64,000 nt of DNA. It comes from Sycon ciliatum (taxonomy: Eukaryota; Porifera; Calcarea; Leucosolenida; Sycettidae). The stretch covers positions 7,951,985-8,015,984 of the forward strand of contig NC_088649.1 of assembly GCF_964019385.1 (NCBI RefSeq). Reading direction: 5' to 3'. Below are positions 1-64,000 of the stretch, in pieces. Under the pieces are notes generated by a model. The model searched no databases. It had not been told where the DNA came from and saw only the letters and a list, made by a program, of their open reading frames with translations. Both the position numbers and the translations under genes were made by a program. The first letter of the stretch is position 1. The number at the start of each line of letters is the position of its first letter.

Positions 1-149
1 GCTCTTCATTGCTATGTGACTAACAGTCACAACCCTTTTGTGCAGAGTTGAGCATTCACAATGTAGGTAAGCATCACTGTCAGAGTCTAAAGATGACTGA
101 ATAATAGACAAGTGGAATGTTATCTTTGAATCGATTCATTGGTTACCTT

Positions 150-560
150 TCTACGGCGTATTGGAAAGCAGCAAATTTAGCAAACACTGAGTTCCACATT
201 TTCTGAACCTGTGGCTAGAAGGTCGGGTTGTCATCTATCACCAAGCCAAGGTATTTGACAGTGCTAGTAGTGGTAAGAGCCTGTACTTTACAGGTCAAGC
301 GCCTTGGTACCTGCACTCCTGGCAGACTGCGCCACCGCTGCAGAATGAGAAACTGGGTTTAGTCGGGTTTCATGATGAGTCTCTTCTGATTTAAAAGGGG
401 CTCCAGGGCAGCACGATTGTCCTGGAGGTCCTCTAACATAGCAGAAACGTCCAGTCCGATGATGAAGAAGGCAATGTCAACAGCATAGAGTTGGTATATG
501 TTTTGCTTGGCAGTTTCCAGCACCTTGTGAATATAAGTGCAAATAGCAGAGAATGTCCCG
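150..560 (-). pseudogene. Non-LTR reverse transcriptase fragment, decayed
   Basis: Read on the minus strand, one frame gives LYAVDIAFFIIG (a degenerate version of the YADD catalytic box), a region rich in leucine and charged residues, then VKYLGLVIDDNPTF, which is the YLG-box motif that follows the palm in CR1/L2/Jockey-like reverse transcriptases. The frame is broken by TAA after LIMKPD and by TAG at 217-215, just after the YLG box. The rest of the palm and the endonuclease are not visible. It is a dead 3' piece of a LINE whose remainder lies outside the window or is lost. Assignment rests on motif recognition only. Confidence 0.7.
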
Positions 561-589
561 AATATGCACTAACTACAGTACTCTCGGGC

Positions 590-680
590 GCTGAAGAACG
601 TAGCGCCGAAGAAGGGCCAGGTTAAGAAGCGCAGAAGAACGTAGCGCAGAAGAACGTAGCGCAGAAGAAGGGCCAGGGTA
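590..680. repeat. Short tandem repeat, about 17-30 bp units
   Basis: The phrases gaacgtagcgc and agaagaagggccag recur several times in a row. No coding or structural role is evident. Confidence 0.7.
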
Positions 681-844
681 AGATGTTATCAAGCACAGCA
701 TATCAATGTATAATATACTTCGACTAAACCGTGCATGGACTGCAGTTCATGAAAATAGTAATGGCCTCGATTGGCAAGCTAACCCCTCCCCCCCCCCACA
801 CCCCCCCCCCAGTTTTTCGGAACCTGACGGAACTGATATTACTG

Positions 845-1015
845 ATTATGTACCGGTCTAGACTATGCACTGACTATACACTGACCAGGTACTGACCAGG
901 TGCTGACTCTGCACTGACCAGGTGCTGACTATAAACTGACTATACACGGACCAGGTGAACATGTGCTGACCAGGTACTGACCATGATATTGACTTACTGA
1001 CTGACCATAATAATA
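845..1015. repeat. Degenerate tandem repeat of gactatacactgaccaggt type
   Basis: Ten-base words ctgaccaggt and tgactataca alternate about ten times with substitutions. Related ttgactgactgaccata words recur at 1400-1460, on the other side of the foldback element, so the foldback sits inside or next to this simple-sequence tract. Confidence 0.65.
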
Positions 1016-1019
1016 TTTA

Positions 1020-1398
1020 TCACTCCCTTAGTATTGACTCGCATATATTTTTGCCATACCTAAGCAGTCAAATATTCCTGCATATTTCATCCTTAGGGCT
1101 ATATTGACTGCTTATATTTGACTGCTTAGGGGTTGCGCAGTTGAACGGTGCCTAGTGCAGCATTTTCACTGCATGAGTAGGTGGTGGTGCAACGATTGTG
1201 CAATCATAAAACCGGGATTCATGAGGTTATCGTTCTGGAATTTGAAATACGGACTGTTCGTCGTGATAAATCTAATATTGACTTCGTACTTGGTCAGTAT
1301 AGGAAATAAAAGACCTCGTAAAAGACCTCTGCTTCGCCTCGGTCTTTTACTCGGCTTTTATTTCCTATATTGACCTCGTACTCAGTCAATATTAGATA
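1020..1398 (+). mobile_element. Foldback element family P, copy 1
   Basis: About 380 bp repeated in the opposite orientation at 20112-20482 with high identity. Its 3' third (1272-1395) is a long inverted repeat: ctaatattgacttcgtac at the left arm and its complement at 1375-1395, with a centre containing ttcgcctcggtcttttac. No protein is encoded. Target duplications could not be set with certainty. The copy at 20.1 kb shows the same body and hairpin, so this is a mobile or recently duplicated unit, probably a non-autonomous DNA element. Confidence 0.7.
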
Positions 1399-1857
1399 CA
1401 TATTGACTGACTGACTGACCATAATAATATTGACTGACTGACCATATATTGACATCATACCGGTACTTGTATATATAATTATACTGACGACAGTACTGAC
1501 GGGACCCGTAGAATGAAGTGCCGAAAAGCAGCCAGGATATAAATTCACCAAGCCCAGCATAACAAAGTAGACACAGTGAATCAACTGTGCATGGAATGTA
1601 GTACATAGATATAGGAATACTCGAGGAAAGGAGACTGACCCAACACCAGCCCTTCGGCAACCCACGGTTGTGACGAATGTATGTCCTGACTATGCATCGA
1701 CAAACTCTTCTCAAAATCCTCCGTTGTTCCGAATATTCATGCCCAGATCCTTCAGGGAGTTGTGTTTCAATGCGTTTGTGTGTGGGTATGTGTGTGTGTG
1801 AATATGTGTGTGTATGTGCATGTGTATGGGTGTATAATATGTGCTTGTGTTCTCAAT

Positions 1858-1903
1858 CTGCGGACAGCATGCTGTTTCGTTCTTTTTGAACTCATCAGCG
1901 CAG
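1858..1903 (-). ncRNA. Type I hammerhead ribozyme (array 1, monomer 1)
   Basis: 5' to 3' on the minus strand: stem I CUGCG, core CUGAUGA, stem II GUUC-AAAAA-GAAC, core GAAA, stem III CAGC-AU-GCUG, then UC and the closing stem I strand CGCAG. The GUC triplet is cleaved after C, i.e. between 1862 and 1863 on the + strand numbering. All conserved core bases are present. Confidence 0.92.
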
Positions 1904-2085
1904 CACAGAGGAAATGAGGCTGAACCTGATAGCAATGGAAATAAAAATTTCCAATCAGGCCCGAACGTACCTTGCCAGAGTGCTTAAACTGACAAGTCAG
2001 TGAGCTCTGCCTAACGCAAACAGCAAAGGCACTTCCCCACGCAAGAGTGCTCAACTGCTACAAGAGCAGGAGCGAAATACTCAAT

Positions 2086-2131
2086 CTGCGGACAGCATGC
2101 TGTTTCGTTCTTTTTGAACTCATCAGCGCAG
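2086..2131 (-). ncRNA. Type I hammerhead ribozyme (array 1, monomer 2)
   Basis: Identical core, stems and AAAAA stem-II loop to monomer 1. Cleavage expected between 2090 and 2091. Together with monomer 1 it defines a complete 228-nt excised RNA. Confidence 0.92.
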
Positions 2132-2313
2132 CACAGAGGAAATGGGGCTGAACCTGATAGCAATGGAAATAAAAATTTCCAATCAGGCCCGAACGTACCT
2201 TGCCAGAGTGCTCAAACTGACAAGTCAGTGAGCTCTGCATAACGCAAACAGCAAAGGCACTACCCCACGCAAGAGTGCTCAACTGCTACAAGAGCAGGAG
2301 CGAAATACTCAAT

Positions 2314-2359
2314 CTGCGGACAGCATGCTGTTTCGTTCTTTTTGAACTCATCAGCGCAG
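2314..2359 (-). ncRNA. Type I hammerhead ribozyme (array 1, partial monomer 3)
   Basis: The ribozyme core is complete although the monomer is cut off by the target duplication 23 bp further on. A two-base deletion lies just outside stem I (cagcagagg instead of cagcacagagg), so extended stem I contacts may differ. Confidence 0.88.
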
Positions 2360-2487
2360 CAGAGGAAATGAGGCCGAACCTGATATGTGCTTGTGTATGT
2401 GTGTGTGTATGTGTGTATGTACGTTTATGTGTGGTTTTGTGTGAATTTGTGTCTGCATGTTTTTTGGTGATATTCCTTTGCTTGCAG

Positions 2488-5400
2488 CAGAACGCAGTTC
2501 ATCCGGTGTGCAAGACTCTCGTCGCCATGACAGGCCACAGGCATGCTACGTTAAGCCAGGCTCGCAGATTTCGTCTAAAAGTGCAGTCGACGATTCCGAA
2601 ACTGTACATTGCACTATGCCTCGCTCCATGCGTCACAGAGGCCGGTCAAACACAGTGACGTCACCGCCTGCAAGGCAGCAGGGTCAATACTCAGGTCCTT
2701 TACCGGTAGGGGCACATGCAGATTAGAAAGAACAAGAAATAATATAGAGTGCATGGCCTCACTGGCACATATACACACGCTTGAATGCAGGCACACTTAC
2801 ACGCATACATGGACACACACACACACGAGTACACGTAGGTGACTGTACAGTTTTTGCAATGGCATGATGCGCTGCTTCGTAAAGTATGTTTTTTTGTTTT
2901 CTTTCTAGGCACTTCCCAAGGCCGATGTTCCATGTCACGTCACGTTTAATTTCCCGTCCAAGTTTCTTGGCTACCTCATAACGTGCAACGAGATGACCAG
3001 AATCAATGCCATGGCCATGCGTCACAACGTGCGTGTCCAGATATTGCAGCCATCAGCGGCGACACAAGGGCGGGGGGATAAGTCCAACGGTCCATCTCTC
3101 TCGCTGACTGGGCAGTTCGATGACGTTGTTCAGGTGCGAGAAGGCCTTGAACAGCTTTGCGCGGAGACACAGCAACGCACAATCCCATTCCATATGATGC
3201 AGGATGAACTTCTAACAATGGTGTTTGAAATGCTACGAACTGTCGATTCTTTGAAAGTAGGTTCATACCGGCTAAACGTAGTCCCCTCCCACTTGCAGAG
3301 CATAAGGTTTTGTAGTATTGAACAAGTATATGGAAGAAGTATTGAGACAAGAGAGTAGACAAGAACGAAGACTAGAGACTAGAGAACCACTGGAGCATTG
3401 CGTTCTTCTACACTTTATGGACTCTCATTGCTAAGGTGAAGGAGCGTGAAATACGAATAGTGAGTTCAGAGTCTTTTTTCAACTACACCTGTTACGAAAA
3501 CACTGTATGATCCTTTCCCTGCACGGATATAAATCCAAAATAGTGCTAACTTGAAACTAGGTAGGAGGTAGAAAATATAACTTAAATGTATTGTCTGCGA
3601 AGGCATTTAAGGAAGAACGCACCACCAGCCAGTTAGGACAAGTCTCAAGTACTTAAACATTTTTCGTTCCCTTCCTCTCAAAATACTACACGGAATGATG
3701 GAGATAACTAATAGACTTGTCCTAATAGGTTGGTGGTCCGTTCTTGTGTAGACGCATACAATTTAGTAGTTCCAACTTTATAATGTGTTAAGTGAAAATG
3801 CAATCCGTGTCCTGAAATTAGGACAGCATGCTGACCTCAAAGACAAACGTGAAGGCTATGTCATCGCAGAATTTAAATAACAGACGAATATGGGTATATT
3901 TCTGCGAAAATTGTTTCAGACGATATACCAGTAGTCTCGTTTTTCCTCTCTAAACCCCGCACAGTAAACATAGGTTTTTCGCGGTACGGTTTATGCCACA
4001 CTGGTGACAGCAAAGGTGGTAAATGGGATAGATGTCTGTATTTCGTGACAGGGTGGCTTATACTCTAGTACCGCTTATGATCTGGGAAATGCAATATTTC
4101 CTTGGGTGACCTGTAATTCCTTTTGTTTGTATCGTTGTGCAATAGTTGTACAAGGCGGCTGCAGCGGCTTCAGGGAAGAAAGCCGTGCTTTCCAGTGACT
4201 ATGCAGTGCCTGCAGAGTGGGAACCACAGGATACACAGCTGGAACTGAAAGAGGTGAGTAGGGAATCTGACGTGCTCAGGGTGACGGGTTAAACGGAAAT
4301 ATAGAGTGGTTTCACGTATTTTTATCACATGCCTCAATTTGCACGGAAAGTGATATCGTCAAGTGAACAGTTGAACTAACATGGCCGACATCATGTGACC
4401 TGTTGACGCAAGGTGTGAGTGGGATTGGAACCAATATGGCTGCCTAGTATGGTCATGCGATAGGATATGAAACCACTCTATTAAGATTAGAGATTTTCGG
4501 AACATGCATGATGTAATTGAAGTAGAAAGACAGTGTTGCTTTTGACTCGTTGGTAGGATTTCTTTTGCCCATACTGTACGTGTAGGGTCATCATCATGCT
4601 ATTACCAGTATTGGTGCCAAACTGATGATGAGTGCCCTTTGCTCATACACTACATGCATGGCACGCAAAGGGATTACTAGTAACGAGTTTCATGTTAGTA
4701 ACCAATGCGCAATATTATATTCGGATATGTTTTTCCTCTAAATTAATTTTTCAGCACACAAATAATTTATTCTTGCCTTAATACAGGTGAATTCAAGTGG
4801 AGATGAATATCATCTAGTCCAAACACTTCTGCACCAATCCCTACCATCAGCTCGCATTCATCATGTGGAGCGTATTCAGAACAAGTTCCTGTGGACGCGA
4901 TATTGCCAAACAAGGGAGATGCTGAGACAGAAGAACGGAAAGGCTGTAGAAGACAAGCCTCTGTTTCACGGCACACGAACCACAGCTCCAGAAAAGGTAG
5001 GGGGTATTTAACATGGTTTGCCTAAGCATTATTTTAAGCAACTGATTCTCTACATACGTCACAGTAAACTGGACCTCGTACACCGCAGCTGCCTTGATTT
5101 TGTGTTCACTTCCAGCAACTGAAACTTAAACAATGAATTTTCAGCGCACTGTACCTTCGAGAAAGGACGGAAGTATAACTACGTGTATAGCCAAGGTACT
5201 GCAAAGCAAAGTTGTTGGTATGATCGGAAATTGCTTAACTCGTGAAGAGTAGCCTACATCACAAGTTCACAATGACGGGACATTTTTGTCAAACGGAGCA
5301 TCGCTTTCAGTAACATTGTGAACTTGTGTAGGTGAGGCACTGTATATCCGATATCAAGTTACTGGATATCCTATTAGTGTAGTATGTAGGTGCGTGGGTG

Positions 5401-8400
5401 GCAAAGTAGCTAGACCACAGGCCTTCCAAACTTGAGGTTGTGAGTTCACTTCTCAACTTGAGTGAAGATTTCAGGAGACCAATCTCGGATTTGATAAGTA
5501 ACTCTGGATAGGGAGGAAAAGACGACCTGGGTGAGGATATAAGCATCTCCGGCACTGTGGAGCTTTGTGAAACGGGAGGCCTCTAACACTGTTTGTTCCT
5601 AAGATCAAAATTGACTATGGTTTATCTTTACATGTGCATTTTACCCTAGTGTAGTATGCGGACCGAAAAGTTTGTAGGGGAATTTGCACTGCTCTTTCAG
5701 CGTAAGTGCTTCTTACAGTTTATAGCAGCCTTTGGCTGGTGAGCTGAGATGCATCACCTGAAAGCCAAGCAACACTAACAATTTTTCACTGTCATTCACT
5801 TCACCTTTAAAGCTCAACTTTAGCTGCCTCAATGAAAGTTACTGGATTTTCTAGGAATCGTGATGAACAATCAACTAAATGATCTAAATGAAGGAAAGTA
5901 ACTTAAGAGAGCATGTCTGAGAAAACCAGAAACGCTATGTTGGGGAATCTCTCCGATTTCGCTCAAATTTGCAAGTAGGTCTTTCCCTTTCTATGTTACT
6001 GTCTCTATCTGATCTCTGACTCTCGTGCACACAACTACACACATGCAAGCTTACACGCACACATACACACACATTCACACACACACACGAACACGCACAC
6101 ACACACCTACACGCATGGTTTTGATTCTAATCTTGATTGTCGATCAACTCGATCAAATCCGTCCATCTGCAATGTCACGTGGTGGTTGGCGCACGGCCAG
6201 TTTCAAGACGCAAAAAATATCGTGCTTCGATTGCAAAAATCGAGATTTTTCAATAATTTTTGCACTTCTGCAGAGCTTTGCTGCTAGTGAAATTCGAGTC
6301 GTTCAGGGAAGGAAATGGTTGCTGTTTGGAGTGACAAGGGTTGTCAGTTCAAATTTCTTGTCAGACTCGGCAGAGGTAACCACGCTGCAGTGTTTGGCGT
6401 GCTCGCGTCTGGAGCGGTGCCTGGTGTTGGAGCTTGAGGAGGCGCTTTCAGTCGTGGGGTACGAAATTGGCAGTGTTGCAATGTGGCGAAGTGAAAATAT
6501 TCAAATTTGTTTATTCCCAGAAAACGTTGAACACCTTTCACGATACATGTTCTGGGTGGTGGTGGAGATTCGAGTCCTGCAGTGCATGGTTCACAATAAT
6601 AGACGTCGTAAATTGTTCCCGCTATGGCCCTTGAAATTGGGCTATTTTAGCGATGCAATTTAGTGATATTTGGAGATGATAGTCATTGGTTTCCTGGATG
6701 TAGCCATGGCTCTATGTGGTGGTGATGTGAAGACTACTCAGGTGAGGTAATGTTGGCATGGTGGTTGTTTGTTCTCAGCTCAATCGTGTACGCTGTACGA
6801 GCGCTCGTTTTGGACCCAATATTCAGTCGTATTTTGGGCCCATTTCGAGGTGGTCTCCAGTTTCAAGGTGTCCGTCAGTTATGCAACGAGTCCTTTTCCA
6901 TGGTTGTTGAAGACCACAAAGGAGACTTACTTAAAAACTTTGAGCGAAATCGGAGAGATGGCCCAGCTTTTCTTTTTCTTTTACAGCTTGAAACAAAATT
7001 AGTGGCAGGAGTGAGGCTTCTTCCAGCTTCATTTGGGAAAAAGGTTCCAGAACAGATCTGAAACCATTTTACATCGAAACCAAATTATCAGAAAATAATA
7101 TCTGAGCTTAAAACTGAATACTCTTACCGAGTGGTTTTCACGGTTCGCCTGAGACTAGGCTGGAATATGCCTGTAATACTTTGCCTGCCCGAGTTCCATT
7201 TACTTCTCCATTCATTACCAATCACTCAATGTCCAGATTTCTACAGACTAATTATCATTCACTCTTTTTGTACTGCAGATATTCAAGAGTGAAGTCGGAT
7301 TTGACATGCGATTCTCGGCCAAGGGAATTTGGGGAGAAGCGAACTATTTTGCTACTGAGGCCAATTATTCTAACGCCTTCGCCCATAATCTGCCTGATGG
7401 CAAGAAGCAAGTATTTCTTGCTCAGGTAAGGGATTTGATTGTGCGTTTATATGCGTGTGTTATTGTGTGTCTGCGTATGTGTGTTTGTATGTGCGTATGC
7501 CTTCATGTGCATATGCGTTTGGGTATGTGTTGTACATTGCGTTCCTTTTGATCTGTCCGCATGGCAAGCTGGTTCAACATCTCCGTACAGTAGACATATA
7601 TCTATGGCATCAAGAAGCCCTAGGTGTAATCACATGATGATCAACAAATTAGCTTCACTGTCTGTAGTAGGTTTTGTCTAGCTAGGAGGAGCACAACAAC
7701 GATCTGTTTTAATTGAGGCAGAGCGACTGCACCGCCCTTGAGTGGAGAGAAATCACGTGCACACACCAGCAGTTCAGTTTCTCAAGTTTGTGAAGCTCTT
7801 GCCATCATTCACCGATTGTCTCTTCTCTCTATCTTCGATGTGTAGCACAGTAACCAGTCTTAATTAATTACTGTAAACGGCTATTTTCGCTCCACATATA
7901 CCGGCATACACATACACATAGACAGCAATAGCGTCAACACACGAAGTGAAGGGTAGTTGGCCGCTGCGAGAAATACAACATTTCAGCGCTGGCGATATTG
8001 TAGCGATTTTAATGAAAGGAGTGGTTTCGCCACTGTTTTGCCGCGGCAATCGAAATTTTGCAAGTAGTGAAGTAGAGTTAAGTATAAGTCAGCATTTTTA
8101 AACCTAAAATCTTTCATCACAAACTGGTTCTGATTCAGAAAACGCTTAACATTTTACCAGCTACAATTAGCCATCCTTCAGGTATGTTTTGTTATATTTT
8201 CCCCCTTTTTGTCTCTGCCCGCCCAGGTCCTTATCGGCGACAGTGTTCAGTTGAAAAAAGACAGGACTCTCCGTGTACCCCCTCTCAAACCAGCAGAGTA
8301 CTCAGCTTCCTTTGGTAAGCACTTCGTTTATCAGTTTACTACTCATACCAAAACGTCTTTCCAGTTCAGATCTCTTTCTAAGTTATCTATCAATATCATT

Positions 8401-8819
8401 ATCCATGTATGTTGTCCTTTGTCCATATGTATGTCTTTTGTTCTCAGTCGCTGCTACTGTTAATTTCCCTTTTCTCTTTTACTATCTCTATCTGACCTCT
8501 GAATTTATCACACTCAAATACACACATTCAAGCTCACACGCGCACACACACACACACACGCACATACGTAATCACACACACAAACACACACAGACACACA
8601 CACACACACACGTGCACGCCTGCCATCTCAGTTTCCTACATCATCCATACATAACTTCTCTTTGCGCTGTTCTCTTTCTAATCAGGTGACATACGCTACG
8701 ACACAGTGAACGGCGTTACCAAGGGAACACGTGTCTACATGGTCTACAACAACTGTCAGGCGTATCCATTCTACCTGATCACGTACAGCCAAGGAGAAGA
8801 GCGTGAATGTGCTGCATAA
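2488..8819 (+). CDS. PARP14/15-like mono-ADP-ribosyltransferase, 3' exons
   Basis: Transfers ADP-ribose from NAD+ to proteins. Exons by splice sites and phase: 2488-2705, 2909-3256, 4146-4253, 4787-4996, 7279-7425, 8227-8314, 8686-8819 (stop TAA 8817-8819). All junction phases agree, giving about 416 residues; the 5' end is not found and the first visible exon starts in mid-codon. Visible residues 1-72 are Ser/Arg-rich, and 73-188 form a KH-like segment (inference). The rest is a complete PARP catalytic domain: HVERIQNKFLW, LFHGTRTTAPEK, GFDMRFSAKGIWGEANYFA, RVYMVYNN, AYPFYLITY. NAD-binding His is about residue 285 and Tyr about 317; the third position, Glu in poly-ADP-ribosylating enzymes, is Val (about 389). 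An H-Y-V triad predicts mono-transfer. Macro domains, usual upstream in PARP14, are not visible. Intron 4 holds dispersed repeats. Confidence 0.9.
6022..6116. repeat. CA-rich microsatellite in PARP intron
   Basis: Interrupted cacacac tract inside the intron between exons 4996 and 7279. Confidence 0.85.
6690..7065 (+). repeat. Dispersed repeat X, copy 1 (in PARP intron)
   Basis: Homologous, in opposite orientation, to 14073-14520 and 23631-24080. Shared landmarks are gtagccatggctctatgtgg, caggtgaggtaatgttggca and gggcccatttcgaggtggtc. One frame reads MLAWWLFVLSSIVYAVRAL, a hydrophobic stretch that the other copies partly keep. It starts just after a CAG-gtgagg that resembles a splice donor, so the family may derive from a spliced gene. 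I do not recognise the product, and in this copy it is best treated as a repeat. Confidence 0.6.
8516..8616. repeat. CA microsatellite in PARP intron
   Basis: Interrupted (CA)n directly upstream of the last PARP intron acceptor. Confidence 0.85.
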
Positions 8820-9187
8820 GTGCCTGCTGGCTGCTGCAGTGTGACAGACAGAGGCTTATGGTTAGTGATGCATGGCTCACATGGGCTCACATGGGTCAGC
8901 TGACCGCCATAATGCTGCTGTGAATTATTGATCTAAGCAAGTAAAGTAGGTTCCTCTGCTTAAAATATTCATATTTGCTAATCATTTTTTTTCATGAAAC
9001 TGGATAAGAGTTGTTTTAATGTTTTTTTCAACGTGATTTGCCTTAAGGCTTCTTACTACTTTTATCTTTGTAAAAATGCACTCTTCACAGGTCTGAGGGA
9101 AATATGGACCAGGCAATTATTAACCAATGCTCACTGCTAAAGACATATTACTCTATATTCTATGTAAACAGAAAAAGACATTAAATT

Positions 9188-9240
9188 TACGAGAGAGTTT
9201 GGAAGCTAAGAGTCCTACGCTATGTTTTTTTGCCTACCTC
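9188..9240 (+). repeat. Solo end of the CGAGAGAGCTTGG inverted-repeat family
   Basis: acgagagagtttggaagcta followed by a block ending in ctatgtttttttgcct matches the outer ends of the large foldback at 24.6-26.9 kb and the fragment at 41655-41706. Only one end is clear here. Confidence 0.55.
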
Positions 9241-9359
9241 ATCGTGAATTTTATTAGAACTGATGGAGATGTTTTTTCCTTTGATTGGCTATATCATTGT
9301 ATTGCAAAAACGTTTCAATCAGTTTGAATATGAGTTAGGCCAAAGTATTTGCAGAATTT

Positions 9360-9745
9360 ATTCCGGATTGGTTTTTTCTCTCACTTAAACCGGCTGTCCT
9401 CGAATCGTTTTCAAACCGTTTATACGAGAATGGCAAATTATTTTGAACCGTTTGCACGAAAACGAAAAACGGGCGATCAGCGGCCCGGAGAGTGGAGTTA
9501 TCACGTGCTGGCTTGGCGCAAGGGCGGGAAGTAACACGTTAGCTGGAGTGGGCAAGTGCTGATGGTCGCAAGGGTTGGGTATTTCCCACGAAATATAGTC
9601 CTGCGCGGAATGGTTTCCATGTCCGCGCTCTGTTTCCAATCGTTTTCACCTTTTTCACCGTTTACGCGAGAACGAAAACGGTTCAAAACATTTTGAAGTG
9701 CGTTTCCATTTCGTTCCGTTTAGGCATCGTTTTCGGGCGTTGTGG
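9360..9745. mobile_element. Degenerate copy of the GGCTGCGTTTACACG MITE
   Basis: Shares its body with the intact element at 25712-26258: tcgttttcaaaccgttta, gtgctggcttggcgcaa, tggtttccatgtccgcgctc, gaagtgcgtttccatttcg. The terminal inverted repeats are eroded, so this is an old copy. Confidence 0.7.
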
Positions 9746-10189
9746 TATTGTCACATTCCAAGCCATACCGCTTATCGAGACAGATCAGATGCGGTAGAAC
9801 CCTGGACATGAAAGGGCAGCGATACTTCACAGCTTACCGGTGCATGCAGATTTCTCTCAGGACGCGACGCTTGACACGCGGCGCGCTATCTCGGCAGTAG
9901 TAAACAGCCAATTTGATAACAGTTTGACTGAGGCCTGGAAAGGGCAGCCATACTTCACAGCATACCGGTGCACGCTTACTTCCCTGCTCGCTATCTGGAC
10001 ACTCGTAAACAGCCAGTTTGCCTGAGGCCTGGTTCGACAGACTTGACGACAAGGATCTCTGTCTTAGCTCGTTTGACCAGTATCGTGTCTACACTGCGCA
10101 ACTCTTGAATGCTCGATGCACTGCACTATCGGCCTGCATGCATTCCCTGCATACAAACTCATTCTCGTGATGGTACTGTACTCACGATG

Positions 10190-10345
10190 ATACGGGACAG
10201 GTACGGGATAGCGCCAGGCATACCGATACCACAAAAAAATAAAATAAAATAAACACCAAATTAAAGCTGTGTGGACCCTGGCTAGCGCCAGACGTTACTG
10301 AAGTAACGTATTCTGCATAGCTACGGGAACTAGTTCTGACTAACA
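10190..10345 (+). repeat. Dispersed repeat G (GCGCCAGACGTTACTG family), copy 1
   Basis: Contains aaagctgtgtggaccctggc, the small palindrome cgttactgaagtaacg, and tgcatagctacggga. The same block recurs at 25185-25310, 25683-26330 (split by a MITE), 40868-41110 (reverse) and 41535-41575. Flanking gtacgggacaggtacggga words form their own short palindromes. No protein is coded; probably a non-autonomous foldback element. Confidence 0.65.
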
Positions 10346-10765
10346 GTCCACCAAGGTAATCAGATAATATACAGTCAGACAGTGAGACAAGGCACACAAT
10401 TGACCAGGATATTGAGACATTCTACGACCTGATCGACGACCTTACACCTAGTTCTACCACATCTGCAAAGATTGATAAATATGGTGGCAAAGACACACCC
10501 GCCATAATGCCAGGTGTGTCTTTACCACCATATTTATAAACCATAACTACAGCTGCAGTGGTGTCTTCAACCTCATTACATCTACAAAGCTCCAACCAAC
10601 AACCTTCCAACTTGGAAGGCTCAGATGCGGAAAGTTCCAATGGATGCGCCACGAAGGTGTGCATGAGCTATGTATCTCGGCAACAAAGAATGTCGAACGG
10701 CACCGGATTAGTAACTTATCGGTCTATTTCTCTTTTACTATTGGATCAAAGCCCGAGTTTCTATA

Positions 10766-10981
10766 CTGTAAAACCGGAAAGTGTAACGACCAAAAAGTTT
10801 AACGTTTTTGTAATTTTGGCATGATAGCGTGCAGAAAGGTTAACGATGGCTACCTGGCCACCCATCTGTATGAGCATCTTTGCACAGAAATCTAGCGATA
10901 ACGGTTTTTTTAAAATAATGAAAAATAATTGGACGTTAAAACGTTAGACGTTGTGACTCGTTAGACTTTCCGGTTTTACAG
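10766..10981. mobile_element. TA-target MITE, copy 1 (216 bp)
   Basis: Terminal inverted repeats ctgtaaaaccggaaagt and its complement at 10965-10981, flanked by TA on both sides (10764-10765, 10982-10983). A second copy is at 19836-20059. TIR plus TA duplication fits a Tc1/mariner-type non-autonomous element (class inferred from target site only). Confidence 0.85.
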
Positions 10982-11019
10982 TATTCTATGGGCGTACCTT
11001 TTTTCTTTACTTCTTTTTT

Positions 11020-11170
11020 ACTTTCCACCCATAATTATGGGAGTCGAGCCCACACTACCGCTCTCCATGCATTCCCTGTAGATATCCTTCGGTAACATAC
11101 AAATTCTATCAAGTTGCCTTATGTCATATTCCTGCCGTTGAAACCAATATTTCAATGTCGCTCACATGTA
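11020..11170 (-). repeat. Degenerate copy of a tRNA-box-bearing repeat
   Basis: ggagtcgagcccacactacc is a decayed form of the segment with a GGTTCGAATCC B-box word seen intact at 24739, 25108 and 26773. It may be an old SINE-like repeat; no clear A box or tail can be assigned. Confidence 0.35.
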
Positions 11171-11347
11171 CTTCAAGTATAACAGAGAGGTTCCATCGCC
11201 GGTTTGTGTTGCGCGACGAATGAGAGCATGTGGTGACGAGGCCCTGGATCTCAGCCGAACGCGTCACGTGAAAGGCCCCACCAAACACACTGAACGGGGT
11301 AGGGCACCAGGAATTGCGCGTCTCACGATGAGTTTTAATACGGCCCT

Positions 11348-11393
11348 ACGTAACCCCCCCCCCCCCCTCCCACACACACACACACACTCGCAT
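11348..11393. repeat. C-tract and CA microsatellite
   Basis: Runs of C followed by cacacacac. Confidence 0.85.
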
Positions 11394-11689
11394 GTGAAGT
11401 ACAGCTTGGTGGGCCCTGGCTACAGCCAGACGCTAATTGCGTACCGTCTTTAGCATAGTAGCAGTGGTGAGACTTCCTGCAGCTTCATTCATAGAAAAAA
11501 AGGTCTCAGAGCAGACTCGCTATCTTCCCATTCCCTCTGCCAACTCGAACTGAATTCTGAATCAATTATTGCAACACTGAGCGACACTGACGCACGATGC
11601 TACCTGGTATTCACGAGGTGTTTGTCGCGCTGGAAATGGAGCGTCTCTGTCAGTTTGTACACTTGGTGATGTTGGTGCCTGGGGAGTAC

Positions 11690-11935
11690 TATAATATACG
11701 GTAGTTATAATAAATTGGTGCTCTTCAAGCACAATATTCCTCAGCCGGCTCAAGCTCATCTGATGAGGGAAAATTCCCCGAAACACTGTGTATTGAACAG
11801 GGAATAGTGCTTGCTTGCAGGTTTGCCGAGTCGAAGGTTCCATGGACTTCTCGTGTTCTCTGGATGGTAGTCGTGAGTCAGTCGAGTGTCAAGTCAAGTC
11901 GGCGGAATAGCGCGAGCTCCAGTGTGGGAGCAGAC
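11690..11935 (+). mobile_element. Hammerhead repeat family R, copy R1
   Basis: Related to 34262-34600 (R2), 47100-47420 on the minus strand (R3) and 47570-47770 (R4). Shared words, in order: cacaatattcctcagcc, tcaagctca, ribozyme core, cactgtgtattga, gtgcttgcttgcaggtttgc, gtcgtgagtcagtcgagtg, cggcggaatagcgcgagct. The copy carries a hammerhead motif at 11754-11798. It is a dispersed single unit, not a tandem array. Confidence 0.75.
11754..11798 (+). ncRNA. Hammerhead ribozyme, family R (copy R1)
   Basis: GCUCAU, CUGAUGA, GGG-AAAAUUC-CCC helix (13-nt stem II region), GAAA, CAC-U-GUG, UA, then UUGAAC. Core bases are complete and the triplet is GUA, cleaved after 11792. Stem I is weakened by two mismatches compared with copy R2, where it pairs perfectly over six bases. 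Confidence 0.72.
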
Positions 11936-12879
11936 CCATTCATGAAGTTTTGAAAAGTGCCCTCATCAGGTATGCAAAAGTGTGCAAGTTTGCAAAGGAA
12001 CAGTTATATGCAATTTGTGATGCTATGATGTGCTACATCGCACCCACCGTGACGTGCTAGATTCATAAAGATAATGATACCACAACAATTATTCAAAGAA
12101 GACAATGTGGTGCTCAATTCACGCAAAGCCCGACGTGTTTTCTCAATGACACCCACGTACACCCATGCACATACCCATGCAAACACACACATACACCCAC
12201 ACACAATTTTGTATAGCTTCGAGAATAGATTCTACTACTACTGCAACTAGGCGAGCTACGTGTCAGACAGGAAACATGCCACCAGGTACTGTTATAGCAC
12301 ACATTAATCTGTTATAGCACATAGTAATCTGGTCTGACGTGGTAAGCACATGCAGTGTGCTGCTACTAGATTGCTAAAAATGCTACTGCAATATACAGTG
12401 ACGTTTCACTTATATACTGGACTAGTATGCGATATCTCATATGATTTTTCAACCGGCAGAGCAGACGAATGGCACGGATCATACTTGATACAGTTCTGTC
12501 AGGTGTTGAAGGACTGCAGGTTCAGGGTTCGTGTGGCTTTCGCCATTCGATTTTTTGGATGCGGAACTGTATATACAGTTGAATCACCACGTACATAAGA
12601 GTTCTCCGCACCTGATAAAAATCCCGTCTATTCATTCTTCGACGGCCGTCAGTACTGTATGCAGAGTGTTCCACAGCTGAGCAACCCTTACCTTAGCCAG
12701 TGGGAGCTGGAATCACGTGCTCGCTCATGATGGGTAGCAGCCAGTTTGGACAGATGACCAGGGGACAAGAAGTGCTAGAAAGTGCTTTTGGCTCACGCCG
12801 CGGCCATGGCTGACAGCACCAAACAAGAGTACTATTAGTAATCTATGCAGGTTTTGTCGTCGGGTGGTGTGGTGCTTGC

Positions 12880-13090
12880 GTGCTAATGTTGCTTATAGTG
12901 CTGATCTCTTGCTAGTCAGAGCGAGGTGTACTCCCGGTGCAGAGAGGCGGACTCACACCTCTGCATGTCTACTGATGTTACACAATGCAGCACTCCTGCT
13001 AGTCAGCCTTGGAGTGAGCTGTACTCAAGGGGCTGAGAGGCGGGCTCACACTCTGCATTTCTACTGATGTTGCTCAGTGCAGATCGCCTG
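12880..13090. repeat. Tandem duplication of about 95 bp
   Basis: Two diverged units share ctgctagtcag, gaggcggactcacac and tctactgatgtt. No coding signal is recognised. Confidence 0.6.
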
Positions 13091-13619
13091 CTAATGACTA
13101 GAAATGATTGACACATAAACTCATGGAGAGGAGTTTGAGTTGGCTGTCTGATGTCTGCAATACTGACAGGTGAATTGTGAAAGTGACAAGAGAGACGCTA
13201 TTGTGACGCCAGGGACTGTCAATGGCCCAAGACAAGACACACACTCACACACGCGCACACACTCGCACACACAGTGCAGTAGAGTGTGGCAGGATGGAAA
13301 ATGCAGGTACATCAGCAAAGTAAACGTAAACTGCTAACACACAATCATACAGTTGAATAGTAACTGCTGCTCTTGCCAGTGCCTACGCAGTGAAGTGTTT
13401 GTACGGAGAACCTGTGCAGCTCCTTGCGTTGAATAAACTACACTAGTACAATGGAAGTCTTCACACACTATCTGTTGTCTAATTTACTGATCACGCAGTG
13501 GGACTGCAACTACATGGAGCTGATATCTCTAGCTTGCGCTACTACTTGAAGTGGTACCTGTTGCCTCACCTAGTTTGGCTACTGTTTTTCCTACTGTGGA
13601 TATGCAGCATAGGGGCAGA

Positions 13620-13874
13620 GCAAGCTCACTTCCTGCTTCAGTGAAGAAGTACCATGACAGTCTGTGTGCTACTTACAGCAAAGTGCAGTTCTGCATAGAG
13701 GAGACCAATGAAGAGAAAGTACGAATCTTGCAAATTGACCATCTTTATGCTGAACTCTATGTAGTTTTTTTATTCGTTCTCTTCATTGGTCTCCTTTATG
13801 CAGAACTGCACATTGCTGTAAGCAGCAAACAGACGGTCATGGTACTTCTTCACTGCAGCAGGAGGTGAGCTTGC
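13620..13874. repeat. Long hairpin: 98-bp inverted repeat with 59-nt spacer
   Basis: Left arm 13620-13717 (gcaagctcacttcctgcttc ... gaccaatgaagagaa) is complemented, with a few mismatches, by right arm 13777-13874. The left arm is open in frame and reads like part of a protein (ASVKKYHDSLCATYSKVQF), so the hairpin may come from an inverted duplication of a gene fragment. A transcript would fold into a double-stranded stem of about 98 bp. Confidence 0.8.
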
Positions 13875-13975
13875 AGAAGGGTAACACCAGGATGCGTGAA
13901 GAAGATTTGGCGTAAATGCCGGCAATGAGCAGCTGGCTCATTCATTCGAGTCTGAGTCTTGCTGCAAGTAGGACA

Positions 13976-16900
13976 GTTTGTTTTACCTTACAAACACCTT
14001 TGTTTCTAGCTTACGTCTCGTCAGTGTCCACGTAGCAGTACATACTACATCGCTGCACACATCTATCCCATATCATGTTCTGTGAATCATTTCTTTCACG
14101 CAAACTTTTTTGTAGAATTCTGTATTCATGTAGTTTCCAATTCTAGCATCTAACAAATCATTCCAGAACACTTCCGAAAGCCCGCTTTTCAAGAGAGCAG
14201 GTATGTGAACGCCGGGAGTGCTGGGCTGGGCCACCTCCTCTCTTTCGCTCGAATTATGCAAGTTTGTTCTTTTGATGTCCAAAACAACCATACAAAGGAT
14301 TTGTTGCAAAACTGACGAACACCTTGGGACTTTTAGACCACCTCGAAATGGGCCCAAAATACGTACAAGTAATAATATTTTTGCGTCCAAAAACGAGTGC
14401 TGGTACAGAGTACACAATGGTGCTAAGAACAAACGACCGCCATGCCAACATTACCTCACCTGAATAGTATTCGCATCACCTCCACATAGAGTCATGGCGA
14501 TATCCAGGAAAACGATGGCCATTCATAGAGGAGCAGCAAGGTAGCTCTGCACAATTGCAGAACAACAACATGTGTGTGATCGATATGTTTGCGTCCCTGG
14601 AACTGGCCTTGCGCCGACCACCGCGTTACATGCAGATCCACACATGTTATCGAGTTGATAAACAATCACGAACGGAATCACAATCTGCAAAATCAGGTTG
14701 ATTAGCATCAGGATTTTAACGACGCTATGATGATGATGTTATGTTGTCTGAGTGACCAATGATCCGGCATGATACACTAGACTTCGCGATATGGGGATAG
14801 ACGTGCTTTTCATGTGCTCTCACTAGAGAGGGACCCGTTGGGTAAAGAAGTACATTGACGGCTATCTCAAGTATCTCGTAAGTTGGTCTTTTGTTTCGTG
14901 CATATTTTAGGATGCCAACTGTGATTGTATGTTGCGGCCACGGATGTGGATTATTGTGTTGCAGGGGCAACATAGACCAAGGGAATATTGTTGATTTCAA
15001 TGATACATAACATCTTCACATCCATCTGATCTATACCGTACTATTTATATTACAAGCGCAGTCTTTGGTAGAAGTCCAGTCACTATTATAAGCGCAATCC
15101 AAGGGGGCTGCGAAGATATACTATCTTAGTCTACAAAATACGCGCAGGGCTTATCGTGAATTGATAATGGAGAGCTGAATGGATCAGGTCCATGCATGTT
15201 TGATATCACACACTATTACATAAACACATGCTGTGATAAAAGTCTGTTTTGCTGCGTCCAGGTAGAGTGATGATCTCAAAACAATATAGTGGGGCTGAGG
15301 CCACACTCTGCGCGGTCAAACAGCCCTGCGTTGCCACTGATTAGAGTATCGACCTTTTAGAGACAATTTTTGCTGGACTTTCACTCGCTCCTCACAGGAC
15401 CTGAGGCCAATCCACACCTCGCTACCTCCTGCGAACTCCAGCAACTCAGATCACAAAAGGTACGAGCACGAGACCCCAAAAATATCAGCACGTTACTTCG
15501 CGAACAATATCTCTCCTTGGGGAATTTTGTGTGGCTAGCACCTCATCTAGGAAATAAAAATCTTATCTTTATATTTTAGCACTCTCGTAGTCTGCTTCAA
15601 AACATTCCGTTGTCTGCTCATATCAGTATGTACAACAACTGGAACTGCTTATCAAGGTCCATAATTAGACTTGGTTCTCGTGAGATTTTACACTTTGAAC
15701 AATGGCGTGCTACACTCGTCACCCCTACGAAACGTAATAATTATGTCACGTAAGATAATGATTTAAACAAGGTTAAGATTTCTGCAACTCATTTTTTGAA
15801 GAAAATACCAATTGATGGTGAAACGTTCAAAGTTTCCGCATTATAGTCTGAATGACATAGTTATATGTCTATGGATTATAAACCGTGTTCCTTATGATAA
15901 TCTGGCCTGAGTTGAGTTTTGGAGTTTATAGTTTCATGTTTGTGTGTTCGGCTGCCAGCCAGTTTCTTTAGAAGTGTGGTTCTCTTCATATTCGGCAATC
16001 CGAATAAGTTTCCTCTCGTGATTAAATTATACGGGCAAAGTGCTATGGATCACCGGGAGAACAGCGATTCCCAACGCAGCGATCAAGGAAATGTAGCCAA
16101 AGATGAGCATAATTGCTGGAGCCAAGAAAATATTGATCGAGCGATATCTATTTGCCTTGGCGAGGACGTACCATACGAGTATAGTATCAACGAGCAGAAA
16201 GCGAGGGACGCGGCTACTATGGAACAAACAGTGCAGACTACCACCCTCAACCCTCCGCAAACCCAGTCACGTGTCCAAACAAGTGCCGGAGTTCCCCGAG
16301 AAAGACATACACAGAGACTGTCTGGTGACGAATTCTCGACGGATGGTGACGAATACACGACGCCAGAAGACTACTGCTCAAAGCACATTTCAAGGCCGGC
16401 TTCTACTCGGACATTAAGTGACCTTGGACATCGACGTGGACACTGCTCAAAGAACATTTCAAGGCCCGCGTCTACTCGGACAGTTTGTGATTCTGGACAA
16501 GGACGTGGACACTATGTGAAGGCAGTATGTATTCTTTACAATGAGGTTCCAAACAAATGCAACTCAATACAGTTGAGGGGTGGGGGGGGGAGAGATACTC
16601 TTCACACAGCAGTCATAACACCTAGAGTGTGTATTATAAATAATAGGAAGAGGGTTTGATCCTCACACCCACCTCGCGAATTCTCCGGGGTTATACATCA
16701 ATTAACTATGGGCGTCAATGAACAAACTGTGAAGAGAACAAGCTGAACAGACATAGGGCTATTTTATTGAACCTGTGATAATCTGTGATAATCGATGGAA
16801 ATATTTTGCAATATCAATGTGAAAAGAATGTACAATAGGGAAAAGTGAAGAACGATTCGAACAAGTTTTCGTATGCCCATCAACAGGATCCATCGTTGTA

Positions 16901-17182
16901 GCAATGGGCCATGAAACACGTAGGTGCTTTTATTGAACAACCAAGATGTGACTCAAATTGACATCAGTGAAGTATACATGTGATAATAAATATGATCATG
17001 AAAAACGCACACTTTCACATTGTATCCAAATACAGATTCCGACTTTGGGTGGTATAGGAGGAGTATATACCTCGCCATGCATTCCCGCAACGCCAATGCC
17101 ATCTGTTCGCCCAGTTGGAAGTTTCCCTTTAATAATTTCTCCGGAAGCTTCATTCCAAAAAGGACCTGCTCAGGAAGCGATG
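13976..17182. repeat. Segmental duplication, copy A
   Basis: Collinear with 23536-29103. Matching blocks: 13976-14475 with 23536-24020 (repeat X on the minus strand), 14475-14820 with 24016-24350, 14880-15060 with 25505-25680, and 15041-17182 with 26905-29103, the last ending in exons A and B of the zinc-finger units. Copy B is longer because mobile elements sit inside it. On the minus strand, both copies keep a hydrophobic reading frame (MLINLILQIVIPFVIVYQLDN in copy A) that copy A interrupts with a TGA at 14525-14523. I do not recognise that product. Confidence 0.8.
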
Positions 17183-18566
17183 TAAGTCGGAACTAAATTG
17201 CTGATCTGTCAATTGTTCTAATTGGCCACACTCACCAGTATTCTGAAATCTTGAATGTATTATGTTGCTATGGATAGGGTTTTGGGAGTAAAGGTGTTAA
17301 TATTATTAAGCTTCGCTTTGATGGTAGATATTAGGTGGGTGAGGGTCCTTTTGCCATGTCAATGATGTGCGAATTTGTTGCACTTCTTGGCCAAGCATGT
17401 GGAGGATTGTCACTCATGACAAGTATTCGAGTGATCACTCCCAGGTATTTGAGGTTCTGTCTGATTATTGCAGTTTCTGGCTAAACAATAGGGGTGGAAT
17501 GTTAATCATGACCCGTAGCCATACTGTTGTCCAAACGTGCAAGGTTGGAATACTTATTATTTTGTTCTAGAAAGTCGTATCGAATGGTTTTTCCAATTTC
17601 ATAAGCATATGGCTTTGCCCCATTTACGTGCGTAGAGTCCGTTAAAATTGAACAACAGCAGTACTATTGTTTACGTTTGTTTCCTTTCACAGCGGTATGC
17701 AGATCAGCGATCAGCAGAAGGATCTTTGGACCGATGTTGTATCCACTGATGTTGATATGCTGTGGAGCGAAGACAAAATCAGAGAGTTGATCATCTACCT
17801 CAACGAAGACCCACCTGTTGCACGTAATACATGTAGCAGGTACCAATACCAAGATAAACATAGTCTTGCTGCAGAGGTTGTGGCTGATATGGCGGCATGG
17901 AATGTCTCCACTGCCAGGGTTGCTGCTGTAACAGTGAACCCGTGTGATGTGACATCATCAACAAACACGTTTATTCATCATAACGCCTACGAAGAAGAGA
18001 AGAAAGAGGCAACATCCGGTATATCTAGTAAGATTAGCGAGGGAAGAGACTCATCTTCAACGTGTTGTGGCAATGCTCATCGAGTACCACCTGGACAACT
18101 GCTGCTGAAACCGCCAACCAGTGCATCTTTAGCCGGCATTCCATTTGATGGCGTGGGAATTTCTGAACCACGAAAAATAGATACGGCTAATGAAGTGGAT
18201 GAGACCAGGAGGCAAGTAGGACGGGGCCGTAATATCCGACAGGATCCTGTAGGGTCTTCGGCTGCCACTTCAGTTCCAGATCGAGAGACGCGTTCTATGT
18301 TTAAAACGTTACTGAAGTGTCGGTATTGTCCGAAAGAGTTTTGTTGGGAATCCAGACTACGTGAGCACGAGCGTGTTCATACCCGTGAGCGACCGTTCAA
18401 GTGTGATGTATGCAGCAAATACTTTTCTCGATCAAGCAGTTTACTCAGACACCGACGTATTCATACCGGTGAGAAACCATTCACGTGCAAAGTTTGTCAA
18501 GTATCATTCACAAGTTCTTCAAATCAACGTCGACATGAACGTACTCACACAGGTGAAAGGCCTTAA
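16045..18566 (+). CDS. C2H2 zinc-finger protein, unit 1 (truncated array)
   Basis: Three exons by splice sites and phase: 16045-16524, 17036-17181, 17693-18566, 499 codons plus stop. Start ATG at 16045 is shared with units 2 and 4. Exon A is acidic and Ser/Thr-rich and holds the motif [18 protein letters not shown]; exon B is Gly/Pro-rich ([20 protein letters not shown]); exon C opens with [12 protein letters not shown], then a second version of the motif ([19 protein letters not shown]), and ends with three C2H2 fingers joined by TGEKPF-type linkers. Likely a nuclear DNA-binding protein. The frame stops at TAA 18564-18566 where paralogous unit 3 has TAC in the linker; two more finger-like modules follow in the same frame. 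Family name unknown to me; the gene may still make a three-finger protein. Confidence 0.75.
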
Positions 18567-18735
18567 AAGTGCGAAACATGTGAATCATCGTTCATGCGGT
18601 CGTCACATCTTCGAGTTCATGAACGTATTCATACTAGAGATGGGCCTTACAGATGCAGGACATGTGGAGCGTCGTTCACGCAGCTATAAACTCTACATTC
18701 TCATGAACGCATTCACACACTGGATCGTTGATAGC
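18567..18735 (+). pseudogene. Two stranded C2H2 fingers behind the unit 1 stop
   Basis: Same frame as unit 1 after TAA: KCETCESSFMRSSHLRVH then ERIHT, followed by a finger (CRTCGASFTQL) broken by TAA before TLHSHERIHT. Both are untranslated unless the first stop is read through. Confidence 0.75.
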
Positions 18736-18949
18736 GGAGCAAGTCGCGTGGATCGTATTGCAACAGACCAATACATTAACTTGATCAAGAACGTGAATAA
18801 GCAAGAAAAGGTCATCCCTGGAACTCCCTATATCGTGTCCTCATGCCCCAACGAAAACGGTAGACAAGCTCCACACATATATTGTGCTCAAACATCCAGC
18901 TCACACATTCACTCCATAAGCGTGCGCTTACACATACAGATGTGAAAGC

Positions 18950-19830
18950 TGTCAGGCCACAATTTCGGTTCATAGTTTACTTGTTGAACGTTTACACCAC
19001 AAGAACACATTTATACTAAAAATGAGCAATCATTGCTTATCTTACTAGACTTGTGTACATCTCCTTGTTTGCCATCTAATACAAATCACACTTTTGCCTA
19101 TAGCAACATCCCATATTTCGACAATCCTGCCACAGGACAAATTGTTTTCACCTTACAAACACCTTTGTTTCTAGCTTACGTCTCGTCACAGTACAAATAG
19201 CAGAACTTAATACATCGCTGCACACGTCTATCATAACTCAGGTTTTGTGAATCAATTCTTCCACGCAATCGCTTTGAAGAGTTCTTTATTCATCATGTGC
19301 TCTCCAAATTTGGTCTCGTACAAATCATTCGAAAACACTTTCTAATTCTCGCTTTTACAAGTGTACTACCTTTTTTTTTCAAGTAACCGGTTAACGATCC
19401 TACTCCGGGTTCAAATAGGGAACTGTTTGGACAGTTTGATCTGCAAGAAGAGAGATCTAAATATACTTTCAGCTCTGCAAAACAGTAGGATATTTAGCTA
19501 ACAGAAGATCGAGTCCCCTTACATGGAAATACAGCCCTGCTAGTGGATAAAAATATCAAAAACTCCATACACATTGATTTCATTTATTTTAGTCATATTC
19601 CAAGTAATACATGGCTGGGGTAGCCATTGACTACTTTGTGTGGCGATTGCAGGGTACACCTTGTGGATTCCCTCTAGCAGAGTGCAGAGTAATTGTTTGA
19701 ACACAATGACTTCTAACAATAAAGAAAATACACTTCACATTATTTATTTCACCTTCCTCTTGTTGTGTAGATTTCCACTTCGTAGTTCTCAGCTACACTG
19801 TTGACTAGTCTATCAGTAAAAGTGCACTTT
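18950..19830. other. 3' flank of unit 1
   Basis: No gene recognised. 19140-19360 matches the block acaaacacctttgtttctag seen at 13990, 23545 and 37820. 19590-19625 (attccaagtaatacatggct) is the paralogous, uninterrupted version of the site that holds retrozyme array 2 near 39.4-40.7 kb. Confidence 0.6.
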
Positions 19831-19835
19831 TGTTA

Positions 19836-20059
19836 TGTAAAACCGGACAGCCTAACGAGTCACAAAGTCTAACGTTTTAACGACCGATTTTTATTCTCCA
19901 TTTGAAGAAACGTTATCCAAAACCCGGTGTGTAAAGATGCGCATATATCGATGCATGTTCTGGGTGGCAAGGTAGCCATTGGTGAATTTTCTGGCAGTTA
20001 TCATGCCACTATTACAAAAACTTTAAACTTTGTGCTCGTTAGACTTTCCGGTTTTACAG
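19836..20059. mobile_element. TA-target MITE, copy 2
   Basis: Same termini as 10766-10981 (tgtaaaaccgga ... tccggttttacag) with TA at both flanks; one base is lost at the left tip. Internal sequence has diverged, with the same outer 30-40 bp. Confidence 0.8.
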
Positions 20060-20111
20060 TACCGTGTGTTATGTCAGCGGCTATTGAAACTCTGTACGTC
20101 AATTATCTGTA

Positions 20112-20482
20112 AATGTATCATTCGTATCTAATATTGACTGAGTACGAGGTGATTATAGGAAAAAAAAGCCGAGTAAAAGACCGAGGCGAAGCCGAGGTCT
20201 TTTTCGAAGTTTTTATTTCCTATACTGACCAAGTACGAAGTCAATATTAGATCTACCACGACAAATAGTCCGTGTTTCAAATTCCAGAACGATAACCTCA
20301 TGAATCCCGGTTGAATGATTGCACAAACGTTGCACCACCGCTTACTCATGCAGGGCCAGTGACAATGCTGCACTAGGCACCGTTCAACTGCACAATATAA
20401 GCAGTCACTATAGCCCAAAGGAGAGAAATATGCAGGAATATTTGACTGCTTAGGTATAGCGAAAATCAATGGGAGTCAATAC
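20112..20482 (-). mobile_element. Foldback element family P, copy 2
   Basis: Reverse orientation copy of 1020-1398. Hairpin arms span 20128-20250 with a central gaggcgaagccgaggtc. Body landmarks gcactaggcaccgttcaact and cctcatgaatcccggttgaa match copy 1. Confidence 0.72.
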
Positions 20483-20810
20483 TATGGGACTGATAAAGTA
20501 TAGTACTCAGTTGTTTTCGGGTTTTGGTTTTGGTTTTGGTATTGGTTTTGGAATTGATATTGATTTATTTGAATTCGGTATCTCAACAGTATAATGTACT
20601 TGGGAAGTTGGGAAGATCCGAATGACATAGATACATAAACATAAAAGTGGAGTAGGTGCTACAGCTGATTATTTTATCGCAGGTTTTGGGACTAAACTAA
20701 TACCAGTATGCAAGTACACAAGAAATAAAAGCTGTATGAATACTGCTGCATGACATTGGAGAAAAGCATCAATTAAAGCAAAACAAAGCTACTGCGATTT
20801 ATTTTCCACT

Positions 20811-22115
20811 TAGCCGCCTATTTAACCTCTCCTTTACCACAGGCAAGTTCCCTACTGACTGGAAACTGGCTAAAATTGTGCCTATTTACAAGTGCAAAGG
20901 CACCAAATCTCAAGCTAGTAACTATCGCCCAATTTCGCTCCTGTCCTGTATTTCAAAACTTTGCGAATGGCTCTTCTTCAATCAACTTTATAATCATATT
21001 TCTCCTGCTCTGAATCCCGCGCAATCTGGGTTTCGTCGTGGTGACTCGATCGCTCTACAGCTCACCAAGCTGATCGAAAACATTGCCGACCATCGTCATA
21101 TGGGGCGGAAAGTTGCCATGTGCTTTGTCGACCTCGAGAAAGCTTTCGACACCGTGTGGCAGGGTGCATTACTTGGTAAACTTTCCAAAGAGTTCGGTGT
21201 GTGTGGCTCAGCGCTGGAGTGGATTACAGACTAAGTCCATCAGTGGATGACTACCTGGAGACTGACCTAATATCGCCAAGACTGAGATATTATTCCAGCC
21301 GAACTCAGAGCCAATCTATGCATTCACTCTTCCCGGATCCCTCACAGACCTCACAATGGTAAAACAACACAAGCATCTTGGTTTGGTCATTGACTCAGAC
21401 TTATCGTTTAGCAGACATGTCGACTATGTCTGTAGCAAAGTCAGTAAAGCTTCTGGCTACCTCGTGTCTCACTGCTCCCACCTACCGCTTGAATGCATTC
21501 GCCTTTTATCATTGCTATATTCTCCCCATTTTTCTCTATTGCTCAACCGCCTGGTCATCCCTACTAAGTAAATCGTTAATGAGTACCCTGGAAGTCCACA
21601 ATAAGAGGATACTCAAAGTCCTCTTCCGCAAACCATCATACTTTCCTTCTGCCGAGCTGTATGATATGTTTAACACTTTCCCTATCTCTAGTCAAGCGGA
21701 TCGAAAACCGTGTATTGTTGTTAATTCTATTCGTCTTGACAAAGCCCCGCCACACTTGCGTAAATATAACTGGTTTCTTCCCACTCGTCCTATGCGCAAT
21801 CCCTGCACTTTACTTAAAGCCCGAACATCAGCTTTTACATGTACCAGATCTCCGTTTTTAGCTGCCTATTCTCTCTGGCTGGCCCTGCCTCTATCAGTAA
21901 AATCGTCTTGTACGCTAAAGGATTTCAAGGCCAACATGAAGCTCGTGTTCTAATAGCTGCTTATTCTTCATCCAGATTTGTTTTGTCTTTGCCTCCAGTA
22001 ATGTGTAATATTTATTAATTTTTGCTTTGTTTTTGTTTACTGCCATGGCTGGCTACGCCCCCCCCCCCTCCCTCCATATTGGCCTATATTCTCTGCCACG
22101 AGAAGGTGAAATAAA
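20811..22115 (+). pseudogene. CR1/L2-like LINE, internally deleted
   Basis: Reverse transcriptase fingers and palm start are clear: FPTDWKLAKIVPIYK, SNYRPISLLSCISKLCE, QSGFRRGDSIALQL, CFVDLEKAFDTVWQG. The frame stops at 21234, and about 21255 a new frame begins at IAKTEILFQPNSEPIYAF and HLGLVIDSDLSFSRHVDY. The part of the palm that holds YADD is missing, so the enzyme is dead. A thumb and C-terminal region follow to TAA at about 21953, then a 3' UTR ending in aaataaatgaataaaataga. No endonuclease is seen upstream, as in a 5'-truncated copy. Confidence 0.85.
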
Positions 22116-22439
22116 TGAATAAAATAGAAAGTAAAGCGAAACATGACTCATTGAAAATTTTTTCAAAAAGGAGCTGTTTTAACCGGGTACATTGTGGCCC
22201 GTCATAAGAAGGCAGGCAAGCTGGGCGTTAAATGCAGAATATGTATTACAAGACTTCATTTCAAAGGGCAGAGCATTCCAAAGTAAAGGTTTCTGTGTCG
22301 TTGAAGTAAAAAGGTGACAGTTCGTGTGCTTTTGCACTGTTTTTATATATTTGTCTTTCTTTCCGGTTCTGAAGTCGCATGCGGATTACTATTAGCACTG
22401 CATTGACCCCACTCTTTCCGCATTCTTCTTTCGAGTTAG

Positions 22440-22562
22440 CCTAAGCGAGGACTGGCTAAGCTTGCTTGGCGATGTAAACGTGAAAAGGCTGTTAATAGTA
22501 ATAATAATTTCACATTCGCGTTGCCAGGGTATATAGGCCAATATGGACGGAGGGGCGATAGC
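22440..22562 (-). repeat. LINE 3' tail fragment
   Basis: On the minus strand, tccatattggcctatatacc then ggcaacgcgaatgtgaaatt matches the 3' UTR of the LINE ending at 22.1 kb, but ends in an (att)n-like tail. A severely 5'-truncated insertion in inverse orientation. Confidence 0.65.
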
Positions 22563-22916
22563 CAGCCTTGCTCTATGTTACCATCACTTTGCTCTGTACA
22601 TGTTAAGTCCGCTAAGAACATTCTTGATAGGTGAACTAGTGCTTCATTTCTTTGTAATATGTATAGAAGATCAATCAAGTGTGAAAAAGGCCTGTTATCG
22701 ATTTCTTTTCAATTCTAGTATATCCAGACTAAATTTGTATTGCGCAACACTAATGTCCCGGCGGTCCGCTGCTGCCTCTTGATGAATCTTTCTATTGTTT
22801 TAGTTCAGTATCATTAGTTGTAGATCATCTCCGTGCAGTCCGTCAGTTGCGGGTATAGAAACACTGACAACATCTAATGCAGACGCCAGCCCTGTCACTT
22901 GCATGATAGCATTTAC

Positions 22917-23072
22917 AGGTGCGAGACATGTGCATCATTGTTCAAGCAGTCGTCACATCTTCGTGTTTATGAACGATTTTATACTAGAGATATGCCTTAG
23001 AAATGCAAGACATGTGGCGCGTTGTTCCCGCAGTCATCAACTCTACATTTTCACGAACACAAGCACTCATAG
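22917..23072 (+). pseudogene. Two-finger C2H2 relic
   Basis: Reads RCETCASLFKQSSHLRVY with ERFYTRDMP, stop TAG (22998-23000), then KCKTCGALFPQSSTLHFH with EHKHS and another stop. It matches the distal fingers of units 1 and 3. The histidine positions of the first finger are mutated to Tyr. The stop falls on the same linker tyrosine codon as in unit 1, but as TAG rather than TAA. Confidence 0.8.
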
Positions 23073-24463
23073 GATCGTTCAAAGAGTAGCAGGTCGCGTA
23101 GATAGTATGTCAACAGATCGAGAAAAATCGACCTTAACCAGAACCTGGATATACAAGAAAAAGTCATTCAGGGGAATACTCAAAGGCGTGGACTCAAGCC
23201 CGAACCTACATAGAAAACAAACTTTAAATTTGTTATGTGTGCACGAAATAGCCTCTAACTCCTGGCACGAGCATGCGCTCACACATAAAGATGTGATATA
23301 TTTACAGCACACGTAAACATTCATAAAAATGGCGTCCAATCGTTGTCTGTTTTACTCGGCTTGTGTACATCTACTTACTTGCTGTGAGATATAAAATCAC
23401 ACCTTTGCTTATAGCATCACCATGGCAGGTTAAAATTGCCCGCATCACATGCTTATTGGCACTATGTCATCGTGATTGTGAAATAATGATAAAAATCAGC
23501 CGATCCTACGACCTTTTAGCTGTAAGTAGGAAAAACTATTTTACTTTACAAACACCTTTGTTTCTAGCTTACGTTTCGTCAGTGTCCAGGTAGCAGTACA
23601 TAATACATCACCGCACACATCTATCCTATATCATGTTCTGTGAATCAATTCTTCCACGCAAACGTTTTTGTAGAATTCTGTATTCATGTAGTTTCCAATT
23701 CTAGTATCAAACAAATCATTCCAGAACACTTCCGAAAGCCCGGTTTTCAAGAGAGCAGGTATGTGAAAGCCAGGAGTGCTGGGCTGGGCCACCTCCTCTC
23801 TTTCGCTCGAAATATGCAAGTATGTTTCTTTTGATGTCCACAACAACCATACAAAAGGATTTGTCGCACAACTGACGAACACCTTGCTACTTTAAGACCA
23901 CCTCGAAATGGGCCCAAAATACGAATGATATGTTTGTGTCCAAAAACGAGTGCTGGTACAGAGTACACAATGGTGCTAAGAACAAACCACCGCCATACCA
24001 ACATTACCTCACCTGAATAGTATTCACATCACCTCCACATAGAGTCATGGCTACATTCAGGAAAACGATGGCCATTCGTAGAGGAGCAGCAAGGTAGCTC
24101 TGCACAAGTGCAGAACAACAAAATTTGTGTGATCGATATGTTTGCGTCCCTGGAACTGGCCTTGCGCCGACCACCGCGTTACATGCAGATCGACAGATGT
24201 TATCGAGTTGATAAACAATCACAAACGGAATCACAATCTGGAAAATCAGGTTGATTAGCATGATGATTTTCACGATGCTATGATATACTATTTTGATGAT
24301 GTTATGTTGCCTGAGTGACCAATGATCAGGCATGATACACTAGACTTCACGATATGGGGCTAGCTGCAACTTATGTTCCAGAAAGTTTAGTTGCCATTTC
24401 GACAATTTAGTCGCCGCAGGTTTGAGCACGTCCTTTTCATGTGATATCACGAGAGATGGACCC

Positions 24464-25325
24464 ATTAGAGAGGTTAAGATGCACGTATTTCCGACGTGAC
24501 GCGCAATTTCACGTCAAATTTGGCGTAAAACTCCAAATTTCGACGTGAGCAGCAGGTCAATCGAGTTGATTTTTCGACGTGTGAGCAAATAACGCCTGAA
24601 CTTTCGCGTCACGTCAGAAACGAGAGAGCTTGGAAGCTCAGGGCCCTACGCTATGCTTTTTTGCCTTGATGACCTAGACAAAAAAAAAGCATAGGGATGT
24701 TATAAATTCTTTAAAAAATTCCTTTTTTTTAGACATAACCTGGGATTCGAACCCGCACTATCGCGCGCCCTGCATTCATCCCCCGATGCACTTCGCATAC
24801 GTACTAATTCTTCCAAGTTGTTTCACATTGTGATCTTGCATTTGAAAGCCCTATTTGAGTTATATGCATTGTGGCCAGCCGTCTTTGATGGCACGGTACG
24901 GTAGGGGATAGGGACGGGACAGGTACGATCGAGGGTAATACGACACCGTCTCCCGTACCGTACCGTACCATCAAACACAGCTGGCCACATACAGCTTCCC
25001 GCAATATTCAAATAGGGCTTTCAAACGCAAGATAATAACGTAACGCAACTTGGAAGAATGGGTATGAATGCGAAGTGTATGGGGGAATGCATGTAGGGCG
25101 ATAGTGCGGGTTCGAATCCCAGGATATGCCTGAAAAAAAGGAGAATTGAAAAATTTATAACATCCTATGCTTTTTTGCCGTCAGATACGGATAGCGCCAG
25201 GCGTGACACAAACAAACACACAAACAAACACCAAATTAAAGCTGTGTGGACCCTGGCTAGCGCCAGACGTTACTGAAGTAACGTCTTCTGCATAGCTACG
25301 GGAATAACGTGCATCTTAACCTCTC
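24464..25325. mobile_element. TIR element with GAGAGGTTAAGATGCACGT ends
   Basis: Left end gagaggttaagatgcacgt at 24465-24483 and its complement ending at about 25322. A further copy of the right end lies at 25420-25440. No coding capacity. Target duplication not certain. Inside it sits the left arm of the larger foldback. Confidence 0.55.
24735..24760 (-). repeat. tRNA B-box-like word in repeat
   Basis: GGTTCGAATCC is present on the minus strand (ggattcgaacc on +). Same word on + at 25108-25118 and 26773-26783, and decayed at 26489. It matches the Pol III B-box consensus, but no convincing A box or tRNA fold was found, so at most an SINE-like component. Confidence 0.4.
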
Positions 25326-25329
25326 CATT

Positions 25330-25396
25330 ATACATGAGATAGCCGTGAATGCTTTACCCAATCATTGGGTAAAGCATTCACGGCTATCTCATGTAT
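25330..25396. repeat. Perfect palindrome, 33-bp arms
   Basis: Every base from 25330 to 25396 pairs about the single central C at 25363 (acccaat C attgggt at the centre). Would extrude as a cruciform or fold as a hairpin. Repeated 115 bp downstream. Confidence 0.92.
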
Positions 25397-25444
25397 CTCG
25401 TAAGTTATCACGTCAGAAATAACGTGCATCTTAACCTCTCCATT

Positions 25445-25511
25445 ATACATGAGATAGCCGTGAATGCTTTACCCAATCATTGGGTAAAGCATTCACGGCT
25501 ATCTCATGTAT
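25445..25511. repeat. Second identical palindrome, 115 bp further on
   Basis: Exact repeat of the 67-bp palindrome with its flanks (cgtcagaaataacgtgcatc, cttaacctctccatt). One arm (ggctatctcatgtatctcgt) is the sequence present once in copy A at 14860-14885 as a diverged form, so the palindrome is an inverted duplication of segmental-duplication sequence. Confidence 0.92.
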
Positions 25512-25711
25512 CTCGTAAGTTAGTCTTTTGTTTCGTGCATATTTGAGGATGCCAGCTGTAATTGTATGTTGCGGTCACGGATGTAGATTATAGTGTTGCA
25601 GGGGCGACATAGACCAAGGGAATCTTGTTGATTTCTATGATACATAACATCTCCATATCCATCTGATTTATACCGTATCATTCCCGTAGCTATGCAGAAG
25701 TCGTTACTTCA

Positions 25712-26258
25712 GGCTGCGTTTACACGGAGACGAAACGAAACGAAACGGAACGAAACGAAACGAAAACGGGCCGGCCTCGAGTCGTTTCCAAACCGTTTAC
25801 ACGAGAACGGCAAATCGTTTTGAACCGTTCACACGAAAACGGAAAACGGGCGAGCAGGCTGGAGTTAGTACGTGCTGGCTTGGCGCAAAGGCGGGAAGTA
25901 ACACGTTACTTGGAGTTGGTACGCGCTGGTGGTCGCAAAGGTCAGGTATTTCCCGCGAAATGTAGTCCCACGCGGAATGGTTTCCATGACCGCGCTCCGT
26001 TTCCAATCGTTTTCACTGTTTTCACCGTTTACACGAGAACGAAAACGTTTTGAAAACGTTTTGAAAACGTTTGAAAACGTTTTGAAAACGTTTCAAAACA
26101 CTTTGAAGTGCGTTTCCATTTCGTTCCGTTAAGGTATCGTTTTCGGGCGTTGTCGTGTAAACGATAGTAGTTAACGCAACGATTTCGTTCCGTTTCGGTC
26201 CTACTTCGTTGTCGTGTAAACGCAAATCGTTTTCAATCGTTGTCGTGTAAACGCAGCC
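25712..26258. mobile_element. MITE with GGCTGCGTTTACACG ends (547 bp)
   Basis: Terminal inverted repeats GGCTGCGTTTACACG and CGTGTAAACGCAGCC, with direct TCA at 25709-25711 and 26259-26261. Filling out the element restores repeat G (cgttactTCAgtaacg), as seen intact at 40887-40903, which confirms both ends. A 3-bp target fits a PIF/Harbinger-type non-autonomous element (inference). Contains a minisatellite of cgttttgaaaa words near 26041-26100. Confidence 0.88.
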
Positions 26259-27990
26259 TCAGTAACGTCTGGCGCTAGATTTGTGTGTTTGTTTGTTTGT
26301 TTGTTTGTGTCACGCCTGGCGCTATCCCGTATCTGTCACGTACCGTACCATCAAACACAGCTGGCCACATACAGCTGGCCGCAATATTCAAATTGGGCTT
26401 TCAAACGCAAGATCATAACGTGAAGCAACTTGGAAGAATGGGTATGAATGCGAAGTGTATGCGGGAATGAATGTAGGGCGATAGTGCGGGCTCGAATCTC
26501 AGGATATGCCTGAAAAAAATTAGGAGAATTGAAAAATTTGAAACATCCCTATGCTTTTTTTGCCGTCATGAAGGCGGTAGACGGTGTCGTATTACCCTGG
26601 ATCGTACCTGTCCCGTACCTATCCCGTACCGTACCGTGCCATCAAAGACGGCTGGCCACAATGCATATTCAAATAGGGCTTTCAAATGCAAGATCAGAAC
26701 GTGAAGCAACTTGGAGTAATTAGTATTTATACGAAGTGTATCGGGGGATGCATGCAGGGGCGCGATAGTGCGGGTTCGAATCCCAGGTTATCTCTTATAA
26801 AAAGGAATTTTTAAAGAATTTATAACATCCCTATGCTTTTATTTTGTCTAGGTCATCAAGACAAAAAAGCATAGCGTAGGGCCCTGAGCTTCCAAGCTCT
26901 CTCGTTTATATTACAAGCGCAGACTTTGGTAGAAATCCAGTCACTATTATAAGCGCAATCCAAGGGGACTTCGAAGATATACTAGCGCAGTCTACAATAT
27001 ACGCGCAGGGCTTATCTTGAAGTGATAATGGAGAACTGTATGGATCAGGTCAATGCATGTTTGATATCACACACTATTACATAAACACATGCTGTGACAA
27101 AAGTCTGTTTTGCTGCGTCCAGATAACGTGATGATCTCAACACATTATAGGAGGATTGGGGCGTTGTCATCCGAGTGCTAGGAAAAGAATTTTCATTACG
27201 AGCTGAATTTCAAAATATACTTCTTGCCAGGTCGAGGGAGTCGGGCTGACCCCACTCTGCGCGGTCAAACGGCCCTGCGTTGTCACTGATTAGAGTATTG
27301 ACCTTTTAGATACAATTTTTGGCTGGACTTTCACTCGCTCCTCACAGGACCTGAGGCCAACCCACACGTCGCTACCTGCTGCCAACTCCAACAACTCAGA
27401 TGGCAAAAAGGACGAGCACGAGACTCCAAAAATATCAGCACGTTACTTCGCGAACAATATCTCTTCTTGGGGAATTTTGTGTGGCTGGCACCTCATCTAG
27501 GAAATAAATTTCTTATCTTTATATTTTAGCACTCTTGTGGTCTGGTTCAAAACATTCCGTTGTCTGCTCATTATATCAGTATGTACAACAACAGGAACTG
27601 CTTATCAAAAGTTCCATAATTAGACTTGTTTCTCGTGAGATTTTACACATTGAACAATGGCGTGCTACACTCGTCACCCCTACGAAACGCAATATGTCAC
27701 GTACAATAAAGATTTAAACACGGTTAAGATTGATGCAACTCATTTGTTGAAGAAAATACTAATTGATGGTGAAACGTTCACGGTTTCCCCATTATAGTCT
27801 GAATGACCTAGTTATATCTCTCTGAATTATAAACCGTGCTGAGTGTGATATTCTGAGTTGAGTTTTGGAGTTTGTAGTTTCAATTTGGTGTGTTCAGCTG
27901 CCAGTCAGGTTCTTTAGAAGTGTGGTTTTCTTCATATTCTGCAATCCGATTTAGTTTCTTCTTGGGATTCAATTATACCGGCAAAGTGCT

Positions 27991-29810
27991 ATGGATGACC
28001 GGGAAAACAGCGATTCCGAGCGCAGCGATCAAAAAAGTATAGCCAAAGATGAGGATAATTACTGGAGCCAAGAAAATGTCGATCGAGCGATATCTATTTG
28101 CCTTGGCGAGGAACGACCACACGAGTATAGTGTCAACCAGCAGAAAGCGAGGGACGCGGCTACTATGGAACAAACAGTGCAGACTACCACCCTCAATCCT
28201 CCGCAGACTCAGTCACGTGTCCAAACAAGTGCCGGAGTTTCCCGAGAAAGACATACACAGAGACTGTCTGGTGACGAATTCTCGACGGATGGTGACGAAT
28301 ACACGACGGCTGGTGACGAATACACGACGGCTGGTGACGAATACACGGCGACGGATTACGACTGCTCAATGCACATTTCGAGGCCCGCTTCTATTCGGAC
28401 ATTTTGTGATTCTGGACAAGGACGTGGACACTATGTGAAGGCAGTATGTATTGTTTACAATGAGGTTCCAAACACATGCATATTCAATTCAGTTGAGGGG
28501 GGGGGGGGGGGGAGACACTGTTCACACAGCAGTCATAAGAACTGGAGTGTGTATTATTAATATAGGAAGAGGGTTAGCTCCTCACACCCACCTCGCGAAT
28601 TCCGCGGTGTTATACATCAATTCACTATGGGCGTCAATGAACAAACTGCGAAGGGAACAAGCTGAACGGACCTGGGGATATTTTATGGAAACTGTATTAA
28701 ACGTTGGAAATATTGTGCAATATTAATGTTAGAAGAATGTGCAATAGTGAAAAATGAAGAACGATTCGAACAAGTTTTCGTTTGCCACTCAACAGGATCC
28801 ATCGTTGTCGCAATGGACCATGAAACACATAATATATGTGCATTTATTGAACAACCAAGATGTGACTCATAGTGACATCAGTGGAGAAGGATACATGTGA
28901 TAATAAAAATGGTAATTAAAAAACGCAAGCTTTCACATTGTGTACAAAAACAGATCCCGACGCTGGGTGGTATAGGCGGAGTATATACCTTGCCATGCTA
29001 TCCCGCGACGCCAATGCCATCTGTTCGCACAGTTGGAAGTTTCTCTGGTTTAGGAGTTCCTCCGGAAGCTTCACTCCGAAAAGGACGTGCTCAGGAAGCG
29101 ATGTAAGTCGGAAATAAAATGCTGATCTGTCAATTGTTCTAATTGCCCTCACTCCACTGAAATCTGGAATGTTGTTGTATGTTGCTATGGACATGGTTTT
29201 GGGAGTAAGGGTGCTAATTAAGTTTCGTTTTATGGTAGATGTTAGGTCGGTGACGGTTGTTTTCCATGTCAATGATGTGCATAATTGTTGAACTTTTTGG
29301 CTAAGCATGTGGTGGATTGTCACTCGTGACAAGTATTCAAGTGATCACTCATAGGTATTTGAGGGTCTGTCTAATTATTGCAGTTTCTTGCTGAACAATA
29401 GAGGTGGAATGTTAATCATGACCCGTAGCCGTACTCTTGTACAACTGTGTAAGATTGGAGCACCTATTTGTTCTAGCAAATCGTATTCAATGTTTTTTTC
29501 CACGTGCACAAGCATAAGGCTTTATCCCATCTATGTGCGTAGAGTTCGTTGAAATGGAACAAACGGAGTAACATTGTTTACGTTTGTTTCGTTTCACAGC
29601 GGTACTCAGATCAGCGATCAGCAGAAGGATCTTTGGACCGATGTTGTATCAAGTGATGATGATATGCCGTTGAGCGAAGGCAAAATCAGAGAGTTGAGCA
29701 TCTACCTCAACGAAGACCCACATGCTGCATATAATTCATGTAGTAACTATCAGTGCGATATTTTGGATGAAGTATTCGACGGATGTCTAGTTCTTTGCTG
29801 TCGCCGTTGA
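27991..29810 (+). pseudogene. Zinc-finger gene unit 2, fingerless by exon fusion
   Basis: Exons 27991-28443, 28954-29102, 29600-29810 keep phase and give 270 codons. Exon A has CWSQEN-type motif as [18 protein letters not shown] and a 21-bp coding repeat (GDEYTTA three times). Exon C keeps [12 protein letters not shown] and LSEGKIRELSIYLNEDPH, but after SCSNYQ it runs directly into an exon D-like segment (CDILDEVFDG) instead of continuing to the fingers. A one-base insertion relative to 53.8 kb then shifts the frame to a stop at 29808-29810. It could encode a short finger-free protein or be dead. Confidence 0.65.
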
Positions 29811-29949
29811 AATGAGCTCTACCGATTTCGCGCGGAACGCTCGACAGCTGGAAGACGCAGACTGGCCCACGCTGGAATCCAATCCACACATTACCGATTC
29901 GGTGCAGGCCACCAGCATGTTACAGGGACAATATAATACACCCTATCAG
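29811..29949 (+). pseudogene. Exon D remainder of the zinc-finger family
   Basis: DFARNARQLEDADWPTLESN continuing to ATSMLQGQYNTPYQ before CAG-gtaagt at 29950. Same exon as 53747-53967 and the tail of 55939-56287. Out of frame with the fused exon C upstream. Confidence 0.7.
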
Positions 29950-31110
29950 GTAAGTCAAGCAGAATAGAATATAGAAGAACCAAGCGATTATCAGAGAAAG
30001 TTAACCTAGATCGATTAAGTGTAGCCGTCACGTGCTTTGCAACTATCAGGGAGTCGTACTCGTTTGGGTACGACTCCCGGGCCACTACATTCTACTCCAC
30101 TACAGTATAGTTGCATGACGAAAGCTTTGTATATTATTGAAGTTGACTGATTTAGACCACATCGTTGAAGCCTAATCAGTGACTTAGGTTATACTAAAAA
30201 ACACAGATAGAACGCAATTATATAGTATCCGTCCAGAGAATGGTCTGTTACTTTTCGGTCCCTTTTGTGATCCCCGACGACGTGGGCACTATGTGATGGC
30301 AGTATGTATTTTATATAATGACGTTGCAAACAAATACAATTTCATTCAGTTGTGTGAAAACCCTCTTCATACGAAAAGGTTAAATGAACGAGAGGTGTAG
30401 GTTTGCTCCTGACATCGGAGCTCGCGCTTTCCGGCTGGGTATTAATCTGCTACATATCGGCGTTAATGAACAAACTGAAAGGCAACAACAATTTTACAAA
30501 ATTAAAACTCTGAATATGCAATCTAATAAGCTAAGAACCTACAAGAACTTCGTTGGAGCAACCTACTTTATAAAGAAGTAAAGAAAAAAGGATCAAGAAA
30601 CCAAACGTTACGCTATAATGTCCACTAACACAACCAGGTACTTCCCCTTCTCATGTAATTTCTATAAAATAATAACTAGGAGTGCGCATTCAACACATGC
30701 TAGTGCTGTTAGCCAGTTAGTTGTAGAACGTCAGTACCGTCGGTCAGTGTCGTGCAATTTTAGTGCAATGTTATCTCATGAGCTGCTTGTTTAGTAACTG
30801 GTGGTTTTAGTGGACATTAGAGCGTAACTTGTGCATTCTTGGTTCTTTTTTCGCTTATACAAATTTATCCTTGGCTCTGTATCCGAGAGGATGCAAAAAG
30901 TAAAAATCAAGAACAATTCGAACAAGATTTCGTATGCCACTCAAAAGGAAATATGGTTGTACCAATGGTAAATGGTCAATGAAACAGGTATGTACTTTTA
31001 ATAAACAACCAAGAAGTTACACATAGCGACATCAATGAATTTAACATGTGTAGTGTGATAATAACAATGATCGTGATGAAACACACACGTATATATTGTG
31101 TCCAAATACA
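29950..31110. other. Intron-like spacer between units 2 and 3
   Basis: Homologous to 53968-55285. Contains a relic of the 3' end of exon A (ttttgtgatccccgacgacg ... cactatgtgatggcagtatg at 30265-30310) with a stop, a short hairpin (gggagtcgtac ... gtacgactccc at 30050-30080), and part of family R flanking sequence (ggagctcgcgctttccgg at 30418). No intact gene. Confidence 0.6.
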
Positions 31111-32418
31111 GATTCCAGAGTTGGGTGGTATAGGAGGAGTGTATACCTCGCCATGTATAGCCGCACCGCCAATGCCGTCTGTTCGCCCAGTGGGAAGTTT
31201 GCCAACTTTAGGACTTCCTTCGGAAACCTTCTTCCCCAAAGAACCTGCTCATGAAACTGTGTAAGTCGGAACAAAATGATTGATCTGTCAATATTATTTT
31301 TCTAATTGACAACACTGTACATTATATTGATATGTTGAATGTTTTTGTTCGTTTTTTGGAAACGGCTGTAGGACATTGATGCTGCTAAGTTCCACTTTGG
31401 TGCTAGATGTTAAGTCGTTGAGGGTCTGTCTGCCGTGTCAATGTCCAGTGAATCGTGTAATTTAGGAATACCTATTTGTTTTAAGTTCTAGCCAGTTGTA
31501 TCCCGTGGTCTTTCAACGTGCATAAGAATACAAGATGCATAACAGTGCGCTCAGAGTCCTTTGAAATGTACCAATACCTGTACCGTTGCGTACACTTGTT
31601 TTGTTCTACAGCGGTACTCAGATCAGCGATCAGCAGAAAGAACATTGGACCCAATTTGTATCCAATGATGTTGATATGTGTTGGAGCCAAGAAAAAATTG
31701 AAGAGTTGTGCATCTACCTCAACGAAGACCCTCCGGCCGCATCATCTAGTACCAACCAGGACCAAGAAACACGTAGTCGTTCCGCAGAGATTGCGACTAA
31801 CATAGCCAAATGGGATATCTCCAATGCTAAGATTGCTGCTGCAACAACGCACCAGGGAGCCGTGACATCATCAACAATCAAATATATACATACAAACTCT
31901 GACCAAGAAGAGCCGAGGGAAGCAACGTCTGGAATATCTAGTATGATAAGAGACGGAGGTGAGTCATCTTCTACGGGTTGTGGAAACCTTTGTCGAGTGA
32001 CGCCTGGACAACAACGGCTGAAATCGACAGCGATTGCATCTTTCGCTGGCATTCCGTTCGGTCGTGTGGGAATTTCGGAGAGGCAAAGAAAAAATCCGTG
32101 TCAGGAAGGGGATGGAAACGAGAGTCAAGTAGAACCTGGGCATGATATCAGACATCAATCCGCAGGATCTCCGGCTCCGACTACGGTTTCTGAGCAAGAG
32201 AAGGGTTTTATGTATAGAGGTTATGCGAAAGGATCACGTGCAGGCGGCGTGTAGGCGGCCAAAGCGGCCGCGCTCCGCAGGGGTGGCAAAAGAGATGAAA
32301 AGTTCAAAAGAAGTACATGTGCCTGGAATAATTTCACGAAGGAAATTTCCTGTATCGCTGTTACGTTCCTCTTCTGTTCTTTACAAAGGACTATTGTACG
32401 AACGCTGAATCAGTGGCC

Positions 32419-34260
32419 ATGACTTCTCCCAAGTTTTCAAAAGTGTATGACGAGTTAGATGACTCCAGCAAATGCCGGTACCGTGAAAAGCTCGAGCGCG
32501 TTGCACCAGACTCGAGTGATCCTTACCTGCCCAGAAGTATTTTTTTAGGGGAAGATAAATTTCCACTTGTGGACTATCCCGATATTTACAATTTCTTGGT
32601 CAACGCGCCCAGCCCCTACACCAAGGAGCAGCTCAAGGCCTACAAGAGCTTGGAAGGCTACAAATACCTTGTCAGTGGCTGGGTCGGCGATGTTCGTGCG
32701 TTTCCAGCGTCTGAATCTGACACATGTGACAGCAAGTTTGTCATCGCCAAAGTCCGCCATTCCCAGTCAGTTTCCGGCACCCATCTGCAACCCTGGATTG
32801 CTGCGCAAAACGACGGTAGCGTGATTTGTGCACACTGCACCTGCATGGCTGGTCTTGGTGAGTCTTGTTCTCACGTTGCTGCACTGTTGTTCAGCCTGTA
32901 TTCTAGAACGCAGCTGATTCAGAACACAGGAAGCACTTCATTGCCGTGCCAATGGTCAACTCCTTCAATGAAGGAGGTGGAGTATGCCAGGATTCGTGAC
33001 ATAAACTTCACTGCACCCGACACTAAACAGCATGGGAGCAAGCGCCGTAGGTCGGAGGAGAAGGTCCCTGCTGATATTAAGCAACCCTCCAGTGCTGAGC
33101 TGGGTGAACTATATGGAAATTTATGTCAAGCCGGTAAACCGTCATTACTCTCCCTTGTTCCCGGGTTCTGCGATAGGTACGTACCTTCCAAGCCCGAGGG
33201 ATATCCACCCATTTTGGATTTATTGTACGAACCAGACATGCTGGATGCTAGTTTTGGGGACCTGCTCGTTCGTTGCGAGGCAGTATTTCCAGCGGTCTGT
33301 GTTTCAGAGGAGGAAGCACGCGCTGTGGAACAGGCTACGCGGAACCAGGCAGATTCCAAGGCCTGGTTTGAATTTCGCGCCGGCCGGATCACAGCTTCAA
33401 AGTTGAAGTCTGCTGTTCGCACGGATATTAGCCAGCCCTCTGCGTCCTTAGTCCGCTCTGTGTGTTACCCTGAGGCACACAAGTTTCGTAGCAAAGCCAC
33501 ACAATGGGGATGTGATCACGAGCAGAAGGCAATTGACAACTATAGTGAACATGCCAGTGCAACACATCAGAAGGTTGAAGTACTGCCCAGTGGCTTTGTA
33601 ATTCATCCGGACTATCCATATCTTGGCGCTACTCCCGACTCCCTTGTGCAGTGCTCCTGCTGTGGCAACGGCGTGGTGGAAGTGAAGTGCCCGTACGGGT
33701 GCCGAGACAGTAGCCTGCATGATGCTGCCGATTCAGGGAAGTTCTGTCTAGTAAAGTCCGGCGGAGCACTCCATCTTAAGCAAGACCACATGTACTACTA
33801 CCAAGTACAGCTACAGATGCTGGTGTGTAAGGTGCAGTACTGTGACTTTGTTGTGTGGAATGAAGGTCAGCTGTTTGTGGAGCGTATCTGTGCAGACACA
33901 GATTTCATCCGTGAAGCGGTAGCAGGTGCCAAGAAATTCTTCCAGTGTGCTGTTCTCCCAGAGCTTGTTGGGAAATGGTTCACTAAGACGTTCTCCACTC
34001 TTCCTGCCGATGCGTCTTCAGCGGCTACATCAGCCTCGGAACCACTTGGTGCTGCCAGTACAACATCTACTGCGGATCAAGAACGCCCTCCGGAGTTTTG
34101 CTACTGCAAGTCTGTGAAGGCTGGCGAGGTACTGCGATGTTCCAACAACGATTGCAGTATTCGTTTGTTCCACATGGCTTGTTTGCAGCTGAAGAGTAAG
34201 CCAAAGCGCAAGAACTGGACCTGCCCGGAGTGTCGCAAGATTAAATCTGCCACTAAATAA
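32419..34260 (+). CDS. SWIM-YqaJ nuclease-PHD protein of the transposon
   Basis: 613 residues from the first ATG after an in-frame TGA (32407-32409). Order: N-terminal region; SWIM zinc finger at about 140-152 (C140, C142, C150, H152 in CTCMAGLGESCSH); basic stretch KRRRSEEK; YqaJ/lambda-exonuclease-type nuclease about 300-510 with AWFEFRAGRITASKLK, LGATPDSLV (D407), VVEVKCPY (E421, K423) and the YYYQVQLQM helix; C-terminal PHD-type zinc finger about 561-606 (FCYCKSV ... WTCPECRK). The D-ExK metal-binding set of this nuclease fold is complete. Probably helps process DNA ends during transposition; the PHD suggests chromatin contact (inference). Intronless, tail-to-tail with the transposase. 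Confidence 0.92.
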   Translation: MTSPKFSKVYDELDDSSKCRYREKLERVAPDSSDPYLPRSIFLGEDKFPLVDYPDIYNFLVNAPSPYTKEQLKAYKSLEGYKYLVSGWVGDVRAFPASESDTCDSKFVIAKVRHSQSVSGTHLQPWIAAQNDGSVICAHCTCMAGLGESCSHVAALLFSLYSRTQLIQNTGSTSLPCQWSTPSMKEVEYARIRDINFTAPDTKQHGSKRRRSEEKVPADIKQPSSAELGELYGNLCQAGKPSLLSLVPGFCDRYVPSKPEGYPPILDLLYEPDMLDASFGDLLVRCEAVFPAVCVSEEEARAVEQATRNQADSKAWFEFRAGRITASKLKSAVRTDISQPSASLVRSVCYPEAHKFRSKATQWGCDHEQKAIDNYSEHASATHQKVEVLPSGFVIHPDYPYLGATPDSLVQCSCCGNGVVEVKCPYGCRDSSLHDAADSGKFCLVKSGGALHLKQDHMYYYQVQLQMLVCKVQYCDFVVWNEGQLFVERICADTDFIREAVAGAKKFFQCAVLPELVGKWFTKTFSTLPADASSAATSASEPLGAASTTSTADQERPPEFCYCKSVKAGEVLRCSNNDCSIRLFHMACLQLKSKPKRKNWTCPECRKIKSATK

Positions 34261-34261
34261 T

Positions 34262-34600
34262 GATATGCATGTACAATTACAGTGGTAGCGACTTCGGCGA
34301 CAAGTTTATAGGAATGTTGGTCGCTAAGCACAATGTTCGTCAGCCTACTCAAGCTCAACTGCATGAGGGGTGAATTCCCCGAAACACTGTGTATTGAGCA
34401 GGGAGTGGTGCTTTCTTGCAGGTTTGCCGGAAGGAGGGCTCGAGGGACTTCTTCTCTGCTCTAGATGGCAGTTGTGAGTCAGTCAAGTGTCTGGATGGAA
34501 GTCGTGAGTTTGTCAAGTTTCTAAATGGCAGTCGTGAGTCAGTCAAATGTCCAGTCAAGGCGGCAGGAAAGCTCGACCTCTAGTATGGGGTGCAACCAAC
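34262..34600 (+). mobile_element. Hammerhead repeat family R, copy R2, inside the transposon
   Basis: Begins directly after the nuclease stop codon. Shows the family words agcacaatgttcgtcagcc, cactgtgtattgagcaggga, gtgctttcttgcaggtttgc and three spaced repeats of ggcagtcgtgagtcagtcaa (34468, 34497, 34526). Either an insertion into the transposon or a part of it since ancestry. Confidence 0.75.
34353..34399 (+). ncRNA. Hammerhead-like motif, family R (copy R2), core defect
   Basis: Stem I GCUCAA / UUGAGC pairs over six bases, stem II GGGG-UGAAUU-CCCC, GAAA, CAC-U-GUG and GUA are all present. The first core block reads CUGCAUGA: one extra C relative to CUGANGA, which should abolish or weaken cleavage (expected site after 34393). 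Confidence 0.65.
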
Positions 34601-35398
34601 TTTCCATGTACATAGTCATTTTTGTCGTAGCATTTGTAAATCCAAGTCTCAAGCATTTGAGAAGTGATTATATTCATGGAGCCTGCTATTCTGGTATTTC
34701 TAGAGTTGCATTTTCAACTTGTTCTGCTGTGCCTTCCACGGTACTTGCTGTTGCACTTGCCACGTGTGTGCATACAATCGGTGGCTGGGCTTTCACAACG
34801 ATTTCCGTTACCTTTCTTGTATTTCTTTGCTTGCATGTATCTCTGAAGGACCATAATGCTGATTCGTATTTGTGGGTCCCAGGACATGCGTGAAGACCAC
34901 TCACTGCTTATGCATGTGAGCAGAGGAACTCCATCATTACACATCAAACACTTCGCTCTTTACGTCTCTTCCGGGTGATGTTGGCATAAGTTGAGTTGTT
35001 CTTTGGTGCTGGGCATACTACATCTGATGGTACATCGCACACTACCCAGCACCCTAAGTTGGGTTTCAGGGCTATTCATATTATATTGTGTTGTCCCTAT
35101 TTGGACCACGAGTCATTATATTGATGCAACAAGAAACGCAGGCATGTCGTGAGTGATGATAGAAGCCATTATTATTACTATTATTGTAAGTCTGTTGGTG
35201 TTGCCATGACCAAGCAAGCTTGGCTAGCCAGACAAAAGAAACTAGAAACAAGCGAGGTCAATGAGGTGAACACATGCGCATGCAACTGCAGAATAGGTAA
35301 AACAGAAATATAATTGCCGGTATATCCAGACAGTCCAAAAAGCACAAGGGGTTAATAATATAGCAATCATTACAGCTGACAAAGCGGCATGATGTAAT
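34601..35398. other. Intergenic part of the transposon
   Basis: Between the two convergent genes. One open frame at 34525-34893 has hydrophobic stretches but no recognised motif and overlaps the repeat, so I do not call it a gene. An (att)n-like tract lies near 35165. Confidence 0.5.
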
Positions 35399-36856
35399 TT
35401 ACTCGAAAGGTACGACGGACTCACAACAGTTGCACAGAGCACAGCAGACGGTGACAACCTTGTCAATGAATGCACATGATGTAGCTTTATCGTCATGCAT
35501 GAGGAAAGCAATGGGCAAAGTGCCAGAGAGGATCGTGTATTTCTGGCGAAGCATTCCAATCACTCGCTCCACATGGATACGGACGCGTGACACTTGTCGA
35601 GCACTGTCCAATTTCAGCCTGGAGAGTTGCTTCTTCCCCTTCGTAAATGGGGGCATCACCAACTCTGCGCAGAACATGCCAACGCTGTCTTCAACAGTGA
35701 AACCACGGTCAGCCAGCACCTGGTCACCCGGATTTAGGTGACTAAGCAGACCGCAGTGCTCTGTGATGAACTTGTCTGAGGCTCTCCCGCCCCATGCATG
35801 CGAAATAAATGTAATGACACCTTGTGGCGCTACGCCAATCAAAAACTTTGCAGTGTTATGGCTTTTATAGTGAGAGTACGTTTGAGCTCTTGCCATCAGA
35901 TCAGAAGGTCGTTCACAAAAAACTTCAAAGCAGTCAATAATGACAGCACAGCCCGGGAAATGCTTACGAAATTCAAGTGGCAGAGTTTTGCGTAGTTCGT
36001 CTCTTTCCGGCCATTTGACAAGTGGTCCCAGCATCACATGCATCACCCGGATCCAGCGCTGGAAAATCCGGCACACGGTCGACTGGTGAATGCCGAATCT
36101 GTACGCCAAGTCTTGGTCCCGACAATTCAGCCGAAGCTTCATGAGAACAATCAAGAACTGCTGGAAGAGAGAGAGCGTGTGGCGGTGGTGCTGTGGAACT
36201 CTCTTCCTCACGTGTTCAAATATGCCCATCATGGTCCCAAAAGACTGCAAACCAGTGTAGAAGAGCACCTTCGCGTTGTCTTTCTCAAACGACTCGATTG
36301 ACAAGGTGTCACCTTGTCCTGGAGCGTGTGGCATCCGTTTGCTTTCCAGGACCAAACAGTTGTTTGTCTCCTCCAGCCGCGTCAAGTGCTCCATATCCAT
36401 GTCAGTCTGCGATGAGACACTGGAGACTGCTACAGGATCAGACTCTACCTCTGCACCATAGGCACCAGGCAAATCTGCCATTGCCTCTGTGAAGTCATTC
36501 CCGGAGGCGTCCACTTTCACTGGTGTCTGCGTCTTGCTCTCCTCGAACGTCAGCTTCCGCTTCGCTCGGCGTTCATATGCCACCAAATCCCTCTCCGCTT
36601 TACGCTTTACAGGAGTCCTGACATGTTCAAAAAGTTTCGGAACGTAAGCGGGAGATAGTGGATCGTTGCTCTTCTCTGCGCCTACGAAATGGTCTGAACA
36701 GATCCTGCTACTGTAAGTTGGCTTCCAATTCTCTCGTCTCATAGCCGCAACCCATAGTTTGCGCCGCTCGTCCGCTACAGGAAACTTGTAAAACTTCACA
36801 GCCGTTCCAGGATCGGCACGATTGCTACATCCGACGGCTGCACAACTCTTCGGCAT
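35399..36856 (-). CDS. THAP domain DDE transposase (PIF/Harbinger lineage)
   Basis: 485 residues from ATG 36856. THAP DNA-binding domain at 1-76: [10 protein letters not shown] start, zinc ligands C5, C10, C53, H56 (CSDH), conserved P26, W35, F57 and the closing YVPKLF. A linker with basic patches follows, then a DDE_Tnp_4-type domain: helix-turn-helix-like [28 protein letters not shown] (D308), a [12 protein letters not shown] strand, VLADRGF (D383) and [11 protein letters not shown] (E430), C-terminal MHDDKA region. The acidic triad is complete and the frame unbroken. Cuts and joins DNA at the transposon ends, with THAP probably reading the terminal repeats (family knowledge). An upstream in-frame GTG exists but the THAP start fixes the ATG. 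Confidence 0.95.
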
Positions 36857-37799
36857 GTTGAAGGCTAAAAACTTCAGCAAGCGAGACACCAGCGGAAATC
36901 AAAATAAAAGTGAGGAACGATATGTCGACAACCAACAACAAATTTTACTTTTCCTCTCAAAGACTAGTAAAAAATAGTTCAAGCAGAAACGACTTCATTT
37001 TGCCACCCCTGCCACTCGCAGCCGCCTTGGCGCTCCTCGTGACGTCATTCGCATAACCTCTATAAAACGGTGCACAAGTGTCATCATTGTCCGAAAGAGT
37101 TTTCTAGAGCATCTAAACTTCGTGGGAATGAACGGGTTCATTCCGGAGAACGACCATTCAAGTGTAATGTATGCAACAAATTATTCTCTCAGTCAGGACA
37201 TTTACGAGCGCACCTACGTATCCATACGGGAGAGAAACCATTCACGTGCAAGGTTTGTCACGCAACATTCACGCATTCATCAACTCTACGTCGTAACGAG
37301 AGTACACACTCAGGGAAAAGGCCTTACAAATGCGAGACATGTGACGCATCGTTCAAGTCAGCTTGCAACCTACGCACACACTGTATCGCTCATAGAGGAG
37401 CAAGTCGCGTACATCGAATTGCAACAGACCAAGTAATCGACCTGAGCAAAAACGTGAATATACAAGAAAAAGGTCGTTCCGGGAACTCCCAACGTCTTTT
37501 CCTCATGCCCGAACTCGTACAGAAGACAAACTCCATACATGTATTGTGCTCAAACATCTAGTACTAACATTCATTTCATGAGCATGTGTTTACACATACA
37601 GGTGTGCTTGCAAGCAGTCCTATATTTCCGTGAATACCTTACCCTTAGAATCATTGACTCCACACAAACACATTCATAATAATCCCGACCAGACATTGAC
37701 TATTTTACTCCGCTTGTGTATATCTGCTTGTTTGTTATGACATACAACATCACACCTTTCTCTATAGCAAGAGCCCGTTTTTTTTACCGTCGTGCTACA

Positions 37800-37930
37800 A
37801 GTGGGAAAATTTGTTTTCGTATTACGAACAGCTTTGATTTTTAGCACACGTCTTGTCACGGTCCAATTAGCAGTACATACTACATCGCTGCACACATCTA
37901 TTGTAAATCATGTTCTGTGTGTGTGTGTGT

Positions 37931-38017
<87 letters not shown>

Positions 38018-38345
38018 CTAATTCTTCCACTCAATCGTTTTTGTAGAGTTCTTTATTCATCATGTACTTTCCAGATTTAGTTTCGTACTAATCATCCCAA
38101 AACACTTCCGAAAGCTCGCTTTTACAAGTGTGCTACCTGTGTTTCCGAGGAACCGGTAAAGGATTCTACACAGGGTCCCAAAAGGGAGCTGGTTGGACAG
38201 TTTTGATCTACTTGAAGAGACAAATAAATAACCTTTCAACTTGGCAAACAAGTATGATAGCAGAAGAGCATTTGCCCTCACATGGAAATACAGCCCTTCC
38301 GGTAGATGAGAATATCAAAGACTCCATACATATTGATTTCTAATA
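37800..38345. repeat. 3' flank of unit 3, family block
   Basis: Matches 19140-19580 (ttgtcacggtccaattagca, attgatttc end). Contains the GT microsatellite. Related blocks lie at 13990 and 23545. Confidence 0.6.
37915..38015. repeat. (TG)n microsatellite, about 100 bp
   Basis: Nearly pure TG dinucleotide with one TC interruption. Confidence 0.97.
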
Positions 38346-38489
38346 ATTATAGTTTTATACCTCACTCCATATTCACCCACATACAATTCGCCATCTACAT
38401 GTACATAAGTGGTGAATATTGCTGAATATTCACCGCATATATTCACCACTTACCTCATATTCACCACTTCTCGATACTTACATGATTGT

Positions 38490-38890
38490 ACTGTCAAGAG
38501 AGCAATACTCGGTGCTGCGCTTGATTCCTCTTCAGCCAGCGCACCAGAGCTGTCGAGTGCCATCGAAAATTTCTACGCTAACTTCCGTAGACATGGCTTT
38601 TCTGAGTATAAACGAAATAATTCCTTGCTTGCCATTGCCTCTGGATCCGCATGTGACCAGGTGCTGACAGTGAGCATCTTCACGGACGGAGCGTTCCAGC
38701 GAGCAAACAAGGTTTTGGACGCTCAACATGTCAATGGCCGGATGATTGCGGATCAAGCTGCAAGCCAGGAATTTCGTTTGTACTCAGAACAGCCCTGTTC
38801 AAGGACGTTAGCGTAGAATTTTCCAAGGGCACACAACAGCTCCGAAGCGCTGCCTAAAACGAAAAGAAGTGAGGGTAGAACAGCTTGGCT
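38490..38890. repeat. Diverged inverted repeat with protein-like arms
   Basis: The + strand arm (about 38505-38640) reads ASAPELSSAIENFYANF then FSEYKRNNSLLA; the minus strand arm (about 38890-38755) reads ASELLCALGKFYANVLEQ then CSEYKRNSWLAA. The arms are thus inverted duplicates that still show a common peptide. Product not recognised. Confidence 0.6.
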
Positions 38891-39299
38891 CACTGTTATA
38901 AACCGACTCCTGAATTGGCGCGATGATCGCGAATTGGTCAAATTTTCGCGTGAAACGAAACCTCTCTCTGATTGGTCAAATCTTCGCGTGAAACGAAACC
39001 TCTCTAATGATTGGCTCCCGCCACAAAGCTGCACGAGGGTGTTCTCCATGGTGATTGGCACGAGTGTGTTCTCCAAGGTCGTCACCTCCCATTCCACATG
39101 CACCAGTACGTGTACACGATCAATTGAAAAAGATTCTGGACACGCCGCCCTCCGATTCAGGCAAGAACACGCCAGTCGGTCTGAAGGCTCAGTGAAGCAA
39201 CAACGACTTACGTTAGTTCTGCGTACATGTACATGTATGACCAACAGGACTCGTTTGTTGGGTTTTAGGGACGAGAGGGTGAATATGGAGAGGTATAAG

Positions 39300-39430
39300 T
39301 CTAATATTACCTTCAGCCTCGTGAATATGGGCGAATATTCACTAGTTGAATAAACCTCGGATTCGCCTCGGTTTGTATACTAGTGAATAATCGCCCATAT
39401 TCACTTGTCTTAAGGTGATATTATAATACA
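39300..39430. mobile_element. Foldback hairpin, ctaatatt family relative
   Basis: ctaatattaccttcagcctc then gtgaatatgggcgaatattc pairs with the complement at 39370-39430. Its loop contains cctcggattcgcctcgg, close to the loop of family P (ttcgcctcgg), and both have ctaatatt outer arms. Confidence 0.6.
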
Positions 39431-39450
39431 TATTCCAAGTATTACTCAAT

Positions 39451-39496
39451 CTGCGGACAGCATGCTGTTTCGTTCTTTTTGAACTCATCAGCGCAG
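39451..39496 (-). ncRNA. Type I hammerhead ribozyme (array 2, monomer 1)
   Basis: CUGCG, CUGAUGA, GUUC-AAAAA-GAAC, GAAA, CAGC-AU-GCUG, UC, CGCAG. Cleavage between 39455 and 39456 (+ numbering). Confidence 0.93.
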
Positions 39497-39678
39497 CACA
39501 GAGGAAATGAGGCCGAACCTGATAGCAATGGAAATAAAAATTTCCAATCAGGCCCGAACGTACCTTGCCAGAGTGCTCAAACTGACAAGTCAGTGAGCTC
39601 TGCATAACGCAAACAGCAAAGGCACTACCCCACGCAAGAGTGCTCAACTGCTACAAGAGCAGGAGCGAAATACTCAAT

Positions 39679-39724
39679 CTGCGGACAGCATGCTGTTTCG
39701 TTCTTTTCGAACTCATCAGCGCAG
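39679..39724 (-). ncRNA. Type I hammerhead ribozyme (array 2, monomer 2)
   Basis: As monomer 1 but stem-II loop GAAAA. Confidence 0.93.
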
Positions 39725-39906
39725 CACAGAGGAAATGAGGCCGAACCTGATAGCAATGGAAATAAAAATTTCCAATCAGGCCCGAACGTACCTTGCCAGA
39801 GTGCTCAAACTGACAAGTCAGTGAGCTCTGCATAACGCAAACAGCAAAGGCACTACCCCACGCAAGAGTGCTCAACTGCTACAAGAGCAGGAGCGAAATA
39901 CTCAAT

Positions 39907-39952
39907 CTGCGGACAGCATGCTGTTTCGTTCTTTTTGAACTCATCAGCGCAG
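39907..39952 (-). ncRNA. Type I hammerhead ribozyme (array 2, monomer 3)
   Basis: Stem-II loop AAAAA; all core bases intact. Confidence 0.93.
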
Positions 39953-40134
39953 CACAGAGGAAATGAGGCCGAACCTGATAGCAATGGAAATAAAAATTTC
40001 CAATCAGGCCCGAACGTACCTTGCCAGAGTGCTCAAACTGACAAGTCAGTGAGCTCTGCATAACGCAAACAGCAAAGGCACTACCCCACGCAAGAGTGCT
40101 CAACTGCTACAAGAGCAGGAGCGAAATACTCAAT

Positions 40135-40180
40135 CTGCGGACAGCATGCTGTTTCGTTCTTTTCGAACTCATCAGCGCAG
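40135..40180 (-). ncRNA. Type I hammerhead ribozyme (array 2, monomer 4)
   Basis: Stem-II loop GAAAA; core intact. The monomer also has cccacgtaag for cccacgcaag outside the ribozyme. Confidence 0.93.
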
Positions 40181-40362
40181 CACAGAGGAAATGAGGCCGA
40201 ACCTGATAGCAATGGAAATAAAAATTTCCAATCAGGCCCGAACGTACCTTGCCAGAGTGCTCAAACTGACAAGTCAGTGAGCTCTGCATAACGCAAACAG
40301 CAAAGGCACTACCCCACGTAAGAGTGCTCAACTGCTACAAGAGCAGGAGCGAAATACTCAAT

Positions 40363-40408
40363 CTGCGGACAGCATGCTGTTTCGTTCTTTTTGAACTCAT
40401 CAGCGCAG
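40363..40408 (-). ncRNA. Type I hammerhead ribozyme (array 2, monomer 5)
   Basis: Stem-II loop AAAAA; core intact. Confidence 0.93.
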
Positions 40409-40590
40409 CACAGAGGAAATGAGGCCGAACCTGATAGCAATGGAAATAAAAATTTCCAATCAGGCCGGAACGTACCTTGCCAGAGTGCTCAAACTGACAA
40501 GTCAGTGAGCTCTGCATAACGCAAACAGCAAAGGCACTACCCCACGCAAGAGTGCTCAACTGCTACAAGAGCAGGAGCGAAATACTCAAT

Positions 40591-40636
40591 CTGCGGACAG
40601 CATGCTGTTTCGTTCTTTTTGAACTCATCAGCGCAG
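40591..40636 (-). ncRNA. Type I hammerhead ribozyme (array 2, partial monomer 6)
   Basis: Stem-II loop AAAAA; core intact. On the minus strand this is the 5'-most unit, in a truncated monomer. Confidence 0.92.
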
Positions 40637-40867
40637 CACAGAGGAAATGAGGCCGAACCTGATAGCAATGGAAATAAAAATTTCCAATCAGGCCCGAACG
40701 TACCTTGCCAGAGTGCTCAAACTGACTCAAACTATTCCAAGTATTACGTAGCTGGGGTAGTCAATGACCACTTTGCGTGGCGGTTGAAGGGATATATTTT
40801 GTTGCTCCCCTATAGCGTGCAGATTAACTGTTTGAATGCAATGACTTCTGACACTAAAGAAAATTTA

Positions 40868-41110
40868 ATTCCCGTAGCTATGCAGAAGACGTTACTTCAG
40901 TAACGTCTGGCGCTATAGCCAGGGTCCACACAGCTTTAATTTGGTATTTGTGTGTTTGTTTGTTTGTGTCACGCCTGGCGCTATCCCGTATCTGTCCCGT
41001 ACTGTACCGTGCCAGCAAAGACAGCTGGCCACAATATTTTTGTTTGTTTGTGCCATCAACATGCCTGGCGCTATCCCGTACCTGTCCCGTACCATCAACA
41101 GTACGGTACC
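40868..41110 (-). repeat. Dispersed repeat G, reverse copy
   Basis: cgttacttcagtaacg and ccagggtccacacagcttta are the complement of 10190-10345. The gcctggcgctatcccgta word occurs twice (40974, 41063), each near tgtttgtttgtg. The uninterrupted palindrome here proves the MITE insertion site at 25.7 kb. Confidence 0.7.
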
Positions 41111-41444
41111 AACTCTTGAATGAGTATATATGCGAAGTGTATCGGGGGAATGCATTCAGTGCAGTAACATTTTGTGTGGATTTGTGTGCGAGGCCGAGAT
41201 CCCACTAGCAGGCTGGCAGGGCCGCCTGTCGACCAGCCCGGGAATCGCATGTAGGCGGATAGCATGATAATTATAACGTTTATACAGTCATGTAGATGTA
41301 TAGCAGGGAGTCATATTATGTAAACGACTCCCTGCTGTATGGGGAGATTTTCTGGAAAGAACTACGAAGTAGGGAGACGAGTAAATGCAATCAGAATGGA
41401 TGTTAGTTGCCGTCAGTATAATAATAAGAAGAAGATAAACTCCC

Positions 41445-41575
41445 GTGATCGGCAGAGTCAGCGCCGGTCCCAGGAAACGTCAGGACAGACATCCCGTCGA
41501 TTCCAGAACGCCCGTGATCGGCAGAGTCAGCGCCGGTCCCATAGCTATGCAGAAGACGTTACTTCAGTATCTCAT
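41445..41575. repeat. Direct repeat cgtgatcggcagagtcagcg, two copies
   Basis: Copies at about 41446 and 41512, each followed by ccggtccca; the second runs into the repeat G end tagctatgcagaagacgtta. Confidence 0.75.
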
Positions 41576-42775
41576 TGAAACGTTTTTGCAATACAATGAT
41601 GTAGCTAATCAAAGGAAAAAGCATTTCCATCAGCTCTAACAACATGCACGAGGAGCTAGGCAACAAAACATAGCGCAGGGCCCTGAGCTTCCAAGCTCTC
41701 TCGTTAACCTTGCACGTATTATACGTATTATATGAGTTCCCTTCGGGAACGGATACGATAATTTACTTACTTACTTTTACTTTATTATATGTTGCCATCC
41801 CGTTGCCTTTACCATTTTTAGTCCCATAAGAACATTCTTGATATGCGAACTAGTGCTTCATTGGTGCCCACAGTTTTCCATGTTACAATTATATTCCTTG
41901 TTTCACAATCTGAGTTCTCAGTGCTTCATTACTTTGAAATATTTACAGAAAATGAATCAAGCGTGTAGAAGTCGTGTTTTCGGTTTCTTTTCCATCCTAG
42001 TATATCCATAGAGGTATAGAAATTCTAGCATAAGGGATTCGAGTCCAATATTTGCGGGTATAGAAACACTGACAACATGAAATGGAGACGGCAGTGCGGA
42101 TACTAGCATAGCAACATATATTAATTAATTTTAATAATAGATGGAGATCACATTCCTATTATCGTAATTGGCCGAATGTGGACAAGTAGAGCGACCGTCA
42201 AGCCCCCTAGAAGTGAAAAGGGCAATCGTAGAATCACCGATAGATATACAAAAGGACGCGAACAACAGAGTGGGGCTGCACGCAGCAGCAGTGGCGATGT
42301 GGTTTTAGCAACTCCACCGACTAAGTTTCTGGGTATCTTTGCCGTGGATCTGAGTGCAGAACGATACAAGGGAGTGACGTATATGTGTACGTATTAAGTT
42401 GTTTATCAGAATCAGTAATTTAGTAGGTTCTTTTGCGACCAGACGAGATCAAACCGCATGCGCATACCAGCGCGAAATGTTCACCAGCAACACTCCACTG
42501 CAGGAAGTAGTTACTCCTGACAAGCTTTCTTCTTTCCATATTGATATAGTGGGATCTCACCAGATGAGAGGAAGCGTCGAATGAATCCGGGGGTAGTAAA
42601 AAATACTTTTTCTACAGCAGATTAAGATACTGTCGCAAAGTAAACACTCTCAACTAACACACATATGTGACAAACCAACAGAAACCAAATAGTGTAGAAT
42701 GGAGGTGTTTGAACCCTGCCAGACACAACTAACAGAAGTTCTAATTCACTACCAAAGAGAAAGAGAGGTAAATAA
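41576..42775. other. No convincing gene; repeat ends
   Basis: 41655-41706 carries the CGAGAGAGCTTGG inverted-repeat end. A small hairpin ttcccttcgggaac is at 41730 and recurs at 56530. A short frame 42176-42397 ends in YKGVTYMCTY; a frame beyond the LINE (44646-44834) has WQGVVYMCELTN, so the LINE may split or adjoin related sequence, but the product is unknown. Confidence 0.4.
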
Positions 42776-42778
42776 TAA

Positions 42779-44606
42779 GACTGCGCTAAAACTAAACATA
42801 GATATTGGGTGTTAATAGAGAATGTGCGATGTAGAATTGACTTGCACGAGTTTCGCCCTTTTTCTGAGGATGAGGTACTTCGGCACCTTCAGAAACTCGA
42901 CGGTACGAAAGCGCCTGGGCCAGATGGTCTCCTCCCGAGCATCCTGAAGGCCGTTGCATCAGTTATCGCCTTCTCCCTCACCCTAATATTTAATACCTCT
43001 TTGTGCACTGCTGTGTTTCCGACACAATTCAAGTTGGCTAATGTCACGCCGATATTGAAATCCCGTATGGGCGATCCTACTTCTCCTTCAAACTATCGTC
43101 CTGTGTCACTCACGTCGATTCTGGCTAAGACTCTGGAACGTCTGGTTCTAAATCAGGTATGTGACAGTTTGACCATCGAAAATCACCTCCACGATCACCA
43201 ATTTGGGTTCCGACCAGCTCGTTCCACGACACAACTGCTCACACTTGCTGTAAATGATTGGAAACTGGCCCAAGACCGCGGAGAGGCTACCAGTGTAGCC
43301 TTTGTCGACCTCAGCAAGGCGTTTGATGGCGTCCAGCATCAACAGTTACTCATTGCGCTCCATGGCATGGGTGTTCATGCAAGCGCCCTGCGTTGGTTTG
43401 CGTCGTACCTCGCCGGGAGATCTCAGCGTGTCGTCACGCAAGCCAGCCAGTCCTCAAGTCTTGCAGTGTCTCGAGGAGTTCCTCAGGGAAGTATTTTAGG
43501 CCCTACCCTCTTTAATGTCTACCTGAGGGACCTTCCCCGGCTTGCGGAGACAGCGGGTTCAAAATTACTGATGGTCGCAGATGACAAGACAGTCTACTCT
43601 AGTGATCCGTCGAAGGCGCGTTCCGAAGCCAAGTTGTCATCGGCACTGGAGATACTAAACAACCACCTTGGCTCCATTGGTATGCAGATAAATACCGACA
43701 AAACCGTTGTCATGCAAATCCATCCCAAACGTGCCACAGGGAGTCAGCAACAACAACAAAGGCAACAACTGCAAATCACCTTGTCAAATGTTACGCTAGG
43801 GGAAGTGGAAAGCACCAGATGCTTAGGAGTCGTTGTTGACAATAAGCTGTCCTTTGACCAACACATTAACAATGTCGTCCGGAAAGCCTCACGGAAGATC
43901 GGTGTACTGCGTCGATCTTTCCGCCAGATGAACCTGTTTGCCCGCCGTAATTTCGTTGTCGGTGTTATTCAGCCTGATCTAGAATATGCTCTCCATGTAT
44001 ACCTTTCGTTTATATCCGCTAAAAATAGAAACAAGCTAGCCTCACTCCACCGGCGCGCTGTACGAGTTGCTTGTGGCGCATCACCCCAAGCTAATATCAC
44101 GCCACTTCTTCACCACCTCAATGTTTCCTCTTTCCAATATCGATCAGTATTTTTGTTCCTTGTATTCATTTTCCACTGTTACTGTATTAAGCCGGCTGTT
44201 TGCTTGCAGTCCCTCTTTCCCATCTGTACGTCTACCCGAACTACTCGCGGCTCTACAACTCATAACATGAGTATCAATCGCTATAGATCTATGTCTGGCT
44301 TTCTGTCCTTTTCAAGTAAATCGGCTCTCGTTTGGAATTATTTACCAGACGACCTGAAGTCCTGCACTACTATTGCAGATTTCCGCGTCAAATTGGCTAT
44401 TTGGCTAAAAGACAGCTTAACTCTTAATCATTGTTGTGATTTGCTTTCAAGCAATGTGCATAATCAGTAACCGTTGCTGTTTTTGTTTTTTGTTTTGTTT
44501 TTTGGTTTCCCGTTCTCGGGGCCTTCTATTCGGTACTCTTTGTAGTTGTACTTCTGTACTGTTGAGCTATCCGAATTCAAATAAACATTAAAAAAAAAAA
44601 AAAAAA
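42779..44606 (+). mobile_element. CR1/L2-like LINE, 5'-truncated, with poly(A)
   Basis: Reverse transcriptase frame followed by a short 3' UTR, AATAAA at 44580-44585 and an A-run at 44590-44606. The 5' endonuclease part is missing. No target duplication could be placed with confidence. Confidence 0.85.
42809..44470 (+). pseudogene. Non-LTR reverse transcriptase, long open frame
   Basis: About 553 codons without a stop; no ATG at the start (first codon shown is GTG and the frame is open from 42779), as expected from 5' truncation. Motifs in order: KAPGPDGL, SNYRPVSLTSILAKTLERLV, HQFGFRPARSTTQLL, VAFVDLSKAFDGVQH, SRGVPQGSILGPTLF, VADDKTVY, RCLGVVVDNKLSFDQH, and a C-terminal thumb and connection. 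The catalytic box is VADD rather than YADD; both aspartates remain. A Gln-rich run (SQQQQQRQQ) sits after the palm. It would copy LINE RNA into DNA at a nick if joined to an endonuclease, which is absent here. Confidence 0.88.
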
Positions 44607-46020
44607 GCCACATGACAGCCAACCAAATCATATTGGACGTCTAAAGTGACATGTGAAAATCGCCAAATGCACAAGAAAAATACATCAGCAACTCACAAGT
44701 CAGCGACGGTAGGTGAAACGAAAGGCTGGCAGGGTGTGGTGTATATGTGCGAATTGACCAACAGTGATTTGCCAATGAGTTTTGTCCATCCAGATCATCA
44801 CTTCAGGGCGAGCGTCTACCACTTGGATCCTTGAAGTAAATTTTATCCCATAGTACGTAGGAAACCATGGATTCAGCCAATCAGCAGCCGTTGTCTCCGG
44901 GGAATAAAGCAGTTCATCGGCGCAGTCCATACATATCCTCCGTGCCAATTTCAGATTTGTTGGTCCCAGAGAAATTATATATATATTCGATGATGTCATC
45001 TTAAATGGTCAGAGGATTCATAGTATTACTGGGTTCGTGTCTCGTCGTGACGAGAACACACCACACTTTCGAACATTTTTTCAACAATGTTTGATAGAAA
45101 GTATCCAGGTACTTTGCGATTACGAAATGCTAAAATGGCAATCGTCATCAAGTAAATCATCATCATAATAAGCTGGTATGGCTACCATTTACAATCACTT
45201 CAAATAGTTAGCGTCTGGGGTGAGACTGGGAAAAGTCACCTACAGGTTTGTGGGTTTACATCTGGGCATCGTGCAGAGAATAAAAATAGCTGCACTCTAT
45301 TTTTTTGAGTGACGATGACCCACACCTTGATCTAGAGAGCGGAACTAGGAACGTTCAGTGTCAGCCGTGTGATGTTGGGAGACGGACCGGTATAGCGCGC
45401 GAAGTACTAGAATATCTTCGTTGATCTCTGTTTGGCTGAGGTGTAGAGCAAATCTTTGCTAAATTGGCCCTTCCATTTGAATACCCATTAGCGTGCCAGG
45501 TAGGCACGATCTTGTATACCCTGTAATTCAGTTGACCAGGATCAGGTTTACTACACGTCGATATTAATTTTGTAGTGCTGCACAGTTTAAGTGATGCAAT
45601 TGAACATCACTGAAGTATTACCACGATACTGCGTGACAAACTGACTTCCTCCTTGCCTACTCTTGTGCCGAGCCAGTGCTACATACTGGGGTCTGTGCAG
45701 TGTAGTTGACCTTACAAGAAAGAAAAAATATAGCACAATACTGGTACTGGAAATGCATATCCATGTTCACACTATGAGAAGGTACACGATCGTGCAGTAC
45801 AATGTCACAATGAGACTGGCGAAATACCACTATTACACTCTCTTACCATAACTTCGATGATTGTTACTGTTTCTGCTGAGATGTTACACCATCAACAACG
45901 GGGTGATACAATCTTCAACACTACGCGGCCAAATAAGAATTTTGAGACAGTGCTCATTATTTTCTGAAATTAGTTGAGTATTGACGTTTCTATTTTCAAG
46001 TCCGTGTGTTCATCAGCCAA
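44607..46020. other. No gene recognised
   Basis: Unique-looking, AT-rich sequence. Apart from the short frame at 44646-44834 nothing repeats elsewhere in the window and no family is recognised. Confidence 0.5.
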
Positions 46021-46077
46021 TGAGTCTCTTTAGAAGTGTTTTCCTCTTCGTATTCGACAACACACAGGCATAGGGTC

Positions 46078-49000
46078 ATGGAAGACCGGAGAAACAGTGG
46101 TATTGATGGTAGTGACCAGAAAACGGGACATGCGCAACAAGAGTCCGATGATGAGCTGTTCTCGTACCTCAATTACCCGACGGCACGTAAGTACATGTAC
46201 ATTGTATACAAGTTGTTGAAAACTAATGGTCCTGTTCCAATATTCTAAGGAGTGTAGCCCAAATCCATTGTTGGCTGTTTCATTGCAAACTAGGGTACCA
46301 AGCTCTTTGAAAGACCAACATTAATACTAGACTTCCCTTCTTTTCACTTTGCTGACTCGTACAGCTCTCTCTCTTTTGTTTTTTTGGTGCGCGTTTTTGG
46401 CCGTGATGCCAATACCTCAGGTTGGCAGAGCCATCAATGCCCTACCATCAGTGCTGCGTCTCGGTGCAGGCCCTGCTCAATAGTGGTCACGTTCGTCCTG
46501 GACGCAGTACCATTGTCTTTCTTCATTATTTTCGAGCTGGGAGTGTGAACATACATGTAGCAAAAAAACTTGGTCTGGATTTAGAACTGAGTTTGCGAGC
46601 AAATGTTTTCATGGAGAAAACAGGAAGGACAATATATTATGGGTTATGATCAAAGTGCACCAAAGTGACCATATGATCATAATACATGTAGATACACGTC
46701 GTCGAATTGCAGTAAGACCAGTATGGCCAAATGTCCCGCTAATGTCGTTGTCGTTCATAGACTTTTGGTTCTCTTCGTTGCCGTGGGACATAGCTAATGC
46801 CTATATCCTTTGCTCCTTCCTTCCCTTCATTCGACCTCCCCCTTCCTGTGCTTCCCAAGTTCACAGGTTATGGGTTTCTGCCTCGAAGGCGTGAAATACC
46901 GAGGTGTCTAGTCGCTGAATGTACTCTTCTAGTTCGTTGTGTGCCTTTCATCGTTCTCGTTCATAGCATAAATTTTATGATCTGGTTACCTTGGTGCACA
47001 TTTAATCATAACTCGTACAAGTAGTATAATGTAAATGTAAAATGGGTGCAAATGTGATGCGCCCGAGTTCGTTTTATCATGTTATTATTGTTCGAATTAG
47101 TGGTTGCGACTTCGGCGATGATTTGTAAGAAAGGGTTTGCTCCCCACACCGGAGCTCGCGCTATTCCGCCGACTTTATTGTTGTCAAATATAATCTTAAA
47201 GCTGGTTGTTCCAACGAGGAACCGCGGCACGCTTCTGCTGAGCTTGACCATTGACTTACTCATGACTGCATTCTGAGCACACGAAGAGCACTTCGCACCT
47301 TCCACTCGGCAAACCTGCAGAAACGCGTCACACCACAATTCACAGTGTTTGGGGTAATTCACCCCTCGTCAGTTGAGCTTGAGTAGGCTGAGGAAGATTG
47401 TGCCTGAAAATCACCACATATATAGTGCCCTCCAGATCAAACCATCTCCAGGGATACAAACTTGCAGAGACACTTTGTTTTGAGCGCGACAAACACCTTG
47501 TTGGAGGTGACATCGTTTTCAAGAGCCGATAGCTCTCAAAGACTGCTTAACACAACTTCATGAGCGACTCTGACTCAGGCATAACCTTACTCAGCCAAAC
47601 AAAAGCCAACTGACGAGAGGTGAATTTCCCGAAACACTGTGTATTGAGGAGGAAGTGGTGCTTTCTTGCAGGTATGCCGAGTGGAATGTGCGACGTGCTC
47701 CTCGTATGCTCCGGATGCAGTCATGAGTCAGTCAAGTGTCAAGTACGGCAGGAAGCGTGTGTTCCTCTTTTGAACAGCCAATTTTAATGATTAACACCGC
47801 CGAGTTTGTAACTTCTAAGTTCATATTATGAACTTTACGTAATCTGTAAGAAGGACCGAAATGGATCAGGTGAGCGCATTCAAGACAAAAGCATGCTAAA
47901 CATCACAGCAAACTGAGAATATTCTCTATGACGAGTTGGAAACGAAGACAAAAACTACGGCACAGAACAGGAACGGCTTACTTCGAGCACGCGAAACAAA
48001 GACCACCCAAGTTGGGCTGCTCATGTGTATCGGAGATAAGCAACAAGGTTGGAAGTTACCCGAACACGAAGTGAGACAGAATGGTTGGTAAAATCTCTTC
48101 GTCCTAAACTACATATAGAGTGGAATTTGTGGTGGGATTACGAACGGCAATAACAGGTAGTATCACACGAAGTAGGTTTGGCCATCTGGATTCTGACGAC
48201 TCATCAGGTGTGAATGTAAGACTCGGACGGAGAGCCAAGAATCATTGTCAAAAGAAAATACCAAAATTTTAAATTGTGGCCGTAGTTTGTGTCCAACAAT
48301 AGCAGAAACAAGTCAGAAGGTCCCGCAGCTAACACAATACTGAATTGTGTGGTACAAGTTTCATTCTAGATTTAGTTAAGTCTCGAGTCTTGCTTCCGCT
48401 CACCTTCCCCTTTTTTCATGGTTTATTAACACGCATGCACTCGCTATTGCAGACCAGTGGAGAGCACACATCATATGGAGGATTCATGGAGTGCTGGGCA
48501 ACCGAATCTGGCATGTGATAATCATGTAGGATAGTCCACGCACGAGGTGCAGCCCATGAAATGGGCACCCATGAACTGGGCGGAGTGTGGACGGCCTGTA
48601 TGATAGTGTGTATGTATGTCCACGCACAAAGTGCAGCCCATGAGATGGGCACCCATGAAATGGACGGAGTGTGGACGGCCCACGCACACGAGGTGCAGCC
48701 CATGAAATGGGCACCCATGAACTGGGCGGAGTGTGGACGGCCTGTATGATAGTGTGTATGTATGTCCACGCACAAAGTGCAGCCCATGAGATGGGCGCCC
48801 ATGAAATGGACGGAGTGTGGACGGCCCACACACGAAGTGCAATGCCCGTTAGGAGGCAGGAGTGTGGGAGTATGAGTGTGATAGCCGAAGGCAACCATAG
48901 CTGGCCCATGGTTGCCCAGCCTCCATGCTAAGTTGTGACACATTGCAATGCACGTGAATGACACTGTTGTTGCTATCAGCGCAGTTTTTCAGCACAATCC

Positions 49001-52000
49001 TAGCAGAGCAAGTTGCTGTGCTGTTCCACACGGTCAGCCGTGTGGGTACGTGCATGGGTGCGAGTTGCGTGCCCGCGTGGCGGGTTCTTACATACCTCCA
49101 TGCGTTCTGTGATGCGCTTGTACCTCTGACAGCTTTTGGGTCAGCTGCCCCATGTCTGTGTCGGTTGTCCTGATGTAGCGCAAGACACTGTCGCTTCTCC
49201 ATCGGCCCATTGCCCTGATTAGCCAGTCCGGGGTGCCCGCCATGGCCCCAGTTGTGGCGGCACCGATGCGGAACGAATGACCAGCGTAATCGCGTGACTT
49301 GGGTGTTCCCGTGAGTGGGAGAAGCTGTCGGAGCTCTTCTGTCAGTGCCTGCCTGGTCAGCGGCCTCCCAGGGCGGTAGCGGAAGAGTGCGTCAGTGGCG
49401 TCAGACGAACAGACTGTAAAATATGCCAGGAGGGCGGCAACCGGGCAAGGTTGTGAAGTGGTACTACCGATTATCTGCATGGCCCTGACGGAGTTGGTCC
49501 GTCTTCGATTGCTTGATGTGGAAGCGGATATATGTGCGTCCTTTAGTGACATCCAGAGTCACATCCTGGCGCGTGGCATGAGTGGCAGGGTCAAACTCCG
49601 CTTGAGGAGCAGTGAATTCAGCGCATCGAAGAAATCCGAAGAAGGCGAGCACCATTGCCGCCTTGAGCATGCCCTTGTCCTGCTGGTGACGCCGTTGGTC
49701 CAGGCTGAGTTGGTTGAGGAGCTTCCGCAGCAAATCAATGGTGATTGGGAGGCGAGTGCGCTGGATTGCCGGGTCAGTCGCCGTCCTCTTGATGCCTTGC
49801 ATAACACGTGGCGGCAGCAATGCGTTTATCGTTGGATCTCGGAATCCGGCTTCGAGATGCATGTTGCATACTGCGGCCATGTAGACATGAATTGTCTGTG
49901 GTTGAACCGATTGTGCGAGGTGTGCTGCGAAGCAGCTGGGCATTGTGTCTGTAGCTGGCATGGGCGTCCATCTCTGCAACGCACAGACTTGCGTAAATTT
50001 CCTTTCGCCAGTGGTGTACGTGCGCCGTGTTGTCGGGGCGATTGCCATGGCTGCCAGGTCGGTGACCTCCTGCATCAGTCCAGGAGAGGGAGGCGGATTA
50101 CAGTGTCCGGGGCTTGCTGTGCCGATGGTGCCAGCTGCTGGAATGCCTGTCAGAGTGATACGGAAATAGGGCTTGGCGCGGCTAAACCTCTTGTTGATAT
50201 CCCATAAGCGCCGTGTAAATGTTCTGCCTGGTACGACGACGCTCGACGCAAAGGAGAGTTTCCCCAGGAAGTGATCGAGTTTGCGTTGCGTGGTCTGGGT
50301 GCAGCGTGACGGCTCGCTGAGGAGCTCGCTGGGGAGCTCGCGGAGGTCCGCCGGTTTGTCGTCTGGGAGACGGGCTTCCATGCGCACCGTGTCCAGCATA
50401 ATTCCGAGGAAGGCAGTAATGTGTGAAAGCGAACAGTGTTCAGGGGAGTGGAAGTCGGCTTACTTTTTCTCAGTGGGCTTCGAAGTCTTCTCGTGGCTAT
50501 CTGCAGGGCGCTGCCACCTGAAGCGGGTGGTGCTGGTGCAGGATGTGGCGGCATGTCCTTTGTCTTCACATGAGCTGCAGGCGTAGAGACGGTCGCAGGG
50601 TGTGCGGGAACAGGGCCTGCCGCGGTTGAAGTTAAAACAGACTCGGCGGGTGCTGCCCGCCACTGATGGAAAGGGCTTCGCGTGTTGAGCTGCGGCATGT
50701 GGGCAGCGGTCGCGGCTGTTTTGGAGCGTGCATTTGGTGCATGACGGACGGGGAGAGCGGAGTAGGTGAATACTCCACAGCGTCTGATTGATCACGTCCC
50801 AGCGCAGTGCCATGCTGGCGGTGTGCCTGTCCCTGGGAGCTGAAATTTTCCAGCAAGAGTTCCTCAAGTTCCACAAACTCTCCGAGCTGGATTTTTTCAA
50901 TCGCACGACGTGGCGGTGTGGGTAGAACCGAGGGCTTGGAGAGAACTGGAAGTCCTGGCAAAGTCGGAAGTTCCGATAGAACTGGAAGTTCCGGGCAGGA
51001 TAGGTCCGGAGCTTGACGCTCGGAGCGTGGGAGCGATCTTTCGGGTGCGGAGCGCGCGCGTGGGAGAGATCGGCTTCCAGATCAGACTCAGCACTGTCTG
51101 TTCTCCAGGCGTTCCACGCGTTCGAGAAGAGGGTGGAGGGCGTTCATCTTCATAACGGCTGAGGAAATGATGTCCGGGGAGAGCAATGAGGGCTCGTCCT
51201 GCATAGAAGCGTCGGTGCCTGGAGCGGGGTCAGAAGTCTGAACTAGCTGCTGACAGTGTGTCGGAGGCATCAGGCGCGAAGGCGCGCATGCCGTCAGTCC
51301 GCGGGTATGGCGAGGTCGAAGCCCTACCGAGCGGCGACGGGTAACGTCGACGGGATACCCGCGTCCGCGTCCACGTCTGCTTCCTCGTACAGAGCCTCGT
51401 GGCATGGTGAAAGAGAGAGAAAGGGAGTGAGAAAGGAACAAACCGGTGTTCTTCTCACTACCCAAGCAAAGGAAATATGAAGTAGCAACACGGCCAGCGC
51501 GACGTATGGTGTATGCGTTACGGGTTCAAGCTCCGATGTGTGCTGCAGCCGCATATGGCTGGTTGGCTGGCGAGTTCAGGTGAGTTCCGGCGTACGCATG
51601 TTACATGCCACCACAGCGTGCATGTACGTGTTACTTGACATACATCTATGAATAGCGTGGGATCTGCGGGCTCTTTGGAAGCCGCTGGAGCGCGTGTGAA
51701 GTGGTGGCTTGTGCAATGTGTTAAAGGGGAAGTTAAGGCAAAAATTAAAATTTCACCAGTTGTAGTCTTCGGGGTGCTGAGTCGAATGGTCTTGGTCCGA
51801 GGAAGCTGAGACGCTCCCTTCCTACTTGAATCCCAATCGAACTCGCGCACTTCCACCGAAACTGGGTGACTGCGCCCTTCGAGATGGGGATTTGTATGCA
51901 AAATTGTCACTAAAAGCGCCATTTCGTTCTTATAAAAGCACGGATGACCGCGATTGGCCCATATGTTGTAGTCTTTTGGACGCTGAGTCGACTGGTTTTG

Positions 52001-55000
52001 GTCCGAAAAGGCTGCGATGCAGCGTTCCTCCTTTATTCCCAATCGAACATGGTTGAACAAGTGGTCACGTGCTCCTGGGTGATCAAATCACCTGGTCACC
52101 ACGCCAGCAGGCGACAAATTTCACACCAAGGTTCAACTCGAGTTCAACTCGAGTGACAGGAGTGCATCCAAAAAAGGACAAACAGGCTAGTAAGTTGTAC
52201 CCTGCAGGCACGGTGACCAGGTGACTGGTGTACGCAGGAGCACTTGACCGCTTGTTCAACCTTTAAAGGGGAAGGTAAGGCAAAAATTAAAATTTCACCA
52301 GTTGTAGTCTTCGGGGTGCTGAGTCGAATGGTCGTGGTCCGAGGAAGCTGAGACGCTCCCTTCCTACTTGAATCCCAATCGAACTCGCGCACTTCCTCCG
52401 AAACTGGGTGACTGCGCCCTACTAGATGGGGATTTGTATGCAAAATGTCACTAAAAGCGCCATTTCGTTCTTATAAAAGCACGGATGACCGCCATTGGCC
52501 CATATGTTGTAGTCTTTTGGACGCTGAGTCGACTGGTTTTGGTCCGAAAAGGCTGCGATGCGGCGTTCCTCCTTTATTCCCAATCGAACATGGTTGAAGA
52601 AGCGGTCACGTGCTCCTGCGTACACCAGTCACCTGGTCACCCTGCCTGCAGGGTACAACTTACTAGCCTGTTTGACCTTTTTTGGGTGCAGTCCTGTCAC
52701 TCGAGTTGAACTCGAGTTGAACCTTGGTGTGAAAGTTGTCACCTGCTGGCGTGGTGACCAGGTGATTTGGGCACCCAGGACCACGTGACCGCTTCTTCAA
52801 CCATGTTCGATTGGGATTAAAGGAGGAACGCTGCATCGCAGCCTTTTCGGACCAAAACCAGTCGACTCAGCGTCCAAAAGACTACAACATATGGGCCAAT
52901 CGCGGTCATCCGTGCTTTTATAAGAACGAAATGGCGCTTTTAGTGACATTTTGCATACAAATCCCGATCTAGTAGGGCGCAGTCACCCAGTTTCGGTGGA
53001 AATGCGCGAGTTCGATTGGGATTCAAGTAGGAAGGGAGCGTCTCAGCTTCCTCGGACCAAGACCATTCGACTCAGCACCCCGAAGACTACAACTGGTGAA
53101 ATTTTAATTTTTGCCTTAACTTCCCCTTTAACCTACATTACCGCAAGCTCTAATGTGCTATCATACCTTGGAGTCTTCCTTGAAGTTAGATGTCAGGTCA
53201 CTGAATTTTTCAGGCCTCCTTGTCAGTTTTGTGCCTTTTCTTGTCGCACTCGCTGTTCGTATATGATTTGTTTACGGTGATGGACAGTTAGAAATACAAT
53301 GCTGTCCTGCTCCTGTTTTTCATTATGGCTGAATTATACATGTAAATTTGCTATTGCTGGACTTTAATCGATTTGCAGTTTTGCATTCATTGGAAAATGA
53401 ATGTCAATTGAGGGTATAACCTGCTGCAGCAGGATAAGAAACACACCATGTTAAATTTGCGCTTGGTGTAATGACACATTCTCCAATGTGGTGTCTAACA
53501 AAGACGGAATGGAGAGCGAGGGCTTCGTTCGTTGTTTTTGGATTTCGAAGTACGCCATGAATGCTATTTTTATCACCGAAATCTTATTTGAGCAAACAAA
53601 TATCAAAAAATAATTAAATCGGATGGTTAGCCAATTAAATTATTGTGAAAAGAGTCATCAGTCATAACTCGTAACATTTTGTCCTTCTTCTTTTCACAAT
53701 AAAATAAATATTCTTCACTTTTGGTCGTGCATTCCCGTATTGTTAGGGGACCCTACTAACGCACAAAGAGAGCACGATATTTTGGATGAAATAATCGACG
53801 GATGGCCAGGTCCTGCTGTCGGCGTTGAAACAAGCTTTACGGATATAGCGCGGAACGCTGGACAGCTGGAAGACGTTCACGGGCCCACGCTGGAATCCAA
53901 TCCACACATTACCAATTCGGTGCAGGCCACCAGCATGTTACAGGGACAATATAATGCACCCTATCAGGTAAGTCAAGCAGAATAGGCTATAGAAGAACAC
54001 ACCGAATATCAAAGAAACTTAGCCTAGATCAATTAAGTCTAGCCTTAACGTGCTTTGCCATGACAATCCACTCCACTACAGTATAGTTGCCTGCCGAAAG
54101 CTTTGTATAATGTAGTTGACTGATTTATACCACATCAGTGAAGCCTAAACTGTTTTGTTAAGGAAAACCCTATTAAAAATCAGTAATTTATAGAGGGAGA
54201 AAATAAAGAACAAGAAATCCTTGGCTCTCCAACCCAGTCCATATATCAGTAACTTAGGTTATACTAAAAAAACACAAATAGAACGCAATAATATACATGT
54301 GGCATCCGTCCAGAGAAGGGTCCGCTACTTTTTCGGTCACACTTGTGACCTTCGACGACGGGGGTATTAGGTGATCACAGTATGTATTTTTGTATAATGA
54401 CGGTCGAAATACATGCAGTTTCATTCAGTGGTGTGAAAACCCTCTTTCACGAATAGGTTAAATGATCGAGAGGTGTAGGTTTGCTCCTGACATCGCAGCT
54501 CGTGCTTTCCGCCGCGTACATCTGCTACCAATCGGCGATAATGAACAAAGTGAAAGGAGACAATCTTACAATCCTAAGATAGAGAACAAACTGAACGAAC
54601 ACGTGGCTACTCTATTTAAACTGTGTAAATCGATACAATCATTGTGCAATAAAACGTGGACAGTATATGCAATGTATAAATAAGTTGTTCAGAAAAGGAC
54701 TCCGATGGAGAGCCAAGGTTTAATAGTATAGCGACACTTGAAGTTTATTGGTCTTTCTCTTTTCTATAAATGAGTTATTAAAGAAAAAAAGACCAAGAAA
54801 CCAAAAGTTACGCTATAATGTCCACTAACACCACCAGTTACTTCCCCTCCTCATTTTATTTCTATAAAATATTAATTTGGAGTGTGCATCGAAGATGTGC
54901 TAGAGCTGTTAGCCAGTTAGTTGTAGAAAGTCAGTACCGTCGGTCAATGTCGAGTAATGCTATCGGATGATCTGCCTGTTTAACTGGTGGTGTTAGTGGA

Positions 55001-56287
55001 CATTGTAGCGTAACTTGCGCTTTCTAGGTTCTTTTTTGTTTCTATAAATTTATCCTTGGCTCTCCAGTATGCAACAAAGAAAAATCAAGAACAATTCGAA
55101 CAAGATTTGGTATACCACTCAAACGGAAATATCGTTGTACAAATTGGTCAATGAAACAAGTATGTACTTTTAATAAACAAGCAAGAAGCGACACGTAGCG
55201 ACATTAATGAAGTAGACATGTGTAGTTTTGATAATAACAACAATCGCGATGAAACGCATTCTTTTACATTGTTTCCAAAATACAGATTCCAAAGTTTAGT
55301 GGTATAGGAGGAGTGTATACCTCGCCAAGCACTTCCGCACCGCCAATGCCGTCTGTTCGCCCAGTGGGAAGTTTGCCTACTTTAGGACTTCCTTCGGAAA
55401 CCTCCTTCCCAAAAGAACCTTCTCATGAAGCGATGTAAGTCGGAACAAAATGATTGATCAGTCAATATTTTCTAATCGACAACATTGTACATTATTCTGA
55501 TATGTTGAATGTTTTGGTACGTTTTTTTGAAAACGGCTGTAGGACATTGATACTGTTAAGTTCCACTTTGGTGCTAGATGTTAGGTCGTTGAGGGTCTGT
55601 CTGCCATGTCAATGATGTGCCGAAGATTGTCGCTCTCCTTGCCTTGTATTGTTACTCATGGCAAGTATTCGAGTGATGGCTCCCTGGTAGTTGAGGGTCT
55701 ACATGATTTTAGCAGCTTCTGGCTAAACAATAAAACAAGAAGGGTGGTTTGTTAATCATGACCTGTAACTGTAATGTCCAGTAAATCGTGTAAGATAGAA
55801 ATACCTATTTGTTCTAACAAGTTGTATCCAATGGTCCTTCCACGTGCATAAGGATAAGGGATGTCCCAACAAGGCGCTCAGAATGGATTGATATAAAACA
55901 AAAGCCGAACCATTTTTCCCATTTGTTTCGTTCCACAGCGGTACTCAGAGCAACAACAAGCAGAAAGAACATTTGACCGAATTTGTATCCAATGATTATG
56001 ATAGATATTTGAGCCAAGAAAAAATCAAAGAGCTGGGCATCTACCTCAACGAAGACCCATTTGCCGCATCATCTAGTACCAACCAGGGCCACGAAACACG
56101 TATTCGGTCCTCAGAGATTGTGACTAACATGGCCACATGGGATACTTCCACTCCTAGGATTGCTCCTGCAACAATGCACCAGGAAGTGGAAGACGCTCAC
56201 TGGCCCACGCTGGAATCCAATCGACACATTACCGATTCGGTGCAGGCCACCAGCATGTTACAGGGACAATATAGTACACACAATCAG
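46078..56287 (+). CDS. Zinc-finger family gene unit 4, 5' exons with fused last exon
   Basis: Exon 1 46078-46186 begins MEDRRNSGIDGSDQ, cognate to [14 protein letters not shown] of unit 1, and the upstream sequence (ttagaagtgt ... cttcatattc type) also matches. Exon D 53747-53967 joins it in phase (C plus GG), then exon B 55286-55434 and exon C 55939-56287 keep frame, 276 codons to a CAG-gtaagt donor at 56287. Exon C holds YLSQEKIKELGIYLNEDPFA but after ATMHQ is fused to exon D-type sequence (HWPTLESNRHITDSVQATSM) instead of fingers. Reading on gives a stop at 56303-56305. The 7.5 kb first intron hosts a DIRS-like element and foldbacks. Exon linkage is inferred from phase and order, and the fingers are absent from the window. 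Confidence 0.55.
47100..47420 (-). mobile_element. Hammerhead repeat family R, copy R3
   Basis: On the minus strand shows cacaatcttcctcagcctac, ribozyme-like core, ctgcaggtttgccgagtg and gtcggcggaatagcgcgagc. Head-to-head with R4 at 47.6 kb. The end (ggagctcgcgctattccgcc) also appears in spacers of the zinc-finger units. Confidence 0.7.
47333..47378 (-). ncRNA. Hammerhead-like motif, family R (copy R3), inactive
   Basis: GCUCAA and CUGACGA are intact and stem II is GGGG-UGAAUUA-CCCC, but the second core block has lost its G (CCCC-AAAC) and the cleavage triplet UGUGUA has become UGUGAA. Predicted dead. Confidence 0.6.
47570..47770 (+). mobile_element. Hammerhead repeat family R, copy R4
   Basis: Contains core, cactgtgtattgagga, gtggtgctttcttgcaggta, gccgagtggaatgtgcgacg and catgagtcagtcaagtgtca. 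Confidence 0.72.
47605..47649 (+). ncRNA. Hammerhead ribozyme, family R (copy R4)
   Basis: CUGACGA, stem II region GAGGUGAAUUUCCC, GAAA, CAC-U-GUG and GUA all present. Stem I is short: CAA pairs with UUG, then mismatches (GCCAA / UUGAGG). Expected cleavage after 47643; activity probably reduced. Confidence 0.65.
47771..48410. other. No gene recognised
   Basis: No repeats shared with the rest of the window and no frame with a recognisable motif. Confidence 0.5.
48535..48842. repeat. Tandem repeat with inverted sub-repeats
   Basis: Two units of about 150 bp, each made of two related halves: cacgcacgaggtgcagccca and cacgcacaaagtgcagccca, each followed by gcccatgaaatgggc-type hairpins and ggagtgtggacggcc. 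The hairpins recur every 60-85 bp. Confidence 0.85.
49088..50440 (-). pseudogene. RT/RNase H tail fused to tyrosine recombinase, frameshifted
   Basis: First frame (from about 50440): FLGIMLDTVRMEARLPDDK and LDHFLGKLSFASSVVVPGR, typical of the end of DIRS-type reverse transcriptases, then a recombinase with GFLRCAEF (first catalytic Arg) and HIKQSKTDQLRQGHA. A one-base shift near 49475-49490 moves the frame; the second frame continues with SQPCPVAALLAYF, HSFRIGAATTGAMAG (His and second Arg) and MGRWRSDSVLRYIR (nucleophile Tyr). All four key residues remain but in two frames. The recombinase would insert the circular cDNA without a target duplication. Confidence 0.85.
50460..51405 (-). pseudogene. 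DIRS-like Gag remains
   Basis: Starts MPRGSVRGSRRGRGRGY (ATG 51405), Arg/Gly-rich; a frame break follows near LENRQC (51088). A second piece has IEKIQLGEFVELEELLLENF (about 50930-50830), a third has the Cys/His cluster CFNFNRGRPCSRTPCDRLY with SSCEDKGHAATSC (about 50640-50530), a zinc-knuckle of the type found in DIRS/Ngaro Gag. At least two indels separate the pieces. Confidence 0.7.
51725..52262 (+). mobile_element. TTAA foldback element, half copy 1
   Basis: TTAA (51721-51724) then AGGGGAAGTTAAGGCAAAAA, left arm to about 52050, then a centre of about 210 bp in one orientation. It ends at the TTAA (52263-52266) that starts copy 2 and has no right arm of its own. Confidence 0.75.
52267..53127. 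mobile_element. TTAA foldback element, complete copy 2 (861 bp)
   Basis: Flanked by TTAA at 52263-52266 and 53128-53131. Arms of about 330 bp (52267-52598 and 52796-53127) are near-perfect inverted repeats; the centre 52599-52795 is unique and inverted relative to copy 1. Non-coding. TTAA targets point to a piggyBac-type mobiliser (inference). A further half arm is at 56865-57010. Confidence 0.85.
53132..53740. other. No gene recognised
   Basis: Intron 1 of unit 4 by the model above; no repeat or motif noted. Confidence 0.4.
53968..55285. other. Intron of unit 4 with an exon A relic
   Basis: Collinear with 29950-31110. 54330-54385 (acttgtgaccttcgacgacg ... tgatcacagtatgtattttt) is a decayed end of exon A. 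No open exon found. Confidence 0.55.
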
Positions 56288-57010
56288 GTAAGTAAACCAG
56301 AATAGACTACAGAAGAACACAGCGAATATCAAAGAAACTTAGCCTAGATCAATTAAGTCTAGCCTTAACTTGCTTTGCCACTACACTCCACTCAATTACA
56401 GTATAGTTGACTGCCGAAAGCTTTGTATAATGTAGTTGACTGATTTATACCATATCAGTTAAGCCTAAACTGTATAGTTAAGGACAAAAGCCTAATTTAT
56501 AAAAAAAATAAAATAATAAATTATCGTATCCGTTCCCGAAGGGAAGTAATTTATAGAAGGAGAAAAAAGGAGCTAGAAACTACAAGAAATCCTTGGCTCT
56601 CCAACCCAGTCCATATATACGTAACTTTTTTAATACTAAAAAAACACAGATAGAACGCAATAATATACACGTAGCATCCGTCCAGAGAAGGGTCCGTTAC
56701 TTTTCGGTCACTTTTGTGACCTTGAACGGCGTGGGCACTATGTGGTTTGAAAACCCTCTTTACACGAAAAAGATAAATGAACGAGAGGTGTAAGTTTGCT
56801 CCTTACATCGGAGCTCGCGCTTTTCGCTTGGTTACACATGTGATACCGATCGGCGTTGAACGGGAAGTTAAGCCTAAAATCAAAATTTCACCAGTTGTAG
56901 TCTTCGGGGTTCTGAGCCGAATGGTCTTGGTCCGAGGAAGCTGAGATGCTCCCTTCCTCCTTTATTTCCAAACGAACTCGCGCACTTCCACCGAATCTGG
57001 ATAACTGCGG
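56288..57010. repeat. Repeat of unit spacer plus TTAA-element arm
   Basis: 56288-56850 repeats the spacer seen at 53968-54500 (agcctagatcaattaagtct, gtccagagaagggtccg). 56865-57010 is a left arm of the TTAA foldback (caccagttgtagtcttcggg, gtccgaggaagctgagatgc) with no right arm. Confidence 0.7.
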
Positions 57011-57147
57011 CCCTACTAGAGACGGATTCGTATTCAAAATGCGAAGGACTAAAGGGACCCTCACTTAATTTTTACAGACTTTCCCGCCAAAAAAAAACAT
57101 TTCGACACGCGTGTGTGCTGGACGTCTGGGCATGCACGACAATCAGT

Positions 57148-57170
57148 CATGTACATGTACATGTACATGT
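57148..57170. repeat. tacatg hexamer run
   Basis: catgtacatgtacatgtaca, a self-complementary short repeat, with further acgtac palindromic words at 57200-57225. Confidence 0.8.
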
Positions 57171-57515
57171 GTGCACCGCAGGACAGGACCGTAGTCTCGT
57201 ACGAACGTACGATCTTACGTTTACTTTAATAAACAAACTGCTAGGAGACAACAATCTTACAATCCGAATAAAGAGAACAAGCTGGACGGACACGTGGCTA
57301 CTCTCTCATGAATGACAATGTATTTCGTCAATTTTACTCCCAAATCGACACCGTTTCAAAAATATTCAAGGCTGTGTAAATCGATGGAAACATTGTGCAA
57401 TAAAGTGTGGGCAGAACCTTTTCGAGTGCGGATGCAGTTTTAGGAGCTCCGCTCCTATCAGCCTTTCCGAGTCTGTAACTGTAACCTACAGGAGCTGTGA
57501 CTTGTACTGCGGACT

Positions 57516-57789
57516 ATGGCCACCAATGAGCATGTCGACCTGGCCCTTCTGACGTTCGACTGTCTACAAAACCTGGCCACCCGGACTGGCATCCCGAAAG
57601 CGGACTCCTTCTCACGGCCCGACCTGGTGGGAGCGCTCCGGAAGGAGGGGATTGGGTCCCACCCCATCCTGGAAGGTATGACCGGTATAGGACATGTCAC
57701 GACTGCTTTGGCCGCATTGTCCTCGACAATAATGGACCTGAATAAAGAAATAGTGGCAATTAGCAAGGGCGTCGGAACCGCACCGGCCG
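57516..57789 (+). pseudogene. Retrotransposon ORF1-like protein, N-terminal piece
   Basis: ATG 57516 opens MATNEHVDLALLTFDCLQNL, with LVGALRKEGIG and a predicted helix ALAALSSTIMDLNKEIVAIS. The frame runs into GC-rich inserted repeat at about 57790. A coiled-coil segment at 58245 and a conserved domain at 63.7-64.0 kb appear to be its continuation, giving an ORF1-type RNA-binding protein split by insertions. Which LINE family is not determined. Confidence 0.5.
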
Positions 57790-58235
57790 GGGCGGCCATG
57801 GCCGCCCCACTTTTTCGGCCGTTTTTTTTTTTCGGCCGTTTTTTTGTTTTTTTTGTTTTTTTTTGTTTTTTTTTTAGCACACTGCAACAAAGCACGATGA
57901 TCTCAGCGCAAACGTGGCAAATCCTTGTCCCCGATCGTGGTTTGTTGCAGAATCAAAAGTCCATGTACACTGAAATGGCACCAAATGCCTGCGAATGCTT
58001 GCAATTGGCTTCAATTTTTGAATTTTTTTCCCCGGGGAGAGTAATGTTTGTCCCCGATCGTAGCATCTTCTTGGTTTTTTGCAGAATCAAAAAGTCTTTC
58101 ATTGTAGTTACCGTACACTGAAATGGCACCAAATGCCCGGAAATGCTTGCAATTGGCTTTAATTTTTGAAATTTTTTTCCCGGGGGAGGACCCCCGCACC
58201 CCCCTTCCATGGCCGCCCCACTTCCAAACTCGTTC
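57785..58235 (-). mobile_element. Dispersed repeat with GGCGGCCATGG ends, two internal tandem units
   Basis: On the minus strand starts cggaacgagtttggaagtgg, ggcggccatgg, then two copies of a unit of about 140 bp (58165-58030 and 58025-57920) sharing attgcaagcatttgcaggca / gcatttccgggcatttggtg and tgccatttcagtgta. Ends at a second ggcggccatgg next to a T-rich tract (57825-57875). Its minus-strand reading RRNEFGSGAAMEGGCGG is one I have seen as a low-value translated repeat in invertebrates. Confidence 0.6.
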
Positions 58236-58244
58236 CGACGCGCC

Positions 58245-58531
58245 TGATTAGGGTGGGAAGAGATGATGAAATTGCTTCCTTGAAGCTTGAAATTCAACAG
58301 CTGAGGCGGGAAATGGCTGACCTGCGAGATACTAGCGTACACACACAGCACGCCATGCCACACCAGTACAGCGACGTAGTACTAGGAACCGCCACACAAA
58401 CTGCAAGTGCACGTGCGAGGCTCAGCACCACAACGGGCAGGTCTGTACAAACGTACGGTACACACGCCGGCAGTGGCAGCCTGCCAGGAGAAACGCGTGT
58501 GCCACAACCCAACACTATAGTCCGGGAGCTG
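58245..58531 (+). pseudogene. ORF1-like protein, coiled-coil piece
   Basis: RVGRDDEIASLKLEIQQLRR then EMADLRDTSVHTQ is a strong coiled coil, followed by a Ser/Thr-rich stretch (ARARLSTTTGRSVQTYG) up to VPQPNTIVREL, where unrelated sequence begins. Consistent with the trimerising coiled coil of LINE ORF1 proteins. Confidence 0.5.
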
Positions 58532-60140
58532 AAATCTGTAGGATGCTTTTTATTTTTGGGGTATGCCACTTCAGAGGGAGGACTTGAAACTTCGCACAGA
58601 GGTAGGTTAGGGTCTCTAGAGGACGATTTGAGAACTTGGCCGTCCCGAAGCTGTGCACCAATGCCGGTGCAAGGAGGTTTGTTCGCTCGTAGAACACTAT
58701 TTCGTTGCCGTGATTTCACAGTTTTTGCGCCATTCAGCGCTTGAAAAATGGGGAAAATCAGCGGGTTTCGCTGACGTAACCAGACATTTTCATGCGAATG
58801 ACTCAATCTTGCTAGATTTTCAAGAGAAACACAAAGAAACACGAAGCGAAACGCAAAGTCACACCGTCGATGAAGCATTTTTCATTCTGTTTGTATAATT
58901 GTGTCGTTCTGAGTTCTGAAGTAACATACAGTAGCTGGTTCGTCGTCGGAGGACATGGCTGGTGTTCCTGAGATTGTCGTGCGTAACGGCTAAATGACTT
59001 GCCACTTGACCCTGATGTCGACAGGCAGGTCTCGTAGGAACTGTCCGTCTCCATCGAGGTGACTCTGGATTGTTTTTACCAATAGTGTTTTGTAGATTGA
59101 TCCTCACTACAAACAAGAGCACTCCTGCTACAAACGATTTCATGCTAGTCAATGAGCGGACTGACAACGTGTGTTAAAGGTGGTAAGGTACACACCATGG
59201 CAGCTGCCTTGAACGGAATCTTTGATTATACCAGTGAACGTGGAAATGCATGACTTATCTTGAATAACGTCTCTTTGAATCATTGTTTTGTTGAAGTTTC
59301 GGATGCTGCACAATGACATGCGCGTACGTGGAAGCATTCACATTGTAGAAGATCATGGGATAATTATTTCCCTACTTCATTCAGTCCTTTGTGTGGTAAA
59401 TTGAGTAGTAGTAGACGTATATTTTAGGAATTTAAGCAAACGCAATCAGTAAATGTGGCGGTAACATGTAGAATATAATCATTTTAAAACTACAGCTACG
59501 GTGCATCATATTTATGTGAACAAAGGCTGAATGCAGATATGTAAACAGTGTCATGGACGCGATATGCATCGGCACCACCGCATACATCCAGGCTAGACGA
59601 TGTAGCGCAATATCTGTGTTGAACGGTTTTTGATCCCTTCATCATGGAGAACAGTATCCATTCTTCATCCGGTTTGCGATCCTCTGCTCTGTGCTGCCAA
59701 CGACGTCCACTTGTTGCTCACATGTGTAGTGCTGCTGAGCGGGTTGCCACATTCGGACATGCATCGGCGAGTACCTAAAAGCCCGTAATAAGGCCCTGGG
59801 CGGAAGCGCTAGTGACGGTCCAGAACATGGGCGCTAATGATTGGGTTGTCACATTCGGACATGCACCAGCAAGTATAGTACAGGGTTGGGGTGACCCGTT
59901 GCACTAGAAGCATCCAGTGCTGTAACCTTTGCGATGTTTGCAGCTATGCCGAGCAGTTATCTCCTGGGTTCCGACTGCTGCTCCGTGGAGATGATAGTAG
60001 GGCACTAGACAGCGGCTTTGTAAATTGCCATTCTGGAATGCTACCTCAGAGCAGCCGATGATGGTGACGTTCTTGCACAGCATGTTATTGGTACCACAAT
60101 CACAGCAAGTTCACTGGTGATGATTAACTTCTGGCCGCGT
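58532..60140. other. Inserted DNA inside ORF1; no gene recognised
   Basis: Separates ORF1 pieces. Two similar phrases gttgccacattcggacatgc and ttgtcacattcggacatgca occur at about 59742 and 59846. No known protein motif. Confidence 0.4.
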
Positions 60141-60817
60141 GTTGCATGTTTCTGAGATTCGTAGATAATGATGCGCGCGTGCATGAGTGTGTGTGTTTAT
60201 ATGTATGTATGCGTGTGAGCATCTGCATGTGCGCATCCACATGTGTGCGTGCGCGCGCGCGTGTGTCGTGCACATGTACACGTGTATGCGCGTGTGTGTG
60301 TGAGCATTTGCATGTGCGCATCCACCTGTGTGTGCGCGCGCGCGTGTGTCGTGCACATGTACATGTGTATGCGTGTATGTGTGTGTGAGCATTTGCATGT
60401 GCGCATCCACCTGTGTGTATGTGCGTGCAAGCGCGCACGCGTGTGTGTGCGTGCACATGTACACGTGTATGCGTGTGTGTGTGAGCATTGGCATGTGCGT
60501 ATCCACCTGTGTGTATGTGCGCACGCGTGTGTGATGAATGCGCGCATGTTCGCACACATCTATGTGTGTGTGTGTGCGAACAGAGAGTCACATGTGTGTG
60601 TGTGTGTGTGTGTGTGCACTCATGCACACTCGCACACATGTGAGTACACGCTTGCGCGCGTGGGTGTGCGTGCACATGTACACGTGTATGCGTGTGTGTG
60701 TGTGTGTGTGAGCATTGACATGTGCGTATCCACCTGTGTGTATGTGCGCACGCGTGTGTGATGAATGCGCGCATGTTCGCACACATGTATGTGTGTGTGT
60801 GTGCGAAACAGAGAGTC

Positions 60818-60853
<36 letters not shown>

Positions 60854-61345
60854 GTGTGCACTCATGCACACTCGCACACATGTGAGTACACGCTTGCGCG
60901 CGTGTGTGGGCGTGCGCGCGTGTACACAAGCTCGCACACATGCACGTGCGCGCATCCACCTGTGTGTGCGCGCGCGTGTGTCGTGCACATGTACATGTGT
61001 ATGTGTGTGTGAGCATTTGCATGTGCGCATCCACCTGTGTGTGTATGTGCGTGCAAGCGCGCACACGTGTGTGTGCGTGCACATGTACACGTGTATGCGT
61101 GTGTGTGTGTGAGCATTGGCATGTGCGCATCCACCTGTGTGTATGTGCGCACGCGTGTGTGATGAATGCGCGCATGTTCGCACACATGTATGTGTGTGTG
61201 TGTGTGCGAACAGAGAGTCACGTGTGTGTGCACTCATGCACACTCGCACACATGTGAGTACACGCTTGCAAGCGTGTGTGGGCGTGCGCGCGTGTACACA
61301 AGCTCGCTCACATGCACGTGCGCGCATGTATGTTCTATCTTGTTA
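60140..61345. repeat. 1.2 kb GT/CA minisatellite with higher-order structure
   Basis: Alternating purine-pyrimidine sequence (gtgtgtgcgcgcgcg) in which longer phrases recur: gcatgtgcgcatccacctgt, gcacgcgtgtgtgatgaatg, cgaacagagagtcac, gtgagtacacgcttgc. Several phrases appear three to five times in the same order with units of about 60-130 bp inside super-units of about 230-480 bp. All long reading frames here come from the repeat. Likely to adopt Z-DNA. Confidence 0.9.
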
Positions 61346-62314
61346 TGTTGCCTATCCCATGCTCTCCTTTGGTGCTGCCACGTAGACGTCTGTCGTAGTT
61401 CCTGTCAGAAGTGCATGTGGAACTGGCAGTGATTGTCATTCTACCTTTGTTTCAAACAACGTTACGTCTCGTTTTCGAGTTACATGATCTCTCACAGGAT
61501 CCACAAAGTATTTTGTGCAAAAGCAGCTAGGCTCACCTGAACCAGTGAAGAACGAGTACCGGAACAAACAAGCTGGCAAACTGCAACGGAGTTGACACCA
61601 CCAGCAGATAAATAGGCCAGGCAGAGTACCGACATGGGTGATGATGATCTTGCACGTCCGGTGACTGGTCACTGGTGCATACGGCTGTGTCACTGGCAGT
61701 CAGGACTCAGGGACGCGGAGGCCGACTTGTCAGCAAGCAACATCTCACCTACTCTGCCGGACTCTTCGCTCGACTCGACCTCAGTCAGACCTGGAAATAT
61801 ACCTTTGAAACTTTGCTTGCACGCGTTCAGAATTGCCGGAGTAGGCGCGAGTATTATTGTGCACTATTGCTGGTACACACTCTATGTTGCGCTTTTGTCC
61901 AGAAGCGCCATGCTTCGTGACTAGTGGACCTGACGATGGCAATACTATTCTCACTTTCAAAGCCAAAATCGTAATGAAAATGTATGTCACGCTTTGAGAA
62001 AGTAAGCTTGCAGCGTCGTCATCTTCTGGACAGGCGCATCGTCACTGATTTGGAATTTTGAGCGTGCGCACCTACTTCTCAAACCGAGAAGTCGGCTGAG
62101 AAGGAAAAACATTTGCGCCTAAATGCTTGACAATTGTGAATTTGATCGTCGAACAAAATGCGTCCTCGCGATGTCCGTGCACAGCTTTGGGATGGCCAAG
62201 AACTCGAAAGCCCTTCTCTGATAGACCCATAACCCATTGCTGAAGAGATCTTGTACTCCATCTCGCCCGACCTGGAGCGCCACTTTTTTGAAGGTCGGCT
62301 CCCTGACTACTACT
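61346..62314. other. No gene recognised
   Basis: A 96-codon frame at 61634-61924 has no recognisable motif and is not called. Nothing here repeats elsewhere in the window. Confidence 0.4.
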
Positions 62315-63438
62315 ACAGTCGTCGCCAAAAAAATCCGGCCAAATGCAATGCTAGCTACCGGTAGCTGTACTGGGCCGCATGCACTGTATCATACTTCATA
62401 GTTTAGTGGTACATGTAGTGGTACTGGTAGACCGGGCCTGCAGTTACTTCATCACTGTTCACATGCTGACACTGCACAGACAGGCTAGGCCCGCATAGAC
62501 TGATAGAGCCTATTAGAGGCGACAACGGCTTGACAAGTCAGCCAAATTTGTATGGCCCAAACCATGCAAACCTATCATCAGCGTTGATTGTTCACTCGAA
62601 ATATGTTTGTGGAAGGAAACTGGCATGTTGAAGTTTGCTCTGAGGCCAGAGTCAATCGAACTGAGCCACTCCTTTGTGTTGACCCATTGCCTCCAAGTTG
62701 CCCAATTTTTCAGAGGTGGCTCCAAATCGGAAAGGTTTTAGAGTGCACGTCAAATTCACTCTATTAGTCCGAGGCTGAAATTAGGTAAATGCTATCGCTC
62801 CACGACGGCCAGTACAGAGTAACAATAAGCCTTGTGTGTGCTTCTCCATTAGTTTTGATTGGTATGCGGTGCTTTATTGGCGAGAGGCGAGCCGCTGTTT
62901 ACCTGCGACAAGAAGTTGATTTTTCGAAAGTCGTAAAACTCAAGTCGCAGTGCGAAGCAACACGTCAAAAACTCACCTGCTTGGTGTGGCGCTTCTGGTC
63001 ATCGCAGAGCCATGAAATTTTGGCTCGGAGTATAAGTTATAACACATCGTAGTCTCACTGTGACATATGTTTTCTAATCAAAATACCAAGAGAGAAAGTG
63101 AATATTGAGTCCGGTCCGGTTTGCAACCTACCGGTATGCGCTATTTGAAACCATCGCCTTCTACACTCACTCAGAGTCAGACTCGGCGCAGTGCTCAGCC
63201 CGACTGCAGCAGAGTGCGGCGCAGACTGTTCAGTGCTGTTCAGTGCCAGTGCCAGTGCTAGTGCCAGTGGCAGTACCTAGACTATTAAATTTTGTAGCTA
63301 GTGCATGCCGCCATGTGCCACTCCACTCTCCACTCCAGACCAGTGCATGAACCCGCGATGAAGTACCGCGTAGATCCACCTACCATACCTATGTACGCGT
63401 ATACTTGGCATTGGCCGGATTTTTTTGGCGACGACTGT
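62315..63438. mobile_element. TIR element, 28-bp perfect ends (1124 bp)
   Basis: 62315-62342 begins ACAGTCGTCGCC, passes an A7 run and ends CCGGCCAA; 63411-63438 is its exact complement. Interior has no recognised protein. Target duplication is unclear: left flank actact, right flank gtacaag. Right end abuts resumed ORF1 coding sequence. Confidence 0.8.
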
Positions 63439-64000
63439 GTACAAGTCGTAGTTCCAGCCCCGCAGCAGGCGTGCATGCATCCCGTAGGTCCAGCAATACT
63501 ACAAGTCGTAGCTCCAGCCCCGCAGCAGGCCTGGATGCATCCCGTAGGTCAACCGATACTGAACAACAAGTACATGAATGGCAGGAACACCAGGGCAGAC
63601 GCACTCAAGCCGCCCAGAGACAAAGGCACGCGGCAGATACTAGTAGTCAGTCCCAGCTAGCTCAAAGCATAACAAGGCGGGTGGAAACATCCCGCTACAC
63701 CAAGCCGGCTCGTGATAGCGAGCCGGCAGTAGACCTCACGGCATCACCCCGGGCCAAACGCAAAGTGTTTTACGTTGGCAACGTGCAGCCACACTGCTCC
63801 GCATCATCAATTGCTGAATGGTGCTCTGCCCGAGGAGTGCAGATTCAGGAAGGTGTCATATTTGCATCCAAGCACTTCAGAACTGCCTACGCACGGGTGA
63901 CCGTCGAGGCAGCTGATGAGAACACAGTCGGTGACAAAGGGTTCTGGCCGGATGCTCTTTCGCACACGGTTAGGCCCTGGCGTTTTGCCGCGGACAGTTT
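63439..64000 (+). pseudogene. ORF1-like protein, C-terminal piece running off the window
   Basis: Frame TSRSSSPAAGVHASRRSSNT contains an imperfect 57-bp tandem coding repeat (SSSPAAG twice), then Gln/Arg-rich EQQVHEWQEHQGRRTQAAQR, then KRKVFYVGNVQPHCSASSIA and CSARGVQIQEGVIFASKHF to the window edge, a compact domain typical of LINE ORF1 RNA-binding folds (inference). No stop between 63439 and 64000 in this frame. Joined with 57516-57789 and 58245-58531 it would be one ORF1 interrupted by insertions. Confidence 0.55.

Follow-up and report, generated by a model that had tools for sequence, protein, structure and literature searches.

Two arrays of a hammerhead-bearing repeat

The window (the whole analysed stretch of 64,000 nt of the Sycon ciliatum genome) contains two tandem arrays of a 228-nt monomer, each unit with a hammerhead ribozyme. 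The initial annotation had described a single array of six minus-strand hammerheads, one per 228-bp monomer; in this array (array B) 6/6 type I cores are intact. A second array (array A) is present at 1852–2385, with three hammerheads and 3/3 intact cores. For array B, Tandem Repeats Finder reported a period of 228, 5.6 copies and 99% matches at 39443–40726. The features are as follows.

39445..40732, RNA strand minus: retrozyme array B, 5.6 monomers of 228 nt
40727–40732: 5′ filler, inside array B
39431..39444, plus: target-site duplication of array B on the RNA 3′ side, TATTCCAAGTATTA read on the plus strand
40733..40746, plus: target-site duplication of array B on the RNA 5′ side, second copy of the TATTCCAAGTATTA duplication
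39456..39491, minus: hammerhead 1 of array B, 3′-terminal, CUGAUGA..GAAA..GUC
between 39456 and 39455, minus: expected cut of hammerhead 1, placed from the known motif
39684..39719, minus: hammerhead 2 of array B, loop II GAAAA
39912..39947, minus: hammerhead 3 of array B, found by pattern and structural scan
40140..40175, minus: hammerhead 4 of array B, loop II GAAAA
40368..40403, minus: hammerhead 5 of array B, found by pattern and structural scan
40596..40631, minus: hammerhead 6 of array B, in the 5′-truncated unit; HH9 model row at 40576–40646
39445..39455, minus: CGCAGAUUGAG, the 11 nt from the cut to the putative start of reverse transcription (first copied base probably 39445)
39642..39666, minus: hairpin GCUC..GAGC followed by ACUCU, 3′ of the start site on the predicted circle, function putative
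39575..39598, minus: second hairpin GCUC..GAGC followed by ACUCU, function putative
1852..2385, minus: retrozyme array A, 2.35 monomers, 3′ end as in array B
1837..1850, plus: target-site duplication of array A on the RNA 3′ side, ATATGTGCTTGTGT; 1851 is one extra base
2383..2396, plus: target-site duplication of array A on the RNA 5′ side, second copy of the ATATGTGCTTGTGT duplication
1863..1898, minus: hammerhead of array A, 3′-terminal, found by pattern and structural scan
2091..2126, minus: second hammerhead of array A, found by pattern and structural scan
2319..2354, minus: third hammerhead of array A, found by pattern and structural scan

The last bases of array A overlap its target duplication. 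Among the open reading frames of the window, none of at least 120 aa lies inside array A or B, so neither array codes for a reverse transcriptase or a GIY-YIG nuclease; plus-strand frames 2221–2658 and 40520–40903 run over an array edge and minus-strand frame 1382–1852 touches one. The GC content of the monomer is 48.2%. Its circular fold (−73.6) has 68% of bases paired vs 64% in shuffles (z −2.3), with a similar value for the complement strand (z −2.1). Each monomer holds two hairpins that read GCUC..stem..UU-GAGC, with ACUCU behind each, and similar ones are seen in both divergent cousins of L025; these hairpins are possibly a protein-binding element.

Other features of the window include a 642-aa frame (32332–34260, plus) with a YqaJ-like nuclease and a weak PHD finger match, a 499-aa frame (35399–36898, minus) with THAP and DDE_Tnp_4 domains, i.e. 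a DNA transposase, and, at 25303–25522, 1.9 perfect copies of a 115-bp unit that itself looks like an inverted repeat.

Evidence for the ribozyme

All hammerhead elements named by the initial annotation are present in the array units; two stems can be drawn more exactly. Stem III is short and self-complementary, as described, but the proposed CAGC/GCUG pairing would leave a 2-nt loop; pairs A-U, C-G, A-U and G-C with a palindromic CAUG loop are better. Stem I is present and continues beyond an internal loop into an outer stem, CUC/GAG. Cutting as a dimer, suggested earlier on the strength of the short stem III, is possible (a cofold pairs a 12-nt palindrome) but not required, stem III being longer than in those axolotl ribozymes that are reported, in the parts of the source covered, to cut well only as dimers (PMC7229834).

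The pattern CTGATGA..GAAA..GTC has 10 matches in the window: six in array B, all on the minus strand (39456–40631), three at 1863–2354 and one, unrelated-looking, at 45983–46016; the mean over 100 shuffles was 0.38 and the maximum 2. In 11 sequences picked for holding the repeat (115,310 bases), a structural scan found 53 complete type I hammerheads; once these sequences were reversed it found none.

The best-matching Rfam models were RF02275 (Hammerhead_HH9) and RF00163 (Hammerhead_1). The window copies score below gathering: at this threshold 0 matches were found in the window, while with relaxed cut-offs RF02275 matched all six hammerheads of array B at 26.7–29.1 bits (gathering value 52). 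For RF00163, 21 matches were reported in the rest of the genome and 4 of them pass the cut-off of 34, in a scoring that covered 74 of 76,236 first-look candidates. Poor covariance-model scores had been named earlier as one outcome that would speak against a ribozyme; the curated Rfam thresholds were indeed missed, yet covariation is seen when 12 copies are aligned, including two distant cousins (60% and 64% identical over the unit). In this alignment 191 of 192 cells pair and four pairs are changed on both sides; neither its pairing nor its covariation score was reached in 500 shuffles. Two of the five measures used were weak, since the doubly changed pairs were reached by 5/500 shuffles and the number of pair types by 176/500. 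Slid controls pair at 27–52%, a control that flatters the result, as the structure was drawn from the same sequences. One cousin, C3y, has one core residue changed, and its ribozyme is presumably dead.

No match to the exact ribozyme pattern was found in viral contigs. The centre of L038 and of L045 is occupied by another family of hammerheads, whose stem III palindrome is ACAGCUGU and whose end, ..ATTGAG, is the same.

Copies in the genome and their ends

In the genome (538 Mb, 313 contigs) the 30-base end of the ribozyme had 2440 matches at up to three mismatches and 0 when read backwards. Copies recovered by a whole-unit query (13 candidates scored) sit on C1, C2, C3, C7, C8, C10 and C13. 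The shortest has 35 bp and the longest about 1600 bp (seven units, in C7), apart from a rearranged C10 array of 1782. The C10 arrays sit in duplicated flanks and were rearranged later; for this reason we dropped them as separate insertions, though the sample of 5′ ends described below still includes them.

Some copies are broken or embedded in other sequence. The array in L057 (2046–4293) is interrupted by an insert with inverted-looking ends, CAGGGGCGTC..GACGCCCCTG, and TGCGTGG on both sides; this insert is perhaps a DNA transposon. In L024, pieces of the retrozyme body of 43–49 nt, not including the ribozyme, lie on the minus strand at 3454–3496, 6468–6516 and 7887–7935 within a different, locally duplicated repeat.

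Most insertions end, on the RNA strand, at ...GUC|CGCAGAUUGAG, 11 nt beyond the cut, and this 3′ end coincides with the edge of the hammerhead outer stem CUC/GAG. Two samples of 3′ ends were drawn without presupposing that end. Among solitary copies of less than one unit, obtained with the whole-unit query, 5/5 include it (L014–L017, L019). Among arrays of more than one unit on C1, taken from the first 20 exact-match clusters in list order, 10/11 end at the GAG position; here L057, with its insert, was counted as one array, and L058, which has one substitution, was counted. The 30-base pattern behind the latter sample presupposes the ribozyme, but any array longer than one lap holds it wherever the array ends. 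In the L026–L046 set GAG was reached in 19 of the 21 printed groups (L038 and L045 gave no group); L027 stops inside and then resumes, and L046 has a copy that ends, at about position 1550, exactly at the ribozyme cut, beside an AGAT microsatellite. Further exceptions are L059, which runs about 26 nt past GAG, and C2b, where one arm ends at unit position 100. One further junction tally took in 21 junctions.

The 5′ ends are scattered. For 16 copies, four of them the C10 arrays later judged not independent, uniformity on the circle was not rejected (Rayleigh p about 0.38).

Two loci have retrozyme arrays joined 5′-to-5′. One is L023 (3306–5233); the other is L044 (993–1777, with the ribozyme turned to the plus strand), which has GAG at both outer ends and no duplication, as if both target strands had served as primers.

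Target-site duplications and an empty site

Both window arrays are flanked by 14-bp target duplications. A wider sample was made up of 33 insertions ending at GAG (12 earlier loci and 21 from C1), from which 13 with microsatellite targets were dropped; it omits the C10 arrays, the inverted arm of C2b, the two L025 cousins, the first half of L057, L059 and all of L026–L046. In this sample 12 of 20 insertions outside microsatellites have duplications of 8–14 bp, against 0/380 in swapped-flank controls, and in 8/20 there is no duplication of 8 bp. For C7 we saw a paralogous empty site that holds TGTTGTCATAA once. Evidence of mobility, which the initial annotation did not have, comes from the duplications and 5′ truncations as well as from the empty site.

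The base after GAG is T in 30 of the 33 insertions and the next one is A in 29 of 33. By a strict count 7/12 duplications begin with TA, a dinucleotide with a frequency of 0.057 in the window, which makes a generous null because the targets are AT-rich. One could speculate that TA follows GAG owing to primer–template pairing, the circle continuing UAU. An endonuclease preference is as good an explanation, since targets of Penelope-like elements also often start with TA though their template seems to continue differently.

Variants within and between arrays

Nineteen arrays with at least two full units were compared; 53 variants occurred in all units of an array, 6 in some units and 52 were private. 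Two-unit arrays cannot show variants of the ‘some’ type; in the nine arrays with at least three full units, 18 variants were in all units and 6 in some. Many of the 53 all-unit variants are subfamily markers that recur in several arrays. The mean number of variant differences between units was 2.0 within arrays and 6.4 between arrays. Some arrays are uniform, most clearly C2c, with five full units, nine changes common to all and no private change, and C2a, also with five full units, one common change and no private change. Such uniformity is expected if one monomer is copied over several laps. Other arrays are mixed. In array B one loop II site reads A,G,A,G,A,A in successive units, counted from where copying would start, and in C10 two sites, positions 21/22, alternate; a single monomer circle would not produce such patterns, which could come from dimeric circles, uncut multimers or exchange at a later stage. 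In C7, variants are common to adjacent units. A193G is a recurrent variant, and A-to-I editing was considered as its origin.

The position of the 3′ end limits what the template could be. A linear monomer that had cut itself would have the start of copying 11 nt from its own 5′ end and so could yield only 11 nt; given the long inserts, the template would be either a circle closed by ligation or a multimer left uncut, and copying would extend over as many as about seven units.

Penelope-like elements and LINEs

A search of the genome for GIY-YIG domains gave 13 matches, and 10 of the 12 fetched loci were Penelope-like by peptide comparison. L077 and L078 have frames of about 600 aa within the fetched stretch; homologues of the L078 frame carry RVT_1 and other Penelope-associated domains. 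A motif scan found minimal hammerheads 3′ of Penelope-like frames, one form having 394 matches in the genome. Neither the Rfam hammerhead search nor a stricter structural scan found any in the 12 GIY-YIG loci; Rfam misses the Penelope hammerheads because they apparently have no normal stem III.

Ten Penelope-like loci, picked out of 123 and 394 pattern matches for having ends close together, were inspected for target duplications, and 8/10 have duplications of 9–13 bp; swapped-flank controls were applied to the retrozyme duplications alone. The two loci with no duplication are L101, whose left end is outside the stretch, and L108. Read by eye, the first bases of the duplications are TA in five, TT in two and CA in one (for retrozymes, TA in 7/12); L107 was counted as TA after a G common to the element. 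Any AT-preferring endonuclease may give such TA starts. Pairs in inverted orientation, joined 5′ to 5′, are found among retrozymes (C2b, L044) and Penelope-like elements alike. The 3′ ends of the Penelope-like elements vary by several bases and, by eye, have nothing in common with the retrozyme end.

Two RVT_1 frames lie in the window; one LINE ends in poly(A) and the other near AATAAA-like runs. The retrozyme junctions that we examined have no poly(A) tail, save for short A runs in C10c1 and L030.

In the parts of the lizard work covered, a Penelope element in vitro starts reverse transcription inside its own RNA, cuts AT-rich DNA and has both strands extended (PMC11167929). A resident Penelope-like element is the probable source of the mobilising enzyme.

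Proposed mechanism and alternatives

Observed are the motif with its covariation, the preference for one 3′ end, the scatter of 5′ ends, the target duplications, the empty site, and units that resemble each other more within an array than between arrays. Alongside these we set the following model: the repeat is probably a non-LTR retrozyme of a calcareous sponge, copied from RNA circles by the enzyme of a Penelope-like element. In the course of events that we infer, an array would be transcribed from the minus strand, the type I hammerhead of each unit would cut after GUC and ligation would close the 228-nt monomer into a circle. Nicked target DNA would then serve as primer for a reverse transcriptase, whose most likely source is one of the Penelope-like elements of this genome. 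Copying would begin at a single fixed position, which lies 11 nt beyond the ligated cut and borders the folded hammerhead on its 3′ side. The enzyme might complete less than one lap of the circle or as many as about seven, and could fall off anywhere. Each insertion would then be a tandem array whose 3′ end is constant and whose 5′ end varies, with a duplication of 8–14 bp that often begins with TA.

The mobilising enzyme could instead be the target-primed reverse transcriptase of a LINE. We regard this as unlikely: 8–14 bp duplications and 5′ truncation fit LINEs too, 15-bp duplications of Nematostella repeats have been likened to those of LINEs (PMC4918200, in the parts covered) and the window itself has two RVT_1 frames, but the LINE ends in the window, at poly(A) or near AATAAA-like runs, differ from the retrozyme junctions, and copying of the retrozyme starts inside the RNA. 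Nor does the template have to be a circle. If it were an uncut linear multimer, arrays being inherited as arrays, the alternating variants of array B and C10 would be accounted for, and for the lizard Penelope element unprocessed RNA is the main template, with ribozyme mutants still inserting (PMC11167929, in the parts covered); however, copying of arrays would carry mixed units along unless the sources were uniform, and with C2c and C2a in view we think a multimer rather improbable.

It is very hard to see these arrays as ordinary satellite DNA with a fossil hammerhead, whether it spread by unequal crossing-over or through DNA circles that reinserted. Tandem repetition, the later rearrangement in the duplicated C10 locus and the variants of adjacent units in C7 are what such a process would give. 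Against it stand the target duplications and the empty site, the preference for one 3′ end while 5′ ends scatter, and the existence of copies of less than one unit, as well as the 2440 genomic matches to the motif and the compensatory changes that the ribozyme shows.

Returning to copying from circles by a Penelope-type enzyme, one could tentatively go further and give the hammerhead a second job, a possibility that we hold more doubtful than true. Its folded outer stem would mark the start for a Penelope-type reverse transcriptase, the RNA would be copied only once it is circular, and an array would be a record of laps. On this reading copying needs a circle, because only through ligation of the cut ends would the start site come to share a template with the ribozyme and both downstream GCUC..GAGC hairpins.

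Comparison with known systems

The identification as a retrozyme, made in the initial annotation, agrees with the type I hammerheads, the dispersed short tandem monomers, the GC content of 48% and duplications of more than 4 bp; animal retrozymes are described as type I hammerheads in dispersed tandem monomers with duplications of more than 4 bp (PMC7229834, in the parts covered). Further likenesses to the metazoan non-LTR retrozymes described there are monomers of 150–450 bp, GC under 50%, no LTRs seen and coexisting Penelope-like elements. The host differs: calcareous sponges are a group not named in the parts of that paper covered. The same parts propose RNA circles and Penelope-like elements for animal retrozymes and hold no junction evidence; a fixed start of copying, arrays from a single template and 5′-to-5′ inverted pairs are likewise not in their description (PMC7229834).

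With Anolis Poseidon, as far as the parts covered describe it, the retrozyme shares AT-rich targets and tandem copies and probably also a start of reverse transcription inside the RNA and downstream of the hammerhead cut, with cutting and extension of both strands (PMC11167929). Unlike the retrozyme, Poseidon encodes its own protein, and cutting was seen only with protein added. Its cut is at +26 and its start at about +111 to +118 of the frame, i.e. 85–92 nt apart vs 11 in the retrozyme (PMC11167929).

Plant LTR retrozymes are also hammerhead repeats, expressed as circles (here, circles are predicted) and spread by retrotransposition; in the parts of the sources covered they differ in having type III hammerheads in LTRs, 4-bp duplications, a PBS and a PPT, and a length of 600–1000 bp (PMC4918200, PMC7761336). 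A plant LTR retrozyme was ruled out for the present element by its type I hammerhead and 8–14 bp duplications.

Literature searches for hammerhead ribozyme with Porifera, and for Sycon ciliatum with hammerhead, found no paper; the single paper returned for retrozyme with target-primed reverse transcription deals, going by the start of its abstract, with other elements. Within the literature searched, the calcareous sponge seems to be a new host group for retrozymes, and it joins the retrozyme hosts that we found named.

Two questions have been open for animal retrozymes: whether RNA circles do serve as template, and by which enzyme they are copied. A preferred start 11 nt past the cut, together with lap-like arrays, provides evidence at the genomic level that the template is circular or at any rate uncut. 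With the start site exactly placed, both the circle as template and the Penelope partner become directly testable, e.g. with purified Penelope protein.
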